A stretch of DNA of 64,000 nt from the NCBI RefSeq assembly GCF_014196635.1, contig NZ_JACIEB010000004.1:62001-126000 (forward strand). The letters are read 5' to 3'. Numbering within the stretch: the first letter of the stretch is position 1; the number at the start of each line of letters is the position of its first letter. The notes beneath the pieces are model-generated. The model worked only from the letters and a program-made list of their open reading frames with translations. It was not told where the DNA came from and did no database searches. Positions 1 through 64,000 of the stretch are shown piece by piece. Made by a program: the position numbers and the translations under genes. Origin of the DNA: Sphingobium fontiphilum (lineage in GTDB: Bacteria > Pseudomonadota > Alphaproteobacteria > Sphingomonadales > Sphingomonadaceae).

Positions 1-954
1 GCCGACCTTGATCTGCGCGACGCGCGCCAGGGTGCGTTCGACCACTTCGTCGTAAATGTCCTGATGCACCAGCATGCGGGTCGGAAAAGCGCAGCCCTGG
101 CCGCTCATCATGCCGATCGACCCGTCCACGCCAAAGGCGCAGGCCGGATCGAGATCGGCGTCGGGAAAGATGAGATTGGCCGACTTGCCGCCCAGTTCCA
201 GCACGGCGGGCTTGATCTGCTCAGCGCAGGCCGCAAGAATCTTGCGCGCCGTCACTGGCCCGCCGGTAAAGCTCACCTTCTCGACCAGCTTGTGGCGCAC
301 CAGCGCCTCGCCGGCGGCGACCGAGCCGGGCACCATGTTGATGACGCCTGCGGGGATGCCCGCTTCGGCTGCAAGTTGCATGAACAATTCGCCCGAATAG
401 GGCGTCATTTCCGACGGCTTCACCACCACGGTGTTGCCCGCCGCGATCGCCGGAGCGACTTTCATGCCCAGCGAGATCAGCGGACCGTTCCATGTGATGA
501 TGAGACCGATGACGCCATAGGGTTCCGCCAGCGTGTAGCCCAGCTCGCCGCGCCCCATGACGGTCCCGTTGACCTGGCCCTCGATCCGGTCCGCCCAGCC
601 GGCATAATATTCGATCCAGTTGGCGGCTATCGAAGCGCCGAAAATCGCGAACAGCGCGGGCGTGCCATTGTCGAGCGCGCCCAGCCGGCCAAACTCTTGC
701 GCGTTGGCGCGAACCAGATCGGCAAGGCGGCGCAGCATACGCGCCCGTTCCTGCGGGTCGGACCGCCGCCATGTCGTGAAGGCAGTGGCGGCCGCCGCGA
801 CGGCCTCGTCTGTTTCTTCCGCGCCCGCGAGCGGCACCGTGCCGGTGGTGGATGCATCGGCAGGATAGATATGGTGATGCGTTCCGCCCGAGCCGGTGGT
901 GCGCTTCTCGTCGCCGATATGCAGGTGGACGGTAGGGACCGAGCGATCGTTCAT
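1..954 (-). CDS. NAD(P)-dependent aldehyde dehydrogenase, N-terminal 318 residues (gene runs off the window start)
   Basis: Oxidises an aldehyde to the acid with NAD(P)+ in the cytoplasm. Reading from the ATG at 954 the frame is open to base 1, giving 318 of the usual roughly 490 residues. Seen: the cofactor-binding VVVKPSEMTP segment, an FTGG loop, the catalytic glutamate in LELGGK (Glu253) and the catalytic cysteine in GQGCAFPTR (Cys288). The C-terminal oligomerisation region lies outside the window. It starts 47 bases downstream of the PQQ dehydrogenase on the same strand, so the pair probably forms an operon that oxidises an alcohol to an acid in two steps. Family assignment is firm; substrate unknown. 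Confidence 0.93.
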   Translation of the reverse strand, partial: MNDRSVPTVHLHIGDEKRTTGSGGTHHHIYPADASTTGTVPLAGAEETDEAVAAAATAFTTWRRSDPQERARMLRRLADLVRANAQEFGRLGALDNGTPALFAIFGASIAANWIEYYAGWADRIEGQVNGTVMGRGELGYTLAEPYGVIGLIITWNGPLISLGMKVAPAIAAGNTVVVKPSEMTPYSGELFMQLAAEAGIPAGVINMVPGSVAAGEALVRHKLVEKVSFTGGPVTARKILAACAEQIKPAVLELGGKSANLIFPDADLDPACAFGVDGSIGMMSGQGCAFPTRMLVHQDIYDEVVERTLARVAQIKVG

Positions 955-1001
955 CGAATTAACTCTCATTGCAGCACGCACGGCAGGCGTCGGTGGATGG
1001 A

Positions 1002-3443
1002 TCAGCGCTTCTCCTTGGGAAGCGCATAGGCATAGATGGCGTCGCCAGGCTTCGTGCCGAGGAAGGCGTGTCCGCCCGACGCCGTCACGACGAACTGACG
1101 CCCGCTCGCTTGCGACATATAGGTGATGGGGGTTGCCTGACCCGCCTGGGGCAAGCGACCGCGCCACAGAACCTTGCCTGTCGCGGTGTCGATGGCGCGC
1201 AGATATTTGTCCTGTGTCGCCGCGATGAAGATCAGGCCGCCCCGGGTGACGACCGATCCGCCCAGATTGGGCGTGCCGATCCTGAAAGGCAGCAAGGACG
1301 GCAGACCGAGCGGGCCGCTGTCGCGCGCGGTGCCCAGCGGATGCGACCACAGCAGCTTGCCGCTGTTAAGGTCGACGGCGCTGAGCCGTCCCCATGGCGG
1401 CGCCTGGCAGGGCGCGAACAGGGGAGACAGGAAGGGCAGGGAACGGACGGCAAAGGGCGTTCCCATCTGCGGCTGGATCATCTGTCCTTCAGGCTTGGGG
1501 GGGGCGCCCATGCCCATGGGTCGGACGCCCAGCCTGTCGGCCTCCTCGCGTTTCACCAATTGCACATAATTGCCGACATAATTGGTGTTGACGATCATCA
1601 GCCGCCGGTCGCGATCGATCGAAACCCCGCCCCAGTTCATGCCGCCCAGGAAACCGGGATAGGCGATGGTGGGCGAAAATCCCGGCGGAGTGAGCGTGCC
1701 TTCATAGCGCGCCTCGCGGAATTTTATGCGGCACCAGAGCTGGTCGAGGGGGGTGACGCCCCACATGTCCCGTTCCTCGACAGTCAGGCCGCGGAAAGAT
1801 GGCATGGCATCCGAAAAAGGTTGGGTCGGCGAGGCCCGTTCACCCGGCGCCATGCCCCCTTGCGGCACGGGATGTTCGGTCACAGGCTTGATCGGTCGGC
1901 CGGTTTCACGGTCGAGCACGAACAGTTCGCCCCGCTTTGTGGGCTGGATCAGCGCAGGACGCATGCCCTGCGCGGTGGGCAGGTCGATCAGCGTCGGCTG
2001 GGAAGCAACGTCATAGTCCCACAGGTCGTGATGGGTCGTCTGGAAACGCCACCGGGGACGCCCTGTCTCAGCGTCCAGGGCGACGACCGAACTCGACCAT
2101 GCCTCGTCGAACGGCCGCCGCTGCGCCCCCGCATAATCGGGCGGCGCGCCGCCGAGCGGAGCAAAGACCAGCCCCAGCTTTTCGTCCGCGCTCATCGGCG
2201 CCCAGCTATTGGGTGTCGAGGGCGTGTAGGTTTCGCCGGGCGGCGGCGCGCCGGTCCGGTCGGGGCGGCCAACGTCGAACGCCCAGCTAAGCTCGCCCGT
2301 GACGGCGTCGAATGCGCGGATTACACCGGATGGTTCGCCCCAATACATGCCATCGGCCACCCAGCCGCCCAGCACTATGCGCCCCCTGGCGATGGTCGGC
2401 GCCGATGTGACATAATAATAGCCTGCCGGAGCCTTGGGCATGCCGGCCTGCAGGTCGACGACGCCGTTGCGGCCGAACGAAGCGCATGCGCGCCCGGTGC
2501 GGGCATCGACGGCAAGCAGGCGGGCATCCACCGTGTTGGTGTAGATGCGTTCCGCGCAGGCGCCCGAAGCACCAGTAACCCGATGATAGGCAAGGCCGCG
2601 GCAATGGCCGTAAGTGGCCCCCTTTACATTGGTGTTGGCATGGAAGCGCCAACGCTGCTTGCCCGTCTCCCCGTCCAGCGCGACGATGTCGTTATAGTCG
2701 TTGCACAGATAGAGCGTGTCGCCGATCTTGAGCGGCGTAACCTCCAGCGAGGCCGGCGCACCGGCTGGCGCCGGGCCGAAATGATAGGTCCAGGCAAGTT
2801 CAAGCTTGTCGACATTGGCGGGCGTGAGCTGGGCAAGCGCGCTGAACCGCGTGCCCGCCGCGTCGCCGCCCCAGATCGGCCAGTCCTCGCCGGAGCCGTC
2901 CGTTGCGGGGGCGAGCGGCAATGGCCCCGGCGCCTGCGCCGCCATGCCCGCCTGGAACATGGGATCGGGCCGATCCGCGACGAACATCGCATTGGCGATC
3001 GCGCCCAGCCCGACGGCCAGCCCGAGACCGGCCAGCGCGATACCGAACCGCTTGCCAAGCGGCTGTTTGCTTTGCGGATGCAGTCGCCGCGCCGTCCACG
3101 GCAGGATGAACCAAAGGCCGATGGCGCAAGGGCCGGCCAGCCGGGCGAGGAGCGACCAGCCGGCGAAACCCGACTCGCCGACGGCCCATGCAACCGTGCC
3201 CAGCAGAAGGATGCCGAACAGCAAGGCGCCGCTCCGCCGACCCAACGCCACCAGAATGCCGCTGACAAGCGTCATCAACCCGGCGATCAGATAATAAGGC
3301 GATCCCCCCAATGTCAGGAGCTGGGTTCCGCCCACCGCCAGAACGGCCCCGACGAGGATCAGGAAGCCGGCAAAGAAATAGGGTCGGCGGAATATAGGGG
3401 CCCTGGATGTCATCCGGGTCGCATCATGGTCCGATCCCAACAT
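1002..3443 (-). CDS. Membrane-bound PQQ-dependent dehydrogenase, glucose/quinate dehydrogenase type
   Basis: Periplasmic quinoprotein that oxidises a sugar, polyol or alcohol and passes electrons to ubiquinone. The 813-residue product has about five hydrophobic segments in the first 150 residues, then a beta-propeller PQQ domain with repeated WRF/LW-type tryptophan motifs, the TPNSWAP stretch and HHDLWDYD, as in the E. coli membrane glucose dehydrogenase family (about 800 residues). The ATG at 3443 is chosen because an AGGAGAGG ribosome site lies just upstream; a further ATG at 3413 is possible. It is followed by an aldehyde dehydrogenase and is divergent from a LysR regulator that probably controls it. 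The exact substrate cannot be told. Confidence 0.92.
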   Translation of the reverse strand: MLGSDHDATRMTSRAPIFRRPYFFAGFLILVGAVLAVGGTQLLTLGGSPYYLIAGLMTLVSGILVALGRRSGALLFGILLLGTVAWAVGESGFAGWSLLARLAGPCAIGLWFILPWTARRLHPQSKQPLGKRFGIALAGLGLAVGLGAIANAMFVADRPDPMFQAGMAAQAPGPLPLAPATDGSGEDWPIWGGDAAGTRFSALAQLTPANVDKLELAWTYHFGPAPAGAPASLEVTPLKIGDTLYLCNDYNDIVALDGETGKQRWRFHANTNVKGATYGHCRGLAYHRVTGASGACAERIYTNTVDARLLAVDARTGRACASFGRNGVVDLQAGMPKAPAGYYYVTSAPTIARGRIVLGGWVADGMYWGEPSGVIRAFDAVTGELSWAFDVGRPDRTGAPPPGETYTPSTPNSWAPMSADEKLGLVFAPLGGAPPDYAGAQRRPFDEAWSSSVVALDAETGRPRWRFQTTHHDLWDYDVASQPTLIDLPTAQGMRPALIQPTKRGELFVLDRETGRPIKPVTEHPVPQGGMAPGERASPTQPFSDAMPSFRGLTVEERDMWGVTPLDQLWCRIKFREARYEGTLTPPGFSPTIAYPGFLGGMNWGGVSIDRDRRLMIVNTNYVGNYVQLVKREEADRLGVRPMGMGAPPKPEGQMIQPQMGTPFAVRSLPFLSPLFAPCQAPPWGRLSAVDLNSGKLLWSHPLGTARDSGPLGLPSLLPFRIGTPNLGGSVVTRGGLIFIAATQDKYLRAIDTATGKVLWRGRLPQAGQATPITYMSQASGRQFVVTASGGHAFLGTKPGDAIYAYALPKEKR

Positions 3444-3510
3444 TCCTTGTGCCTCTCCTGCCCCATTTTTTGCGTCGGCAATGTCTAGCGAACCGCCCTT
3501 GAGCCTGTAT

Positions 3511-3540
3511 ATGTTCAAATTTGATCGCATTATGTTCAAA
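3511..3540. promoter_or_regulatory. Candidate LysR operator: two ATGTTCAAA direct repeats
   Basis: The 114-base divergent gap between the PQQ dehydrogenase and the LysR gene carries ATGTTCAAA at 3511-3519 and again at 3532-3540. They are 21 bases apart, that is two helical turns. The first copy extends into the palindrome TCAAATTTGA. Placement and spacing suit a LysR-type binding region serving both genes. This is inference from position and symmetry. Confidence 0.45.
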
Positions 3541-3557
3541 AATGTCGGGAGGGGTGC

Positions 3558-4430
3558 TTGGAACGGCAGTGGGATGATCTGCGCATTTTTCTGGAAGTCA
3601 CGCGCGCCCAGTATATCCCTGCCGCCGCCCGGGCGCTCGCACTCAGCGACGCGACTGTCCGCCGACGGCTTGCCGCGCTGGAAGCGCAGCTTGGCGTGGC
3701 GCTGTTTGACAGGGTCGACGGGGCGCACAAGCCAACGCGGGCGGGCATGCAGCTTCTTCCCGTGGTCGAGGATATGGAGCGCAAATCGCAGGAGGCCATC
3801 GAGAGGCTGCATAACGCCGACCAGCGTATTGAAGGGTTGGTGCGGCTCGGCGCGCCGGATGGCATATCCGCCTTGCTGCTGGCGCCCCGGCTCGCTCGCT
3901 TCCAGGCCGCGCACCCGGACCTGGATGTCGAGATGGTCAGCCTGACCCATGCCGTCGACCTTCGCCGGAGGGAGGCCGATATTGCGGTCGTATGGGACAG
4001 GCCAGATCGCGGAGAGCACCGCATTTCCGCGCTTCGCCCGGTGACGATGAGGCTCTATGCGGCCCGGAGCTATCTGGAGGCGCATGCGCCGATCAGGAGC
4101 ATCGAGGACCTGAAATCGCACAGGTTCGTCGGTTATCCCCTGTCCTCGCCGATCGCGCAAAGTCTTGCCAAGATGCTTTCGGAATTTGAGCAGAATGTCA
4201 GGCTGGCCTTCACCAGTCCGAACATCCTGGTGCAGGCGGCGGTCGCGACCGAGGGCGGCGGCATCATCATGCTGCCGCGTTACGTCGCTGACCAACGACC
4301 CGCCCTGCGGGAAATACTGCCCGAAGCATTCGCGGCGTCCCTGCAATTATGGCTGCTCATCCATAAGGAGGTCGCCCGACTCGCGCGGATACAGTCGGTC
4401 GCCGCACTGGTCAGGTCATGCTTCCCATGA
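3558..4430 (+). CDS. LysR-family transcriptional regulator
   Basis: DNA-binding regulator of 290 residues, the usual LTTR length. The N-terminal winged helix-turn-helix covers about residues 1-65 (AAARALALSDATVRRRLAALE, then LGVALFDR), followed by a periplasmic-binding-protein-like effector domain. The start is a TTG at 3558 preceded by GGGAGGGG. It is divergent from the PQQ dehydrogenase/ALDH pair, the classic LysR arrangement, so it probably activates that operon in response to an alcohol or acid intermediate. The effector is unknown. Confidence 0.92.
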   Translation: MERQWDDLRIFLEVTRAQYIPAAARALALSDATVRRRLAALEAQLGVALFDRVDGAHKPTRAGMQLLPVVEDMERKSQEAIERLHNADQRIEGLVRLGAPDGISALLLAPRLARFQAAHPDLDVEMVSLTHAVDLRRREADIAVVWDRPDRGEHRISALRPVTMRLYAARSYLEAHAPIRSIEDLKSHRFVGYPLSSPIAQSLAKMLSEFEQNVRLAFTSPNILVQAAVATEGGGIIMLPRYVADQRPALREILPEAFAASLQLWLLIHKEVARLARIQSVAALVRSCFP

Positions 4431-4601
4431 TCGCGCCGCAACGGGAAGCGCCGCCCATTTCCATTCAATCGCCAGCCATGATTTGCCGCCCAGCCGGTTC
4501 CATGCCGTCATTCAGCACAATCGATTTGCAATTGGAAGACGCGCAACCCCTGCCGCCCGCCCGCCCTCACCTCTATGCTCGCTCGCCGGGAGGAGTTGCA
4601 T

Positions 4602-5879
4602 ATGGCCGGCGGGAACGTCACGAAGGACAGCAGTAGGACCTATATTCTGATCATCCTTTGCCTTGTGTATTTTTGCTACACGCTGGATCGCAATGCGATC
4701 GTGGTTTCGCAGGAGCTTTGGCGGAAGGAGTTCGACCTGACCGACACGCAGGTCGGCATGATCACCGGCACAGCCTATGGCATCAGCTATGGTCTGGCGG
4801 GCATTCCCCTGGGTTGGGCAGCCGATCGGTTTAACCAGCGATCATTGCTCGCCACCCTGCTGACGGTGTGGAGCGCACTCACCGTTCTTTGTGGCCTGGG
4901 CACCGCTTATGTCCACCTGCTATTGACCCGCATCGGCGTCGCCGCGGCAGAATCGGGCGGGGGGCCGACGTCCATGTCGATCATTGCGGACGTCTTCCCG
5001 CCCGAACGAAGGGCGAGCGCGGCCAGCACCTTTTACGCGAGCACAGGCCTTGGTGCGCTGCTCAGTTTTTCTGTCGGGGCCTATGTCGCCGCCCAATGGG
5101 GCTGGCGCGCCCTGTTTATCCTGTCGGGACTGCCTGGCCTTTTGCTGGCGGCAATCATGCTGACGACCATGAAACTGCCCCACCATGCGGTGACGGGTCA
5201 GGGCCGCGCCGTCACCCTGGCGCAAATTCCGGCTGCGGCCTGGTCAATCCTGCGTCACCCGATCCTCCGCTACATCTATGTCGGCGCCGGGCTCTACACG
5301 CTTGCCGCAACCGGCTTCAGCATCTGGATCATTTCCTTCCTTGTCCGCAAGCACGGGCTGTCGCTGGAAATCGCCGGCACGATCGTCGCGGTGGGGATAG
5401 GCCTGTTTTCGATCGCTGGCCTGCTGCTGGGCGGCGTCCTGGCCGACCAGGCGCGGTCCCGCTTCGGACTGGCGGGCATATTGTTGGTCGTGGCGGTCGC
5501 CGCGCTGGTAAACCTGGTTTTTGGCCTGTCCGCTATTCTGTCCGCCAACCTGGTCGTCGTAATCCTTGGCGTCTGCGGTTTCGGGGCGAGCGGGGCGCTG
5601 TTTTCCGGGCCGACCAATGCGGCGATCAGTGAATTGGCGAAGCCTCAGCAGCGGGGCATTTCCTTCGCCCTGTTCGCGGTTCTCGCCAACCTGGTCGGTT
5701 CGGGCATAGGCCCGATTGCGATTGGCGCGATCGCCGACATGACGGCCGCTCGATCCCCCGGCGGCCAGTCGCTCGGCTCCGCAATGGCGATCATCCTGAT
5801 GTTGCAGCTATTGACGGCGTCGGTCTATTGGCTGGGGGCCCGAAAGATCGGCAGGCCGCTTGCGGCAGCCGCGGCCTGA
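4602..5879 (+). CDS. MFS transporter, spinster/ACS-like, 425 residues
   Basis: Twelve-helix major facilitator permease of the inner membrane. Seen: the early helix-1 motif YTLDRNAIVVSQE, the loop 2-3 signature GWAADRFNQR, and the helix-4/5 ESGGGPTSMSIIADVFPPERR stretch. An upstream ATG at 4575 exists, but GGGAGGAG at 4588-4595 sits six bases before the ATG at 4602, which decides the start. A close paralogue lies at 47045-48349 (same LDRNAI and AESGG motifs). The stop is one base from the convergent AraC gene. Probable role: uptake of an organic acid or aromatic substrate of this island; the substrate is not deducible. Confidence 0.93.
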   Translation: MAGGNVTKDSSRTYILIILCLVYFCYTLDRNAIVVSQELWRKEFDLTDTQVGMITGTAYGISYGLAGIPLGWAADRFNQRSLLATLLTVWSALTVLCGLGTAYVHLLLTRIGVAAAESGGGPTSMSIIADVFPPERRASAASTFYASTGLGALLSFSVGAYVAAQWGWRALFILSGLPGLLLAAIMLTTMKLPHHAVTGQGRAVTLAQIPAAAWSILRHPILRYIYVGAGLYTLAATGFSIWIISFLVRKHGLSLEIAGTIVAVGIGLFSIAGLLLGGVLADQARSRFGLAGILLVVAVAALVNLVFGLSAILSANLVVVILGVCGFGASGALFSGPTNAAISELAKPQQRGISFALFAVLANLVGSGIGPIAIGAIADMTAARSPGGQSLGSAMAIILMLQLLTASVYWLGARKIGRPLAAAAA

Positions 5880-5880
5880 C

Positions 5881-6765
5881 CTATTCTGCATTGCCATCGC
5901 GATAGGCGACGGGCGAAACGCCGACCGCTTTGTGAAACGCGGCGGTAAAGGCCGCCGTGCCGCCGAAGCCGCACCGGTAGGCGACCTGCTTGATCAGCAG
6001 GTCGGATTCTTTCAGCAGCGTGCGCGCCATCTGGATGCGGCGGTCGGCGACATAGCTGCGGAACGTCTGGCCGGTGGTCGCCTTGAACAAGGCGCTGAAA
6101 TGACGCGCGCCAAGATCGAGCGTGGCGGCGACATCGTGAACCGACAGGCTGGCGCCGGCCTGTTCCACCAGGTCGCGAACCTTGCGCATCTCGCGCTCGC
6201 CCAGTCGATCGCGGGTTTCGGCGCCGTTTGGCAAGCCGGCCAGACCCCGCAATTCGCATGCGACAAGGGTGAGCAGCGATTCAATCTGAATGTCGCTGGC
6301 GAAGCCGGGAGACTGAAGCTCCTCGGCCAGCATCAGCATATGCCGCTGCAACCGCACATTGGCGGCGCTGTCAACGCGTTGCAGTGAGCAGTCGCTCCAG
6401 TCCCAGTCAAAGGGGGTCAGCGACGTCATGCGGGATGGATCGAAAAGGCAAGTCAGCGTGCGCAGCCGCGGCTGATCCCAACGATGGCGCATGCGCGTGC
6501 CCGGCGGTGCGAAGCTGAGCGGGCCGTTGATCGAGGCCGCGCCGTCGAACCGATCAAGATAGGTCCGGTCGTAGCTGTCATCCATGAGGATCATATCGAT
6601 CCAGCAAAGTTTGGAGGCGACCGAAACCATGCCGCCCATCGGCCAATGCATGTCATTCACCCGCGCATAATAAAATGCCCCGGACCGTTCGCCCTCGCTC
6701 AAGGTGAATTGGGGGCCCGCTGATTCGACGACCCTGTCAGTCCAGTGGTCGATTGTTTCAGCCAC
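5881..6765 (-). CDS. AraC-family transcriptional regulator
   Basis: 294-residue regulator with an N-terminal sensing region and a C-terminal double helix-turn-helix (about residues 190-290). The first helix pair lies around VHDVAATLDLGARHFSALFK and the second around LIKQVAYRCGFGGTAAFTAAF. The start is a GTG at 6765 preceded by ACAGGAGAGG. It is divergent from TonB receptor 1 (6965), with a 199-base shared upstream region, and convergent with the MFS gene. Its most likely targets are the receptor operon and itself. It resembles in layout the AraC genes at 14407 and 38311. Confidence 0.92.
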   Translation of the reverse strand: MAETIDHWTDRVVESAGPQFTLSEGERSGAFYYARVNDMHWPMGGMVSVASKLCWIDMILMDDSYDRTYLDRFDGAASINGPLSFAPPGTRMRHRWDQPRLRTLTCLFDPSRMTSLTPFDWDWSDCSLQRVDSAANVRLQRHMLMLAEELQSPGFASDIQIESLLTLVACELRGLAGLPNGAETRDRLGEREMRKVRDLVEQAGASLSVHDVAATLDLGARHFSALFKATTGQTFRSYVADRRIQMARTLLKESDLLIKQVAYRCGFGGTAAFTAAFHKAVGVSPVAYRDGNAE

Positions 6766-6964
6766 TTACCTCTCCTGTGTTTCCGCATTTTACGCTGCGT
6801 CGGCTGGCGGAGTCAAATGGCAGCGCCTTCCATGTAATTGCGCCAAACATTCACGACATTCGCCGAAAGGCGGACCGATTGCGGGAAACGCCCGGCATCC
6901 TCACGAAGGAGAGACACAGATCGGGAAGTGAACCGGTCGGACTATCTTGCCTGCGGAGGGGATT

Positions 6965-9346
6965 ATGACTTCACAAAATATTGTCAGGATGACGGCCTGC
7001 GCCGTCGTCGCGCTGTGCTGGAACGGCAGCGGCATGGCGCAGACGACGGATCCAGCTTCGAATGCCACGGACGACATCATCGTGACCGCGCGCCGGTCGG
7101 CCGAAAGCATCCAGTCGGTGCCCGTCAGTATTGCTGCGCTTTCGAACGAAGCATTGCGCGAGGCGTCGATATCCACTCCCGAAGACCTGATGCGGTCGGT
7201 GCCCGGCGTCTATCTGGTCGGGAGTTCCACCCGCACCAACACCATCTATTCGATCCGTGGCCAGACCCGCGCGACGCTGGGTTTCGGCCAGCCTTCGGTC
7301 GTCAGCTATTTCGCCGAAGTGCCCGACCCCACGCTTGGCAGCGCCACGGCGCAATTCGACATGGCGTCTGTTCAGGTGCTCAAAGGCCCGCAGGGCACGC
7401 TGTTCGGCCGCAACACCACCGGAGGCGCAATCCTCTTCTCACCGGCGCGGCCGAGCTGGTCGCTCGAAGGCTATGCGCAGGGGAGTCTGGGCAATTACGA
7501 CATGCGCGCGCTGGAAGGCGTCATCAACCTGCCCATCGCGGACCAGGCGGTGGCCTTGCGCGTCGGTGGCCAGATGCGGCGGCGCGACGGTTATACCCGA
7601 AACCTGGGCATCGGCGGCAATCCCGACGACGTCCATTCCGACGCGATCCGCGCCTCCCTGCTGGTCGAGCCGGGCGACACGATCAGCAACCTTCTGATCG
7701 TCGATTATTACAAGAGCTCGACCAACGGTCCCGGCGGCGTGCTCGACGAAGTGCTTCCCGGCGCCAGCCTCCTCGACCTGGCCGGCATCCGCGGCGCGAT
7801 GCTTGCCCAACTCGCGACGCTGAAAGCCGCTGGCAGGCGCACGACGTTCAGCGACGTGCCCTCGTTCGAGCGGCTAAAGCGCATCGGTATCACCAACCGT
7901 ACCGAACTCAGCCTGGGCGGCATGACGCTCACCAACATCTTCGGCTATCGCGCCGTTGACCTTAACGTCATGTTCAACGTCGACGGCGTGGATGCGCTGA
8001 CGGCGGACGGGAGCGGGGTTTTCCCGGCGGGCTTGCGGGTCGCCTATGTCAATGGCGGCCTTCGCAGCGACATCGAACAATATACCAACGAACTGCAAGC
8101 CTCCGGCACGCTGTTCAACGATCGGCTCAAATGGCTGGTCGGAGGCTTCTACCTCAAGAGCACGCCGGACGGCCCAACCGGATCGGACATTGATGCGCTG
8201 AAGGTCGCCGGGACCGCGGGCACGCCCTTCGGCTATGAATATTACCGCCAGACCAGCAAGGCGCTGTTCGCCAACATCGCCTTTCAGATCGTGGCGGACG
8301 TCACTCTCAATGCCGGCTACCGCCAAACCTGGGACCAGGCGCGTTCCTGCACGGGCACCGACCTTGCCGGGCTGGGCAATCTGGTTGACGCCGACGCCTG
8401 TTATGGCGGCAGCGCAGCCATCGGCAAGCGAGCGGTGCTGACGTCGAAATCTCATGCGCCAACCTGGACCATCGGCCTTGACTGGCAGGCGACCGACGAT
8501 CTCTTCTTCTATGTCACGTCAAGGCGCGGTTATCGCACGGGCGGCATCAACCCGCCCAAGCTCGGCGGCACGCTGATCCCCTATCAGAGCTTCGCACCGG
8601 AAAAGGTCACCGATCTGGAAATCGGCATGCGGTCCGAATGGAATGTCGGGGACGTGCGCGGTCGCCTGAACATATCGGCCTTCCGCGCCGATTATTCGGA
8701 TGTCCAGATCGGCCTGACTGGCGTGCGCACCGCTGCGGGGTGTATCGTGGGCGACCCGGTCCGGGGCGAGTTTCCCTATTCGCCTGACGGCAATTGCGAC
8801 ACAAGCGACGATCCGGCGAGCGGCGGGCTGCTCGCCAATCTTGGCAAGACGCGCGTATCGGGGGTGGAATTCGACTTCCATGTTGAACCCCTGACTGGTC
8901 TCGGCCTTGATGTTTCAGGCACTTTTCTCGATCCCAAGACGCGGTCGCTCAGCGCCAATCCGGTGCTCAGCCCCTATATCGTCGGGACTGAAGTGCCGTT
9001 CCAATACAGCCCCAAAACCAGTATATCAGCCGGTGTCCGTTATGAGACCGCCATTGATCCGATCGCTGGCAAGCTCGTGCTTAACGCGGACTATTATTAT
9101 TCCGGCAAGGTTCTGCTGAACAATTATCTCGCACCATCCTATGGCCTGTTCAATTTGCGCGCGGGCCTGAACGATATCGCAAACAAGCCGATCGACCTTT
9201 CGGTCTTCGTTCGTAACGCCACCAACAAACGATATGTTTCAGCCGGCGGCGTCAGCGGCGCCACACTTGGCGTCACCGTCAACTATCTGGGCGAACCGCG
9301 CATGGTCGGCGTCGAACTGCGCTACCGCTTTGGCGGCTATCGCTGA
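6965..9346 (+). CDS. TonB-dependent outer-membrane receptor 1
   Basis: Outer-membrane active transporter driven by TonB. The 793-residue product has a signal peptide ending near SGMAQ, a plug starting with DDIIVTARR and containing QVLKGPQGTLFGRNTTGGA, and a C-terminal barrel ending in ELRYRFGGYR with the terminal aromatic-rich strand. The ATG at 6965 has GGAGGGG five bases upstream; the TTG at 6947 does not. It heads a probable operon with the epoxide-hydrolase-like gene (24 bases on) and the phosphotransferase. The divergent AraC gene is the likely regulator. Paralogous to receptors at 24900, 29097 and 60593. Ligand unknown. Confidence 0.95.
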   Translation: MTSQNIVRMTACAVVALCWNGSGMAQTTDPASNATDDIIVTARRSAESIQSVPVSIAALSNEALREASISTPEDLMRSVPGVYLVGSSTRTNTIYSIRGQTRATLGFGQPSVVSYFAEVPDPTLGSATAQFDMASVQVLKGPQGTLFGRNTTGGAILFSPARPSWSLEGYAQGSLGNYDMRALEGVINLPIADQAVALRVGGQMRRRDGYTRNLGIGGNPDDVHSDAIRASLLVEPGDTISNLLIVDYYKSSTNGPGGVLDEVLPGASLLDLAGIRGAMLAQLATLKAAGRRTTFSDVPSFERLKRIGITNRTELSLGGMTLTNIFGYRAVDLNVMFNVDGVDALTADGSGVFPAGLRVAYVNGGLRSDIEQYTNELQASGTLFNDRLKWLVGGFYLKSTPDGPTGSDIDALKVAGTAGTPFGYEYYRQTSKALFANIAFQIVADVTLNAGYRQTWDQARSCTGTDLAGLGNLVDADACYGGSAAIGKRAVLTSKSHAPTWTIGLDWQATDDLFFYVTSRRGYRTGGINPPKLGGTLIPYQSFAPEKVTDLEIGMRSEWNVGDVRGRLNISAFRADYSDVQIGLTGVRTAAGCIVGDPVRGEFPYSPDGNCDTSDDPASGGLLANLGKTRVSGVEFDFHVEPLTGLGLDVSGTFLDPKTRSLSANPVLSPYIVGTEVPFQYSPKTSISAGVRYETAIDPIAGKLVLNADYYYSGKVLLNNYLAPSYGLFNLRAGLNDIANKPIDLSVFVRNATNKRYVSAGGVSGATLGVTVNYLGEPRMVGVELRYRFGGYR

Positions 9347-9370
9347 CATCAAGGACTGGATGCTCATCAC

Positions 9371-9799
9371 ATGACCGCCAACCCCGAAACCATTGTCCGC
9401 ACTTTCCTGTCGACGCTGCACGCGGAGGGCCAACCGGATTTTGACGCCATCGCCGGAATGTTCACCGACGACGGCTATTATTTCCCGCTGGTCCCCGCCC
9501 GGCCGCCCATTGTCGGTCCGGCTGCGGTGGCGGCCGAGTTGGATCGACAGTTCATGCTCTACCGCGACTGCCGGTGCGACCTCATGCACATCGCCGTCAC
9601 CGGCTCTGTAGTGTTGACCGAGCGGAGGGACAGGGTCACGATGCTGGCGAATGAACTGACCGGCTTTCCGCATGAATTCGACGTCGTCGTTTCGGTCTGC
9701 GGCGTCTTTGAAACGCGTGACGGGCGGATCAGCGGCTGGCGCGACTATTGGGACCCGGCTGATATCGCGAGCCAGGTCGCCGCGGGATCGGGCAAATGA
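9371..9799 (+). CDS. Limonene-1,2-epoxide-hydrolase-like NTF2-fold protein
   Basis: 142-residue cytoplasmic protein of the SnoaL/NTF2 fold, closest in feel to limonene-1,2-epoxide hydrolase. Seen: the ER-R-D segment (Arg85, Asp87) and the WRDYWD segment (Arg124, Asp125, Asp128), which match the Arg-x-Asp plus Asp arrangement that activates water in that family. Whether it truly opens epoxides is inference. It lies 24 bases after TonB receptor 1, and its stop overlaps the start of the phosphotransferase by four bases (ATGA), so the two are translationally coupled. A second member with the same residues is at 27427-27801. Confidence 0.82.
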   Translation: MTANPETIVRTFLSTLHAEGQPDFDAIAGMFTDDGYYFPLVPARPPIVGPAAVAAELDRQFMLYRDCRCDLMHIAVTGSVVLTERRDRVTMLANELTGFPHEFDVVVSVCGVFETRDGRISGWRDYWDPADIASQVAAGSGK

Positions 9800-11148
9800 C
9801 GGCCATGACTGCCGGTGGCGCGACAGGTGATGGCGCCGATGCGATCCGCGAGTGGATCGCCGCGAACATAGGCGGCGCGATCACGCGGTTCGAACCGATC
9901 GCCCGTTGGCGACAGGCGTGGGAAGTGGATGTGGATCGGGGCGGCGAACAGCTGCGCCTGCACGTTCGGGGCGAACGCGGCAGTGGGCTCGACAACCGTC
10001 CTTTGCGCCGGGAATTTGACGCGCTGGGCCATCTTGCCGCCTCCGGCATTCCGGTGCCCCGGCTCTTCGGCTGGTGCGACAACCCCCGCGCCATCATCAT
10101 GGAGAACCTGGCCGATACGCCCTTCCTCGGCAATCTGGACGGCGACCCCCAGCTTCAGAGCATGGTCGAAGATTATGCCGCGATCATGGCGGACATCCAT
10201 CGGCTCGATCCCGCGCCCTTCGCTGCGATGGGGATAGAGGCGCCGGTGGGCGCAGAGGCGGTCGCCACCGAATATCTGGAATTTGCCGAAGGCATATATG
10301 ACGAAACGCCGCATCCCCCCAATGCGCTGATCGCCTTCTGTCGGGGCTGGCTGCGACGCCACTTGCCGCTCCATCGCGAGCGGCTGGCGCCGGTGATTGG
10401 CGACGCGCCGCAATTTTTCCATGATGGCGGGCGCGTTACCGCGATCTACGACCTGGAACTGGTGAAGCTCGCCGATCCGATGCTCGACATCGCCTCGATC
10501 CGTCTGCGCGACACGAACGAGCCGATCGCCGACGTGGAAGCGGTGCTGGCCCGTTATGAGCGGGAGATGGGCGAGCCGCTCGATCAGGCCGCCCTGAGCT
10601 ATTATACCGTGCTGCTGTTCATCGCCGTGCCGATGATATCGACCCCGGCGCTGGCCCCGCGACCGCACCCGGCCTTGGTGGAATATCTGTCCTGGTTCCT
10701 CGCCTCTTCGCGCGGCGCGATCGAAGCGGTCGCGGAAGCGAAGGGCATCGCGCTCGATCCGGTCGAAAAGGTCGAAAAGGCGTCGACAGTTCATGACGGC
10801 GCTTTCGAAGACCTCGTCGCGCAGTGCGCAGACCTGCAACCTTCGGGGTTCATTCGCCAGGCTCCGGCCCTCGCGCTTGCTTATTATGTACGTAATGCGA
10901 ACGCGCTGGCCGCTCCGATCGACGCGGCCGATCGCGCCGATGCGCGCGCTTTGCTGGGCATTGATGCCGACCCCGCCGTCAATCTCGACAGCATCCTGGA
11001 GGATTTCGTCGTTCAGGCCAGCCCGGAGCAGGATGAGGCTCTGGTCCGGCTATTTCATCGGCGCGCCATGCGGCAGCTTCAGTTGCTCGAGGATTATCCC
11101 GCCCCCATCGTCAACCGCGGTCTTCAGCCCCTCCGTCGACGGCGCTGA
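9796..11148 (+). CDS. Phosphotransferase (APH-fold kinase-like) with altered catalytic motif
   Basis: 450-residue aminoglycoside-phosphotransferase/choline-kinase-fold protein. The canonical HGD-x4-N loop is replaced by IGDAPQ: the aspartate is kept (Asp203), while the histidine and asparagine are lost. The metal-binding aspartate survives in AIYDLE (Asp219). The first ~15 residues are low-complexity. It overlaps the epoxide-hydrolase-like gene by ATGA. The paralogue at 35166-36533 shares the altered motif with identical 16-residue spacing and also overlaps an NTF2-fold gene. Possible role: phosphorylation of a substrate hydroxyl, or a degenerate binding protein. It is not expected to be an antibiotic-resistance enzyme. 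Confidence 0.85.
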   Translation: MTAMTAGGATGDGADAIREWIAANIGGAITRFEPIARWRQAWEVDVDRGGEQLRLHVRGERGSGLDNRPLRREFDALGHLAASGIPVPRLFGWCDNPRAIIMENLADTPFLGNLDGDPQLQSMVEDYAAIMADIHRLDPAPFAAMGIEAPVGAEAVATEYLEFAEGIYDETPHPPNALIAFCRGWLRRHLPLHRERLAPVIGDAPQFFHDGGRVTAIYDLELVKLADPMLDIASIRLRDTNEPIADVEAVLARYEREMGEPLDQAALSYYTVLLFIAVPMISTPALAPRPHPALVEYLSWFLASSRGAIEAVAEAKGIALDPVEKVEKASTVHDGAFEDLVAQCADLQPSGFIRQAPALALAYYVRNANALAAPIDAADRADARALLGIDADPAVNLDSILEDFVVQASPEQDEALVRLFHRRAMRQLQLLEDYPAPIVNRGLQPLRRRR

Positions 11149-11496
11149 ACTGAGCGGGAGGAGAACGGATTGCGTCAGCGACCTTGCGTTGTTGGTCGCC
11201 GAACGCGGTATTTGGATGCGGGTGACCTCGACACCGGTCGCATGAATTGCATGGGCCTTGGCGACGAGCCGCCGTGCAATGAAAAACCAATTGTGCGATC
11301 CTCGGGCGCTATCTCGATAACCCCATGTCATTGTCCGTCGCGCCAAAAGGGCGCGCGATATTAGATTGCAAGCGTCATCCAGCCTAAGTCGTCCGATAAT
11401 ATTCTGTCTTGCAATAGACCGAGCGACCCCTGCCGGATGATGGGACCAACGGTGGCGTCCGGCATATTGTCGGGCGGTATGATGTGGAGCGGGTCC
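11149..11496. other. Non-coding or decayed stretch between the phosphotransferase and gene remnants
   Basis: About 350 bases with no reading frame I can assign. Short open frames on both strands have no recognisable motif or credible ribosome site. The base composition looks slightly less GC-rich than the flanking genes. Given the remnants just downstream, it is most likely decayed coding sequence, but nothing in it can be named. Confidence 0.4.
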
Positions 11497-11663
11497 ATGA
11501 CAGGCCTCAGGATTGTCGATGCAATCGATCTGCATTGCCATTTTGGTCCCGATGCTGTTGGCGGGCCTCTTCGGCCAGACGATCATAGGGTAGCCGGACT
11601 GGACGCCGCGCGGGAGGCATTGGCCAGCGGTCACCGAGCCATCGTGCTGAAATCGCATAGTTT
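11497..11663 (+). pseudogene. Remnant of a DUF6282-like amidohydrolase/PHP-type gene (N-terminus only)
   Basis: From the ATG at 11497 the frame reads an N-terminus of the DUF6282 type. The metal-site signature IDLHCHFGPDA is followed about 30 residues later by REALASGHRAIVLKSH, which resembles the beta-strand of the family. Those proteins are normally near 300 residues; here the similarity ends after about 55 and the frame stops at 11736. It abuts an SDR fragment in another frame. Recognition is from memory of the family, so moderate confidence. Confidence 0.5.
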
Positions 11664-11759
11664 CCTGTCACCGGCGCTGGCGGCGCAGGATTGCTGGGGG
11701 GCGCCATGGCGAAGGCGTTTGCGGGCAATGGCGTAGAGATAGTGCTTGCTGACATCGCC
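11664..11759 (+). pseudogene. N-terminal remnant of a short-chain dehydrogenase
   Basis: Reading in the frame of base 11664, without a start codon, gives VTGAGGAGLLGGAMAKAFA followed by NGVEIVLADIA. This is a textbook SDR first strand, glycine-rich turn and second strand with its acidic end. A TAG precedes it, and after 11759 the similarity stops, the frame ending at 11866 without SDR features. It is about 32 residues of a normal 250. It joins directly to the DUF6282-like remnant, so the site looks like a recombination or deletion junction. Confidence 0.55.
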
Positions 11760-11900
11760 AATCACTTTCAGACGCCCGATCGCCCGATCGCCATACCAAG
11801 CCTGGAAACCTGTCAGGTAGCGGATGGCCCTTTGACCATCCGCTATTTCCAACAAATGACGGATTGAGAGAGCGGGGCGCGGGCGGCGTGGCCGCCCGGC

Positions 11901-12701
11901 TCAGGCTCCCGCCTCCATGAAAGCGAGCAGGTCGGCGTAATGCGGCTGGTGGACCAGTCCGCCGCCTGAAATGGAGATGTTTTCGCCTGTGATGTAGCGG
12001 GACTCGTCCGAGGCAAGGAACGCCACCAGCGCGGCGATGTCGTCGGGCGTGCCGAATTCCGGGGTCAAAATGTGCCGCTGGATGATTTCTTTCAGCCCCG
12101 GCACTGTCTTTTCGAGCGCGGGCGTCAGCACGACGCCGGGTGCGATGCTGTTGCAGCGGATATTCTGTCGGCCATGCTGGGTCGCCACATATTTGGTGAG
12201 GCCGATGATCGCCGCCTTGGTCGAACCATAGGCGATACGCGCCAGATCGCCGGCGCTGCCGGAATTGGACGCTGTATTGATGATCGATCCGCCGCCGCCG
12301 GCGACCATGTGCGGGATCGCATATTTGCAGCCCAGCAGATAGCCGGTCAGGTTGATATCGAGAATTTCCTGCCAGATGGGAAGCGGTATGTCCGGAGCGG
12401 TGGTGTCCTGGGGACTTTTGACCGGATCGGTCATCGCCGCATTGTTGTGAAGAATGTCGAGACGGCCGAAATGGCCAACGGCCCGCTCGACCATGGCTTT
12501 GACCGACGCGGCGTCCGCAGCGTCGAACTGCACCGCGAGCGCCATCTCTCCGAGCGGTTCGGCGGCTTTCACGGCGGAGTCTTCGAACAGATCGGCGATC
12601 ACCACCTGCGCGCCCTCTTCAACCATACGGCGCGCAACGGCAGCGCCGATGCCGCCGCCGCCGCCGGTGACGATCGCAACCTTGCCTTCCAGTCTTTTCA
12701 T
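11901..12701 (-). CDS. Short-chain dehydrogenase/reductase (classical SDR)
   Basis: 266-residue NAD(P)-dependent oxidoreductase. Seen: cofactor motif TGGGGGIG near the N-terminus, the second-strand acidic residue in VVIADLF, NNAA, the catalytic Ser of NTASNSG, and Tyr/Lys in AYGSTKAA. The C-terminus has SGGGLVHQPHYADL, close to the GGFTAHQPTMVDF ending of the broken SDR at 42466-43001, so the two are paralogues. The ATG at 12701 is preferred (GAGAGGAATAGCGGGAAG upstream) over the ATG at 12737. It is divergent from the MFS gene at 12946. Probable role: interconversion of a substrate alcohol and ketone. Confidence 0.92.
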   Translation of the reverse strand: MKRLEGKVAIVTGGGGGIGAAVARRMVEEGAQVVIADLFEDSAVKAAEPLGEMALAVQFDAADAASVKAMVERAVGHFGRLDILHNNAAMTDPVKSPQDTTAPDIPLPIWQEILDINLTGYLLGCKYAIPHMVAGGGGSIINTASNSGSAGDLARIAYGSTKAAIIGLTKYVATQHGRQNIRCNSIAPGVVLTPALEKTVPGLKEIIQRHILTPEFGTPDDIAALVAFLASDESRYITGENISISGGGLVHQPHYADLLAFMEAGA

Positions 12702-12945
12702 CTTCCCGCTATTCCTCTCCATTGCGGCGACAGGCATGACAGCCAGGTCGCGCCGTTTTCCGGCGAGTGATGATGAGGCATCGCGCCGTCATGCCTTCTA
12801 CCTTTGGACAGGTTCGAGCGATGCGGGCCGGTCGAACGAATATGTCCGCGCAGCGATAGTCGGCGCGCGGGCGATAGCCCGAGGCGACGCATGCGCCGCC
12901 ACACTGACATAAGGATGGGGGAAAGGGTCATGACAGAGGGGAGCG

Positions 12946-14316
12946 ATGCAATATCCTTCATCCAGGGGCGGGACGCCGGCGCTGATGCCGGCAGAGGGGC
13001 CGTTGCCGATCGCTAACAGGCGGGTTCTGGTCTGGACGATCATCGCGCTGTTCCTGCTGAACTGCCTCAACTATATCGACCGCCTGCTCTTTTCGGTCGC
13101 CCAGGAACGGATCAAGGTCGATCTTGGCCTCAGCGACTTTCAGCTGGGTCTGATCGGCGGGCCTGCCTTCGCCATCCTCTACACCCTGTTCAGTTTTCCG
13201 ATCGCCAGGGCGGCTGATCGGGGTCGACGGGTCGGCATCATCGCGACGTCGCTGACCCTGTGGAGCGCCATGACGGCGTTTTGCGGCGTTGCGGCCAATT
13301 TCGTCCAGATGCTGATTGGCAGGGCGGCGGTCAGCATCGGCGAAGCGGGATGCACGCCCGCGTCCCACTCGCTCATCTCCGACGCCTTTCCGGCGGAGCG
13401 GCGCACGACCGTCATCGCCATCTTTGCGGTCGCCGGTCCGTTCGGTGCAATCGTCGCGGCGGTGGCGGGCGGCGCCCTGATTGCGTTGTACGGCTGGCGG
13501 GCGACCTTCATCATATGCGGTGTGGCGGGCCTGTTGCTGGCGATTTTGTTCAGCCTTTCCGTCCCCGAACCGCATCGGCGCCATGTGTCCCGATCTTCCT
13601 CCTTTCTTCATACCACCCGCCACCTGCTCGGACGCAGAAGCTTTGCGCTGGTCGCACTTGCGGGCGGGATTGCGGGCGTCGGCAGCTATGCCAACCAGCA
13701 ATATATGGTTTCCTTTCTGATGCGGGCCCATGGCCTGCCCTTGGGAACGGCCTCTCTGTTGATGGGTCTGGTGATCGGGGGTGTCGGCATCCTGTTCACG
13801 CTGGTCGGCGGGCCAGTGATGGACCTGGGGCGGCGTCGCTATCCCCGGATCAGGGCATGGCTCCCCTGTCTCGGCCTGCTCTGGTGCGGGGCGCTCTACG
13901 CGGTCGCGTTTCAGCTGCCAACGGTAGGCATGGCGATAGCCCTGATGCTGTTCGCTTCGATGGGCCAGCATTTCTACATGCCCGCCATGTATGCGCACGG
14001 CCAGGACGTCGCCCCGCCGCACATGCGCGCCATGGCGTCAGCGATCATCATCGCCACCAGTTCCGTCATAGGATATGGCTTCGGCCCGCCGCTGGTAGGC
14101 TTCGTCAGCGACATGCTGGCGCAGGCGGCGCGCGTTTCCGCTGGCCTCGATCCTGCCGCTTGCGCCCGGCGTGCGACGGAGGCCTGTGCGGCAGCCAGCG
14201 CGCAGGGACTGCGCCTCTCGCTCAGCTTCGGATCCTGCTTTTTCGTGCTTGCCGCCGGCCTTTTCGCGCTGGCGAGCCGATGGATGGCGGACGATGTCAG
14301 CGACGACCATCGGTAA
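12946..14316 (+). CDS. MFS transporter, 456 residues
   Basis: Twelve-helix inner-membrane permease. Seen: LNYIDRLLFSVAQE in helix 1, ARAADRGRR after helix 2, and SIGEAGCTPASHSLISDAFPAERR around helices 4-5, all typical of the spinster-like/hexuronate MFS branch. The start at 12946 follows AGAGGGGAGCG. It is divergent from an SDR and followed by an AraC regulator. It is less similar to the MFS proteins at 4602 and 47045 than they are to each other, and has longer C-terminal loops. Substrate unknown; probably a metabolite of the pathway. Confidence 0.92.
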   Translation: MQYPSSRGGTPALMPAEGPLPIANRRVLVWTIIALFLLNCLNYIDRLLFSVAQERIKVDLGLSDFQLGLIGGPAFAILYTLFSFPIARAADRGRRVGIIATSLTLWSAMTAFCGVAANFVQMLIGRAAVSIGEAGCTPASHSLISDAFPAERRTTVIAIFAVAGPFGAIVAAVAGGALIALYGWRATFIICGVAGLLLAILFSLSVPEPHRRHVSRSSSFLHTTRHLLGRRSFALVALAGGIAGVGSYANQQYMVSFLMRAHGLPLGTASLLMGLVIGGVGILFTLVGGPVMDLGRRRYPRIRAWLPCLGLLWCGALYAVAFQLPTVGMAIALMLFASMGQHFYMPAMYAHGQDVAPPHMRAMASAIIIATSSVIGYGFGPPLVGFVSDMLAQAARVSAGLDPAACARRATEACAAASAQGLRLSLSFGSCFFVLAAGLFALASRWMADDVSDDHR

Positions 14317-14406
14317 TCGCTTGCCATCTGCGACCAACGGGCAAATAATATGGGCGCCTTTACCGGCGGCTTATAAAAGCCTGCCGACGGCATGAAGAGG
14401 TGGAGG

Positions 14407-15294
14407 ATGCGAGAGGAAGCCGCAGCGACCATACCCCTATGCGCGCCGCACACGGCGTCGCATTTCCATGTCGAACGGCAAATCCATACCAATGGCATTT
14501 TTGCCGACATCCGTCATTTCGGCTGGACCCAGAGCAGCCGGTCGGTTTTTCGGCCTGATTCCTACTATCTCGACTTTTCCATCGGCCCGCGCTGTCCCGC
14601 GTCGCGTTTCTTCAAAAGCGAACGGCAACTTGCCGATCCTCCGGGCGATATCGTTTTTCTGCCCAAGGGCGGCGCCTTCGCGACGCTCAGCGAACCCGGT
14701 GAGCATAGCCTATTATGTCTGACCTTCGCCAATGAGCGGGCCATGCAGCTGTTCGAGGATGACAGTGTTGCTCATCTGTCGCCATGTCAGGATGTGCAGA
14801 TCGGTCGGGTGCGACAGGGACTCGCGCGTTTGGTGGAAGAATTGCGCAATCCCGGTTTCGGGCAGGACATCCTGCTGGAAAGCATGGCGCTGATGCTGGT
14901 CGTTGAACTGTGCCGGCATTTTCGCAGCGCGCAATATGATGATCGCAGCGCCCATGGACAAATGCCGGGCTGGCGGCTGCGGCGCGTCAAGGATCGGATA
15001 GAGGCCGACTTGGCGGGCAGCTTGTCAGTGGCGGATCTCGCGGCGGAAATCCGCACCAGCCCGCGCCATCTGATCCGCACCTTCAAGGCCACGACCGGCA
15101 CGACGCTGACAGATTATATCGCCGGCCGCCGGATCGTCAGGGCGCAGGAGCAACTGGCGCACGAGGATCTGATGATCAAGATGATCGCCGGCAATTGCGG
15201 GTTTCAGAGCGCGGCGGCCTTTTCCGCCGCTTTCCGAAAGGCGACGGGCATGACGCCGCGCGAATATCGCGAGGCGCGGATCGGCATGGGCTGA
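14407..15294 (+). CDS. AraC-family transcriptional regulator
   Basis: 295-residue regulator. The C-terminal double helix-turn-helix is clear: LSVADLAAEIRTSPRHLIRTFK, then LMIKMIAGNCGFQSAAAFSAAFRK and MTPREYRE. The N-terminal half resembles the sensing domain of the AraC genes at 5881 and 38311. I prefer the ATG at 14407 (GAAGAGGTGG just upstream) to the one at 14392, which has no ribosome site. It sits ahead of the LuxE/LuxC-like operon and may control it or the upstream MFS gene. Confidence 0.9.
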   Translation: MREEAAATIPLCAPHTASHFHVERQIHTNGIFADIRHFGWTQSSRSVFRPDSYYLDFSIGPRCPASRFFKSERQLADPPGDIVFLPKGGAFATLSEPGEHSLLCLTFANERAMQLFEDDSVAHLSPCQDVQIGRVRQGLARLVEELRNPGFGQDILLESMALMLVVELCRHFRSAQYDDRSAHGQMPGWRLRRVKDRIEADLAGSLSVADLAAEIRTSPRHLIRTFKATTGTTLTDYIAGRRIVRAQEQLAHEDLMIKMIAGNCGFQSAAAFSAAFRKATGMTPREYREARIGMG

Positions 15295-15489
15295 TCGACG
15301 GGCTCTTCCCTGACCCAAGCGCCCTGCTCCAGGGGAGTGGCGCGCGCAATTGCTATGCCGCTGGCGAATGGCGATGGTCGCATCATGTCCGCATGGCGAT
15401 GTTTGGGCGCGCCGACGGTAGGCATCGGCATTGCCGGGACGGCAGGACGACCGGCACAATCCGCTTTGAAAGAAAGGCGGACACTCTGC

Positions 15490-16905
15490 ATGACCAGCTA
15501 CCTCGATCGTCTGATCGCCGACCCCACCAGTTTTCATGACGCGCCCTATGCGCAGGCCTTCACGCTTAGCCGGGAGGAAATCGACAGGCTTCATCTGGAA
15601 GGCGCGCGCAAGCGCTTTGCCGAATTGCGGCCCGGCCTCTCGGTGCTGGACAAGCTGGCGCGCGAGCAGGGCATCGAGACTATCGAGACGATCGACGATC
15701 TGGCGCCGCTGCTGTTTCCGCACACCGTCTATAAATCCTATCCGATCAGCTATCTGGAACGGAGCCGTTTCGACAAGCTGACCAAATGGCTTGCGGGACT
15801 GACGATCAGCGACATTTCCCACGTCGATGCCAGCGGTATCGAGACGATCGACGACTGGGTCGACCTGCTCGACGCTGAAACTGACCTGACCATCCAGCAT
15901 ACGTCCGGCACCACCGGTAAGCTGAGCTTCGTGCCCCGCACCAAGGCCCAGTGGCGCGAAACGATCATCCATTCCGCGATCATCATCCGCGACTGGTGGC
16001 CTGGCCGGGGGCCGGACATATTGAAGGACGGGATGCCGATCATCATTCCAGGCTATCGCTACGGCGCAGCCGCGATGCAGCGCGGTAACGGCATTCAGGT
16101 CGATCTCTATGCCAAGGGCGAGGAAAACACCTTGTTCCTCTATCCCAACGCCCGGTTCAGCGCGGACATCGCCTCGCTGGGCGGCCGCCTGCGTGCGGCG
16201 GAGGCGCGGGGTGAGGCCGGCATGATCGACATTCCGCCGGTCCTGCTGGAACGACGGGAGGCGCTGCTGGAACTGGAGCGGCGTCGGCCCGACGACCTCA
16301 AGCATTTCTTCAGCGAGGCGCAGCGACGTTTCCGTGGGCGCGACGTCTATGTGACGGCGATGTGGGCGATCCTCTACGACTGGGCGGAGGAGGGGCTGAA
16401 GCGCGGCCTTAAGAACGTCTTCGGCAAGGGCAGCGTGCTGCTGACCGGCGGTGGCAAGAAGGGCAAGGAACTGCCCGACGACTGGCGTGAGCGCGTGCTC
16501 GAATTTCTGGGTTTCGATACCATCTATGAAATGTACGCCACATCCGAACAGATGGGTCTGTCGATGATGTGCGAGCATGGCCATTATCACATCCCGCCGA
16601 TCCAGATCCCGTTCCTGCTCGACCCGGCGACCGGCAAGCCCTTGCCGCGCAAGGACGGCCTGACCGGCCGCTTCGCCTCGTTCGACCTGATGCCCAATAC
16701 CTATTGGGCCGGGCTGGTGACGGGGGATGAGATCACGCTGGCGGGCTGGGAAAAGCCCTGCGCTTGCGGCCGCACCGGACCCCACGTCATTCCGCCGGTG
16801 CGTCGTTACAGCGAGAAAGAGGGCGGCGACGACCGCATCGTCTGCGCCGGTGCGCCCGAAGCGCATGATCGCGCCCTCGAATTTCTTGCTGAACTGTCGA
16901 TGTGA
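15490..16905 (+). CDS. LuxE-like acyl-protein synthetase (carboxylate-activating)
   Basis: 471-residue member of the LuxE/phenylacetate-CoA-ligase-like adenylating fold. It would activate a carboxylic acid with ATP and hand the acyl group to the LuxC-type reductase. Seen: the nucleotide-loop HTSGTTGKLSF and a C-terminal region with EMYATSEQ and CACGRTGPH. The family is usually about 370 residues, so this is an extended version. Its stop lies 8 bases before the LuxC-like ATG, so they form an operon. The paralogue at 22601-23977 sits in an equivalent pair. No LuxA, LuxB or LuxD is present, so bioluminescence is not implied. The role in acid reduction is inference. Confidence 0.82.
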   Translation: MTSYLDRLIADPTSFHDAPYAQAFTLSREEIDRLHLEGARKRFAELRPGLSVLDKLAREQGIETIETIDDLAPLLFPHTVYKSYPISYLERSRFDKLTKWLAGLTISDISHVDASGIETIDDWVDLLDAETDLTIQHTSGTTGKLSFVPRTKAQWRETIIHSAIIIRDWWPGRGPDILKDGMPIIIPGYRYGAAAMQRGNGIQVDLYAKGEENTLFLYPNARFSADIASLGGRLRAAEARGEAGMIDIPPVLLERREALLELERRRPDDLKHFFSEAQRRFRGRDVYVTAMWAILYDWAEEGLKRGLKNVFGKGSVLLTGGGKKGKELPDDWRERVLEFLGFDTIYEMYATSEQMGLSMMCEHGHYHIPPIQIPFLLDPATGKPLPRKDGLTGRFASFDLMPNTYWAGLVTGDEITLAGWEKPCACGRTGPHVIPPVRRYSEKEGGDDRIVCAGAPEAHDRALEFLAELSM

Positions 16906-16913
16906 GAAGAGCC

Positions 16914-18371
16914 ATGACCGAAGATTTTCGCGTTCCCCTCATCATCCGGGGCCAGATTATTGATGATGCAGAAATCAGCTATGGTGGCCGCCGGGGCGGC
17001 GTCAGCTTCTCGGCCCCCGACATCGCCAAACATGTGTCCCGCCTGCCGCTGCGCACCCCTTCGGCCATGGCCGATCTCTATGCACTGAGCTTCGACGAGA
17101 TACTGGACTTCCTCGTCGCCCTGGGGGAGCGGCTGGATTTCGGGCAGAACCGCCATTTGCAGGATGCGTTTCGCCTGTCCTGCGAAACCTCCGGCCTGTC
17201 GGAGAGCATCCTTCGCACCCATTTCCAGCATATTGGCGCGGCGTTCGACCGGGGCGAGATGCGGCGGATGATGGATCGGTCCTGCGGGGTCGATTATCTG
17301 GAAGGCTGGGTCGATCAGGGTCCAAGCAGGTTCCCCGGCCTCACCGCGCGCACCCGCGCCTTTGGCGCGCGGACCGTGCATGTGATCGCGGGCAACGCGC
17401 CGATCGTCTCGATCCTGACAGTCATTCGCAACGCATTGACCCGTTCGGACGCCATCATCAAGCTGCCGTCGAACGATCCGCTGACCGCCGCGGCGCTCGT
17501 GCGCACCATGGTGGAGATGGACCCCGACCATCCGCTATCGAAACATGTTTCGGTCGCCTATTGGAAGGGCGGCGACGAGCAGGTGGAATCGGCCATCTAC
17601 GATCCGCGCGGCGTTGAAAAGATCATCGCCTGGGGCGGTTTCGATTCGGTCAAGCACATCACCCGATATCTCCAGCCGGGAATCGACCTCATCACCCAGG
17701 ATCCCAAGCTGTCGGGCACGATCATCGGTCGGGAGGCCTTCGCCGATGAGGGTACGCTGGGGCAAGTGGCGCGGCGTCTGGCGCTCGATATCGGCGCGCA
17801 GAACCAGGAAGGCTGCGTGTCGGCCCGCGTCATCTATGTCGAAAGCGGCACGGACGAGGAAGGGCTGGAGCGCGCCAACCGGCTGGGACGGCTGACATTC
17901 GACGCCTTGCAGCGGTTGCCGGACCATCTGAGTACGCCGCACAAGGCGTTTGACGGCGCACTCAAGGCCGAGATCGATGGCATACGCCTGAATGACGAGG
18001 AATATCGCATTTTCGGCGGCCGCGCCAATGAAGGGGCGGTGATCGTCAGCCAGGATGATTATCCGGTGGATTTTTCCCGTACGCTCGCCTGCCGCGTGGG
18101 CAATATTGTGCCGATCGACAGCACGGAAACGGCGGTGCGCGCGGTGAACGCCTATACCCAGACGGTGGGCATCTATCCCGACAGCCTCAAGACCGCGTTG
18201 CGCGATAGACTGGCATTTCAGGGCGCGCAGAGGATCGTCTCGCTGGGCGGCGCCGCCACGATGCAGCATAATATGGAAAGGCAGGACGCCATCGAACCCG
18301 TTCGCCGGATGGTGAAATGGGTGACGGAGGAACAGGCGTCGGGCGCCATGCTGGCCGCGCTCGCGGGCTGA
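16914..18371 (+). CDS. LuxC-like acyl-CoA/acyl-protein reductase
   Basis: 485-residue LuxC-family reductase (ALDH superfamily), forming an aldehyde from an activated acyl group with NADPH. Seen: HVIAGNAPIVS, the IIKLPSNDPLTAAAL cofactor segment, IIAWGG, and the catalytic cysteine in NQEGCVSARV (Cys301). An in-frame GTG at 16902 lies 12 bases upstream, but GAGAAG directly before the ATG at 16914 favours the latter. It forms an operon with the LuxE-like gene before it and the amidohydrolase 15 bases after it. A paralogue is at 21175-22590. Confidence 0.87.
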   Translation: MTEDFRVPLIIRGQIIDDAEISYGGRRGGVSFSAPDIAKHVSRLPLRTPSAMADLYALSFDEILDFLVALGERLDFGQNRHLQDAFRLSCETSGLSESILRTHFQHIGAAFDRGEMRRMMDRSCGVDYLEGWVDQGPSRFPGLTARTRAFGARTVHVIAGNAPIVSILTVIRNALTRSDAIIKLPSNDPLTAAALVRTMVEMDPDHPLSKHVSVAYWKGGDEQVESAIYDPRGVEKIIAWGGFDSVKHITRYLQPGIDLITQDPKLSGTIIGREAFADEGTLGQVARRLALDIGAQNQEGCVSARVIYVESGTDEEGLERANRLGRLTFDALQRLPDHLSTPHKAFDGALKAEIDGIRLNDEEYRIFGGRANEGAVIVSQDDYPVDFSRTLACRVGNIVPIDSTETAVRAVNAYTQTVGIYPDSLKTALRDRLAFQGAQRIVSLGGAATMQHNMERQDAIEPVRRMVKWVTEEQASGAMLAALAG

Positions 18372-18386
18372 TCGGAAGGAAGCGAC

Positions 18387-20099
18387 ATGGCCGATTTCGA
18401 CCTTGTGATCCGGGGCGGGACGATTGTCGATGGGGAGGGCGGCAATCCGTTCGAAGCGGACATCGCCATCGTGGATGGGCGTATCGCGGGCATCGGCGTT
18501 GACGTCGGGCAGGGACGCGAGGAGATCGACGCCCGCGACCTCCTCGTCACCCCCGGTTTCGTCGATGTGCATACCCATTATGACGGCCAGGCGACCTGGT
18601 CGGACAGTCTGGTCCCATCGGCGGATCATGGCGTCACAACCGTCGTCATCGGCAATTGCGGCGTCGGCTTCGCGCCGTGCAGGCCGGAGGACCGCGAGGC
18701 GCTGGTCAATGTCATGGAGGGGGTGGAGGACATCCCCGAAGCCGTGATGGCGAAGGGGCTGCCCTGGAACTGGGAGAGCTTTCCCGATTATCTGAGGTCG
18801 CTCGAAGCCCGCGCCTGGGATGCCGATGTCGGCGCTTATATTCCGCATTCGCCCTTGCGGGTCTACGCCATGGGCCAGCGGGGACTTGACCGGGAACCGG
18901 CCACCCCGGCGGATGTCGCGCGCATGACGCAACTGGTGGAGGAAGGCATGGCGGCCGGAGCGCTGGGTTTTGCGACGTCGCGCTCCCTGGTCCACCGGCG
19001 CGGCGACGGCGCCTTCATTCCGTCTTTCCGGGCCGAAGCCGACGAATTGGTGGCGATTGCGCGATCGGTTGGGGGAACAGGGCGGGGCGTGCTTCAGATG
19101 ATCCCCAATCTCGATACGGCCGACTGGAGCAGCGATATCGATTTGATGAAGCGGATGGCGGATGCGTCCGGCCGTCCGGTGACCTATTCGCTCGCGCAAT
19201 GGTCGACCGATCCGCAGGGCTGGCGCCGCACCATGGACGCCCTTGCCGACCATAATCGAAGCGGTGCGGCGCCCGTGCTTGCGCAGGTCTTTCCGCGGCC
19301 CATGGGCGCGATGTGCGGCCTGTCGACGTCGGCGAACGCCTTCAGCCACTGTGCGACCTATCGCGCGGTGGCCGACCTGCCGCTGGCCGAGAAGGTGGCG
19401 ATCATGCGCGATCCGGCTTTCCGTGCGCGCTTGATCGCGGAGGAGCCGGACGAGACGCCGACTCCGCTCCACCGGCTGCTGCGCGCATGGGACAATATCT
19501 ATCCGCTTGGCGCCGAACCCGATTATGAGCCATCGCCCGACCAGAGCATCTCTGCGCTGGCGGCCGAGCGGGGGTTGGAGCCCGCGGCGCTCGTCTATGA
19601 CCTGATGCTGGAGCAGGACGGGCGCGCGCTGATCCTCATGCCCTTTTCCAACTATGCGGAAAAAACGCTCGATCCGGCGCTGGCGATGATGCGCGATCCC
19701 TACAGCATCGTAGGGCTGGGCGATGGCGGGGCGCATTATGGCATCATCTGCGACGCGAGCTACCCAACCACCATGCTGTCCTATTGGGCGCGCGATCGCG
19801 CGGGCGAACGGCTGACGATCCCGGCGGCGGTGAAGGCGCTGAGCGCCGACAACGCCGATTTCCTGGGGCTGGGGGATCGAGGGCGACTGAAGCCGGGTTT
19901 GAAGGCCGACATCAACCTGATCGACCATGGCGCGCTTCGCCTGCATGCCCCCCATGTGGTGCATGACCTGCCGGGCGGGGGCCGCCGGCTGTCCCAGCAG
20001 GCGACTGGCTATCGCGCCACGCTGGTCAGCGGCGTGGTGACCCGGCGGGACGGCGCCGATACCGGCGCGCGTCCCGGAAGGCTGGTCCGCGCCGCCTGA
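18387..20099 (+). CDS. Amidohydrolase of the N-acyl-D-amino-acid deacylase family
   Basis: 570-residue metal-dependent amidohydrolase. Seen: the N-terminal DLVIRGGTIVDGEGG small-domain start, the metal-binding VHTHYDGQ (His62, His64), GNCGVGFAPCRPEDR characteristic of D-aminoacylases and relatives, and GLGDGGAHYG near residue 450. Family members cleave N-acyl-D-amino acids, but many are promiscuous hydrolases of unknown substrate. It follows the LuxC-like gene by 15 bases with a GGAAGGAAG ribosome site, so it belongs to that operon. It might release the carboxylic acid that LuxE/LuxC then reduce. Its stop touches the stop of the convergent aldo/keto reductase. Confidence 0.9.
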   Translation: MADFDLVIRGGTIVDGEGGNPFEADIAIVDGRIAGIGVDVGQGREEIDARDLLVTPGFVDVHTHYDGQATWSDSLVPSADHGVTTVVIGNCGVGFAPCRPEDREALVNVMEGVEDIPEAVMAKGLPWNWESFPDYLRSLEARAWDADVGAYIPHSPLRVYAMGQRGLDREPATPADVARMTQLVEEGMAAGALGFATSRSLVHRRGDGAFIPSFRAEADELVAIARSVGGTGRGVLQMIPNLDTADWSSDIDLMKRMADASGRPVTYSLAQWSTDPQGWRRTMDALADHNRSGAAPVLAQVFPRPMGAMCGLSTSANAFSHCATYRAVADLPLAEKVAIMRDPAFRARLIAEEPDETPTPLHRLLRAWDNIYPLGAEPDYEPSPDQSISALAAERGLEPAALVYDLMLEQDGRALILMPFSNYAEKTLDPALAMMRDPYSIVGLGDGGAHYGIICDASYPTTMLSYWARDRAGERLTIPAAVKALSADNADFLGLGDRGRLKPGLKADINLIDHGALRLHAPHVVHDLPGGGRRLSQQATGYRATLVSGVVTRRDGADTGARPGRLVRAA

Positions 20100-21167
20100 T
20101 CAGGGGCGCGGATGGATCGTCGTTCCACCCGTCAACCCATGCTGGATGAAGGGCGTGGCGAGGAAATCGTGGGGAAAGCCAAGCGGGATTCGGCTTGCGG
20201 CGTCCAGCCGTTCCAGTTGGGCCTTGTCCAGCGATATACCGAGCGCGGCGACATTATCCTCATATTGCCGCATGGTCCGGGCGCCCACCAAAGGCGAGAC
20301 GACCGCTGGATTGGCGAGGGTCCAGGCAATCGCCACCTGCGCGGACGTGACGCCCATCTCATCGGCGGTCGCCTTCACGGCGTCAGCGATCGCCACGACC
20401 CGCGCATCGACGCGTCCGGCGGCCTGCAGCATCGCGCCGCGACCCCCTGCCTCCCCGTCATGGGCGCTGCCGCCGGTCGCATATTTGCCCGACAGCATGC
20501 CGCTTGCCAGCGGCGACCAAGGCATCACGCCTATTCCCAGCGCCTTTGCGGCCGGGATGAGGTCGCGTTCGGCGGTGCGCTCGATCAGATTATATTCCGC
20601 CTGCAGCGCCACCAGCTGGCTCCAGCCACGCAGTTCAGCCATCGTCTGCAGCCGCGCCATTTGCCAGGCGGGCGTGTCCGACAGGCCAAGATAGAGAATC
20701 TTGCCCTGCGATACGAGGTCGTCGAACGCGCGCAATATCTCGTCAGCGGGTGTCATATCGTCCCAGACATGAAGAAAGAACAGGTCGATCCGGTCCGTGC
20801 GCAGTCGTTTCAGGCTGGTTTCGACGGTCTGGACCATGTTGCGGCGGCTGTTGCCCGCGGCATTGGGGTCGCCGACCGACCGGGTCAGCGAATATTTGGT
20901 GGAGAGGACCAGCCGTTCGCGCTTGGCCTCCGCGAACTTCCCGGTCAGCATTTCCGATACGCCATCGGCATAATAGCCCGCCGTATCGACGAAATTGCCG
21001 CCCCGGTCGACATAGGCGTCGAAAATGCGGCGCGATTCGCTTTCATCGCCGCCCCATTCCTCGCCAAAGGTCATGGTGCCCAGCGCCAGCGGCGACACGC
21101 GCAGTCCGGATCGGCCGAGCAGGCGATAGGTGTCGAGTGCGAGCGGATGGCTGTTTGTCTGCGTCAT
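20100..21167 (-). CDS. Aldo/keto reductase
   Basis: 355-residue NADPH-dependent TIM-barrel reductase. Seen: LGRSGLRVSPLALGTMTFG at the N-terminus, the catalytic Asp of FVDTAGYYADG with its Tyr, the Lys in LSTKYS and the His in FFLHVWD, and the C-terminal cofactor region PLVGARTMRQYEDN. It is the last gene of a three-gene operon (LuxE-like, LuxC-like, AKR), 7 bases after the LuxC-like stop. An obvious role is to reduce the aldehyde made by LuxE/LuxC to the alcohol. That is inference from the operon. Confidence 0.93.
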   Translation of the reverse strand: MTQTNSHPLALDTYRLLGRSGLRVSPLALGTMTFGEEWGGDESESRRIFDAYVDRGGNFVDTAGYYADGVSEMLTGKFAEAKRERLVLSTKYSLTRSVGDPNAAGNSRRNMVQTVETSLKRLRTDRIDLFFLHVWDDMTPADEILRAFDDLVSQGKILYLGLSDTPAWQMARLQTMAELRGWSQLVALQAEYNLIERTAERDLIPAAKALGIGVMPWSPLASGMLSGKYATGGSAHDGEAGGRGAMLQAAGRVDARVVAIADAVKATADEMGVTSAQVAIAWTLANPAVVSPLVGARTMRQYEDNVAALGISLDKAQLERLDAASRIPLGFPHDFLATPFIQHGLTGGTTIHPRP

Positions 21168-21174
21168 GGATAAG

Positions 21175-22590
21175 TCAATCTTTCGCTGCTTCGGTGACGA
21201 CCCAGTGCATCATCCTGTGCACCGGCCATCCCCCGTCGTGCGGCAGGCCGCCGAACTTTCCGTTGTTGATATTGCCCAAAGCAACGATGCGCTGCGCGCC
21301 CGCCGACGACAGGCCATCGCGAACCTCGGCAATGCGGGACGGCGGATGGACGCCCACTGACTGGGTGGCGACGGTGACGTGCGCAATGGCGTCGGCAAGG
21401 CGGTCGACCGCGATCACGTTGACGAGCTTGCCGCCCGGATTGAAGGACACAGGCTCGCTGGAGCGAATGACCATTCCTCGGCCATCGGGCTGGCCGAACA
21501 GGCGGTAGACCGGCTCCAGATTGCCCAGCATGTCGAGTTCGTCAACCAGCATGGCGGGCGGCAGCGGCCCATCGGGACCCGCGCCATAACGGATATCCTT
21601 ACCCATCGCCTCGACCAGAGCCTCGCAATAGGCGTCGATCTGCTCCATTGATCCTTCGATGAACTGGAAGCGGGCGCAACTGCACGCATCCTGATTGAAG
21701 GCGATGATGTCGGCGGCGCTGCGTTCGGCGATGGCCGTCAGGGGTTCGCCGTCAAAGGCTTCGCGGCCGATCAGCGAGATCGAGACCTTGGGGTCGAACG
21801 ACATGATCTCGAATCCCGGCGCGGCATATTGCATGGCATGACGCACCGCCGCCTCGCCACCCCAGACCGCCAGCTTGTCGAAATATTGCGATCGCAGGAT
21901 ATGGTTTTCGATGCTGACGTCGCCGCCGCGCCAGTAGGCCGCCGAAAATGAGCGGGTGACGGGGTGGTTGGGGCCGACATCGGCCATTGTCCGCAGCAAG
22001 GCCGTCGCCGTGAACATGTCGTTGGACGGCATCTTCAACAGATGCACGCCCTTGCTGATCGCGCCGCGGACAATCGTGACCGGCGGCACGATGGGGGCGT
22101 TGCCAGCCAGAACATGCACCATTCGCGGCGGGAAGGCGCGAATGTCGAAGGCGGCGCCCTGTATCTGGCGCCGCGCCCATCCGTCGAGCACGTCGAGCGA
22201 ACCCAGCGACTGTTCCGCCTCCGCCTCCACGGCGTCGCGGGTAAAGAACCATGCGATGTCGCGATAGCAATTCTCCAGGATTCGCGCGCCCAGAGTGTTG
22301 CAGCGCAGATTATTGGCGGCCGCTTCCTGAAGATGGATGTTGCGGTCGAAGTCGAGCGCCTTGCCGACTTCGACGAGGAAATCGACAATCTCGGCAAGCG
22401 GGGTGTCAAATGCCGGGCCAGCTTCGTTGCGCGACCAGATCAGCGAATCCAGATTGATCGCCGGGGTCATGACGGAACTGCCCGTGGCGCGAGAGCGGTG
22501 CTCGACCGCGGCGTCAAGCTGCACCACGCCCTTGATGACATGGGGCACGAGCAGCTTGTCCTTATTATTTTCAATGATTTCATGCAACAT
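21175..22590 (-). CDS. LuxC-like acyl-CoA/acyl-protein reductase, second copy
   Basis: 471-residue LuxC-family reductase paralogous to 16914-18371. Shared landmarks in the same order are HVLAGNAPIVPP, LLKMPSNDMFTATAL, LAVWGG, IGREAF and the catalytic-cysteine segment NQDACSCARF (Cys303; a further Cys at 305). The start at 22590 has GAGGAGG upstream, which overlaps the stop region of the LuxE-like gene 10 bases away. It lies between the LuxE-like gene and the aldo/keto reductase. The N-terminus is quite diverged from the first copy, arguing for different acyl substrates. Confidence 0.87.
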   Translation of the reverse strand: MLHEIIENNKDKLLVPHVIKGVVQLDAAVEHRSRATGSSVMTPAINLDSLIWSRNEAGPAFDTPLAEIVDFLVEVGKALDFDRNIHLQEAAANNLRCNTLGARILENCYRDIAWFFTRDAVEAEAEQSLGSLDVLDGWARRQIQGAAFDIRAFPPRMVHVLAGNAPIVPPVTIVRGAISKGVHLLKMPSNDMFTATALLRTMADVGPNHPVTRSFSAAYWRGGDVSIENHILRSQYFDKLAVWGGEAAVRHAMQYAAPGFEIMSFDPKVSISLIGREAFDGEPLTAIAERSAADIIAFNQDACSCARFQFIEGSMEQIDAYCEALVEAMGKDIRYGAGPDGPLPPAMLVDELDMLGNLEPVYRLFGQPDGRGMVIRSSEPVSFNPGGKLVNVIAVDRLADAIAHVTVATQSVGVHPPSRIAEVRDGLSSAGAQRIVALGNINNGKFGGLPHDGGWPVHRMMHWVVTEAAKD

Positions 22591-22600
22591 GACAGCCTCC

Positions 22601-23977
22601 TCAGGCAGCGACCGGCTGCGGCGCGGAGATCGATCCGCGCACGTAGGAATCGATGGATCCGGCGCAGCTCAGCTTGTCCTCTCCCTCTTCCAGATCGGCG
22701 TAGCGGGCGATCGAGTGGACCACCGGGGTCTTGACGCCCTCGAGGCCGGAGCCGAATTCCACCTGCACCTTGTCGCCCGAAATGATGCCGCCCCAGCGCC
22801 CGTCGGCCAATATGTCGAAAAACGCCATGCGGCCTTCCACGGCGCCGTGATCGGTTGTTGCGCCCAGCAGCTTTTCCCCCGCCTTGTCGAGGATCAGCGG
22901 CACGATCCATGGGGGCATCGCATAGGACTGGGTTGGCTGGATCTTGGCGCAAAAGCCGCTCATTTCGACCATGGCATAGGAGCTGGTGATGCGGTCCGGC
23001 GTCACGCCGAAGAAGCGCATGATCTGTTCCTGATAGTCCGGCGGAACCGCCGCGCCCTTGGTGCCTCCGCCAAAGCTCATCAGCGTGTCGGGGTGGAAAT
23101 CGCCATCCTTGACACCACGGGCGCGCAACGCCTGCACGATCTGCCATGCGACGCCATACATGACGCCGATATAGAGCGGGCGGTGCCGACGGCTTTCCAG
23201 CAAGTCCATCCAGGCGTCGAATTCACCCGCGCGCCTGGCCTGCCGTGCTTGCACCTCCGCTTCATAGGCGGCGATTTCGCCAGGCCCGACCTTGCCGGCG
23301 GCCAGCAGGCGGCGCAGCTGCGCTGGCCGCATCGCGTCGAAGGCGCGGATCGGATCGTCGCTCAACCGGTGGAGCTCACCCGGCGCCGCCCAACGCGGGA
23401 AATGGATGTTGCAGAAATCGATCATCTTGTGCGTGCCGCGCGGCGGCATCATGGTGAAGACCGAACGGCTATGATCCGCGACATAGGCGGGCGTCGACAG
23501 GTCGGCCGCCGCGACGCACGCCGACAGGGAAAGGTCGCGATCCAGCGCCGACTGGTCCAGGAACGACGATTTGCCGGACGTTCCGCTCGATGCGAAGACA
23601 TGATGGTCAGCCGCTTTCGCGCGGTCCAGCCAGTCGTCGATGTCGCGAACGTCCGTGACGTCGATGTTGTCGGTGGGATAGGTGGCCAGCGTGCCCAGCC
23701 ACAGATTCATGTTCTTCCACTGGCCGTTGTCGACGAAGGCCTCGGGATAGCTTTTGTAATTGGTGTGGGCAAAGAGCAGGGGAACAAGGTCGGCGAAGCT
23801 GTCGATCGTGTCGATCCCTGCCTCGCGCGCGCGTTTGTCGAGCACCCTGATCTGCTGCCGTCGCTCGGAAAAGCGCTCGCGAGCAGCCTCCAGTTGCAAT
23901 TCCGCGAGATTGGCCGGGGCATTGCGGAACGGATCGGACGATCGTGCAAGTCCGATCAGTTCGTCGATGGCGCTCAT
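22601..23977 (-). CDS. LuxE-like acyl-protein synthetase, second copy
   Basis: 458-residue adenylating enzyme of the LuxE-like fold. The ATP loop reads FASSGTSGKSSF. The first ~70 residues (MSAIDELIGL, then a region ending TNYKSYPEAF) align with the first copy (MTSYLDRLIA, then TVYKSYPISY). The ATG at 23977 is set by an AAGGAGGAG ribosome site; the frame is open further upstream but has no other site. First gene of an operon with the LuxC-like reductase and aldo/keto reductase. It is divergent from a TetR gene, which may repress it. Confidence 0.82.
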   Translation of the reverse strand: MSAIDELIGLARSSDPFRNAPANLAELQLEAARERFSERRQQIRVLDKRAREAGIDTIDSFADLVPLLFAHTNYKSYPEAFVDNGQWKNMNLWLGTLATYPTDNIDVTDVRDIDDWLDRAKAADHHVFASSGTSGKSSFLDQSALDRDLSLSACVAAADLSTPAYVADHSRSVFTMMPPRGTHKMIDFCNIHFPRWAAPGELHRLSDDPIRAFDAMRPAQLRRLLAAGKVGPGEIAAYEAEVQARQARRAGEFDAWMDLLESRRHRPLYIGVMYGVAWQIVQALRARGVKDGDFHPDTLMSFGGGTKGAAVPPDYQEQIMRFFGVTPDRITSSYAMVEMSGFCAKIQPTQSYAMPPWIVPLILDKAGEKLLGATTDHGAVEGRMAFFDILADGRWGGIISGDKVQVEFGSGLEGVKTPVVHSIARYADLEEGEDKLSCAGSIDSYVRGSISAPQPVAA

Positions 23978-24100
23978 CAATAACTCCTCCTTACATCCTG
24001 TGGCGAGTATAGTCGGCGTGGCCAGTTCCGCCGCTCCATTCGCTTGCACGGCGAGGACATAATGTTTTCAGGGCGACCTTTCGGATGCTGCGAACCCGGC

Positions 24101-24120
24101 GCCAACCGCCTTATGTTGGC
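24101..24120. promoter_or_regulatory. Possible TetR operator GCCAAC-N8-GTTGGC
   Basis: A six-base inverted repeat with an eight-base spacer lies in the 173-base gap between the divergent LuxE-like and TetR genes, 30 bases before the TetR start. Position suits autoregulation and control of the LuxE-like operon, but the repeat is short and could be chance in GC-rich DNA. Confidence 0.25.
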
Positions 24121-24150
24121 CCTTGCGGCGAGTGCGGCTATGCCAATGGG

Positions 24151-24765
24151 ATGAATCGCTTCGATGACTATCCAGCCGGCGCGCAGCGGCTGATCCTGGC
24201 TGCCGAGCAACTGGTGGCCGAACGCGGCGTGGACGGCACATCTGTCCGGGAGATCCTGCGACGCGCGCGCCAGGGCAACAACTCAGCCATCTACCATCAC
24301 TTCGGTTCCAAGGATAAGCTGATCGAGGCGATCTACGATCTGCGCCAGGCAGAGGCGGATCGGGCGCGTGTCGCCTGGCTACACGCCCTGGGCCGGTCGC
24401 CCCGGGACCTTGGCGAGATACTCGATGCGCTGCTGCGCCCGGTGCTCAAGGCGTTTCAAGGGCAGCGGAGGAGGATTTTCGCGCAGATGATCCTGCATCT
24501 CATCCTTACCAATCCACAAAACCCGATCTTTCGCGAGGAGCGGCAGCCGGAAACAACCCGGCATCTCAACTGGCTGTTACGGCAATGCTGTCCTCACCTG
24601 GATGATCCTCTGTTTCATCAGCGCTATACGTTGGCGGTCCTGTATCTGTTGCAGGCTGCGATCTATGTGGGGCAGCGCGTCGCGCAGGGCACGCTGGGCC
24701 ATGAAGATGACGAGCATTTCTGGAACGAGATCATGCAGGTCGTTCGAGATTCGATAGCCGCTTGA
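24151..24765 (+). CDS. TetR-family transcriptional regulator
   Basis: 204-residue repressor. The N-terminal helix-turn-helix covers about residues 10-55 (AAEQLVAERGVDGTSVREIL, then NSAIYHHFGSKDKLIEAIYD). The rest is the ligand-binding helical domain. Upstream ATGs at 24085 exist, but the homologous region starts after the ATG at 24151. It is divergent from the LuxE/LuxC/AKR operon and upstream of TonB receptor 2, either of which it may control. Confidence 0.9.
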   Translation: MNRFDDYPAGAQRLILAAEQLVAERGVDGTSVREILRRARQGNNSAIYHHFGSKDKLIEAIYDLRQAEADRARVAWLHALGRSPRDLGEILDALLRPVLKAFQGQRRRIFAQMILHLILTNPQNPIFREERQPETTRHLNWLLRQCCPHLDDPLFHQRYTLAVLYLLQAAIYVGQRVAQGTLGHEDDEHFWNEIMQVVRDSIAA

Positions 24766-24899
24766 GAGTCGAATGAGCGGGCGCTCCCTTCCCTAGGATA
24801 GGCTGCGTATAAGACGTTCGCCTTCATTCTGGCCGCCGCCGCCGCAGGCAAGATATAATGTCAATCAATCCCAAACCCTGCGGCTGGGAGGAGAGGATC

Positions 24900-27302
24900 A
24901 TGTCAGAGTTCATGCGTCGCCATCACGCTCGTCTGCTGCTTTCCGCCGGCGTCTGCCTGAGCGTGCCGTTCACGGCCCTGGCGCAGGAGGCCAGCGCGGA
25001 TCGCCCAGCGGGCGTGTCGACTGACGACATCGTCGTGACCGCCCGCCGCGAGTCCGAAAATATCCAGTCGACCCCGGTGTCGATCGTCGCCTTCAACGAA
25101 GAGATGCTCCGGTCGGCCAACATCCAGAATACCGCCGACCTGATGATGAAGACGCCCGGCGTGTTCCTGTCGGGTTCGGGCGGCCGGGAAAATTCGGTCT
25201 TCCAGATACGCGGCCAGAGCAAGGCTCTGAGCGGGTCCAATGCCCCCGCCGTCGTCAGCTACTTCGCCGATGTGCCCCAGCCGACGTTCGGCAGCGGCGT
25301 TTCCACCTATGACATGGCGTCCGTTCAGGTGCTCAAGGGGCCGCAAGGCACCCTCTTTGGCCGCAACACGACGGGCGGTGCCGTGCTCTATTACCCCGCC
25401 GCGCCGAGCTACAAGCTGGAAGGCTATTTGGAGGGCGGCTATGGCAAATATGATCGGCGGCAACTCGAAGGTGCGCTGACCCTGCCGATCATCGAAGATC
25501 GGCTCTCCGTCCGGTTTTCTGGACGCTATGAAAAGCGGGACGGCTATACCCGCAACATCGGCGTCGGCGGCGATCTGGACGATGTGAACTCGCGCGCTTT
25601 CCGCGTGTCCGTGCTGGCCGAACCGACCGACACGATCCGCAATTTGACGATCTTCGACTGGTATCGCAACTATTATACCGGCGATGCCGTCCTGTTGACG
25701 GGGGTCGACGCCAACCCGAGTCTGCTCGATCTTCTGGGTGTGCGGGAAGCCGCGCTCGCTGAGCTGGCGGCGCAGCGCGCCCGTGGTCCTCGCGTCGTCG
25801 ACAGCGACGCCGAACCCGCCATGAATAGAACCCGCCGCTGGGGCCTGACCAACCGGACCGACATCACGCTAGGCGATATCGAACTGACCAACATCTTCGG
25901 CTATCGAAGAACTTATGTCGAATATAACATCAACACCGACGGGGTTCCCCGGCTCGCCAGCGTCTTTGCGCCGGGCCTGACCCTGCCCCTGCTCAACGCC
26001 GGGGCGATCAATCATGTCGAACAATATACCGAAGAGTTGCAGCTCAAGGGAAGCGTGCTTGACGACAAGGTCGACTGGCTAGTCGGCGGCTTCTATCTCA
26101 AGAGCCGCCCCTATGGCACGACCGGAACCGGGAACAATGTCGGCTTCTTCTCCAGCTATCCGTTGGCGACCTTCCAATACAGCTTCTATACGGAAAACAG
26201 CCGCGCTCTGTTCGGTAACATCAATGTGAAGCTGGATTCGCTGGCGGAGGGTCTGCGTCTCAATGCTGGCGTGCGTTATACCTGGGACAAGCAGGTGGCA
26301 TGTATCGCCACGCAAGGCACGATGGCTGGCCCCAATGTCGCGCCGCCCAACCTGCAGCCTGATGAATGTCCCTCCAGTCCTTTGCTGGTGGGACCGTCGG
26401 TCAACCGCGCCCAATCCTCTGCCCCCACATGGACGTTGGGCCTCGACTGGCAAGTCACGCCCGATCTGTTCGCCTATGTCGTGTCTCGTCGCGGATACAG
26501 GACGGGCGGCATCAACACGCCGAGCTTCGGCGGCCGCCTGACGCCCTATCAGTCCTTCGGGCCGGAAAAGGTCACGGATGTTGAAGCAGGCGTCCGCACC
26601 GACTGGAATCTGGGCGGCGACGTCAAATTGCGGTTCAACGCCTCCGTCTTCTCCGGCTGGTATAATGGCGTCCAGATCGCGCTCAGCGGCCTCATCACGC
26701 AGGCTGGGGCCTGTCAGCTAGGCGCCGACAATCCCGCCCCGATTTCGCCGGACGGCGATTGCGATCCGACCAATGATCCCCAGTCGGGAACAATGCTGGT
26801 CAACGCGGGCAAATCACGCGTTGCGGGCATCGACCTTGATGGACGCATCGCGTTCGGGGATCGCCTGGCCATTACCTATGGCGCGAATTTCCTCGATACA
26901 AAGACGCGTTCGCTCGAAGCGCCGGCGCCAATCCAGCCCTATTTGCAGCAGCAGGAAATCCCGTTCGATCTGGTCGCAAAGCGGACCTATACATTGGGGC
27001 TGCAATATAATCTGCCACTTGGCGAAATGGGTGAACTGGGCGCCACCGCCGATTATTATCACTCCAGCCCGCTCAGCTTCGTGAACTCGTCGCTTCCGGC
27101 CTATGATCTCGTCAACGCGCGGGTCGACTGGCGCAATGTGGCCGGGCGGCCGCTTGACGTCGGCGTCTATGTCACCAACCTTTTCAACAAGACTTATCAG
27201 GCGATCGGCGCTGTGTCGGGGTCGGGCCTGGGCTTTAATTCGGCCATCTTCGGAGCGCCCCGCCAATATGGCGTGACGCTGCGCTACCGCTTCGGCTCCT
27301 GA
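24900..27302 (+). CDS. TonB-dependent outer-membrane receptor 2
   Basis: 800-residue receptor. Signal peptide ends near FTALAQEA; plug starts DDIVVTARRESEN and holds QVLKGPQGTLFGRNTTGGA; barrel ends TLRYRFGS. The ATG at 24900 is set by GGGAGGAGAGG; the earlier ATG at 24858 lacks a site. It shares with receptor 3 a near-identical plug (NTADLMMKTPGVFLSGSGG) and the barrel motif GGINTPSFGGRLTPYQSFG, so recent duplication is likely. A strong hairpin follows the stop, then an epoxide-hydrolase-like gene. Ligand unknown, probably chemically related to that of receptors 1 and 3. Confidence 0.95.
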   Translation: MSEFMRRHHARLLLSAGVCLSVPFTALAQEASADRPAGVSTDDIVVTARRESENIQSTPVSIVAFNEEMLRSANIQNTADLMMKTPGVFLSGSGGRENSVFQIRGQSKALSGSNAPAVVSYFADVPQPTFGSGVSTYDMASVQVLKGPQGTLFGRNTTGGAVLYYPAAPSYKLEGYLEGGYGKYDRRQLEGALTLPIIEDRLSVRFSGRYEKRDGYTRNIGVGGDLDDVNSRAFRVSVLAEPTDTIRNLTIFDWYRNYYTGDAVLLTGVDANPSLLDLLGVREAALAELAAQRARGPRVVDSDAEPAMNRTRRWGLTNRTDITLGDIELTNIFGYRRTYVEYNINTDGVPRLASVFAPGLTLPLLNAGAINHVEQYTEELQLKGSVLDDKVDWLVGGFYLKSRPYGTTGTGNNVGFFSSYPLATFQYSFYTENSRALFGNINVKLDSLAEGLRLNAGVRYTWDKQVACIATQGTMAGPNVAPPNLQPDECPSSPLLVGPSVNRAQSSAPTWTLGLDWQVTPDLFAYVVSRRGYRTGGINTPSFGGRLTPYQSFGPEKVTDVEAGVRTDWNLGGDVKLRFNASVFSGWYNGVQIALSGLITQAGACQLGADNPAPISPDGDCDPTNDPQSGTMLVNAGKSRVAGIDLDGRIAFGDRLAITYGANFLDTKTRSLEAPAPIQPYLQQQEIPFDLVAKRTYTLGLQYNLPLGEMGELGATADYYHSSPLSFVNSSLPAYDLVNARVDWRNVAGRPLDVGVYVTNLFNKTYQAIGAVSGSGLGFNSAIFGAPRQYGVTLRYRFGS

Positions 27303-27327
27303 ACGGACCAGCCTGACAAATGGATTG

Positions 27328-27355
27328 AGCGCCCCGCCGCATGAGGCGGGGCGCT
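27328..27355 (+). terminator. Terminator-like hairpin after TonB receptor 2
   Basis: A perfect 11-base stem, AGCGCCCCGCC / GGCGGGGCGCT, with the loop GCATGA lies 25 bases after the receptor stop. It is followed by ATCTT, not a long T run, so it may be a weak terminator or an mRNA-stabilising hairpin. Confidence 0.65.
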
Positions 27356-27426
27356 ATCTTCCGACAGGGCCGTTCGCTCTCTGGTCGCAGCATGATGCCG
27401 TGGTATCGAGACGACAGGGGATGATC

Positions 27427-27801
27427 ATGCCTGAACCACTGGAAGAAGTGCTGGCCTTTTTCCGCGAGAGCAGCGGCTCGCCCGACGATATGCTCTCGGC
27501 CATGCGGTGCCGGTTCACCGCCGAAACGCGATGGGAAAATGTCGGGGTCGCCTCCACGGTGGGTGTCGACCAGGCCGTTCAGTTTGTCGCAGGGTTTCTG
27601 GAAAAGATCCCGTTCACCCGGTGCGAGGTCGTTGTGCATCACGCCGCAGCCTGCGGTGATACGGTCCTGACGGAAAGAAGCGACATCTTCTATGGCGCGG
27701 ACGGAGCGGAGATGGTCGCCTTGCGGTTGATGGGCGCATTGCAGATGGACGGGCCATACATCGTCGCATGGCGCGACTATTTCGACACCAGTGGATTTTG
27801 A
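27427..27801 (+). CDS. Limonene-1,2-epoxide-hydrolase-like NTF2-fold protein, second copy
   Basis: 124-residue NTF2-fold protein. It carries LTERSD (Arg84, Asp86) and WRDYFD (Arg116, Asp117, Asp120), matching the Arg-x-Asp plus Asp arrangement of limonene-1,2-epoxide hydrolase and of the protein at 9371-9799. The start is ATG 27427, with AGGGG upstream; ATG 27421 is two codons earlier. It follows TonB receptor 2 and its hairpin and precedes a broken methyltransferase. Unlike the first copy it has no attached phosphotransferase. Epoxide opening is a reasonable inference. Confidence 0.8.
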   Translation: MPEPLEEVLAFFRESSGSPDDMLSAMRCRFTAETRWENVGVASTVGVDQAVQFVAGFLEKIPFTRCEVVVHHAAACGDTVLTERSDIFYGADGAEMVALRLMGALQMDGPYIVAWRDYFDTSGF

Positions 27802-27976
27802 AGGCGGGGACAAGACCCAACGCAAAGCCGTATGGACGCAGAGCGTGCCAATGCCTGGCGAAATCTCGCCGCGCTGGCTGACGCCATCACCCCGGTCATT
27901 CCCCATTACGGCTTGTCCGCGGAAAAGAGCGCCGTCTACACGCCAAGCATCGCGGAAACATTTCATGTCTTAAGCG

Positions 27977-28879
27977 ATGTCCGGCACCGTAGCCGCAATG
28001 GCCGGCGAGGGATTATATAACCGCCATTGCGCTCTTCAGCACGCCAATCTGCGGTCGGCGCTGCCGCTTCTGGCCGATGCCGCCCATGGCGGCGCCACCG
28101 ACCTTGTTCAGGCAAAAGACCTGGAACGCCCGGTGCAGGACGTGCATGCCGACCTGCCCTCCAACGACTTCGCCTCGCTTTTCACCCTGCTGGCGATCGA
28201 TCTTGTAGGTCGGAAAACCTCTATTCATCGGCCATCGGGCGCTCCTATTTCGACAGCATTTTGGCCGCGGACAGCATGGATCTTGGCTGGTCCTCCCATT
28301 CGCTCCACTGGATGAGCCGCAGCCCCGTCGATGTCGCCGATCATGGCTGGGCGGTCTATAGCCAGTCTATGGAAGCGCGCGCGTTCGGCCGAACTGCGGC
28401 CCGGCGGACGTCTGGTCTGCCAGTTCATGGGGCGCGGTGCGGACGGGCATGGGTTCGAATGGATGGCCGGAAATTTCTGGCGGTCCATTGTGGATATGGA
28501 GCGTGAGAGGCTGCTCACCGCAGAAGAAACGCTCAGGATGGCTTCGCCCTCCGCCGGTCGATCCCTGGATCAGCTGGCCGCACCGTTCGAGGCTGGCCAG
28601 GTTGTCGGACTGGCCCTCGATCATCTCTCGGCGGTGCCTGCGCCCGACCCTTATTGGGATGCGTTGCAGGAGACCGGCGATGCCGCTGCATTCGGGCGGC
28701 AATGGGCAAATATGATGTGCGCCGCGAACGGCCCCAATTTCTCTGCCCGGCTGGATGCAGGCCGCGATCGCGCGCAGTTGACCAATAGTCTCCTGCAGCG
28801 TTTGGCGGCGCGCATCGAAGCTGATCCCCAACCCGGCCATTCCGTCATCGTGATCATGTCGATCAGCAAACCCGGTTAA
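27977..28879 (+). pseudogene. Broken SABATH-type (salicylate/jasmonate carboxyl) methyltransferase
   Basis: Three frames in order give pieces of a SAM-dependent carboxyl methyltransferase. At 27977 a start MSGTVAAMAGEGLYNRH and, later, HADLPSNDFASLF. Near 28210 in another frame SSAIGRSYFD, DLGWSSHSLHWMSR and DVADHGWAVYSQ. Near 28380, back in the first frame, ELRPGGRLVCQFMGRG, FEWMAGNFW, APDPYWD and a normal C-terminus ending ISKPG at 28879. The glycine-rich SAM motif expected after the first piece is missing, and a stretch before ELRPGG is also lost. So there are two frame changes plus two deletions, and the gene cannot be functional. The family makes methyl esters of carboxylic acids. Confidence 0.8.
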
Positions 28880-29096
28880 GGCGCAGCATTCCGGGCTTTC
28901 GGTGCAGATGGCTGACGGTTGCAAGGCGCAATCCTCGGTTCAGCGCGTGCGGTCCGGTTCCGACGATATCAAACCGGGAACTCGTGCGTCTTACCCTGTC
29001 GCATTATTCGGATAAACCGGCAGAAGCGCTCCAGATCGTAGGGTATCGGGGCGCTGCAGTAATGTTGCGACTTCGAATCTTTTTGGGGAGGCAATA

Positions 29097-31478
29097 TTGA
29101 AACATCTGCTGTCTATCGCTTGTTCGTTGGGATCGCTCGCTCTTGCCGACGTGGCGCATGCCCAGACGGCGCCCGAGCCGCAGGACTCGGCCGCCGCCCG
29201 TCCGTCGAATCAAGCCGACGATATCGTCATCACCGCTCGGCGCGTTGAGGAAAGCCTTCAGTCGACGCCAGTGTCCGTGACCGCATTCAGCGGCGCGGAA
29301 CTGACGAAGGCGGGTATCAGGGATACCGCAGACCTCATGATGAAGACGCCTGGCGTTTATCTGGGCGGTTCGGGCGGCCGCGAAAACTCGGTATTCCAGA
29401 TCCGCGGCATGGCAAAGGCGCGCAGCGGCTTCAACTCGCCTGCCGTGGTAAGCTATTTCGCCGACGTGCCGCAGCCGACCTTCGGCAGCAGCGTCGCGAC
29501 TTATGATCTGGGTTCGGTTCAGGTTCTCAAGGGGCCGCAGGGCACTCTGTTTGGCCGCAACACCATCGGTGGAGCCGTTCTCTTCTATCCCGCCGCGCCC
29601 ACCTATAATGTGGAAGGCTATGTCCAGGGTTCCTACGGGCGCTTCAACAACGCCTCTCTGGAAGGCGCGCTGAACATCCCGATCGTCGATGGCAAAGTCG
29701 CGCTGCGTCTCGCTGGGCGTGCGGAAACCAGCGATGGCTACACGAAGAATCTGGTCAACGGAAAGAATTTCGACGACACGGATTCGCGCTCCATCCGCGC
29801 TTCGCTGCTGATCGAACCCGTCGATGGCATCAAGAACCTCACGATCTTCGACTATTATAAGAATGATTATAATGGCGATTCCTTCGTGATCCGCAACATC
29901 CGCCCCGGCAGCCCGCTGCTGGATAATCCCCTCGCCTTGCGGCCCGCCGCGCTCGCTTTCCTGGCCGCGCAGCAAGCCCGTGGCGTTCGAATTGTCGAAG
30001 TCACGGGTGAGCCGCTCAACAGAAGCCGGCGTCTGGGCATCACCAATCGCACCGACATAGACATCACCGACGATGTCGCGTTCACCAATATTTTCGGCTA
30101 TCGCCGCACGGAAGTCGACTATCATGCCAATGTGGCCGGTTTTGGCCCGCTGGTTTCGGGCAACCCCGCTCTAGGTGGCGCCCGCTTCACCGTTTTCCAC
30201 GCAGGCGCGATCAACAATACCGAGCAGTATACGAACGAAGTTCAGTTCAAAGGCACGGCAGGAGCGGTCGACTGGCTGCTCGGCGGCTTTTATCTCAGGA
30301 GCAAGCCATTTGGTCCCACCGGGACGGGCAGCAATGTGCTCAGCACGACCACGACCTATCTGAATACGTTCAACTACAGCTTCTACAATGAGACCAGCAA
30401 GGCTCTGTTCGGCAACGTGAACGTGCGCCTGGACAATCTGCTTGAGGGCCTGCGCGCCAATGCCGGCGTCCGCTATACCTGGGACAAGATTACCGCCTGC
30501 ACCGCGACCGACACGGTCACCTTCGGTCAGGTGGACCCGGAAGATTGCAACGCCAGCAATCCGGTGCTTCAGCTGCCGGCAACCAACAGCGTGAAGTTCA
30601 GCGCGCCTACCTGGCAAGCGGGCCTTGATTGGCAGGCGACATCCGACCTGTTCTTCTATGCCGCCACCCGGCGCGGCTATCGCGCGGGCGGCATCAACAA
30701 CCCGACCCTGGGCGGTACGCTGGTCAAGTTCCAGAGCTATGGACCCCAAAAGGTCACCGATGTCGAACTCGGCATGCGCAGCGACTGGGATCTGGCCGAT
30801 GATGTGCGCCTCCGCTTCAACATCTCGGGCTTCATCGGTTGGCACAAGAATATTGCCGCCTCCTTGACCGGCGTCCGGACGATTCTGGCGAACTGCGTGC
30901 CCGGCGCTGCACCGCCGATCTCGCCTGACGGCGACTGCAATGTCGCAAACGACCCCCAGTCTGGCACACTGCTGATCACGGCGGGGACGGCGCGCATCAG
31001 CGGCATCGACATCGATGGCTTCCTGAGGATTGGCAACTTCACCCTGAACTATGGCGCAAACTTCCTGGATCCCAAGTCCACCGGGTTCGACGTTCCGCCT
31101 GAACTCGCCGCCTATGTTCCTGCCAACGCGGCCATCGGCTTTGACTTTGTGGCAAAGAGAACCTTCACATTGGGTGCTGATTATGCCGTTCCGCTGGGTG
31201 ACGGCACCGAAATCAATGCTCATGCCGATCTCTACAAGACCAGCGATATTGCGTTCACCGACTCTTCGATCAACGGTTATACGCTGGTCAACGCAAGGCT
31301 GGATTATAACAATGTGTTTGGCAGCAACGCCGACATCAGCCTGTACATGAACAATGTGTTCGACAGGGTGTATGAGCAGAACGGTGCCTTCGACGGCCCT
31401 GGCGCCGGCTTCAAGTCGGTCATCATGGGGCCGCCGCGGCAGTATGGCGTGCGCCTGCGCTATCGCTTCGGTCAATAA
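29097..31478 (+). CDS. TonB-dependent outer-membrane receptor 3
   Basis: 793-residue receptor starting at a TTG (29097) with GGGGAGGC upstream. Signal peptide ends near DVAHAQTA; plug has DDIVITARR, DTADLMMKTPGVYLGGSGG and QVLKGPQGTLFGRNTIGGA; barrel ends RLRYRFGQ. It is the closest paralogue of receptor 2. The 217 bases upstream, after the methyltransferase remnant, hold its promoter, with no element I can name. A 14-base-arm hairpin follows the stop. The convergent TetR gene at 31618 is the likely local regulator, since its paralogue at 59803 precedes receptor 4. Confidence 0.95.
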   Translation: MKHLLSIACSLGSLALADVAHAQTAPEPQDSAAARPSNQADDIVITARRVEESLQSTPVSVTAFSGAELTKAGIRDTADLMMKTPGVYLGGSGGRENSVFQIRGMAKARSGFNSPAVVSYFADVPQPTFGSSVATYDLGSVQVLKGPQGTLFGRNTIGGAVLFYPAAPTYNVEGYVQGSYGRFNNASLEGALNIPIVDGKVALRLAGRAETSDGYTKNLVNGKNFDDTDSRSIRASLLIEPVDGIKNLTIFDYYKNDYNGDSFVIRNIRPGSPLLDNPLALRPAALAFLAAQQARGVRIVEVTGEPLNRSRRLGITNRTDIDITDDVAFTNIFGYRRTEVDYHANVAGFGPLVSGNPALGGARFTVFHAGAINNTEQYTNEVQFKGTAGAVDWLLGGFYLRSKPFGPTGTGSNVLSTTTTYLNTFNYSFYNETSKALFGNVNVRLDNLLEGLRANAGVRYTWDKITACTATDTVTFGQVDPEDCNASNPVLQLPATNSVKFSAPTWQAGLDWQATSDLFFYAATRRGYRAGGINNPTLGGTLVKFQSYGPQKVTDVELGMRSDWDLADDVRLRFNISGFIGWHKNIAASLTGVRTILANCVPGAAPPISPDGDCNVANDPQSGTLLITAGTARISGIDIDGFLRIGNFTLNYGANFLDPKSTGFDVPPELAAYVPANAAIGFDFVAKRTFTLGADYAVPLGDGTEINAHADLYKTSDIAFTDSSINGYTLVNARLDYNNVFGSNADISLYMNNVFDRVYEQNGAFDGPGAGFKSVIMGPPRQYGVRLRYRFGQ

Positions 31479-31486
31479 GGACAGCG

Positions 31487-31516
31487 ACTGGCGGCCGGAT
31501 CTATCCGGTCGCCAGT
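31487..31516. terminator. Terminator-like hairpin between convergent receptor 3 and TetR
   Basis: Arms ACTGGCGGCCGGAT (31487-31500) and ATCCGGTCGCCAGT (31503-31516) pair over 14 positions with one G-T wobble around a two-base centre. It starts nine bases after the receptor stop. There is no clear T run. It probably ends or stabilises the receptor transcript. Confidence 0.6.
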
Positions 31517-31617
31517 TCATTCAGGCCTTTGGCCAAGGCCTGGGATGATGTCTTAACAGACTTGTCGCTCGCACCCGGCGGGAAACCTGACTCTATCACC
31601 TGACTCCGATCAGGCTC

Positions 31618-32301
31618 TCACATCGGTTTCGACCGGCATCCGTTGAGGAACAGATCGACGATCTTGTGAGCGAGTTCGTCTACTTCGTCTGGATGAGGCG
31701 CGGTTTCCGGTTCCAGAATGACGGAATTGGTAAAGAAGATGAACTGCGCAAAATGCTCGCTCAAAAAGCGGGCATCGCCCCTCATCTCGCCTCGGGCTAT
31801 CTTTTCCCTGAAGAAATCGAATAGGGGAACGCCGAGATTTTCCCGGAATACCGACTTGCATCGTCTGGCCAGGTCGACGTGGCTGATAGAGGTGCCGACG
31901 AGGGTTCTGGCCATTTCATAGAAGGGGCGACCCCCGAATACCGGCTGGATCATCCTGTTTATGTGCATCGCCGCAAATCGGCACAATATTTCCTCGAGCG
32001 GTCCGTTCGCATCCAATACCTGCCGCAATGGGGTGGCCGCCCGGGTCACGGAATCCAGGACGCAGTGGATGAACAGGTCGGACTTGTCGTGGAAATATTT
32101 GTAGATTGTCGCTTTGCCGACACCGGCAGACAGAGCGACGTCATCCAGATTGGCGGCCTCGAAGCCTTTGGCCAGAAACTCGTGGGATGCGGCACAAAGA
32201 ATGCGCAAACGGCGCGCGTCGCCCGCCTCGCTCATCTGACGGACTTTCGGCTGGTGAGGTGACGTCGGTGGGACTGTCCCGCCGCTTGCCATAGAGTTCA
32301 T
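31618..32301 (-). CDS. TetR-family transcriptional regulator
   Basis: 227-residue repressor. HTH region: FLAKGFEAANLDDVALSAG followed by VGKATIYKYFHDKSDLF. The C-terminal domain shares RPFYE, SISH, IFFTNSVILEP and VDLFLNGC with the TetR at 59803-60453, so these are paralogues, each beside a TonB receptor. The start is uncertain: ATGs at 32310, 32301 and 32235 are in frame, and TAGGATGG before 32301 decides for that one. Likely represses receptor 3 or the P450 gene upstream of it. Confidence 0.88.
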   Translation of the reverse strand: MNSMASGGTVPPTSPHQPKVRQMSEAGDARRLRILCAASHEFLAKGFEAANLDDVALSAGVGKATIYKYFHDKSDLFIHCVLDSVTRAATPLRQVLDANGPLEEILCRFAAMHINRMIQPVFGGRPFYEMARTLVGTSISHVDLARRCKSVFRENLGVPLFDFFREKIARGEMRGDARFLSEHFAQFIFFTNSVILEPETAPHPDEVDELAHKIVDLFLNGCRSKPM

Positions 32302-32672
32302 CGCACCCATCCTACTCGGTGTTCATTATACGGCAGATGCTCTCCCAGCATGTCTAGGTCACAATGCCCATGCGGCGTGCATCTGGCTGGAAGAATGGAT
32401 GCGCCCACGCATCGCTTCTTCCGCCTGTCGTCGGACGGGCGGTCGGGCGAATGTTGGCCCAGATGCCCTGGTTACGGGGTATCACTAGCAGAGCCCTCCA
32501 ATGCGTATCACGCGCCCGATGAGGCGCCAGTGACGGATAGGTCGATCGGGGAGCATGCCTTCCGGCTTGATCCGCCTATCGGGATGTCATTCAGGCCAGC
32601 CCCGCGGGCAGAACGCTGGTTGTATCCGGAATGAATTTTGTCGAAACACCGCTGGTGCAGGACAGCCCATGA
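32302..32672. other. Intergenic region between TetR and the cytochrome P450, nothing recognisable
   Basis: About 370 bases without a supportable gene. Short open frames on both strands lack ribosome sites and family motifs. It should contain the TetR promoter near 32310-32350. The P450 terminator lies at its other end. Confidence 0.4.
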
Positions 32673-32715
32673 AAAGGAGCCTGCCGCAGCCCGGATGGCT
32701 GTATCAGGCTCCTTT
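32673..32715 (-). terminator. Rho-independent terminator of the cytochrome P450 gene
   Basis: Perfect 11-base arms AAAGGAGCCTG (32673-32683) and CAGGCTCCTTT (32705-32715), with an inner CAGCC/GGCTG pairing. Read on the minus strand the second arm runs into TTTT. It begins 17 bases after the P450 stop, so it ends that transcript. Confidence 0.8.
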
Positions 32716-32731
32716 GATCTTAAACCGCGCT

Positions 32732-33967
32732 TCAGGCCTGCAAGTAGAGCTTGCCGATGTGGCGGGCGCGGGGCGTGGAGGTGTCCCATTCAAGAGCGTC
32801 GGGCCGATCGGCCAGGCGCAGGTTCGGCATCTTCCCGACCACCTTCTGGATCAGCAGCGGGACCACGTTGCGCGTGATCGCGTTGCCGATGCAGGTATGC
32901 ATGCCATGCCCGAACGCGATATGGTCCTTCACATTGGGCCGATCGATGTCGAACTTGTAAGGGTCGGGATAGACCGACGGATCATGGCAAGCGACCCCCA
33001 GCATCACATAGGTGGGCATGCCCTTGGGGATGACCTTGCCGCCAACCTCGATATTGTCGGTCGCGAAACGCATCACGAGCGAGACCGGAGGATCGAGGCG
33101 CATGCTTTCCTCAAGCACGTTGATCGCAAGCGAAGGATCCTGCCGAACGCGCTCGGCAACATCTGGATTCCTGGCCAGGTTCATTAGCGAAGCGGCTGCG
33201 GCGCCAGCGACCGTCGATACGCCGCCGATGAGCAGGACGATCATCATCGCCATCATCTCGTCATCATCGATGGCGCCGCCCTCGGCGCCTTCGGCTATGA
33301 CACCAATCAGGTTGCGGCATTCGCCCCTGCGCGCCAGTTCCTGCTGCTCCTTGCAATAGGCTGCGCCCGCAGCCCAGGCGTCAAGATAGGCCTGGGGCTT
33401 GGGGTCGCCCGGCCGCATCTTGTCGAGCAACGGCAGGGTCATGACATAGTTCATGAAGATCGGCTGATCCTTGTCTTCGATCCCCATGAAATGGCGCAGA
33501 AGCGTGTCGATCGACACAATCTTGGTGAAATCGCCGAGCGCTTCGAATCCGCCGCCGTTGGCCATGATCTTGTCGATCATCGAATCGATGATGATAGCGG
33601 CGTTTTCGTTCAGCATCTGCGTGCGCTTCGGCGTGAAGGCGGGGTTCACAACCTTGCGGCGACGGGTGTGATCTGGCGGGTCCGAATAGTTCATCACCGG
33701 CAGGCCGTTAAAAAAGTCGATCCGCTCCATGCCCGGCAGCCCCTTGGGCTTCAGGCTCGAAAATCCCTTGAAGTTGCGCAGCACCGCCTGACACTGGGCG
33801 AATCCCGCGATGTAAGCCGACGGGACGCCTTCCATGGTGATGAATCCGGGAGATTGCGCCAGCAGCAAGGGATGATATTTTTCGGGGTTTTCCCGAAATT
33901 CAGCGCTGAAAGGATCGAAATCTGAAAATTCCAGCCCTTCCACGCTTTCGACGAATTGCGTTGCCAT
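32732..33967 (-). CDS. Cytochrome P450, bacterial class I type
   Basis: 411-residue soluble monooxygenase that would hydroxylate a substrate with electrons from a ferredoxin system not found in the window. Seen: the heme loop FGHGMHTCIGN, the ExxR motif as EESMR, and the I-helix as LIGGVSTVAG, where the usual acidic residue before Thr is Ser. The ATG at 33967 follows GGAGCGAAGG; an upstream in-frame ATG at 34000 lacks a site. It is divergent from the truncated MBL-fold gene and ends in a terminator. CYP family cannot be fixed here. Confidence 0.94.
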   Translation of the reverse strand: MATQFVESVEGLEFSDFDPFSAEFRENPEKYHPLLLAQSPGFITMEGVPSAYIAGFAQCQAVLRNFKGFSSLKPKGLPGMERIDFFNGLPVMNYSDPPDHTRRRKVVNPAFTPKRTQMLNENAAIIIDSMIDKIMANGGGFEALGDFTKIVSIDTLLRHFMGIEDKDQPIFMNYVMTLPLLDKMRPGDPKPQAYLDAWAAGAAYCKEQQELARRGECRNLIGVIAEGAEGGAIDDDEMMAMMIVLLIGGVSTVAGAAAASLMNLARNPDVAERVRQDPSLAINVLEESMRLDPPVSLVMRFATDNIEVGGKVIPKGMPTYVMLGVACHDPSVYPDPYKFDIDRPNVKDHIAFGHGMHTCIGNAITRNVVPLLIQKVVGKMPNLRLADRPDALEWDTSTPRARHIGKLYLQA

Positions 33968-34116
33968 CCTTCGCTCCAGATAGATGATGTTATACCCCAA
34001 TTATCGACCAGTCGCGGCCGTCTTGCCAAGGTGCAAAACCGGGCAGTTCCGTGATGTTCCGCTGTCGTTCTTCCGCCCTCATCCCTATCCCGACGTCAGG
34101 AGAGGGATGCTGTTGC

Positions 34117-34674
34117 ATGCGCTGTGGCGACCTGGAAGTGAAACGGGTGGAGGAAGCGCGCATCGACGTGCCCTTCGCTCTGCTGACTGGTGAAGCCGGC
34201 GCCAATACGGGTTCCGCCCCCCGAAGCTTTCAACTTGTATTCCAGAGCTGGATATTGCGGCGTCAGGATGTGGTCATCCTGATCGATCCTTGCGCCGGCA
34301 ACGGGCGCGACCGGCCGGTAATGCCTCATTTTCACCAGCTCGAAACGCCTTATCTGGATCGCCTGCGCGCGACGGGGATTTCCCCGGGACAAGTGGACAT
34401 CATATTTTGCACGCATCTGCTTTGCGATCATTGCGGCTGGAATACGCGCAGGCAATATGGCCGCTGGGTTCCCACCTTTCCCAACGCCCGCTTCCTTCTC
34501 GTCCGGCGGGAAGTCGAACGCTGGGGGATCGGGCGGGAAGATCATGCGGTCATCGACTATAATCTCGGCGTTTTCGAGGACAGCGTCCAACCCATTTTGG
34601 ACGCGGGCCTTGCTGATCTTGTCGAGGCAGGACAGTGTGGAGCGAAAGGCAGCAGGCCGCCCGCCCGTGGATAG
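34117..34674 (+). pseudogene. Truncated metallo-beta-lactamase-fold hydrolase
   Basis: 185 codons from ATG 34117 (AGGAGAGGG upstream) match the first two thirds of an MBL-fold hydrolase: VVILIDPCAGNGRDRP, then the metal loop THLLCDHCGWN and an FPNARFL strand. Two faults: the second histidine of the canonical THxHxDH is Leu, and the frame ends soon after GLADLVEAG, before the TPGHTPGH region and the later metal ligands (family usually about 280-300 residues). Likely a decaying gene. Confidence 0.7.
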
Positions 34675-34776
34675 GGTTCCGCCAGCTAATAGGGCTGGCA
34701 AGGAAGGGGGTAATGAACGCGCTAACGCTCCCGGCAAAGACCCGAGGGCTGTGAAGCTGTCGTTGCGGAGGAGAGC

Positions 34777-35169
34777 ATGGCCGATCTGGAGGCTAACAAG
34801 ACGGTGGCGCGCCGCTACATGCAGGCGGTCGAGCAGGGCGATATCGAGACGATCGAGGCTTTGCAGCATCCCGACTGCCGCTGGTGGATATTGGGCCATG
34901 GCGACATGAGCCGCGCCGATTTCATCGCCAGTGTCAGGGGCGGATTGCTGAGCGCGCAACGGCGCACGGCGGAGATCGTGGGGATCACCGCCGAAGGGGA
35001 CCGGGTCGCCGTGGAGGTCAGGGGCGAGATGGTGTTTCCCGACCGCGTCTATCGCAACGAATATCACAACCTGCTGATGATCCGTGACGGCCAGATCGTT
35101 TCAGGCAAGGAATATATGGACACCCGCGCCGTGGCCGAGGCCTTTTCCGCCGGACAGCAAGCCCCATGA
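34777..35169 (+). CDS. SnoaL-like NTF2-fold protein coupled to a phosphotransferase
   Basis: 130-residue NTF2-fold protein. It begins ANKTVARRYMQAVEQGD and has the CRWWILGHGDM strand and the late IRDGQIVSGKEYMD segment typical of SnoaL-like proteins. It lacks the Arg-x-Asp of the epoxide-hydrolase-like copies. The start follows GGAGGAGAGC. Its stop overlaps the start of the phosphotransferase by ATGA. The frameshifted gene at 39271-39686 is a paralogue (VTAEGNRVAVE versus ITAEGDRVAVE). Function unknown; such proteins often act as isomerases, lyases or hydrolases on small hydrophobic substrates. Confidence 0.82.
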   Translation: MADLEANKTVARRYMQAVEQGDIETIEALQHPDCRWWILGHGDMSRADFIASVRGGLLSAQRRTAEIVGITAEGDRVAVEVRGEMVFPDRVYRNEYHNLLMIRDGQIVSGKEYMDTRAVAEAFSAGQQAP

Positions 35170-36533
35170 CGGAGGCGACGGCGCTCAACAATTATGACGA
35201 TGCGGCGGTCGGACGGATCACCGCCTTTGTGGAGGAACAGACTGGCGGCACGGTGGTCGGTCTGGAACGGCTGGTCCGTTGGCGTCCGTCCTGGTTCGTC
35301 GATGTAAAGCAGGGCGACGCCGTCCGCAGGCTGCATCTGCGCGGTGATCGCGGCGGCGACGTCTCCATTTTCCCCGACCTCAAGCGCGAGGCGGACGTCA
35401 TCGACCTGTTGCACAGGCAGGGGCTGCCGGTGCCGGAAATCCTCGGATATCTGCCCAGTCCGCCCTGTATCGTGATGGAGGCTATCGAGGGAAGGCGCGA
35501 TTTTTCGACGCTGGACGCCTCGACCAAAAGCGCCGTCGGCCGCACCTACATGCAGGCGGTCGCCGCGATGCATGGATTGCCGGTTGAACCGTTCTTGGAG
35601 GCGGGACTGCATCGGCCCCAGGGCGCGGAGGCCATCGCGCTGGCGGGTCTGGATGCCTATATGCCCCACTACCGGCGGACCAAGAGCCGGCCGGAGCCGC
35701 TGCTGGAATTCGTGATCCGCTGGCTGGGCCGCAACCTGCCACGCGATCGCCATCGTGCCAGCTTCATCCAGTTCGATTCCGGCCAGTATCTGGTGGAAAA
35801 GGGCGCGATGACCAAGCTTTACGACTTCGAATTCTCGATGATCGGCGACCCGCTGGTCGATATAGCGACCATGGGGATGCGCAATAGCTATGAACCGCTG
35901 GGCGCCCCGCTGCCCGAACTGGTGCGCTATTATGAGGAAGCGACCGGCGAGCCTGTCGATCATGAAGCGGTGGTTTTTCACGTCCTCCAATTTTCCCTGC
36001 TGGGGACGATGCAGTTCACGGGAACCGTCGGCAAGCCATGCCCGGGCGATCCGCATTCCGTCTATCTGATGTTCGACCTGTCGCTGCGGCGCTCCATCCT
36101 GCTGGCGTTGTCGCATTTGTCAGGCGTTGAACTGCCGTCCTTGCCGGATTTGGAAGAACGCAGCGGGGATAATGCGCCCCTGCTGGCAAAACTGGCCGAC
36201 ACCCTCGCCACCCTGCCGGTCACGGGCGAGGCGGCCGAAGGGCACAAGACGCAGGTCGCGGAACTGATCGAATGGGCGCGGCGCGCCGACGATCATGGCG
36301 CGGCGATGGTGGCGCGCAATATCGCGGACGTTTCCGCGCTTCTGGGCCGTTCGTTCGACCGCTGGGACGCCGCCGCTCAGGCGCTGGAAACCCATATCGA
36401 AACGGCCGGACCGCAGGAGGATGCAACGCTGATCCACCTGCTTGCGACGATCGAGGGCAGGCGGCTTCAACTGTTCGGGCCAACGGCGCTGGGTGAAGCG
36501 GCCCGTAATGTCGTCCTGCCCGCGACGCGATAG
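35166..36533 (+). CDS. Phosphotransferase (APH-fold kinase-like) with altered catalytic motif, second copy
   Basis: 455-residue APH-fold protein paralogous to 9796-11148. Both share RWRxxWxVDV, an LHxRGxRG strand, an E-x-DVIDLLHRQGLPVPEIL-type region and the altered catalytic loop. Here that loop is QFDSGQ (Asp204 kept; His and Asn of HGD-x4-N absent), with LYDFE (Asp220) 16 residues later. It overlaps the NTF2-fold gene by four bases and is followed by SDR and EthD-like genes in the same direction, probably one operon from 34777 to 38240. The role in catabolism, such as phosphorylating an alcohol, is inference. Confidence 0.85.
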   Translation: MTEATALNNYDDAAVGRITAFVEEQTGGTVVGLERLVRWRPSWFVDVKQGDAVRRLHLRGDRGGDVSIFPDLKREADVIDLLHRQGLPVPEILGYLPSPPCIVMEAIEGRRDFSTLDASTKSAVGRTYMQAVAAMHGLPVEPFLEAGLHRPQGAEAIALAGLDAYMPHYRRTKSRPEPLLEFVIRWLGRNLPRDRHRASFIQFDSGQYLVEKGAMTKLYDFEFSMIGDPLVDIATMGMRNSYEPLGAPLPELVRYYEEATGEPVDHEAVVFHVLQFSLLGTMQFTGTVGKPCPGDPHSVYLMFDLSLRRSILLALSHLSGVELPSLPDLEERSGDNAPLLAKLADTLATLPVTGEAAEGHKTQVAELIEWARRADDHGAAMVARNIADVSALLGRSFDRWDAAAQALETHIETAGPQEDATLIHLLATIEGRRLQLFGPTALGEAARNVVLPATR

Positions 36534-36581
36534 GGCCGACAGGGGTTAGGTCAGAATATCGGAATGCTGACGGGAGTGGAT

Positions 36582-37415
36582 ATGGATCAGAAGATCGTGT
36601 TGGTGACCGGCGCGACCCGCGGACTGGGGCGGGGAATCGCGCGCGGCCTTGCTTCGGGCGGCCATATGGTCGCGGTGACCGGACGCGACGCGGCGCAATT
36701 GGCGGAGGTCGTCGCGGAGATCGAGCGTGCCGGTGGCAAGGGCCTTGCCCTGGAATGCGATCATAATGACGACGACGCGGTCAGGAGGACGCTGGCGTCC
36801 CTCAGCGAGCGGACGGACGGGCGGCTGGACCTGCTCGTCAACAATGTCGCGGCCGTTCATGGGCCTGAGCTGATCGCGCCAGGGGGGTTTTGGGAAAAGC
36901 CGCTGAAGCTGGCGGATATGATCACCATCGGCCTGCGATCCAGCTATGTGGCGGCCTATTATGCCGCGCCGATGATGGTGGCGGCCGGCAAGGGCCTGAT
37001 CGCCAACATCTCCTTTTACGGCGCGGTGTCCTATTTCCACGGACCGGCCTATGGCGCGGCCAAGGCCGGGACCGACAAGATGACAGCGGACATGGCCGTC
37101 GATCTGGCCCCGCATGGCGTATCCGTCGTCTCTTTCTGGCCGGGCTTCATCCTGACCGATGCGGTGAAGGCCATGCCGCCCGAAATGATGCCCGAAGACC
37201 TGCGCGCGGCGCTGCCCAATTGGGAGACGCCGGAATTTTCAGGCCTTGTCCTCGATCGGCTCTGCGCGGACCCCGAGCTTGCTTCCCTGTCGGGGTGCGC
37301 GCTGATCGGCGCTGAACTGGGCGCGCGCTATGGAATACGGGACACGGACGGCAAGCAACCCATATCCTATCGGGAGATGATGGGCGCGCCCACGAATTTC
37401 ATGCGGTCGGCCTGA
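36582..37415 (+). CDS. Short-chain dehydrogenase/reductase, DHRS1-like
   Basis: 277-residue SDR. Seen: LVTGATRGLG cofactor turn, VAVTGRD second strand, LVNNVAA, the Ser-containing ANISFYGAVSY, and Tyr/Lys in PAYGAAKAG. The C-terminus is longer than classical SDRs, as in the DHRS1 group. ATG 36582, seven bases after CGGGAGTGG, is preferred to ATG 36564. It lies between the phosphotransferase and the EthD-like gene and probably shares their transcript. Confidence 0.92.
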   Translation: MDQKIVLVTGATRGLGRGIARGLASGGHMVAVTGRDAAQLAEVVAEIERAGGKGLALECDHNDDDAVRRTLASLSERTDGRLDLLVNNVAAVHGPELIAPGGFWEKPLKLADMITIGLRSSYVAAYYAAPMMVAAGKGLIANISFYGAVSYFHGPAYGAAKAGTDKMTADMAVDLAPHGVSVVSFWPGFILTDAVKAMPPEMMPEDLRAALPNWETPEFSGLVLDRLCADPELASLSGCALIGAELGARYGIRDTDGKQPISYREMMGAPTNFMRSA

Positions 37416-37457
37416 TCGGACCGGGCGCGTAATAGGGCAGGACAGGAAGGTGACAAG

Positions 37458-38240
37458 ATGATCGATGCCGTGCTGGTCGTGTTGACCAAAGCCGTTCCGG
37501 GCAGGGAAGCCGATATGGAGGATTGGTACACCAATATCCATATCCGCGATGCGCTCCGCTTTCGGGGGTCGGCCACTGCGCAGCGCTTTCGGTTGGCTGC
37601 CGACCAGCCATGTCGGCCTGAACGGTTCGACTGGCAATATCTCGCCTTTTACGACGTCTTCGACCCGGTCCGCTTCAGCCGGGAGCATCTGGACAATGCG
37701 TTGACGTCGCGGATGCAGGTGTCCGACGCCATTGATGATAGCATGCTCTATGATTTCCATTATTATCCGCTGCTGTTTCAGGACAATGATCCGGAAATGG
37801 CCCATACTGGCGGCGTCATATTGGAGGAATTCAATCCCGCCTCCGGCGAAGACGACGCCTTCTGGGAATATTATGCGGAACGCTATTTGCCGCAGGCCGT
37901 GGCCCGGCCCGGCGTCAAATCGGCCGCCTTTCTGAAATACCGGACTTTCGGCCAGATGATCCCGATGACCCCCGACTATCGCTATGTCGCGATATACAGG
38001 GTCAATGACGGCGAGGCCGCCCGCCAGGCCTGGACCGGTGCCGACGCCATATTGGCGCAGAGCGGAATGCTGGCGCCCGAAGGCGTGCGCATCACGCAGT
38101 GGGACAGGGCGACTCCCCGCCTGACCAAGGACGATGTCCAGCATCCCACCGCCGCGGGCCTGGCCGAAGAGGAGCGAGCCCGCGCGCGCATGGGCGACCG
38201 CGTTCGCACCGGCGGCGCGGAAAAACTCGCCATGAGCTGA
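37458..38240 (+). CDS. EthD-like dimeric alpha/beta-barrel protein, two-domain
   Basis: 260-residue protein with two tandem ferredoxin-like halves. The first (VLVVLTKAVPGREADMEDWY) resembles an EthD/ABM domain. The second begins near residue 118 (GGVILEEFNPASGEDDAFWEYY), repeating the G-E-D/E-x-x-W/F-x-x-Y pattern. Proteins of this fold serve as heme-free oxygenase helpers, cyclases or dehydrochlorinases; no catalytic assignment is possible here. The start follows AGGAAGGTGACAAG. Last gene of the 34.8-38.2 kb run; convergent with an AraC regulator. Confidence 0.7.
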   Translation: MIDAVLVVLTKAVPGREADMEDWYTNIHIRDALRFRGSATAQRFRLAADQPCRPERFDWQYLAFYDVFDPVRFSREHLDNALTSRMQVSDAIDDSMLYDFHYYPLLFQDNDPEMAHTGGVILEEFNPASGEDDAFWEYYAERYLPQAVARPGVKSAAFLKYRTFGQMIPMTPDYRYVAIYRVNDGEAARQAWTGADAILAQSGMLAPEGVRITQWDRATPRLTKDDVQHPTAAGLAEEERARARMGDRVRTGGAEKLAMS

Positions 38241-38263
38241 GGGATCAGGCCGGGCCAGTGCGG

Positions 38264-38280
38264 ATGCGCCAAAAGCGCAT
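38264..38280. terminator. Small hairpin between convergent EthD-like and AraC genes
   Basis: Six-base arms ATGCGC / GCGCAT around the loop CAAAA, followed by TT on the plus strand. It sits in the 70-base gap between two convergent stops, where a bidirectional terminator is expected. The stem is short. Confidence 0.35.
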
Positions 38281-38310
38281 TTCCAAACAAACTCTTGTAG
38301 GCGTCCGCTT

Positions 38311-39195
38311 TCAATCCGGAATGCCGGCTTGAAACTGGCTGGGGGTAAGGCCAAATTCCCGGCGGAAAGCTGTCGCGAAAGCCGCAGCGCTTTTGAACCC
38401 GCTCAGATAGGCGACCTGTTTCATCATCAGGCCGCGTTTCGTCAGCAGCGCCCGGGCTTTCTCCAGCTTCTTTTCAGCGACATAGGTCCTCAGGGTGCGC
38501 GCCGTGCTGCGCTGGAAGCGTTCCGACAACACGCCCGGGCTGAGCGACACCAGTTCTGCCAGTTCCAGCAATGTCGGCGGACGTTCGCCAGTGGCTTCGA
38601 TCCGCTCACGGAGCAAAGCCATCTGCTTTGTCGTAAGCGTCCCGCTCCGGTGGGACTGCTTCCGAGCGGCGGGATCGAGGCACCGCACGATTTCCGCACC
38701 CAGGAATGCGACCGCCGTTTCAATGTAGAATGACCCGGCGAAGCTGGGGCGCAGCAGTTCGTCGAATATCCGCTGCAAGATGAGATGAAGGCATGGACTG
38801 ACGACGTCGGCCGCGCGATCTGGCGGCAGGCTGTTCCACGGGACATCGCGCCCCTCTTCGTCCTTCAGCAGGGCTGGATCGATCAGGCACGACAGCATCG
38901 TTCGCGATCCCGCGCAAATGCGGCAGTCAACGGTCTGTCGCGCCGGCACGAACACGCATCGGCCATTGCGATGCCACTGGGATGTCGCCTGGGGGACGAA
39001 CTGGCTGAAGATCGGCGGGTCATCCCTGATGGACATTTGCAGATAGTGCCAGTCGGACCGGAAGCGCCCCTCGCAATCCTGGGCGATATCGGCGGTATAG
39101 GCGCCGATCTCGTAAAGCTGGCCGACATGATGCGCTTCGGCGCGCACCCTAAGGTCGGCATCGGTTTGCAGAGTCTGGTCGATCGAGGCAACCAT
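38311..39195 (-). CDS. AraC-family transcriptional regulator
   Basis: 294-residue regulator with a C-terminal double HTH: LLELAELVSLSPGVLSERFQ, then LMMKQVAYLSGFKSAAAFATAFRR and LTPSQFQ. ATG 39195 follows GGAGAGGGTG, so it is preferred to ATG 39225. It is flanked by the EthD-like gene (convergent) and the frameshifted NTF2 gene (same strand, upstream). Target probably the 34.8-38.2 kb operon or the molybdoenzyme gene. Confidence 0.9.
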   Translation of the reverse strand: MVASIDQTLQTDADLRVRAEAHHVGQLYEIGAYTADIAQDCEGRFRSDWHYLQMSIRDDPPIFSQFVPQATSQWHRNGRCVFVPARQTVDCRICAGSRTMLSCLIDPALLKDEEGRDVPWNSLPPDRAADVVSPCLHLILQRIFDELLRPSFAGSFYIETAVAFLGAEIVRCLDPAARKQSHRSGTLTTKQMALLRERIEATGERPPTLLELAELVSLSPGVLSERFQRSTARTLRTYVAEKKLEKARALLTKRGLMMKQVAYLSGFKSAAAFATAFRREFGLTPSQFQAGIPD

Positions 39196-39270
39196 CACCC
39201 TCTCCAGCTGTTTGCGGGAGAGCATAACGCAAGGGGCCGGTCGCGTGCGTCCTGCCAGATGGCAGGTTGT

Positions 39271-39686
39271 TCAAATCTCCCCGGCGTAGGCCCGGGGATC
39301 GAGATATTCCATTACCCTTTTGATCTGCTCGCCTTCGATGAAGACCAGATCATGATGGTTGTTGCGGTAGATGCGTTCGGGAAAGTGAAATTCCGATTCG
39401 GACTCGACGGCGACCCGGTTTCCTTCGGCTGTCACCCCAGCACGGCGTGGCGGCGTTGCGTGGCGCGGTCGAGGGTGCGCGTCAGCGGATGCAGCAGCGT
39501 TGCGCGATCAAATTCGCCATAGCCGATGACCCACCAGGTCGCCTTCGGGCTGAGCAGCCGGTCGAATTCCGCCTTGTCGCCATGGGCCATCGCATCGAGC
39601 AGGCCGACCGCGATCTTCTTGGTCTTTTCCAGCCGGGCGGCCGCTTCGTCCAATGATTCAGGCTGGTCTTCACCCAATAATGTCAT
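39271..39686 (-). pseudogene. SnoaL-like NTF2-fold gene broken by a one-base frameshift
   Basis: From ATG 39686 the frame reads LLGEDQPESL, KKIAVGLLDAMAHGDKAEFD and TWWVIGYGEFDRATLL, then stops just after RRHAVLG at 39432. The neighbouring frame at once continues VTAEGNRVAVESESEFHF, PERIYRN, a DGxQI-like EGEQI segment and ends AGEI at 39271. The join lies at a run of four C on the plus strand (39435-39438); one extra base would restore a ~138-residue protein paralogous to 34777-35169. The start is 10 bases after the molybdoenzyme stop, so it was the second gene of that operon. Real mutation or sequencing slip cannot be told apart. Confidence 0.8.
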
Positions 39687-39696
39687 AATCTGGTCC

Positions 39697-41844
39697 TCAG
39701 CAGCTTTCCGGTATCGGCGCGGTGTCGACATGGCGACGGATGTCGACGGGAATGGCGGTCATGCGGGGCATGGCGTTGATGGTCTGGATGTCCCGGTCGG
39801 TGCTGATCAGGAGATTGGGGGACGCGCCCTTGTCGCGCCAGTCGCCGCCGTCATCGGGCAGGCCGCCAAAACCATGGGAGACGGACACAACGCCGCGCCG
39901 CACCGTGTCGTCCGCCTGCGCGTCGAGCAGGATTGATCCGTGATCCGACATGATCTCCACCGCGTCGCCCGATACAAGGTCGAGGGCGCGCAGATCGTCC
40001 GGGTTCATATAGGCGTGATTGCGCCTGAACTGTCTTTGCAGGTCGGGCAGGGTGTTGCCGATCGAATTCATCCGGTGGCGCGATCGTCGGCTTGACAGCA
40101 GAAAGGGGAAGCGACGATCAGGTTCGGCCGAAAAATCCGCCGTCATCGCCGCCATTTCCGCCGCCACGTCCTGCGGGAAGAGGGTGAAGCGCCCGGCAGT
40201 GGCGGGGTCGGCCGGGTCCGCCAGCGTCTCTTGGGAATGGAAATAGCCCTGCGGATGCCGCCGCAGTTCCTCCAGCGTCACCGGCGCGTCGCGCAGCGTC
40301 AGCGCGATCAGATCGTCTTCGCTGGGCGGCGCGTCCATGTCGAGGGGCGAGCCCATGAAGTCGATCGGGCGGCCCGCCCGCCGCGCCAGCTCGTAGAAAA
40401 CGCGCCATTCGTCGCAAAGCTCCGCCTGGGCCGGCGGCTGGGCGATTGCAGCGCTGTAGCGGGTGTATTGCTGGGGAAACAATGCCGCCTCGAACAGGTA
40501 GATCGGAATGTCGGGCCGCTCGAACTGCAATTTGGGGGGCAGGACATAATGAGACAGGCGTGCCGTTTCCGACATGACCGGGTCGATGCTGACCAGCAGG
40601 TCGAGCGATTTCAGCGCCTCGGTCATCTTGCGCTGGTCGGGCACGGCGGCGGCGGGATTGCCGCCATGATTGAACAATATCCGCACCTGGCCATCCCCCG
40701 GGCGCAATATGTCGTCGGCCAGGGTGCCGGTCACCATCTCTCCGCCGATCAGGCCGAAGTCGCCGATGCGCGAGCGCGGCCCCGTTTCCCATGGCCGGGG
40801 AAGATTGACGACCTGCGCCGCCTTGGGACCGGGATTCATCACCAGTCCGGGATTGTCGATGCGTTCACCGGCACGCACGAACCGCCCGCACAGGATGTTG
40901 AGCGTGTCGACAAGATGCTGGGCAAGGTTGGAATGCCGCGTCATGCCGATCCCGGTGCCTGACAAGGCGGTTCCCCTTTTCCCCTCTCCGGCGAACAGGC
41001 GGGTGGCCGCGATCAGATCCTCGGCCGAGATGCCCGCGCGCGCCGCGACGCTGAAGGCGTCGAAGGGGGCGACCGCTTCGCGCAGGGCGTCCAGGCCGGT
41101 CACGTTCTCAGCGCAGAACGGCGCGTCATGTAGCCCTTCGGCCAGGATAATGCGGATCATGGCAGCAGCGATGGCCGCGTCGTGACCGGGCAGCGGTTGC
41201 AGGAAGATATCGGCGTGGCGGGCCGTTTCCGTGTGGCGCGGATCGATGACGATGACCTTGAGGCCGCGCGCCTTCGCCTGCGCCATGCGTTTGGCGGGAT
41301 TGCGCGCGTCGAACTGCGCCATCGATACGAAGGGATTGCCCCCGAACATCATCGCCACGTCGGACGTGGCGAAGGAATGGAGGCCCGCCGGCCAGATCCC
41401 TAGACGATAGGCGGAAACGACCTTGCAGGACTGGTCGATCGTCAGTGTCGTATAGAGTTTGTGCGAGCCGAATGCGTCCAGAAATCCCTGCAGGATACCG
41501 AGGCCCGCCGTGGTGAAGAAACCGCCCGTGCCCCGATAGGCGGCTAGGGCGTCGGGTCCATGGCGTTCGACGGTCGCCGACAGGCGGTGCGCAATTTCGT
41601 TCAGCGCATCGTCCAGCGGGATTGGCCGGAAGCTGCCGTCGGCCATGCGTTTCACCGGATGCAGCAGGCGGCTTTCATGCGTATGCGCCTGCGGGGCGGA
41701 CGCACCCTTGGAACAGATATAACCCAGGCTGTGCGGATCGTCACGGTCGCCACGGGCTGCGACCGGGCGGCCATCATCGTCGATTGCAACCACCAGCCCG
41801 CAATGGGCCGTGCAAATCCGGCAAAAGGTTCGTTCCTCGCGCAT
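39697..41844 (-). CDS. Molybdopterin-dependent oxidoreductase, DMSO-reductase superfamily
   Basis: 715-residue Mo/W-bis-MGD enzyme. The N-terminal 4Fe-4S site is C-x2-C-x3-C-x28-C (Cys8, 11, 15, 44). Then come TLTIDQSCK near residue 147 with a possible Mo-ligand Cys, GGNPFVSM, VIDPRHTETA, and the C-terminal MGD domain around residue 600 (RRSRHRMNSIGN). No Tat signal is visible, suggesting a cytoplasmic enzyme. The start at 41844 follows AGGAGAAGAGG; ATG 41871 has no site. Related to biotin-sulfoxide/formate-dehydrogenase-like anaerobic dehydrogenases of unclear substrate. Its likely partner, a reductase or ferredoxin, is not in the window. Confidence 0.92.
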   Translation of the reverse strand: MREERTFCRICTAHCGLVVAIDDDGRPVAARGDRDDPHSLGYICSKGASAPQAHTHESRLLHPVKRMADGSFRPIPLDDALNEIAHRLSATVERHGPDALAAYRGTGGFFTTAGLGILQGFLDAFGSHKLYTTLTIDQSCKVVSAYRLGIWPAGLHSFATSDVAMMFGGNPFVSMAQFDARNPAKRMAQAKARGLKVIVIDPRHTETARHADIFLQPLPGHDAAIAAAMIRIILAEGLHDAPFCAENVTGLDALREAVAPFDAFSVAARAGISAEDLIAATRLFAGEGKRGTALSGTGIGMTRHSNLAQHLVDTLNILCGRFVRAGERIDNPGLVMNPGPKAAQVVNLPRPWETGPRSRIGDFGLIGGEMVTGTLADDILRPGDGQVRILFNHGGNPAAAVPDQRKMTEALKSLDLLVSIDPVMSETARLSHYVLPPKLQFERPDIPIYLFEAALFPQQYTRYSAAIAQPPAQAELCDEWRVFYELARRAGRPIDFMGSPLDMDAPPSEDDLIALTLRDAPVTLEELRRHPQGYFHSQETLADPADPATAGRFTLFPQDVAAEMAAMTADFSAEPDRRFPFLLSSRRSRHRMNSIGNTLPDLQRQFRRNHAYMNPDDLRALDLVSGDAVEIMSDHGSILLDAQADDTVRRGVVSVSHGFGGLPDDGGDWRDKGASPNLLISTDRDIQTINAMPRMTAIPVDIRRHVDTAPIPESC

Positions 41845-41867
41845 ATCCTCTTCTCCTGCTTCCCGGT

Positions 41868-42218
41868 TCATTGTCCGGCTTTCACGGCGGCATAGGCGGT
41901 ATAGAGCATGTCACGCTGCGAACTGCGGCCGAAACCGCTGAACAGGATAGACCCGCCGCCGCCCGCGACCATATGCGGTATGGCATATTTGCGCATCAAC
42001 GCGAGCGCCAGCAGGTTGACCGACAGGGTGCGGTCCCAGATTGCGGCGCCGGTTCCACCTGCGTCGCGGATAGCAGCGACCGTGGCCTCCGCCTTGCTCG
42101 TCTGCCGCGACTGAACGAGCAGATAGGCGCCCTCTGCGGCGAAGCGACGGGCGGTGGCTTCCCCTATGCCCGACCCTGCGCCCGTGATGATCGCGACCTT
42201 GCCTTGCAGTCGTCCCAT
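41868..42218 (-). pseudogene. SDR gene with internal deletion and truncated end
   Basis: From ATG 42218: KVAIITGAGSGIGEATARR and a second strand, then AIRDAGGTGAAIWDRTLSVN, which joins the region before the NAG motif to the WDRTLxVN helix. About 45-50 residues, including NNAG, are therefore gone. The remainder has HMVAGGGGSILFSGFG with the Ser position altered, and ends at AYAAVKAGQ, just after the Tyr/Lys site, in place of another ~90 residues. It cannot be a working SDR. The mirror-image broken SDR lies at 42466. Confidence 0.78.
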
Positions 42219-42465
42219 ATCGTCGCTCCCTCTGCCTTTTCAAAGCAGACTAGCCAAAGCCGCTCGGTGGGAACATGGCCGATGCTATCTCCAAAGCCGG
42301 AAGATGTTATCCCGCCTCCGATTGATGCAGATTGGCAATCGCCGCCGGTATCGACAGGTCGACACCGCCCCTTGGCGCGGAGCCGCCGGAGCCTTTTCCC
42401 TACCGTTCTGCAGGTGCGATCCGCGTCGGTTTCCGCGCTGGTCGGGGAAACGGAGGGCATATCAT

Positions 42466-43001
42466 ATGGCTGGTGCGTTGGAAGAGCGGGTGGCGATCGT
42501 CACGGGCGCCGCGCAGGGCATAGGCAGGGAAGTGGCGAGCGTGCTGGCGCGGCGCGGCGCGACCGTCATCCTTGCCGACATTCTGGCGGAAAGGGTGGAG
42601 GCGGCTCGCTCATCCATGCCGCGTCGGGATTTGCCTTGCTGGGGGAAATGACCCTGACCGCCTATGGCGCGTCCAAGGCGGCGCTCATCAATCTCAGCCG
42701 TTTCCTGGCCACCCAATATGGCACGCAGGGTATCCGGTCGAATGTCATCGGCTTCGTCCTGAGCGATAACGCTATCGAGACGACGCCTCAGGCGGTGAAG
42801 GACGTGCTGCGCGACCATCATCTCAATCCCGAACTGGGCAGCCCGCGCGATATCGCCAATGTCGTGGCCTTTCTCGCCTCCGACGAATCCCGCTTCATCA
42901 ACGGGGCTATGATCCCGGTCGATGGCGGCTTTACCGCACATCAGCCGACGATGGTGGACTTCCAGAGGCTGTTTCAGGCGCCGGGAAGCAACCAATTATG
43001 A
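42466..43001 (+). pseudogene. SDR gene with a large internal deletion and frame change
   Basis: ATG 42466 (CGGAGGGC upstream) starts MAGALEERVAIVTGAAQGIG and runs to AERVEAA near 42605. In the next frame, sharing the GGAGGCGGC bases, the gene resumes at GGGSLIHAASGF, then YGASKAALINLSRF, IRSNVIGFVL, and a full C-terminus ending at 43001. Roughly 90 central residues are missing. The junction at a repeated GGCGGC-type sequence suggests deletion by microhomology. C-terminus GGFTAHQPTMVDF resembles that of the intact SDR at 11901. Confidence 0.78.
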
Positions 43002-43031
43002 TCGTGAGCGAATGAGGCGCCTGCTGCGACT

Positions 43032-44126
43032 TCAAAGCAGCGCCTCGACCAGTTTCGCTGTGTCCAGGTCTTCATAGGCCGTGGTCAGCCTCAGATGATT
43101 AATGACGTTGATTTCCCACCCATAATTGACCACCGGCGTGGTCAGCCAGCCGATATAGACGCCCCAGACCAGAGTGCGCCGATATTCTTCCCAGGCATCG
43201 TCGAAGGACGGGCGTTCCATGACGCCTTCCTGACCCAGCCGGTCCAGATAATAAGCGAGGAGGTCGCGTTCATGCGTCCGCCTGTCGCCGATCGATAGGC
43301 CGGTCGTGATGATGTAGTTGACGTCATGCATCGCATGGCCGCGCACCGTCAGTTGCCAGTCGAGCAAGCCCGCCGTCCCGTCGGGCAGGCTATAGGTGTT
43401 GCCGAGATGGGTGTCGCCGTGCAGCAGCGTCTGGGGCAGGGTGGATTGATGCCGCTGCACCGCCTGCACGCCCGCGAGCAGGCGGTCGGGCGTGGTGCGC
43501 AGGCGCTGAACCAGTTCGCGCTTGAAATTTTCGGTCTCGACCTCATGCGCGATATAGGCCGGCGCAAGCTCGTTCATCATCGTGGCGACGCCGCCCCTGA
43601 TATGGCTTTCGACCCAGCGCAAATCCTTTTCGAAACGGGGAGATTGCCAGAATCCCGCGTGCAAGCGGGCCAATTGATCGAGCAGCGGCCGAATATCGTC
43701 CGGGCCGGTGCGCATCGTGACATTGGGGAAACGGGCGCCGCGGGCGGTCAGATCCTCCAGCAACAGACCGAAATGGGTCGTCGACGGATTGAAGTCGCCG
43801 CCAAAGCAGCGCGGCGCTTCGATGTCGAGTTCCGGCCGGATGCCGACGTAAAGCGCCACCTCATTGGCGTAGAAGGGCGCCATGATCTGATCGACTGCGC
43901 GGGTCAGTTTCAGCACCAGTCGCGTGGGAAGATCCGCGCGCCCGCCGGGGGCATAATCGACTTCGATCACCACCCGTCCGGCGGTCGACACCATCTGTTC
44001 GCCATAGGTCTTGGCGTCGACGATCCGGACCCCATCGACCCGCGCATCGACCATGGTCGTGGCCATGAGGGCGTTGATATAATCGACAGTGATGCCAGCC
44101 GTCGAGGTTGGATGATCCAGAGGCAT
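43032..44126 (-). CDS. Phosphotransferase family protein (APH fold), canonical motif
   Basis: 364-residue APH-fold kinase-like protein with an intact catalytic loop LHGDTHLGN and metal site LLDWQLT. Other landmarks: FGLLLEDLTARGARF, and LARLHAGFW before the catalytic loop. The start ATG 44126 follows GAGGAAAGGACC. It is divergent from the Rieske oxygenase gene across 241 bases, suggesting joint control. Relatives lie at 50403 and 52995. This group includes ecdysteroid-kinase-like and LvaA-like enzymes that phosphorylate small alcohols; the substrate here is unknown. Confidence 0.9.
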   Translation of the reverse strand: MPLDHPTSTAGITVDYINALMATTMVDARVDGVRIVDAKTYGEQMVSTAGRVVIEVDYAPGGRADLPTRLVLKLTRAVDQIMAPFYANEVALYVGIRPELDIEAPRCFGGDFNPSTTHFGLLLEDLTARGARFPNVTMRTGPDDIRPLLDQLARLHAGFWQSPRFEKDLRWVESHIRGGVATMMNELAPAYIAHEVETENFKRELVQRLRTTPDRLLAGVQAVQRHQSTLPQTLLHGDTHLGNTYSLPDGTAGLLDWQLTVRGHAMHDVNYIITTGLSIGDRRTHERDLLAYYLDRLGQEGVMERPSFDDAWEEYRRTLVWGVYIGWLTTPVVNYGWEINVINHLRLTTAYEDLDTAKLVEALL

Positions 44127-44367
44127 GTCGGTCCTTTCCTCTGCCAGCGCCATTTTTTTGTTATGCCGAGCGGCAGCACAGGTGGCGAGGCCTTTTGCAC
44201 GGCGATTCCCTGTCGGGCGCGCCGGAAGTCGTGCGAAGAGATCGCAGAGCTTTCCGAGGCGGTATGAAAGTGTCGCGCTGGCAGGAACCCTATCCGAATA
44301 TAGGTTTCTTGATCCGCCATGCGCCCAGTCTGGGGCAAACGAGCCTGAAGGGTCTAGGAGAGAAGAG

Positions 44368-45582
44368 ATGCGCGCAGCCGCCTTGGAATTGCTCAACCGC
44401 ACGATGGACGAGCAGCTCAAGCGATCGGAACATCCATCCGATTTCCCGGCCTTGCCGCCCATTCCAGCGGGTCGCTATACCGATCCGCGGTTTGAAGCTC
44501 TCGAGAGGGAAGGGGTCTGGAACCGGAGCTGGCTGCTGGCCGGCATCGCATCGGAACTGGCGGAGCCCGGCTCTTATCGCCTGTTCCAGCATCTGGACCG
44601 CTCCATCATCATTTCGCGCGGCAAGGATGGACGAATCCGCGCATTCCACAATGCCTGCCGTCACCGCGGCTCACCGCTTCTGCTCGAACCCAAGGGGCGG
44701 GCGATGCGCTTCATCTGCCCTTATCATGCCTGGGGCTATGATCTGGACGGGGCGCTGAAGTCGGTCCCCAGCCAGCATGACTTCGCCTGCCTGAACAAGG
44801 CTGACAATGGTCTTACAGAAGTCAGGTGCGATACCTATCAGGGCTTCATATTCATCAACTTCGATGATGACGCCGAGCCTTTGCTTGATTTTCTGGGCGA
44901 ATTCGTGGCGCTGACCGAGGGATATCCGCTCGACCGGATGGTGGTCAAAGATCATTTCACCATAGAAATGTCCTGCAACTGGAAGATCGCCTATCATAAT
45001 TTTCTCGAAATCTATCATGTCAATACGGTCCATCCCACGACGCTCGCCCCCCATCTGGATTCGCGCAGTTTCGTGATCGCTCTCTATGAAGGCGGCCATA
45101 TGCGGTTCGGGACGCGCAAGAAGGGAGGGGAGTCGCTGTTCGCGACGCCACCGGTGCGGCCGGACGACATCGCGCAGGTGTTTCTCGAAAACACCATCGC
45201 CTTGCCGACATTTCCCAATACCTTCTTCTCCCTCGACCCGGTGGGCTTCAACCTGCAATGTTTCTGGCCTGCGGGTCCGGATCGGTCGATCATGGAAGTG
45301 CGGCAGATGGGTTGGGAATCCGACAGCGAGGCTGACAGGGACTATTGGCAGGGCATGCGCAAGGCGACCGAACATATCCTGTCGGAGGACTTGTGCCTGT
45401 TCGAAAACATCCAGCAATCGCTCAGAAACGGCGCGATCCCGTCGATCTGGGCCGGCTATCAGGAACGCGCGCTCTATTGGTTCGAGGAAGAGATCGACCG
45501 CCGCATCGGGGCGGAGCGCGTGCCGGCCGACCTTCGGGTAGACCCGCGCATCGCATCTTTCATGGCGCCCCGAAGCGCATGA
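44368..45582 (+). CDS. Rieske-type aromatic-ring-hydroxylating oxygenase, alpha subunit
   Basis: 404-residue Rieske non-heme iron oxygenase. The Rieske site is C-R-H (Cys97, His99) and C-P-Y-H (Cys117, His120). The mononuclear iron site is NFLEIYHVNTVH (His217, His222), with a later acidic ligand probably in SEDLCLFENIQ. The start ATG 44368 follows AGGAGAGAAGAG, although the frame is open further upstream. No beta subunit or ferredoxin/reductase gene is adjacent, so it resembles the single-component-alpha type (choline/carnitine or RHO-like hydroxylases). Divergent from a phosphotransferase. Confidence 0.94.
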   Translation: MRAAALELLNRTMDEQLKRSEHPSDFPALPPIPAGRYTDPRFEALEREGVWNRSWLLAGIASELAEPGSYRLFQHLDRSIIISRGKDGRIRAFHNACRHRGSPLLLEPKGRAMRFICPYHAWGYDLDGALKSVPSQHDFACLNKADNGLTEVRCDTYQGFIFINFDDDAEPLLDFLGEFVALTEGYPLDRMVVKDHFTIEMSCNWKIAYHNFLEIYHVNTVHPTTLAPHLDSRSFVIALYEGGHMRFGTRKKGGESLFATPPVRPDDIAQVFLENTIALPTFPNTFFSLDPVGFNLQCFWPAGPDRSIMEVRQMGWESDSEADRDYWQGMRKATEHILSEDLCLFENIQQSLRNGAIPSIWAGYQERALYWFEEEIDRRIGAERVPADLRVDPRIASFMAPRSA

Positions 45583-45701
45583 TCGGGCGCCGTTGACGAA
45601 AAAAGCGGCGACTTCAGTATCTTCTTTGCATCGCGTCGTCGCGCCGAACACTCGTCGGGATAACAGGATCCAAGCCAGGATTCGATCTGCGGGAGAGTGG
45701 T

Positions 45702-45998
45702 ATGAACAATCACTGCGTCGTTGACGGTAGCGAGGCGATCGAGATCGTGTGGCCGCTTGGTCAGCGCGAGCGCGTGGCGACCGTCTTTGCAGATCGTCTG
45801 GACGACCTTTCGGGCAAGGCCAATGCCAAGATCTGGTCGTGGATGTGGGGTGGCGATGTTGCGTTTGCGGTTATTCGCGAAGAACTGAAACGCCGTTATC
45901 CCGACATGACGATCATTCCCTAAACTGGGTTCGGCAACATTCACGGGCCCGATGAAAACGCCGTGGCCGCTGGTTTGGGCGATGAGCTTGAGCGGCGG
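45702..45998 (+). pseudogene. UGSC-family fragment interrupted by an in-frame TAA
   Basis: ATG 45702 encodes 73 residues (EAIEIVWPLGQRE, then SWMWGGDVAFAVIREELK and RRYPDMTIIP) ending in TAA at 45921-45923. The same frame continues past the stop with TGFGNIHGPDENAVAAGL, the expected next segment of the UGSC family N-terminal domain, so the TAA interrupts an older, longer gene. Similarity fades after about 45998 and the UGSC active-site motif itself is not present. The stop is ochre, not UGA, so selenocysteine reading is not an explanation. Family recognition is from memory. Confidence 0.6.
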
Positions 45999-46202
45999 GC
46001 AAGGCGCCACGCATCCGCTAAAACCCGAGAGTTCTGCCGCATCCTGCCGGTCGATAGGGCTGCCTGCCCACGCCAAGGTGGAAAGCCCGCATATCGTCTG
46101 AATGCGGAGCAGGCCGGCAGGGAGAGGATAATGTTTTTTCCTGCCGAAGCCATGCGCCACGGAGGCCCAGTGATGGCCAAAGCGTTGAGGGAGAGCAATA
46201 TC

Positions 46203-47048
46203 ATGGTGAAAGTCGGCACGAGCGAGCGACCGGATTGGCCCCTGGCGGTCGTCGTCGGAGCAGGCGGCATGGGCATGGCCGTCGCCCGCCGCCTGGGACA
46301 AAGTCATCGGATCCTGCTGGCGGACAGGAATCTGGACCACGCGACCAGCATGGCCGCAGCGATGTGGGGCGACGGCTACGACGCGCAGGCCATCGCCTGC
46401 GACGTGACGGACCAGACGCAGGTTGACGCGCTGGCGGCGGCCGCGAAGCAGGCTGGGAATGTCCGCACGCTAGCCAATGTCGTGGGCCTGTCCCCCAGCA
46501 TGGGCGATTTTCGCACCCTCATTGCTGTCAACATCGTGGGCGCTACACGTATTGCCGAAGCATTCCTGCCGATCTTGGAAAGCGGCGGGTGCGCGATCTA
46601 CATCTCGTCCATGGCCGGCCATATGAAGCCGCTGTCGCCAGAGGTTCAGGCTTTGCTTGATGCGCCGCTTCTGGAAGGAATGATCGACAAGTTGGAGGAG
46701 CTGGTGGGGGCGGAAGAGGCGACTTCGTCGAACGCCTATCTCCTCTCCAAGGCATCGCTCAATCGCATGTGCAAGCGTCGGGCCAAGGAATTCGGCAGGC
46801 GAGGCGTCCGGATCGTATCGCTGTCGCCGGGGTTGATCGCAACCCCGATGGGCGCGCTGGAATTCGAAAAGCAGCCCATGAAATACAACCTGCTGGCGGC
46901 GACGCCGATCGAACGGGAGGGGACCATGTTGGAAATCGCCAACGTCGTGGAGTTCCTGGCGTCTGACAAGGCCTCCTTCATTTCGGGCACCGACATTCTG
47001 GTCGATGGCGGCCTGACAGGGACGTTGCAGCACGGCGACAAGGCGTGA
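46203..47048 (+). CDS. Short-chain dehydrogenase/reductase, 3-alpha-hydroxysteroid-dehydrogenase-like layout
   Basis: 281-residue SDR with cofactor turn VVGAGGMGMA, catalytic Ser in YISSMAGH and Tyr/Lys in AYLLSKAS. Between Ser and Tyr there is an extra helical stretch of about 35 residues, rich in Leu and Glu. Comamonas 3-alpha-hydroxysteroid dehydrogenase/carbonyl reductase carries a similar insertion. That similarity is of architecture only. ATG 46203 follows GAGGGAGAGC; ATG 46173 is an alternative. It overlaps the MFS gene by four bases (GTGA), so the two are coupled. Confidence 0.9.
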   Translation: MVKVGTSERPDWPLAVVVGAGGMGMAVARRLGQSHRILLADRNLDHATSMAAAMWGDGYDAQAIACDVTDQTQVDALAAAAKQAGNVRTLANVVGLSPSMGDFRTLIAVNIVGATRIAEAFLPILESGGCAIYISSMAGHMKPLSPEVQALLDAPLLEGMIDKLEELVGAEEATSSNAYLLSKASLNRMCKRRAKEFGRRGVRIVSLSPGLIATPMGALEFEKQPMKYNLLAATPIEREGTMLEIANVVEFLASDKASFISGTDILVDGGLTGTLQHGDKA

Positions 47049-48349
47049 TCCCTGCCGCAGGCGGTGAGCAGGCGGCGGAACAGGCAGGTCCGCTGCCCAG
47101 CCGCAATCGCCGTCTGGTGGTTCTCGCGCTCACGACGCTGGTCTATTTCTTCTATCTGCTCGATCGCAACGCGATCATCGTCACGCAGGAATTGTTCAAG
47201 GCTGAATTCGGGCTGACCGACACGCAGGTCGGGCTTGCCACGGGAATCCTTTACGGCGTCGCCTATGCCGTCGTGGGCATCCCGATCGGCTGGATGATCC
47301 AGCGGACGCATCGGGTCAGGCTGCTCGCGTCGCTGGTGGCGATATGGAGCGGCGTGACCGTGCTGTGCGGCATGGCGACGCAGTTCTGGCACCTCGCCGC
47401 AGCGCGTGTCCTGGTCGGCGCGGCGGAATCGGGCGGCGCGCCGGTGTCGCTCTCGATCCTGCATCCCCTGTTCGGCAAGGAAAAGCGCGCGACCGTCTCC
47501 AGCCTGTTCTTCGCTGGCGCAGGATTGGGCGTGATCGTCAGTTTCATGGCCGGTGGGTATATCGCCACACACTATGGCTGGCGGTCGGTCTTTTTCATTT
47601 ACGGGGCGCCGGGTCTTGTGCTGGCGCTGGCGATATTGCTGATCATTCCCGAACCGCCGCGCGCAGCGACGCGGCAGCATGACGGCACCGGGATGATGCG
47701 CGATGTCTGGGCACTGCTCAAGGACAGGCGCCTGCGGCCCGTCTATGTTGGCTCCATCCTCTTTTCGTCCGTGAATGCGGGGATTGGCGCCTGGCTCGTA
47801 TCTTTCCTGATGCGGGTGCATGAACTGACCTTGCCGCAGGCGGGCGCCGCCGTGGCGCTGGGGCTGGGCGTGTTCGGCACGGCTGGCAGCCTGACGCTGG
47901 CGGTCATCGCCGACAAGGCGGAGGCGCGCCGGCCCGGCGGACTGCTGCTGGTGATCGCGCTTTGCGCCATAGCCAACGGTGTGGCCGCCATCGCTGCGGT
48001 GGCGGCGGGAACGACGCTGGTCGCCATGATCGCGCTCAGCCTCTGGGGGATTACGGCGATCGCCTATTCCGGTCCCAGCAACGCCGCGATCGGAGAAATG
48101 GCGCCGCCGCATCTGACCGGCGTCGCCTTCAGTCTGTTCGCCGTCTTGTGCAACCTGATCGGGTCGGGTCTGGGGCCGTTGCTCGTAGGCCGGATATCCG
48201 ACATCTACCTTCCCACCATGGGCTCGGACAGCCTGCGGCCCGCGATGGCCATTCTTGCGGGTTTACAGGTCTTGGCGGCAGCCGCCTATCTTGTCGCAAT
48301 GAGCCGCTGGCGGCGGTCAGTAACAGAAAAAAGCATCGAGAAGGGATAA
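47045..48349 (+). CDS. MFS transporter, paralogue of the 4.6 kb transporter
   Basis: 434-residue, twelve-helix permease starting at a GTG that overlaps the SDR stop. Seen: FFYLLDRNAIIVTQELFKAEF, LTDTQVGL, GWMIQRTHRVR and AAESGGAPVSLS, matching 4602-5879 almost position for position. The two are therefore recent paralogues, probably for related substrates. It is followed 3 bases later by another SDR; the order SDR-MFS-SDR-CMD forms one transcript. Substrate unknown. Confidence 0.93.
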   Translation: MIPAAGGEQAAEQAGPLPSRNRRLVVLALTTLVYFFYLLDRNAIIVTQELFKAEFGLTDTQVGLATGILYGVAYAVVGIPIGWMIQRTHRVRLLASLVAIWSGVTVLCGMATQFWHLAAARVLVGAAESGGAPVSLSILHPLFGKEKRATVSSLFFAGAGLGVIVSFMAGGYIATHYGWRSVFFIYGAPGLVLALAILLIIPEPPRAATRQHDGTGMMRDVWALLKDRRLRPVYVGSILFSSVNAGIGAWLVSFLMRVHELTLPQAGAAVALGLGVFGTAGSLTLAVIADKAEARRPGGLLLVIALCAIANGVAAIAAVAAGTTLVAMIALSLWGITAIAYSGPSNAAIGEMAPPHLTGVAFSLFAVLCNLIGSGLGPLLVGRISDIYLPTMGSDSLRPAMAILAGLQVLAAAAYLVAMSRWRRSVTEKSIEKG

Positions 48350-48352
48350 GTT

Positions 48353-49114
48353 ATGGCAAAGGAGCTGGACGGCAAAGCCACGTTGATCACAGGCGCGGCA
48401 GCGGGAATCGGCAAGGCCGCGGCAGAGCTTTTCGCGCGGGAAGGCGCACGACTGATGCTTTCGGACGTGAATGGCGATGGCGTCGAAGCCGTCGCCGCCG
48501 ACTTGCGAAGCCAGGGGTTCGAAGCGCAGGCAATGGCCACCGACGTGACCAGCGAGGCGGATGTCGCCGCCCTCGTGGCCGCCACGGTCAAGGCTTATGG
48601 CAGGCTGGATTGCGCCTTCAACAACGCGGGCATCGGCCATACGCCATTATCGCTGCTCGACGTCGACGCCGCGATGTTCAACCGTTATCTCGCCGTCAAC
48701 CTGACCGGCGTGTTGTGGTGTATGCAGCATGAAATCCGCCAGATGCTGCAGCAGGGCGGCGGCACGATCGTGAATACCGCGTCGCTGGCGGGTCTGGCCG
48801 CCACGCCCAGGATGATTCCCTACACCGCCTCCAAATTCGGACTGATCGGCATAACCAGAAGCGCTGCGAGCGAATTCGCATCGAAGTCCATCCGCATCAA
48901 CGCGGTCTGCCCGACTTCGACAGATACCGAAGGCATGCGTGATTTCATCGCGGATCAGGGGATCGCGCCTGATCGCATGTTCGGGCCGATGGGCCGGATG
49001 GGAACGCCTCTCGAAATAGCGGAGGCGGCGCTGTGGCTTCTCTCCGACCGGGCGTCCTTCATCACCGGGCAGGCGCTGGTCGCCAGTGGCGGTTCATCGG
49101 GGCAAACCGCCTGA
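48353..49114 (+). CDS. Short-chain dehydrogenase/reductase (classical SDR)
   Basis: 253-residue classical SDR: LITGAAAGIG, LMLSDVNGDG (acidic NAD-type second strand), FNNAGIGH, catalytic Ser in NTASLAG, Tyr/Lys in YTASKFG, C-terminal SGGSSGQTA. It starts 3 bases after the MFS stop, with GAGAAGGG upstream, so it is coupled. Typical of dehydrogenation of a secondary alcohol during catabolism. Confidence 0.93.
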   Translation: MAKELDGKATLITGAAAGIGKAAAELFAREGARLMLSDVNGDGVEAVAADLRSQGFEAQAMATDVTSEADVAALVAATVKAYGRLDCAFNNAGIGHTPLSLLDVDAAMFNRYLAVNLTGVLWCMQHEIRQMLQQGGGTIVNTASLAGLAATPRMIPYTASKFGLIGITRSAASEFASKSIRINAVCPTSTDTEGMRDFIADQGIAPDRMFGPMGRMGTPLEIAEAALWLLSDRASFITGQALVASGGSSGQTA

Positions 49115-49223
49115 TTTCACCCTGACTGGTTGCAGGTCGTCTGAAGTCGAGCGAAAAATCTTCTGATGTCGAAGCCGCATTTGCAATGCCGTGATCGAAA
49201 ATGACACAATGGGAGTGTGGTCC

Positions 49224-49601
49224 ATGAATGATGTGCTCAAGATGGGTTATGAAGTTGTCAACGACATGCTTGGCCCGGAAGCGGTGGCGGGCATGAAGGC
49301 CGCCGCGGACAGCGACGAGTTCGGCGGGGAGATTGGCGAACTGGCGGTGCAATATGCCTTCGGCACGCTGTGGTCCCGGGAAGGCCTCGGACGGCGGGAG
49401 CGCAGTCTGGTCACATTGGGCATATTGATCGCCCTGCGCGCTACGGAGGAACTTCATTATCATTTTCCTATCGCGTTGAAAAATGGCGTGACCCGCAAGG
49501 AACTGGAAGAGGTCGTCTACCATGCCAGCGGCTATGCGGGCTTTCCCGCGGCGGCCAGCGCCCGTCAGATAGCAAGGCAGATATTGGACAAGGCGGGCTG
49601 A
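49224..49601 (+). CDS. Carboxymuconolactone-decarboxylase-like (AhpD-fold) protein
   Basis: 125-residue all-helical CMD-family protein. Landmarks: GEIGELAVQYAFGTLWSREG, LGRRERSLVTLGILIALRAT, ELHYHFPIALKNGVTRKEL and EEVVYHASGYAGFPAA. The CxxC pair of peroxidase-type AhpD proteins is absent, so a decarboxylase/hydrolase-like role is more likely than thiol peroxidase. ATG 49224, after GGGAGTG, is preferred to ATG 49191. A paralogue's C-terminus is at 63888-64000. Last gene of the SDR-MFS-SDR-CMD run. Confidence 0.88.
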   Translation: MNDVLKMGYEVVNDMLGPEAVAGMKAAADSDEFGGEIGELAVQYAFGTLWSREGLGRRERSLVTLGILIALRATEELHYHFPIALKNGVTRKELEEVVYHASGYAGFPAAASARQIARQILDKAG

Positions 49602-49732
49602 AAGGCGACCTGTCCCCACGCAACGACGAAGCCGGGGCGACTTTCATCCGGTTTTCGCGCCGTCCGGGGCAGGGCCGTGGTGGTCGCACGGATCGCCCTT
49701 GACGGCTGATGATCCAAGCGGGGTAAAGCGCA

Positions 49733-50092
49733 GACATCCGGCCCGCCGGTGACGATGTTGAGCACGCCTCTGGGCGGGCCGATCTCGTTCGCGATTTCGC
49801 CGAACAGCAATGCCGAGAAGGGGATAAAGGGGGACGGCCTGAGCACCAGCGTGTTGCCCACGAGCAGCGCGGGAACGGTTTTCGCCAGGTTGATGAGGAA
49901 GGGGAAATTATAGCCCGTAATGTCGGCGATCACGCCCACCGGCTCGCGGACCACGGCGGTCCCGCCAATCTTCTTGGGTCCGTCGGGATTGAACGGGTCC
50001 GGGGTGATGTCGACCGGCAGGCGGACGCTGTCGTCGCGCGTCGAATGATCCAGCGCCACGAGCAGGTGATCGAGCGGATTGGCGACCTGCAT
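49733..50092 (-). pseudogene. Aldehyde dehydrogenase fragment
   Basis: About 120 codons match the N-terminal third of an [19 protein letters not shown], then [19 protein letters not shown] and NTLVLRPSPF, ending at VLNIVTGGPDV. No start codon with ribosome site leads it, and the catalytic glutamate and cysteine regions that should follow are absent. The frame continues with unrelated residues. It abuts the GMC fragment in another frame at about 50095, so both are deletion remnants. Confidence 0.8.
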
Positions 50093-50096
50093 GCCG

Positions 50097-50398
50097 GGTC
50101 AAAAGACCCTGCGATGCGAAAAGACAACGCAGCACGGATGAGGCAAGGCCGAGGCCCGACAGCTTCTGGTTGAGGCTGTTGCCGCGCACCTTGTAGGTGA
50201 AACCCAGATAGCGATGTTCGCGCAGGTTCGCGCCGACGCCTGGCGCATCGACACGCACCTCAATCCCAAGCCTTTCAAGCAACTGGCGGGGGCCGATGCC
50301 GGACAGTTGCTGCAATTTGGGGCTTTGCACGGCGCCCGCGCTGACGATGACCTCGCCCCGCCCGTAGACTTGCTGATCGCCCGCTTTGGCCGGCCCGG
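50097..50398 (-). pseudogene. GMC (choline-dehydrogenase-like) oxidoreductase fragment
   Basis: About 100 codons from the middle of a GMC flavoprotein: [55 protein letters not shown] and [10 protein letters not shown]. The N-terminal FAD-binding GxGxxG domain and the C-terminal His/Asn catalytic region are missing. It begins five bases from the stop of the phosphotransferase at 50403 and ends where the ALDH fragment begins. Full genes are about 530 residues. Confidence 0.82.
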
Positions 50399-50402
50399 TC
50401 CA

Positions 50403-51551
50403 TCATTCCCCCAGCAGCGTCCAGCTGTGCAGATCCTCACCCGCCACGAAGAAGCGTTCGTTCATCGGCAATCCGTTCTGGCCCCAATGATCCATGTTCG
50501 CCACCCACGCCTGGATGCCATACATCACCCAGCGCGGGATCTGTTCGTTCCAGATCGTGTCGAGGTCGATCACGTTGGTCGCGCCTTCCTTGATCAGGCA
50601 GTCGCGATAATGCGCGATCAGGTCGCGATGGCTATGACGCCGTTCTTCGATCGTCAGCGAACCGACCGTGAAATAGGTCAGGTCGCGCCAAGGACGTCCG
50701 CGCCGTCCCAGTTGCCAGTCGACCCACATGCGTTCGCCATTGGGAAGCATATATGTGTTCCCCTGGTGGCAATCGCCCAGGATGATGCAATAAGGCGCAT
50801 CGAAAGCCCGTTCGAAGTCCACCAGCCGGTCATAGGCGCGCTCCACCCGACGGGGATCGTCGAGATAATGTTGGGGAGCGATCGCGCGGAAATTGGGGTC
50901 TTTCAGATTTTCGCCGATCCAGTGCCACATGATGCGGACCTGATCATAATCGACAGGGATATGCATGGACGTCGGCAGCCAGGGCGCGGCGTCGGGCGTG
51001 ATCAGCGGGCTGTCCCACAGACCGGCATGGAGTTTTGCAAGGTCGGCGAGCGCGCTCGCCACGCCGTCTACGCCCGCATGTTGAGTCGAATGGCCGAATT
51101 TCCCGCCACGTTCGTTCAGATCCTCCAGCACGATGACGCCCCTTGCGGAACCATCATCATCCCAGTCGGCATAATAGCAGGTGGCGGTGTTTGCCGTCAT
51201 TTCGCTCGTGAGGAAATGATAGAAGCGGGCCTCCAGCGCGTGGATGTCGACATTGTCGAACATGCCGGACCAGTTCGATTTGATGCACAGGTTGCGGGGC
51301 AGCCCTGCGGCCTTGCCCGCATCGTTCCATTCGACGGCGACGCGCAGCTTGGTCGTATGGCTGTCGAACAGTTGCACCACCTCCATGGATTGGGCGACGA
51401 CTCCCGGATATTTATGGGCCATGAGCGAACCCAGCCATTCCGCATCCGGCGTGAACCGCCCATGCGGCAGGGGCGTTGTCCGCGCCGGATAGGGCCGTGC
51501 CACGAGATGGCGGTCGATGACGGCATCGGGTTCGGCTTCGGCGGCATTCAT
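50403..51551 (-). CDS. Phosphotransferase family protein (APH fold), canonical motif
   Basis: 382-residue APH-fold protein with catalytic loop ILGDCHQGN (the HGD His is Gly-preceded Leu, while Asp and Asn are kept) and metal site WVDWQLG. It has GVIVLEDLNERGG and LAKLHAGLWDSP before the loop. It closely parallels 52995-54089 (shared NGERxWxDWQL, LTIEERR, NMDxWGQxG), so the two are paralogues. ATG 51551 follows AGAGAGGAA. It lies downstream of the SDR at 51658 on the same strand. Substrate unknown. Confidence 0.9.
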   Translation of the reverse strand: MNAAEAEPDAVIDRHLVARPYPARTTPLPHGRFTPDAEWLGSLMAHKYPGVVAQSMEVVQLFDSHTTKLRVAVEWNDAGKAAGLPRNLCIKSNWSGMFDNVDIHALEARFYHFLTSEMTANTATCYYADWDDDGSARGVIVLEDLNERGGKFGHSTQHAGVDGVASALADLAKLHAGLWDSPLITPDAAPWLPTSMHIPVDYDQVRIMWHWIGENLKDPNFRAIAPQHYLDDPRRVERAYDRLVDFERAFDAPYCIILGDCHQGNTYMLPNGERMWVDWQLGRRGRPWRDLTYFTVGSLTIEERRHSHRDLIAHYRDCLIKEGATNVIDLDTIWNEQIPRWVMYGIQAWVANMDHWGQNGLPMNERFFVAGEDLHSWTLLGE

Positions 51552-51657
51552 GATGGGATTCCTCTCTTTAAACTGGTTGGATATTCTTTGGCCGCCGGGG
51601 CGGGGCAGGTTTGGGACGCATAATCGCCGTCAGGGGACATGCGACGGCAGGATCGGG

Positions 51658-52440
51658 CTAACAGGTCAGTTGCCCCCCATCGACGACCAGCGTCTGTCCG
51701 GTGATGTAGGATGCGGCCGGCGAGGCGAGATACAGGACGGCGACGGCAATGTCGGCTGGCTGGCCGACCCTGCCGACGGGCGGCATGAACTTGGCGATCT
51801 GTTCGGGCGGAAAGACCGGACCGGTAGAAGTCATCTGGCCGGGCGTCTGGGTATTGCCGGGACAGACCGCGTTGACGGTGATGCCTTCCGCCGCCGTTTC
51901 CATGGCGACCGACCGTGTCAGGCCCGCGACGCCCGCCTTTGACGTGGCGTAGGCGAGCAGGCTAGGCGCTGTCGCATGAAAGGCGCTGTTCGATGCGATG
52001 TTGACGATCCGACCTTTCGTGCCATCGGCGCGCATGATCCGAACCGCCTCACGACAGGCAATGAAGGGACCGCGCAAATTGACATCCATCATGCGATCGA
52101 AAAAGGCGCTGCTGGTGTTCTGCAGGAAATTGCGGTCCTGTAATCCGGCGCAATTGACCAAGATGTCGAGCCGCCCGAATTCGGCGCGGGCGGCGTCCAG
52201 CCCGGCGATGATCGCCGCTTCGTCAGCCATGTCCATCACATAGGCCGAAGCGCGCAAGCCGGCGGCATTGATCCGGTCGGCCGCCGCGCCGACCGCATCC
52301 GCCTGAATATCGGTCAGGGCGACGGCCGCGCCCGCATTGGCCAGCATAAGGGCGATGCCCTCTCCCATGCCCTGGGCGGCCCCGGTGACAACCGCCACCT
52401 TTCCCTCCAGCCCGAACAGCGCGGCATAATCCAGCGGCAT
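51658..52440 (-). CDS. Short-chain dehydrogenase/reductase (classical SDR)
   Basis: 260-residue [21 protein letters not shown] (acidic residue favouring NAD), [16 protein letters not shown] with the catalytic Ser, AYATSKAG with Tyr/Lys, C-terminal VDGGQLTC. Start ATG 52440 follows ACAGGAGAGG. It is upstream of the phosphotransferase at 50403 with a 106-base gap, probably one transcript. The upstream side holds the DUF1214 remnant. Confidence 0.93.
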
Positions 52441-52558
52441 CGACCTCTCCTGTCATTTGTGGCGATCCGGCCATGACGGGCGCGTGATCTCACCTGTCGG
52501 GTGGTGGGGGGCGTGGCGGGCCAGCATTTTATCAAGGCCTGTTCGATATTCCCGCAGG

Positions 52559-52954
52559 CACGCACTGTTGCTGGAAACCGAACTGCCTGACCGGGTGCGG
52601 GACTGGAATGCGCAACTGGGCGACCTCACCTGGAGCACGGTCGACTGGATGACCCACCAGTCCAGCCTGAATGGCGAGCGGGCGCGGATTGATGCGGACG
52701 CCCGTTGCCGGGCGGTGATCGCGCTGGAGGACCCCGGCGTTTACAACTGGCTTGATCCGGGCGGCAATCGTCAGCGCGCCATCATGCTCCGCTGGACGGA
52801 GGCATCCAGCGGGCCTCCACCGAGCCTGCGCACCGTGCGCCTCGATTCACTGTGCGATGCCTTGCCCCGCGATACGCCGATGGTCGACGCTATGGAGTGG
52901 GAGAAGAGCCTGCGTCAGCGGCGCACCGCGTTCCAGATGCGGCGGCGCTGGTAG
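52559..52954 (+). pseudogene. C-terminal fragment of a DUF1214-domain protein
   Basis: About 130 codons read like the C-terminal half of DUF1214 proteins: RDWNAQLGDLTWSTVDW, THQSSLNGERARIDADAR, VIALEDPGVYNWLDPGG and a final RRW. The frame upstream of 52559 has no family similarity, and no ribosome site or start fits, so the N-terminal part (normally 200-350 residues) is lost. It lies on the plus strand between two minus-strand genes. Confidence 0.65.
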
Positions 52955-52994
52955 GACATTCTGCCAGCGTTGCTGCAAATCGGCCCTTTTCCGT

Positions 52995-54089
52995 TCAGAA
53001 ATGGACGCCCAGCGCCGACACCGTGCCCAGATCCTCGCCAGCGACATAGATGCGCTCGACGATATGCGCGCCTTTCTGCCCCCATTCGTCCATGTTCGCC
53101 AGCCATGACTGCATGGCATAAGGCGGCCAGCGCCGGTAATATTCCCAAAGCGTGTCGTCGTCCGGCACGCCCTGGGCGCCCGTTTCGACGAGGCAGCGGC
53201 GATAGTGGCGCAGCAATTCGCGGTCGTTGGCGCGACGTTCCTCGATCGTCAACGCGCCAAGGATGAAATAGGTGAAGTCGCGGATCGGCCTGCCCTTGCG
53301 CACCAACTGCCAGTCCAGCCAGACACGCTCGCCATTGGGGCGGACATAGCTGTTGCCCTGATGGCTGTCGCCATGGACCAGGCACCAGGGCCCCTGCTCC
53401 TTGGTCTGCGCGAAATCGATAAGCGCGTCGAACACCCTGTGCAGTCGGGACAGGTCATTCTTGATCCAGCCGGGCAGGAAGGACTGATAGTCAGGCCGTG
53501 CGTGGTTCTGCTCGGCAAAGCTGTACATCATGTTCAACTGCTGGACATCGACCGGGTTCGCCATCGAGACCGGCAGCCAGTCCGCTGCATGAAGGGTCGG
53601 GCTGTCCCAGAAGGCGCCATGTATCCTGGCAAGGCTGGCTATCGCCCGCGCGGCTTCCTCCACGCCCATATGATCGGTGCTGATGCCGAAATGGCCGCCT
53701 TCGATCGACAGGTCCTCCATGACGACCAGCCCTTGGCCGCTGTCCGGCCGCGGGTCCCAGGCCTCGAAGAAGGACAGGGGCGCGGGGAAGGCGACATGGC
53801 GGCGGAAATCTTCGTAGAAACGGGCTTCAAGGCGACAGATGCCCTGACTGTCGAATTGCGCCCAATTCGCCTTCAGGCAGACATTTTCGGGAATGCCTGC
53901 CGCCTTGCCGACGTCGTTGAGGGTCAGCCTGACCTGATATTTGGTCGTGTGGCTGTTGCGCAGGAACACCTCGTCCATCGCTTCGACCACGATGCCCGGA
54001 TAGCGCGCCTGCATGATCCGCGTCAGCCATTGCGGCGTGACGTCCTCCAGCCTGGCGGGAATGCCGACCGGATTCGGCATGGTCGTCAT
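52995..54089 (-). CDS. Phosphotransferase family protein (APH fold), canonical motif
   Basis: 364-residue APH-fold kinase-like protein with the full catalytic loop VHGDSHQGN and metal site WLDWQLV, and GLVVMEDLSIEGGHFG plus LARIHGAFWDSP upstream of them. Paralogue of 50403-51551. Start ATG 54089 lies 10 bases after the flavoprotein stop, so the SDR-flavoprotein-phosphotransferase genes (56531 down to 52995) form one operon. The neighbours argue for a metabolic kinase acting on an alcohol and against drug resistance. Confidence 0.91.
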   Translation of the reverse strand: MTTMPNPVGIPARLEDVTPQWLTRIMQARYPGIVVEAMDEVFLRNSHTTKYQVRLTLNDVGKAAGIPENVCLKANWAQFDSQGICRLEARFYEDFRRHVAFPAPLSFFEAWDPRPDSGQGLVVMEDLSIEGGHFGISTDHMGVEEAARAIASLARIHGAFWDSPTLHAADWLPVSMANPVDVQQLNMMYSFAEQNHARPDYQSFLPGWIKNDLSRLHRVFDALIDFAQTKEQGPWCLVHGDSHQGNSYVRPNGERVWLDWQLVRKGRPIRDFTYFILGALTIEERRANDRELLRHYRRCLVETGAQGVPDDDTLWEYYRRWPPYAMQSWLANMDEWGQKGAHIVERIYVAGEDLGTVSALGVHF

Positions 54090-54099
54090 CCGGTCGCCC

Positions 54100-55677
54100 T
54101 TATTTCATTTTCTTGAGTTCGCGCGACGCCCGCTTTGCCGCGATGCGTCCCGCAATGCCGGACACGCCGCCGCCAGGATGCGCCCCCGCGCCGCCGATCA
54201 GGAAGCCGGGGAAGGGCGGCTTGGGGCCGCCAAAGCCGGTTGCCGGCCGGTGCACCCCGGACCGCAGCGCGCCGAAGTCGATATGGGTGACGCAGCCGTT
54301 GGTGACATTCAGGCGCTTTTCGCGCTCACGCGCCGTCTCGACGAAGCGGCCGACCTCGGTGTCGAAGCCATCGTAAAATTCGCCCAGATGGTTGAGGATC
54401 GAGGACATGGTCTTGTCCTTGAGCGCGGGCGACCAGCCTTCGCGGGCATCGACGGCCATGCCCGGCAGGTAGATATAGGCGAGCGATCCGCCCGGAGGCG
54501 CCTGCGTCGGGTCGGAATTGGACAGCGGGCTGAGCGAGACCGCGTGGCGATCCGGAATGTCGCCGCGACGGGCCGCGGCGAACGCCTCGCGCACCTCCTC
54601 CGGCGTGCCGACCAGCCCGACCGCCTTGTTCAGATCGGCGTCGTCATGGCGCATGTCCTGATGCTTCTTGAGCGTCAGCGGACCCGACATGGCGACATTG
54701 GCCAGGAACGGCGCCGCGTTGGAGCGGTTCGCGGGCGCATGTTCGATCCGCTGCATCAGCGTCCGGGGCACGCCGCCGGGCGTCGTCAGCCGCATCGCGG
54801 TGCGCGGATCGCAGGTGGCGATCACCATCTTGGACCGGATGACCCGACCGTCCTCCAGCCGCACGCCCCTGGCGGCGCCATCCTCCACCAGGATTTCCGC
54901 GACGCCGGCGTTGAGTTGGATCGTCGCGCCCGACGCCTCGATACTGCGGGCGAGGGCGTCGGAAAAGGACTGAAGGCTGCCGATCGGCTTGCCTGTGCCA
55001 TATTTATGCGTGACGGCGAAGATCATATAGGCTGCCGCGTTGCCATCGTCGTCGATCGGCCCTGCGCCAGCGGCGATGCCCAGCAGCAGGGCGATGGTCG
55101 CAGGATGTTCGAACCGTTCGCAGGCAATCTGGTCCGCCGTCGCTTTCGACATCGCGATCAGTTCGTCCTTCAGGCGCACGTTGCGAACGGCGCTGCCGAT
55201 CATTTTCGACAGGTTGCCGACGTCCGGTCGCCCGGGCTCCGCCATCATCAGCGGGAAGCCGATGTCCATCATGACGTTCAGCGTCTTCATGAACTCCAGA
55301 TAGGCTTTGCCGTCATTGCGGTTGATCCGCGCGATATCGTCCGCCGTGCGATGATAATCATAGAAAAGCGCGATCGAGCTGCCGTCCGGATGAAGATAGG
55401 CATAGGTCGGATCGGGATCGACCGTGCGCAGGCCATATTTGTGCAGTTCGAAATCTTCGATGATGCCGGATTTGCGAGCGAACAACAATTCGACCGCGCA
55501 GGGCGTGACCAGATGGTCCGGCGCCTCGGGAATCATATAGCCAGAGCTGGTCATGCCGCCAACCTTGGCCATGCGCTCGACCACCACGACCTTCTTGCCT
55601 TCGCGGGCCAGATAGCCGGCGGCGGCCATGCCATTATGTCCCGCACCGATGACGACGACGTCGACCTGATCCGTCAT
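54100..55677 (-). CDS. Phytoene-dehydrogenase-like FAD-dependent oxidoreductase
   Basis: 525-residue flavoprotein of the phytoene desaturase/carotenoid isomerase-like (FixC/CrtI) group. N-terminal Rossmann motif VVVIGAGHNGMAAAGYLA with the ribose-binding Glu of VVVVERMAKVGG; C-terminal FAD segment around GGAGAHPGGGVSGIAG. ATG 55677 follows AAGGATATTGAGC; the frame is open beyond it without another site. It lies 17 bases after the SDR and 10 bases before the phosphotransferase. A desaturase or dehydrogenase role on a hydrophobic, possibly isoprenoid or steroid-like, substrate is plausible but unproven. Confidence 0.88.
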   Translation of the reverse strand: MTDQVDVVVIGAGHNGMAAAGYLAREGKKVVVVERMAKVGGMTSSGYMIPEAPDHLVTPCAVELLFARKSGIIEDFELHKYGLRTVDPDPTYAYLHPDGSSIALFYDYHRTADDIARINRNDGKAYLEFMKTLNVMMDIGFPLMMAEPGRPDVGNLSKMIGSAVRNVRLKDELIAMSKATADQIACERFEHPATIALLLGIAAGAGPIDDDGNAAAYMIFAVTHKYGTGKPIGSLQSFSDALARSIEASGATIQLNAGVAEILVEDGAARGVRLEDGRVIRSKMVIATCDPRTAMRLTTPGGVPRTLMQRIEHAPANRSNAAPFLANVAMSGPLTLKKHQDMRHDDADLNKAVGLVGTPEEVREAFAAARRGDIPDRHAVSLSPLSNSDPTQAPPGGSLAYIYLPGMAVDAREGWSPALKDKTMSSILNHLGEFYDGFDTEVGRFVETAREREKRLNVTNGCVTHIDFGALRSGVHRPATGFGGPKPPFPGFLIGGAGAHPGGGVSGIAGRIAAKRASRELKKMK

Positions 55678-55694
55678 GCTCAATATCCTTTCGG

Positions 55695-56531
55695 TCAGGC
55701 GTTTGCGGCGGCGGTGTAGGCCTTGCCCCATTCGGCCAGCGCCACGAGCCGGGCCTTGCGATCGGCCTGGATCTGGGGGATATTCTCTTCGTCGGGGCCG
55801 TCCGGCACGATCACCAGCGGTTCCTTGCCCAATTGCGCCAGCGCCAGCGCGCAGACGTCATTGGGATCGTAGATTGTGCTATAGTCCATGCCCAGACCTT
55901 CGGTCGCGCGGCGCAGCGTGGGCGTGTCCATGATCGGCGCGGCCACGCCGACGATGTCGATATTCTGGCCATCGAGTTCGGCCCAGAGGGATTCGACGAA
56001 GTTCAGCTCGAATGCTTTGGTCGCAGAATACATGGTCAGCCAGGGTTGCCCGCCCAGGCCCGCGCCCGACGACATGATGACGATCCCGCCCTTGCCGCGC
56101 TGGAGGAAGCGATTGCCAAAGCCGTGGACGGCTTCCAGCACATTGGCCGCATTCATCGTCAGCAGCTTGAGCGAACGGTCGACCGGAGAACCGAAGAAGC
56201 TGTGGCCCGCGCCATCCACGCCCGCATTGGAGATATAGAGGCCGATGTCCAGATCGGCGGTCGCTTCGACCAGGCGCGATCCCATGCCCGGGTGGGTCAG
56301 GTCGCCGGTTAGGGCGCGATATTCGATACCATGGGCGGCGGCGAGGCGCTGACCTAGGGCATCGAGCGCTTCCTGGCGGCGCGACACCAGAACCAGATTG
56401 AGGCCCATGGCGGCAAGCTGCTCCGCATAGCAAGCGCCAGTGCCCTCCGAAGCGCCGGCAATCATGGCCCAGGGGCCGTATTTTTCGGCGAAAGCGGCGG
56501 AATCGAAGGGCGGAAGGTCGATTTTACGCAT
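55695..56531 (-). CDS. Short-chain dehydrogenase/reductase
   Basis: 278-residue SDR with a variant cofactor turn MIAGASEGTG, LVLVSRRQE second strand, ISNAG, catalytic Ser in IMSSGAG and Tyr/Lys in MYSATKAF. It resembles the 17-beta-hydroxysteroid dehydrogenase 12/KAR-like branch in its first half (EKYGPWAMIAGAS). ATG 56531 follows GAGAGGAC; the frame extends to 56603 without a better site. First gene of the SDR-flavoprotein-phosphotransferase operon, divergent from the flavin monooxygenase across a 207-base gap that holds a palindromic operator. Confidence 0.92.
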   Translation of the reverse strand: MRKIDLPPFDSAAFAEKYGPWAMIAGASEGTGACYAEQLAAMGLNLVLVSRRQEALDALGQRLAAAHGIEYRALTGDLTHPGMGSRLVEATADLDIGLYISNAGVDGAGHSFFGSPVDRSLKLLTMNAANVLEAVHGFGNRFLQRGKGGIVIMSSGAGLGGQPWLTMYSATKAFELNFVESLWAELDGQNIDIVGVAAPIMDTPTLRRATEGLGMDYSTIYDPNDVCALALAQLGKEPLVIVPDGPDEENIPQIQADRKARLVALAEWGKAYTAAANA

Positions 56532-56684
56532 CGGGTGAAAGTCCTCTCTTTGCACCATGCCTGTATGGGCGCTTAAGGTTGTGGCGCGAACCCTAGAAGA
56601 CATGTGTTTTACGCCTGCCTATCGGGAGGTAGGTCGGGGCCGATTGGCGATGTGGCCGATCCCCCGCTCGAAAGTGTTTGCAGT

Positions 56685-56706
56685 ATAATGACAATTATGT
56701 CATTAT
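56685..56706. promoter_or_regulatory. Palindromic operator ATAATGACA-N4-TGTCATTAT
   Basis: Perfect nine-base half-sites separated by ATTA lie in an AT-rich pocket of the divergent gap between the SDR operon and the flavin monooxygenase. The palindrome ends 32 bases before the latter's ATG. The symmetry and the local AT richness in GC-rich DNA mark it as a repressor site. The TetR encoded at 58381, third gene of the same operon, is the natural candidate to bind it. Confidence 0.7.
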
Positions 56707-56738
56707 TTCTTTTCACGGTGATGTGAGAGGAGATGCGG

Positions 56739-57989
56739 ATGAGTGGCTTGGCGATGGAAGAGCAGGCGATCGAAAGACGAAAGGTCGCCTCGGTAGCCGA
56801 TCCTGTGGGCGTTGCAGCATCCATGCGGGCATTGCTGCAGGAGCATTCCGCTGCTTGCGAACGGGAGCGGCGTATCGTTCCGGCGGTCATGGAAGCGTTG
56901 CGTGCCTCAGGCCTGTTCCATATCACCGCGCCTGCGCGCGCCGGTGGGCCGGGTCACAAGCTGATCACCCATATCGAGACGGTCGCCGAACTGGCCAAGG
57001 GCTGCGTCGGCACCGCCTGGGCCTATGGCTTGCTGTCGGGCGTCACCGGAAGCGCGCTCGCGCTGCCGCCGGCCATCATGGAACGCCTGTTTCCGACCGG
57101 CGACGAACTGTTCTGCAGCGCCTCCGCGCCTTCGGGCAAGGCGGTTGCAGCGCCGGGCGGCTATCGCGTGTCGGGACGCTGGGGTTACGGATCGGGCTGC
57201 CTGCACGCCGATTGGGCGCTGAACGGCGTGATGATCGAAACCGATCAGGGCGCTGAACGGGCGATGGCGTTTCTCGATCTGCGTGATCCCGCCTGTTCGA
57301 TCGAGGATGATTGGCATGTCGCGGGCATGGCCGGTTCCGGCAGCAACATGATCGTCGCGCAGCATTTGTTCGTGCCAGAGGAGTTGATCCTCTGGACGTC
57401 GCGTACGCCGCCGGCAGAGGCGGTTCTGGCGATGGAAGGGCTGGAGCCGCGCGACCGCTGGCCGATGGAGCCGCTCTTTCCTCTGGGCGTGCTCGCCCCG
57501 ATGCTGGGCGCGGCGACGGCTTTGCTCGAAGGCGTGGCGCAGGCGATGCCCAAGCGGCAGGTGGTGGGCTGGACCTATGCAGGGCAAAGCGGTTCGGAGG
57601 CTCTGATCGGCATGATCGGCCGCGCGGCGATGGAAATCGATTCTGCCTGGCTGCATATCCGCCGGGCCGCCGGGATGCTGGACGAGACCGCGCAGCATCG
57701 CGTGCTGTCCGGCTTCGACAAGGCGCAGATTCAGGCCGATTGCGGCTATGCTATGGAATTGGTGCGGACGGCGGGCAATCGGCTGATGGATGTCGCCGGG
57801 CCGGGCGCCTTCGCCCTGTCGAGCCCCCTGCAGCGGATATGGCGCGACCTTAGCGTCGGCACCCGCCATAATGCGCTCAACGGACAGCTTTCGCTCGAAC
57901 TCTATGGTCGGGCGATCACGGGGCAGCCGTCCAATATCGCTTTGTTGCCCGCCATTGCGCCAGCTCCGCTCTGGGCGGAAACGAAGTGA
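56739..57989 (+). CDS. Flavin-dependent monooxygenase, acyl-CoA-dehydrogenase fold (HsaA-like group D)
   Basis: 416-residue protein of the acyl-CoA-dehydrogenase-fold, two-component flavin monooxygenase group (HsaA, HpaB/C2-like). Seen: RRIVPAVMEALRASGLFHI in the N-terminal helices, GCVGTAWAYGLLSG, the beta-domain RVSGRWGYGSGC, and the C-terminal NALNGQLSLELYGR. Members hydroxylate phenols or other aromatics with FMNH2 from a separate reductase, which is not in the window; some relatives are dehydrogenases. GAGAGGAG lies six bases before ATG 56739; ATG 56733 is too close to it. The gene heads an operon with the SnoaL-like and TetR genes. Confidence 0.85.
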   Translation: MSGLAMEEQAIERRKVASVADPVGVAASMRALLQEHSAACERERRIVPAVMEALRASGLFHITAPARAGGPGHKLITHIETVAELAKGCVGTAWAYGLLSGVTGSALALPPAIMERLFPTGDELFCSASAPSGKAVAAPGGYRVSGRWGYGSGCLHADWALNGVMIETDQGAERAMAFLDLRDPACSIEDDWHVAGMAGSGSNMIVAQHLFVPEELILWTSRTPPAEAVLAMEGLEPRDRWPMEPLFPLGVLAPMLGAATALLEGVAQAMPKRQVVGWTYAGQSGSEALIGMIGRAAMEIDSAWLHIRRAAGMLDETAQHRVLSGFDKAQIQADCGYAMELVRTAGNRLMDVAGPGAFALSSPLQRIWRDLSVGTRHNALNGQLSLELYGRAITGQPSNIALLPAIAPAPLWAETK

Positions 57990-58003
57990 CAGGAGAAGGA
58001 CAT

Positions 58004-58372
58004 ATGACGACTCAACCCACGCCGCAGGAAATCGCGACATTCCTGAAGACCCAGGCCGACATGTTCAGCGAGGGCCGCATCGATGATTTCATGGCGGCGT
58101 TCCGGGCGATCGCACCGGGCGGTTTCAAGGTTCAGGATCCGGCCACCGGTCCGGTGCAGGAGGGCTGGGACAAGCTGGAGGCGCTGTGCAGGCAATATGT
58201 CGGATGGAAGCTGGTCGTCGAGGATGTGAAGGTGAGCGGCAACGAAGCGGTCATCTATGTCCGCAACGAAGGCGAATATGACGGGCATCCCGTCTGTGTG
58301 CACAGCATGGAACATTATATATTCGGCGAGGATGGCAGCTTGCTTGCGCGCTATTTCCACCCGATGCAATAA
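58004..58372 (+). CDS. SnoaL-like NTF2-fold protein
   Basis: 122-residue NTF2-fold protein (IATFLKTQADMFSEGRID at the first helix, then VVEDVKVSGNEAVIYV and a final HPMQ). There is no Arg-x-Asp epoxide-hydrolase signature. ATG 58004 is set by ACAGGAGAAGG in the 14-base gap after the monooxygenase. It is diverged from the other NTF2-fold proteins of the window. It may act on the product of the monooxygenase; function unknown. Confidence 0.78.
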   Translation: MTTQPTPQEIATFLKTQADMFSEGRIDDFMAAFRAIAPGGFKVQDPATGPVQEGWDKLEALCRQYVGWKLVVEDVKVSGNEAVIYVRNEGEYDGHPVCVHSMEHYIFGEDGSLLARYFHPMQ

Positions 58373-58380
58373 AGGGGGCC

Positions 58381-59127
58381 ATGTCCGACGCCGCGTCTGT
58401 TTCCCCCGCTGTCGACCCGCGCACGGCGGCGGCCGCGATCAGGCGCGCCCGGATGCGCGAGCGGCTGCTCGATGCCGTGCTCGACCTGTATCAGCCGGGG
58501 CAGGGCAGCGGCAGTCTCGTGATTGATGACGTGATCCGCGCGGCCAATGTGTCGCGCGGCAGCTTCTATAAATATTTCGATTCTCTCGACGCTGCGGTGA
58601 ATGAACTGGGCGAGCGGATGCTGGCGGAATTGATGGCCGAATTTCGCGGACTGTTCGACGATGTGCCTGACCCCCTCGTCAGGGCCGTGGGCGGCGCATC
58701 CATGGCGATGGTGCGGGCCTGGCACGATCCGCGCTGGGGCGGCTTTACCTGCCGCGTGGACTATGTCGATTATTTCGCGCGGGCCAGCATGTTCGACCTC
58801 GTCGTCCGCGATGCGCTGATGGCCGCCCGCGACCAGGGACAGATGCGCTTCCGCTCGATCGATGTTGCGGTCGACCTGATCGTGGGCATGACGATCGAGG
58901 GACGGCGACGACTTGTGCTGCGGTCGGTCGAGCCGCGCGCCTATATTGACGAGATGATTGAACGCACCTTCATCGGGTTGCAGGCGGATCCCTCGGCCAT
59001 TGCGCAGGCCAGCGACTATTTCTGGCGGGCTATTTTCAAAGCCGCGCCCATGCTTCCTTGGTGGCGGAGCAACGGGGAAGGCGGGCCTTCTTCGATCGGT
59101 TCGCCGAGCGGGCTTCGGTCTGACTGA
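58381..59127 (+). CDS. TetR-family transcriptional regulator
   Basis: 248-residue repressor with an N-terminal arm of about 20 residues, an HTH around VIDDVIRAANVSRGSFYKYF and the ligand-binding domain after it. It begins 8 bases after the SnoaL-like stop, so it is autoregulated with that operon. The palindrome at 56685-56706 is its probable operator, controlling both divergent operons. The stop is one base from that of the convergent VOC gene. Confidence 0.9.
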   Translation: MSDAASVSPAVDPRTAAAAIRRARMRERLLDAVLDLYQPGQGSGSLVIDDVIRAANVSRGSFYKYFDSLDAAVNELGERMLAELMAEFRGLFDDVPDPLVRAVGGASMAMVRAWHDPRWGGFTCRVDYVDYFARASMFDLVVRDALMAARDQGQMRFRSIDVAVDLIVGMTIEGRRRLVLRSVEPRAYIDEMIERTFIGLQADPSAIAQASDYFWRAIFKAAPMLPWWRSNGEGGPSSIGSPSGLRSD

Positions 59128-59128
59128 A

Positions 59129-59587
59129 TCAAATCGCCGCTTCTTCGCGGAATACGATCTCGGTGAAATGGCCGACGCTGTCGCACGTATCCAGATAGGC
59201 AAAGCGCGCGCGGGGCGTCGCGCCTTCCATCGCAATGGCAAGGCCGCTCGCCAGCGCGCGTTCGCGAACCTCCTCCCATGCTTTCACATCGGGCTGGCGA
59301 TAGCCCAGATGGTGCAGCGCGATCTGGTCGCTGCGTTCGGGCAGGGCGGCGATGTAGACGGACGGCCAATCCGGGCGAGGTTCGATCAACTCGACCTCGA
59401 CATTCCCCAGCATGAGGTGGGAAAGGGCGCGTATCATGACGGGATTGCCGTCGGTATCGCGAAAATCCTCGAACAGGTCTAAGCGGGTCGCCCCCATTGC
59501 ATCTAACGCCGCCAGACCGGCCCGAATGTCGCGGGTGACATAACCAATTTGGAATAATGGCCCGAACGCGCCCGCTGCTGCATCCAT
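59129..59587 (-). CDS. Glyoxalase/VOC-superfamily protein
   Basis: 152-residue vicinal-oxygen-chelate protein. LFQIGYVTRDIRAGLAAL begins one beta-alpha-beta module, VEVELIEPRPDWPS ends it, and ALHHLGYRQPDVKAWEEV begins the second, with a metal-type His. Members are dioxygenases, epimerases or isomerases. ATG 59587 follows AGGGAGATGG; the frame is open upstream without a site. It is divergent from TetR 59803 and TonB receptor 4. Confidence 0.83.
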   Translation of the reverse strand: MDAAAGAFGPLFQIGYVTRDIRAGLAALDAMGATRLDLFEDFRDTDGNPVMIRALSHLMLGNVEVELIEPRPDWPSVYIAALPERSDQIALHHLGYRQPDVKAWEEVRERALASGLAIAMEGATPRARFAYLDTCDSVGHFTEIVFREEAAI

Positions 59588-59802
59588 CGGCCATCTCCCT
59601 GTCAAAAACAAGCCAGCATAGATGCTCCAAGTGAACATAACCCTTTCGAATGATAGGGGGCCCGTGGTGCTGGGCGGCTTAAATAGACATGGTCGAGATA
59701 AAGATCCGGCAGGGATGGAGAGCATGCTGCAATGGCGTCTGGGTCAACCGGGTTGCTTCAAACATTGCGGCCTTTTGCAATGCTTTTGAAGGTTCCGTAG
59801 CG

Positions 59803-60453
59803 GTGGAAACAGACTCTCCACAGAGGCGGATCAGGATCCTTCACCGGGCTACCGAAATATTCCTCGATCGCGGCTATTCTGGCGCCACGCTCGACGATAT
59901 TGCGCAGGCCGCTGGCGTGGGCAAGATCGCCATCTATCAACTCTTTGGCGACAAGGTGGAACTGTTCGCGCAGTGCATGATCGACGCGGCCGGAAGCAAC
60001 CCGGTCATGTCACGAGCGCTTCTGCGAAGGGATCGCCCGGTGCGCGATGTTCTGGTTGAATTTGCCGAACAGCATATCCGCCGTATGTTCCGTCCCGTTT
60101 TCGGCGCGCGCCCCTATTATGAATTCGTGCGGGTGCTGCTGAGCGCATCCATATCCCATCCCGACATAAGCGGGCGTTGCCTTGCCATATTGCGATCGGA
60201 CGAGGGTGCGCCGTTGCAGGAATATTTTCAGGATATGATAGATCGGCGGATGCTCGCCGGCGGCGATGGGCCCTTTTTAGCCCGCCATTTCATCCAGACC
60301 ATCTTCTTTACCAACAACGTCATTTTGGAGCCGTCGAGCGTTGATCGCTACCGCGATAGCCGGGCGTCCGCCGAAAATGCGGTCGATTTGTTTCTGAACG
60401 GATGCGCCGGCGTGGCGCTTTCGGTTTTTTCTCCGTCGGAGGCTGCGCTCTGA
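59803..60453 (+). CDS. TetR-family transcriptional regulator
   Basis: 216-residue repressor starting at GTG 59803 (GAAGG nearby), since the conserved region begins only at SPQRRIRILHRATEIF. The HTH is GYSGATLDDIAQAAGVGKIA followed by IYQLFGDK. The C-terminal part shares RPYYE, SISH, TIFFTNNVILEP and VDLFLNGC with the TetR at 31618. It lies 139 bases before TonB receptor 4, its probable target. Confidence 0.88.
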   Translation: METDSPQRRIRILHRATEIFLDRGYSGATLDDIAQAAGVGKIAIYQLFGDKVELFAQCMIDAAGSNPVMSRALLRRDRPVRDVLVEFAEQHIRRMFRPVFGARPYYEFVRVLLSASISHPDISGRCLAILRSDEGAPLQEYFQDMIDRRMLAGGDGPFLARHFIQTIFFTNNVILEPSSVDRYRDSRASAENAVDLFLNGCAGVALSVFSPSEAAL

Positions 60454-60592
60454 AGGGGCGGCTTGTCCAGCCGATCCGGAGCAAAATGGATGAGCGATCA
60501 TCCCAAGAAGAGACCCGGCGAACAGCCGGGCTGTGCTGCCTGTTCAATTGAAATTTCGGCCGATAGCGCCGTGCTTAAAGGGAGGATGGAAT

Positions 60593-63016
60593 ATGAAAGG
60601 AAGATATTATCTTCAGGTCAGCATGATGGCGTTGGGAGCGGTGGCTGCGCCATCCGCACTGGCGCAATCCACGGGCAACGCCGCGCCCCAGGAGGCTGAT
60701 TCCTCATTCGGCGACATCATCGTGACAGCCAATCGCCGCGAGGAGAATGCCCAGTCGGCCCCCGTCTCTGTGGTTGCCCTGGGCTCGGAAGCCCTTATCG
60801 AAAAGGGCGTCAGATCCCTCAGCGACCTTACCAGCGTTGCGCCCGGCATCCGCTTCGTCCACCAGGGCGGGGGCGGCAACATGAACGTCGTGATGCGCGG
60901 GCTTCAGCGTATTCCGATCGGCAACGCGCCGAACGCCGTCATCAACTATTTCGCCGATATCCCGCTGCCGTTCCAGGGGTCCAACGTCCCTACCTATGAC
61001 CTAAACAGCGTTCAGGTGCTGAAGGGGCCGCAGGGCACGCTGTTCGGGCGCAACGCCATTGGCGGCGCGGTGATCATCACGCCACAGGCGCCGACCTATA
61101 ATTTCGAAGGCTATGTGCGCGGCAGCTATGGCAATTATGATTATAAGGATCTGGAAGGGGCGCTGAACGTCCCGATCATCGATGGCAAGGTCGCCCTGCG
61201 CGTCTCGGGGAAGGTCACGCGGCGGGACGGCTATACCAAGAACCTGTCCGGCGGGCGGGATATGGACGATATCCATCAGAACAGCTTCCGCGCTTCGCTG
61301 CTGATCGAGCCCTCGGACACGTTCCGCAACACGACCATCTTCGACTGGTTCCAGGCGCGAGAAGCAGGCACGGGCTCCATCCTCAGCGCCGTTCTGCCGA
61401 CAGGACTGGTGCGGATACCGCAACTCGCCCACTTTTATGATTGCAACACCATCAACGCCTTCAATCCGGGCTGCGGCGCCATTCCCGGCGTGCTGCCGCC
61501 GGGTAACGATATTGATACGGCTTTCGCCCTGCAGCAGCAACTGGGCGTGCGCGCGAGCTACTCGGACATCAATCCCCGGCTCGATCGCGACCTGTGGGGC
61601 GTGTCGAACAAGACGGAGTTCGATATCGCCGAAGGCGTGACCTTGCGCAACATCTTCGGCTATCGCAGCACCCATCTGGAAACCGACCTCAATACCGACG
61701 GCGTCGCTTTCCTGCCGCTGCCCATCATCAATGCGTCGAACCGGGTGCGGGAAGAACAGTTCAGCGACGAATTCCATATCTTCGGCACCGTCATGAACGA
61801 TCGGCTCGATTATCTGGTTGGCGCCTTCTACATCAAGGAGCAGCCATGGGGCCTGTCAGGGTCGAACTTCCCGGTTGCGGCTCCAGGCGCGCCCTGGGTC
61901 ATTGCCTATACCAACAAGACCAACAAGGCGGTGTTCGGGCAGCTGGGCTTCAAGATCACGGATACCATCAAGCTGAATGGCGGCGTTCGCTATAACAAGA
62001 CGAAGCAAAGCGCCTGCTCGGTCACGCCGAACATCCCTGTGCCGACATCGGCCATCGAAGCGGCGGAACCGTCTGTGGGGCCGGATGAATGTGCGGCGAC
62101 AACCGGCGCCAGCCAGGCGCTCGTGAAGGAAAGCGCGACCACTTACAATATCGGTTTGGACTGGCAGGTGACGGACGACATTTTCGCCTATGTCACGCAT
62201 CGCAAGGGCTATCGCGAAGGCGGGTTGAACTATCCCGGTTTCACGACGCCCTGCACGACGGGCAATTCCAACGGAATCTGCATCGGCAGCAACGGGTTGC
62301 CTCAGCCCAACCCGGCCGACCTTCGCCCCTACCAGTCCTATCAGCCGGAAACGCTCAAGGACGTGGAAGTGGGCATCAAGTCGGAATTCCGGCTGGGTGA
62401 GGGCCGGATGCGGTTCAACGTGTCGGCCTTCCGGGGCACTTACTCCAACGCCGTCGTGCCGTTCAACACCTCGGCGATCGTGCCGTCGACCGATTCGTCG
62501 GCGCCGCAGTCGAGCTCGATCGGCATCAACGTTGGCAAGCGCCGCCTGACCGGCTTCGAGAGCGAGGTGATGTTCCAGCCGAGCCGCAATCTCTCCTTCA
62601 CCAACACCCTCGCTTATGTGAAGCAGACGATCCTCTCCAATACTCTGCCGAACATTCCGGGGCTCCAGTTGCCCTCGCTGACGCCGGCATCGCCGAAATG
62701 GTCGATGACCAGTTCAGCGCGCTGGGTGCTGCCTGTCCGCCCGGCGGACGGCGAGCTTGTCCTGAACGCGGATTATTATCAGCAGAGCCGCTTCTATAAT
62801 GGCAACGATAGTTTCCCTGCCTATGAAAATGTCAATGCCCGGCTGGAATGGAGCGGTATCGGCGGCAGCGGTCTGACGGCTGCGGCGTTCGTCCGCAACC
62901 TGTTCAACGACACCTATGCTTATGCCAGCTCGGCCAGCTCGGCCAGCCTTGGCATATTCACCCGGTCATACAATGAGCCGCGCATGTACGGCATCGAACT
63001 GGGCTATCGCTTCTAA
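60593..63016 (+). CDS. TonB-dependent outer-membrane receptor 4
   Basis: 807-residue receptor. Signal peptide ends near APSALAQS; plug has DIIVTANRREENAQSAPVS and QVLKGPQGTLFGRNAIGGA; barrel ends GIELGYRF. ATG 60593 is set by GGGAGGATGG; the frame is open from 60533. It is the most diverged of the four: the barrel motif is HRKGYREGGLNYPG where the others have GGIN, and it has extra extracellular-loop cysteines (DCNTINAFNPGC). A terminator hairpin follows the stop. Ligand unknown, probably distinct from receptors 1-3. Confidence 0.95.
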   Translation: MKGRYYLQVSMMALGAVAAPSALAQSTGNAAPQEADSSFGDIIVTANRREENAQSAPVSVVALGSEALIEKGVRSLSDLTSVAPGIRFVHQGGGGNMNVVMRGLQRIPIGNAPNAVINYFADIPLPFQGSNVPTYDLNSVQVLKGPQGTLFGRNAIGGAVIITPQAPTYNFEGYVRGSYGNYDYKDLEGALNVPIIDGKVALRVSGKVTRRDGYTKNLSGGRDMDDIHQNSFRASLLIEPSDTFRNTTIFDWFQAREAGTGSILSAVLPTGLVRIPQLAHFYDCNTINAFNPGCGAIPGVLPPGNDIDTAFALQQQLGVRASYSDINPRLDRDLWGVSNKTEFDIAEGVTLRNIFGYRSTHLETDLNTDGVAFLPLPIINASNRVREEQFSDEFHIFGTVMNDRLDYLVGAFYIKEQPWGLSGSNFPVAAPGAPWVIAYTNKTNKAVFGQLGFKITDTIKLNGGVRYNKTKQSACSVTPNIPVPTSAIEAAEPSVGPDECAATTGASQALVKESATTYNIGLDWQVTDDIFAYVTHRKGYREGGLNYPGFTTPCTTGNSNGICIGSNGLPQPNPADLRPYQSYQPETLKDVEVGIKSEFRLGEGRMRFNVSAFRGTYSNAVVPFNTSAIVPSTDSSAPQSSSIGINVGKRRLTGFESEVMFQPSRNLSFTNTLAYVKQTILSNTLPNIPGLQLPSLTPASPKWSMTSSARWVLPVRPADGELVLNADYYQQSRFYNGNDSFPAYENVNARLEWSGIGGSGLTAAAFVRNLFNDTYAYASSASSASLGIFTRSYNEPRMYGIELGYRF

Positions 63017-63025
63017 AGGGGGGAG

Positions 63026-63053
63026 GGGCCGGGCCCGTTCGCGGGTCCGGCCC
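63026..63053 (+). terminator. Terminator of TonB receptor 4
   Basis: A 12-base stem, GGGCCGGGCCCG / CGGGTCCGGCCC (one G-T wobble), closed by the stable loop TTCG and followed by TTGTT, lies 10 bases after the receptor stop. A good intrinsic terminator. Confidence 0.8.
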
Positions 63054-63060
63054 TTGTTCA

Positions 63061-63876
63061 TCAGGTCGCCCGGGCGACGATATGGGGGGCGTTGATCTGC
63101 CGATCGATAAAGGCGTCCCAGTCGCTTGCCCGATCGATCAGGAAATCGCGCACATTTTCATGCGTGGGCAGCATGAATCGATTGGCGAGGATCGCCTCCA
63201 CGACTTTTTCGCCCACCGCTTCGGCAGTCATGAGTTCGAATGCCGGCCCCGGCCCGCGCGTATCCGTGGGCGGCCCGAAGGAACGAAGCCCGGACATGAT
63301 GTTGGTCTTCACCGGCCCCGGACACAATACCGTGACGCCGATGCCCTGGGGGCGCAAATAGATGGCGAGCCCCTCTGAAATCTGGATGATCGCCGCCTTG
63401 GCCGCCGAATAAGCCAGGCGATCGAAAGAATAGGTCATCAGGCCGGCGAACGACGCCGTATTGACGATATGGCCGCTTCCCTGCGCGATCAGATGGGGCA
63501 GAAACGCCAGATTGCTGCGCACCACCGACAGCAGATTGATGTCGAGGACCCGGCGCCATTCGTCCAGCGGCACATGTTCAGGAAGGCCCCTGGTCATGCC
63601 GCCGGCGTTGTTCATGACGATATCGACCCGCCCAAAGCGCGAAAGCGCTTCCTGCTTGAGCATTTCGAACGCGGCGTCGTCGGCCACATCGCAGAGGACG
63701 GGGCTGGCCTTGCCGCCGGCCGCCGTGATTTCCGCCGCCGCGTCGCTGGCTCCCGCCTCATTGATATCGGCAACGAGTATCGACACCCCCCGTTTCGCCA
63801 GAGCGCCCGCGGTGGCGCGGCCTATCCCGCTGCCCGCGCCGGTGATGACTGCGACCTTGTCCTGCAAATCGTCCAT
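63061..63876 (-). CDS. Short-chain dehydrogenase/reductase (classical SDR)
   Basis: 271-residue SDR: VITGAGSGIG, ILVADINEAG (acidic second strand), MNNAGGMTRG, NTASFAG with catalytic Ser, LAYSAAKAA with Tyr/Lys, and a C-terminal lid ending near the stop at 63061. ATG 63876 is used; an in-frame TTG at 63891 would overlap the upstream stop as TTGA and would give a coupled start. It follows the CMD-like gene, as in the 48-49.6 kb region where an SDR and a CMD-like gene also neighbour. Confidence 0.92.
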   Translation of the reverse strand: MDDLQDKVAVITGAGSGIGRATAGALAKRGVSILVADINEAGASDAAAEITAAGGKASPVLCDVADDAAFEMLKQEALSRFGRVDIVMNNAGGMTRGLPEHVPLDEWRRVLDINLLSVVRSNLAFLPHLIAQGSGHIVNTASFAGLMTYSFDRLAYSAAKAAIIQISEGLAIYLRPQGIGVTVLCPGPVKTNIMSGLRSFGPPTDTRGPGPAFELMTAEAVGEKVVEAILANRFMLPTHENVRDFLIDRASDWDAFIDRQINAPHIVARAT

Positions 63877-63887
63877 GACGCCGCGCC

Positions 63888-64000
63888 TCAACCGAGCATG
63901 CCGGCGCGTTCGAGCGCCGCTATCGCCACCTGCCGGGCGCTATGCGCTGCGGGAAATCCCGCGTAGCCGGAGGCCTGGTAGATGACCTGTTCCAGTTCAT
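63888..64000 (-). CDS. Carboxymuconolactone-decarboxylase-like protein, C-terminal 36 residues (gene runs off the window end)
   Basis: The minus-strand frame entering at base 64000 reads ELEQVIYQASGYAGFPAA, then SARQVAIAALERAGMLG and TGA at 63888-63890. This matches the end of the CMD-like protein at 49224-49601 (ELEEVVYHASGYAGFPAA and SARQIARQIL). The N-terminal ~90 residues lie outside the window. Only 36 codons are visible, but the match to the in-window paralogue is unmistakable. Confidence 0.85.
   Translation of the reverse strand, partial: ELEQVIYQASGYAGFPAAHSARQVAIAALERAGMLG

Follow-up and report, generated by a model that had tools for sequence, protein, structure and literature searches.

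The question raised by this locus is whether a perfect inverted repeat in the gap between two divergent operons of Sphingobium fontiphilum is the operator of a TetR-type regulator encoded close to it and, if so, how far the control exerted by that regulator would extend. The repeat, ATAATGACA-ATTA-TGTCATTAT, occupies positions 56685 to 56706 of the window (the whole stretch of 64,000 nucleotides analysed here), with two arms of 9 bp around a spacer of 4 bp, and as a dyad it is assigned to no strand. An earlier note on this DNA had described it as a perfect 9-4-9 palindrome in an AT-rich pocket between divergent operons, and had proposed that the TetR protein encoded from 58381 binds it and governs both directions, making the block from 53.0 to 59.1 kb a single regulon. 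The descriptive part of that account was accurate: the sequence matches exactly, the GC content is 45% in 56650-56749 against 53-72% in the remaining 100-base windows of 56000-57399, and the palindrome falls within the 210-bp gap separating SDR1 (start at 56528, minus strand) from the monooxygenase gene. From its centre it is 43.5 bp to the likely monooxygenase start codon (56739), which follows it, and 167.5 bp to that of SDR1.

The operon reading rightward from the gap comprises three genes on the plus strand. The first (56739..57989) encodes, according to profile matches, a flavin-dependent monooxygenase with an acyl-CoA-dehydrogenase fold that resembles HsaA and XiaF; its closest solved relatives by sequence are XiaF, 3-HSA hydroxylase and p-hydroxyphenylacetate hydroxylase, and its score against the NCBIfam equivalog for HsaA (3-HSA monooxygenase) was 173 bits, below the cut-off of 450. 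The reading frame opens at 56733, and the spacing from the Shine-Dalgarno sequence AGGAG (56728..56732, plus strand, recognised by eye) favours the ATG at 56739. A gene for a SnoaL-like protein (57986..58372; SnoaL_2 at 21.7 bits, below the cut-off of 27) overlaps the monooxygenase stop, and 8 nt past it lies the third gene (58381..59127), whose product, TetR1, we predict to be an autoregulated repressor. The candidate core promoter of this operon, recognised by eye at 56678..56706 on the plus strand, admits two readings: TTGCAG at 56678-56683 followed after 17 nt by CATTAT at 56701-56706, or TATAAT at 56684-56689 as the -10 element. A scan of the gap with the sigma-70 consensus called no promoter. 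Under both readings the candidate -10 element would lie inside an arm of the palindrome, so that a protein sitting on the repeat would obstruct the promoter either way.

The same geometry bears on the idea that the repeat acts as RNA, as a hairpin or attenuator in a transcript. A perfect inverted repeat is able to fold, but this one overlaps both candidate -10 elements and would be mostly untranscribed in the CATTAT reading, its 9-bp AT-rich stem has no GC clamp, and a search of 56000-57200 against Rfam gave no match at E ≤ 1; an RNA element is therefore scarcely credible. No tRNA genes were found in the window.

The window contains 7 perfect repeats with arms of at least 9 and a spacer of at most 10; in 20 shuffles such repeats averaged 5.3 and reached 11 at most. 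Those that are AT-rich (at least 60% AT) average 0.05 per shuffled window, and shuffling the 210-bp gap gave a repeat with arms of at least 9 in 17 of 3000 trials. With 3 mismatches allowed, the palindrome motif gave a single site in the window, none in 100 shuffles, and no other site in the 3,410,606 bases of the organism's own genome; a search there for the shorter core AATGACA-N4-TGTCATT, allowing 2 mismatches, found 5 further places, against 2 for a control. In our reading, the evidence that decides the significance of the palindrome is its evolutionary conservation and not its length.

Orthologues of TetR1 (63-84% identity) were found in 9 further genomes of the genus when 150 relatives were searched, the next full-length matches reaching at most 37%. 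An order-wide search matched 2 of 396 genomes, both already known, and a search of plasmids gave no match at E ≤ 1e-20. The monooxygenase-SnoaL-TetR1 arrangement with the SDR operon divergent from it is retained at all ten TetR1 loci. Across the 8 distinct promoters of these 10 genomes, the palindrome has 15 invariant columns out of 22, the left flank 2 out of 49 and the right flank none out of 26, and pairwise identity is 0.88 in the palindrome against 0.42 and 0.33 in the left and right flanks, respectively; of the 52 columns of coding bases 56739-56790, 9 are invariant in the same 8 promoter sequences. The conserved form TAAYGACA-N4-YGTCATTA was built from these ten loci and is present in them by construction, the results being its single copy per genome there and its absence from the 84 other genomes of the genus, 82 of which (81 plus G150, hence all but G151 and G152) were covered by the TetR1 search.

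Weaker versions of the motif accompany the gene pair beyond the genus. A monooxygenase (62-68% identity) and a TetR protein (58-60%) are encoded side by side, with no SDR1 at the locus, in a Novosphingobium MAG (TetR1 identity 60%) and at three Pseudomonas/Stutzerimonas loci (58%), the last three being near-identical to one another and amounting, with the MAG, to two independent cases. The top motif match at these loci agrees with 13 or 14 of the 18 consensus positions, a score equalled by 0-7 of 2000 shuffles, and sits 37-58 bp before the extrapolated monooxygenase start. Among more distant TetR proteins, L021, L022, L026 and L035 (28.5-32% identity in the local match) have an upstream core agreeing at 15 of 18 positions (0 of 300 shuffles each). 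The remaining 25 of the 29 TetR loci showed no strong motif match upstream of the TetR match, nine of these being orthologue loci at which the palindrome precedes the monooxygenase gene and lies beyond the stretch scanned. The co-occurrence within the genus, the absence of the conserved form from the other genomes and the weaker versions beside the pair in other genera support the earlier attribution of the palindrome to the TetR protein at 58381, as far as sequence comparison can carry it. We consider it highly probable that the palindrome is the TetR1 operator and serves the autoregulated repression of monooxygenase-SnoaL-TetR1.

Other relatives of this unit were met in the course of the comparison. 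On contig C5 of the same genome, a broken copy of monooxygenase-TetR1 (L065 6700-7830; G000:C5:284700-285830) is followed by an SDR gene, as in the Novosphingobium MAG (L041), and this decayed copy has no palindrome. In G043, a paralogue cluster has the core between its TonB receptor and monooxygenase homologues, 135 bp ahead of the former. A flavin reductase, which is the expected partner of a two-component monooxygenase, is encoded after the monooxygenase-TetR pair in Stutzerimonas (L042 5965-8129).

The attribution to TetR1 has to be weighed against the abundance of looser sites. When the window-derived pattern ATAATGACA-N4-TGTCATTAT was allowed 3 mismatches, a site was found in 58 of 94 genomes of the genus, at 94 places against 12 for the reversed control (about eight-fold), and TGAC-N6-GTCA with AT flanks is thus a common class of site in the genus. 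With the loose motif so abundant, part of the palindrome signal is accounted for by a generic class of operator. Among the matches listed, moreover, G061, which has no TetR1 orthologue, carries a site with a single mismatch near a contig end (G061:C3:31185-31206) and no TetR1-like gene within 5.5 kb around it, and G055 has at least two sites with 2 mismatches. The number of loose sites and the site in G061 lowered our confidence in the link between operator and TetR1, by a small step, and it remains high. Recurring versions of the loose site in the genus include ATCACGACATAGATGTCATTTT.

From this genus-wide enrichment and the G061 site it can be argued that other proteins probably use such sites, and that the palindrome is bound by one of them, either TetR2 (gene at 59689), which lies nearby and has a strong TetR_N match, or a regulator encoded elsewhere, TetR1 being co-inherited only through synteny. 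The distribution of TetR2 speaks against this: it was found at no locus examined in any other genome, including the 9 other TetR1 loci with their palindromes, and on no plasmid (E ≤ 1e-10), and on these grounds we rejected it as the partner of the palindrome. Its gene is, in addition, preceded by a box of the kind found in the SDR promoter. Other genera share the monooxygenase-TetR1 pair only, yet the weaker palindrome is present in them. We regard recognition by another regulator as very unlikely. In the window, 59129-63016 encodes a VOC protein, TetR2 and a TonB receptor, between TetR1 and a GntR gene.

By its predicted fold and profile matches, TetR1 itself belongs to the TetR family. The Pfam TetR_N model gave the window protein 22.9 bits, 1.1 bits short of the cut-off of 24, and is matched at E ≤ 0.001 by 9 of the 14 aligned TetR1 members; the predicted structure (pLDDT 82.9) has 11 helices in an all-helical fold with a C-terminal ligand domain. 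The putative recognition helix, assigned from the predicted model and from knowledge of the family, reads VSRGSFYKYF in the aligned Sphingobium and Stutzerimonas orthologues and VSRGTFYKYF in Novosphingobium and some paralogues. A model of RutR gave no match to TetR1 at E ≤ 0.001. The RutR box of E. coli is described as a palindrome of approximately 16 bp, and its sequence TTGACCA-NN-TGGTCAA has the core TGAC-N6-GTCA in common with the TetR1 palindrome, from which it differs in flanking bases, neighbouring genes and ligand. The top PDB match of TetR1 was RolR, both by fold (TMt 0.70, with the predicted model) and in the profile search (E 3.8e-13). RolR of Corynebacterium glutamicum (3AQS/3AQT) is described as a TetR repressor of resorcinol catabolism and thus as a one-component regulator of aromatic catabolism (PMC3086911). 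The two proteins are 16-18% identical in the structural alignment, and TetR1, unlike RolR, is encoded inside the operon that it would control.

We infer that a TetR1 dimer would bind both ATAATGACA half-sites and cover the -10 region of the rightward promoter, keeping the monooxygenase-SnoaL-TetR1 operon, TetR1 included, switched off until a ligand frees the repressor; the ligand is probably the substrate of the monooxygenase or an early product. Such logic is close to that of EdcR, the TetR repressor of estradiol catabolism in Caenibius tardaugens, for which a sphingomonad setting, a palindrome over the -10 box of catabolic promoters, divergent operons and a proposed partial autoregulation are described (PMC8700777). 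The operator proposed for EdcR in that source, TnnCnnTACnAnTnGTAnnGnnA, differs from ours and stands at more than one promoter, whereas the TetR1 palindrome is single in the genome. PheR of Sphingobium sp. SHPJ-2 is presented as an IclR regulator with a different motif (PMC13273656), and a paper on bile salts in C. tardaugens proposes other palindromes (PMC12882949). Our search of the open-access literature found nothing specific on the letters of the motif or on the TetR-monooxygenase unit. The operator is, in itself, an ordinary addition to a known kind. What had been a visual guess has nonetheless become a specific and cheaply testable pair of operator and regulator with a corrected regulon boundary, and a ligand-responsive TetR protein with a single strong operator could become a biosensor part.

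The boundary of the regulon depends on the divergent operon, which lies on the minus strand and consists of SDR1 (55695..56528, by profile match), an FAD-dependent oxidoreductase resembling CrtO and phytoene dehydrogenase (54100..55731, below the NCBIfam cut-offs) and an ecdysteroid-kinase-like phosphotransferase (52995..54089, by profile match). Control of both operons by TetR1 through the single palindrome would agree with the divergent layout retained in all ten TetR1 genomes and with the distance between the palindrome and a separate box in the SDR promoter, which in these ten genomes is either 67-70 or 91-92 bp, two clusters about two helical turns apart; the clusters and the constant divergence could hint at cooperation. 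SDR1, however, occurs in 13 genomes of the genus including the present one (86-90% identity in the other 12), and in three of them (G006, G084 and G012) the SDR operon is accompanied neither by a TetR1 orthologue nor by the palindrome. Two plasmids, one from Novosphingobium resinovorum and one from Croceicoccus marinus, likewise carry the SDR operon or at least its SDR-FAD part; on these plasmids no half-site core was found in the 500 bp before SDR1, and no plasmid in the search, which was confined to plasmids, matched TetR1. Conversely, the weaker palindrome of Novosphingobium and Stutzerimonas occurs with no SDR operon at the locus, and some 110 bp separate the palindrome centre from the presumed start point of SDR transcription. 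The SDR operons that lack both TetR1 and the palindrome, and that keep a differently shaped box of their own belonging to a genome-wide set, leave the control in both directions and the single 53.0-59.1 kb regulon of the earlier note unsupported. Joint control by TetR1 is unlikely, though direct action on the SDR promoter from that distance may occur, and it is very likely that the two divergent operons answer to different regulators.

The box of the SDR promoter, CCTATC-N4-GnnAGG, lies at 56618..56633 as a dyad without strand, one of its halves degenerate, and is predicted to be the site of an activator of the LAL (MalT-type LuxR) kind and to belong to the SDR operon instead of TetR1. A -10-like element, CTTCTAGGGT, follows 18 nt past it (56590..56599, minus strand). 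All 15 SDR promoters compared (13 distinct sequences) have the box on the SDR strand as CC(T/C)nnC-N4-GATAGG, its first half being CCTnnC in 14 and CCCTCC in L127, and the 18 nt to the -10-like element are fixed, the element reading CTTMTA in 14 promoters and TCTATA in L127. At 5 of the 15 SDR loci the box stands with neither palindrome nor TetR1. A strict two-part pattern for the SDR promoter gave no match, because the spelling of the -10 element varies, and only the 6-4-6 form CCTATC-N4-GnnAGG told signal from noise. Two other descriptions of the SDR element were dropped, TGCCTATCGGGAGGYAG for its many matches within long reading frames and CCTATCNNNNGNAGG for its wrong register.

The 6-4-6 form occurs in 4 copies in the window, where 0.05 are expected, and at 22 places in the genome against 3 for a control pattern. 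These 22 boxes are confined to contigs C3 (206-258 kb), C4 (5-127 kb) and C5 (225-316 kb), and none was found on C1 (929 kb) or C2 (550 kb). The other three copies in the window are on the minus strand: at 24787..24802, before a plus-strand gene at about 24.86 kb whose start looks, by eye, like the signal peptide of a TonB receptor; at 46043..46058, near plus-strand SDR and MFS genes recognised by eye; and at 59642..59657, close to where the VOC gene has its 5' end and 31 bp ahead of TetR2 (59689). The genes first after the boxes, read mostly by eye and in some cases through Pfam, encode SDRs, a P450, acyl-CoA synthetases, TonB receptors, GntR and others. For several boxes the rules of the scan gave no clear first gene up to a distance of 330 bp, and the box in L183, which overlaps the end of a coding region, may be a chance occurrence.

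A candidate for the protein that reads the box emerged from its perfect form. CCTATC-N4-GATAGG was found in 29 of the 150 relatives, and each of the 13 genomes that carry the SDR operon has one copy directly before a MalT-type gene, whose product is 72-100% identical to that of the present genome over the stretch compared. The four LAL/MalT-type proteins read whole have 893-901 aa, that of the present genome 899. Scanning of three identified TPR_MalT and GerE in all of them and a STAND-NTPase above the cut-off in two (G000:C3 and the G074 orthologue), in likeness to the MalT/LAL regulators of the LuxR family; the LAL protein nevertheless scored 246.8 bits against the MalT NCBIfam equivalog, below the cut-off of 537, and its predicted box is the dyad CCTATC-N4-GATAGG, in both of which it differs from MalT. 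A second copy in the genome, on C5, is 59% identical and also has the perfect dyad in front; it matches TPR_MalT and GerE, its AAA match being under the cut-off. A zinc-type oxidoreductase gene is divergent from the LAL gene wherever both sides were read, and G034 has the LAL regulator and the dyad with no close SDR1.

The box might instead be bound by an unlinked repressor or by an activator other than the LAL protein, a reading to which we give a minor share of our belief. The degenerate half of the dyad in the SDR promoter could point to it, as could the 15 of the 29 genomes with a perfect dyad in which no LAL gene lies beside the site examined (one site per genome), and the exact box found also by the neighbouring GntR gene in 12 of 14 loci (with one mismatch in L120 and absent in L127). 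On the other side stand the position of the perfect box before the LAL gene in every SDR-operon genome and the constant distance to the weak -10-like element, for a box near -40 ahead of such an element fits an activator. On these comparisons the SDR operon forms a unit of its own, most likely switched on by the LAL regulator, encoded elsewhere, acting through the box at 56618-56633, and from the genome-wide occurrence of its box and the perfect form before the LAL gene it probably belongs to that larger regulon. We somewhat favour the view that the 210-bp gap is a junction between a local TetR1 switch and a box of a pathway-wide LAL regulon, with about 20 sites in three catabolic regions, in which the LAL regulator would control its own gene through the perfect box.

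No description of such a LAL regulon was found in the open-access literature; the passages of a review on steroids that mention the LuxR-type TeiR/TesR give no operator (PMC6678751). If the proposal is true, a catabolic LAL regulon of sphingomonads gains a defined operator. Through the box, Sphingobium is seen to have a large, uncharacterised catabolic system with a candidate regulator and about 20 marked places, of which many are promoters. The genes of this system look like those of TonB receptors, P450, SDRs, beta-oxidation enzymes and ecdysteroid-kinase-like proteins. The places and the regulator together offer a route to its substrate. The box next to the palindrome and the predicted regulon are in this sense more interesting than the operator.

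The GntR gene was also considered as the source of the SDR regulator, and this was argued against on the ground that the window has no copy, at up to 1 mismatch, of the likely GntR palindrome ATTCTATAGAAT. The gene is intact and starts about 1 kb past the window end (L188, about 1927-1980; G000:C4:126926-126978). In 14 related loci a GntR gene, of the FCD type in the one scanned, accompanies an acyl-CoA dehydrogenase gene, and at or beside its start stands ATTCTATAGAAT in 9 of the 14 and ATTCTATAGACT in 5, possibly an autoregulatory operator of GntR. A second GntR-acyl-CoA dehydrogenase pair, in fragments and apparently decayed, lies at L124 6457-6987 (G000:C4:46457-46987), with the same GntR palindrome and a box nearby.
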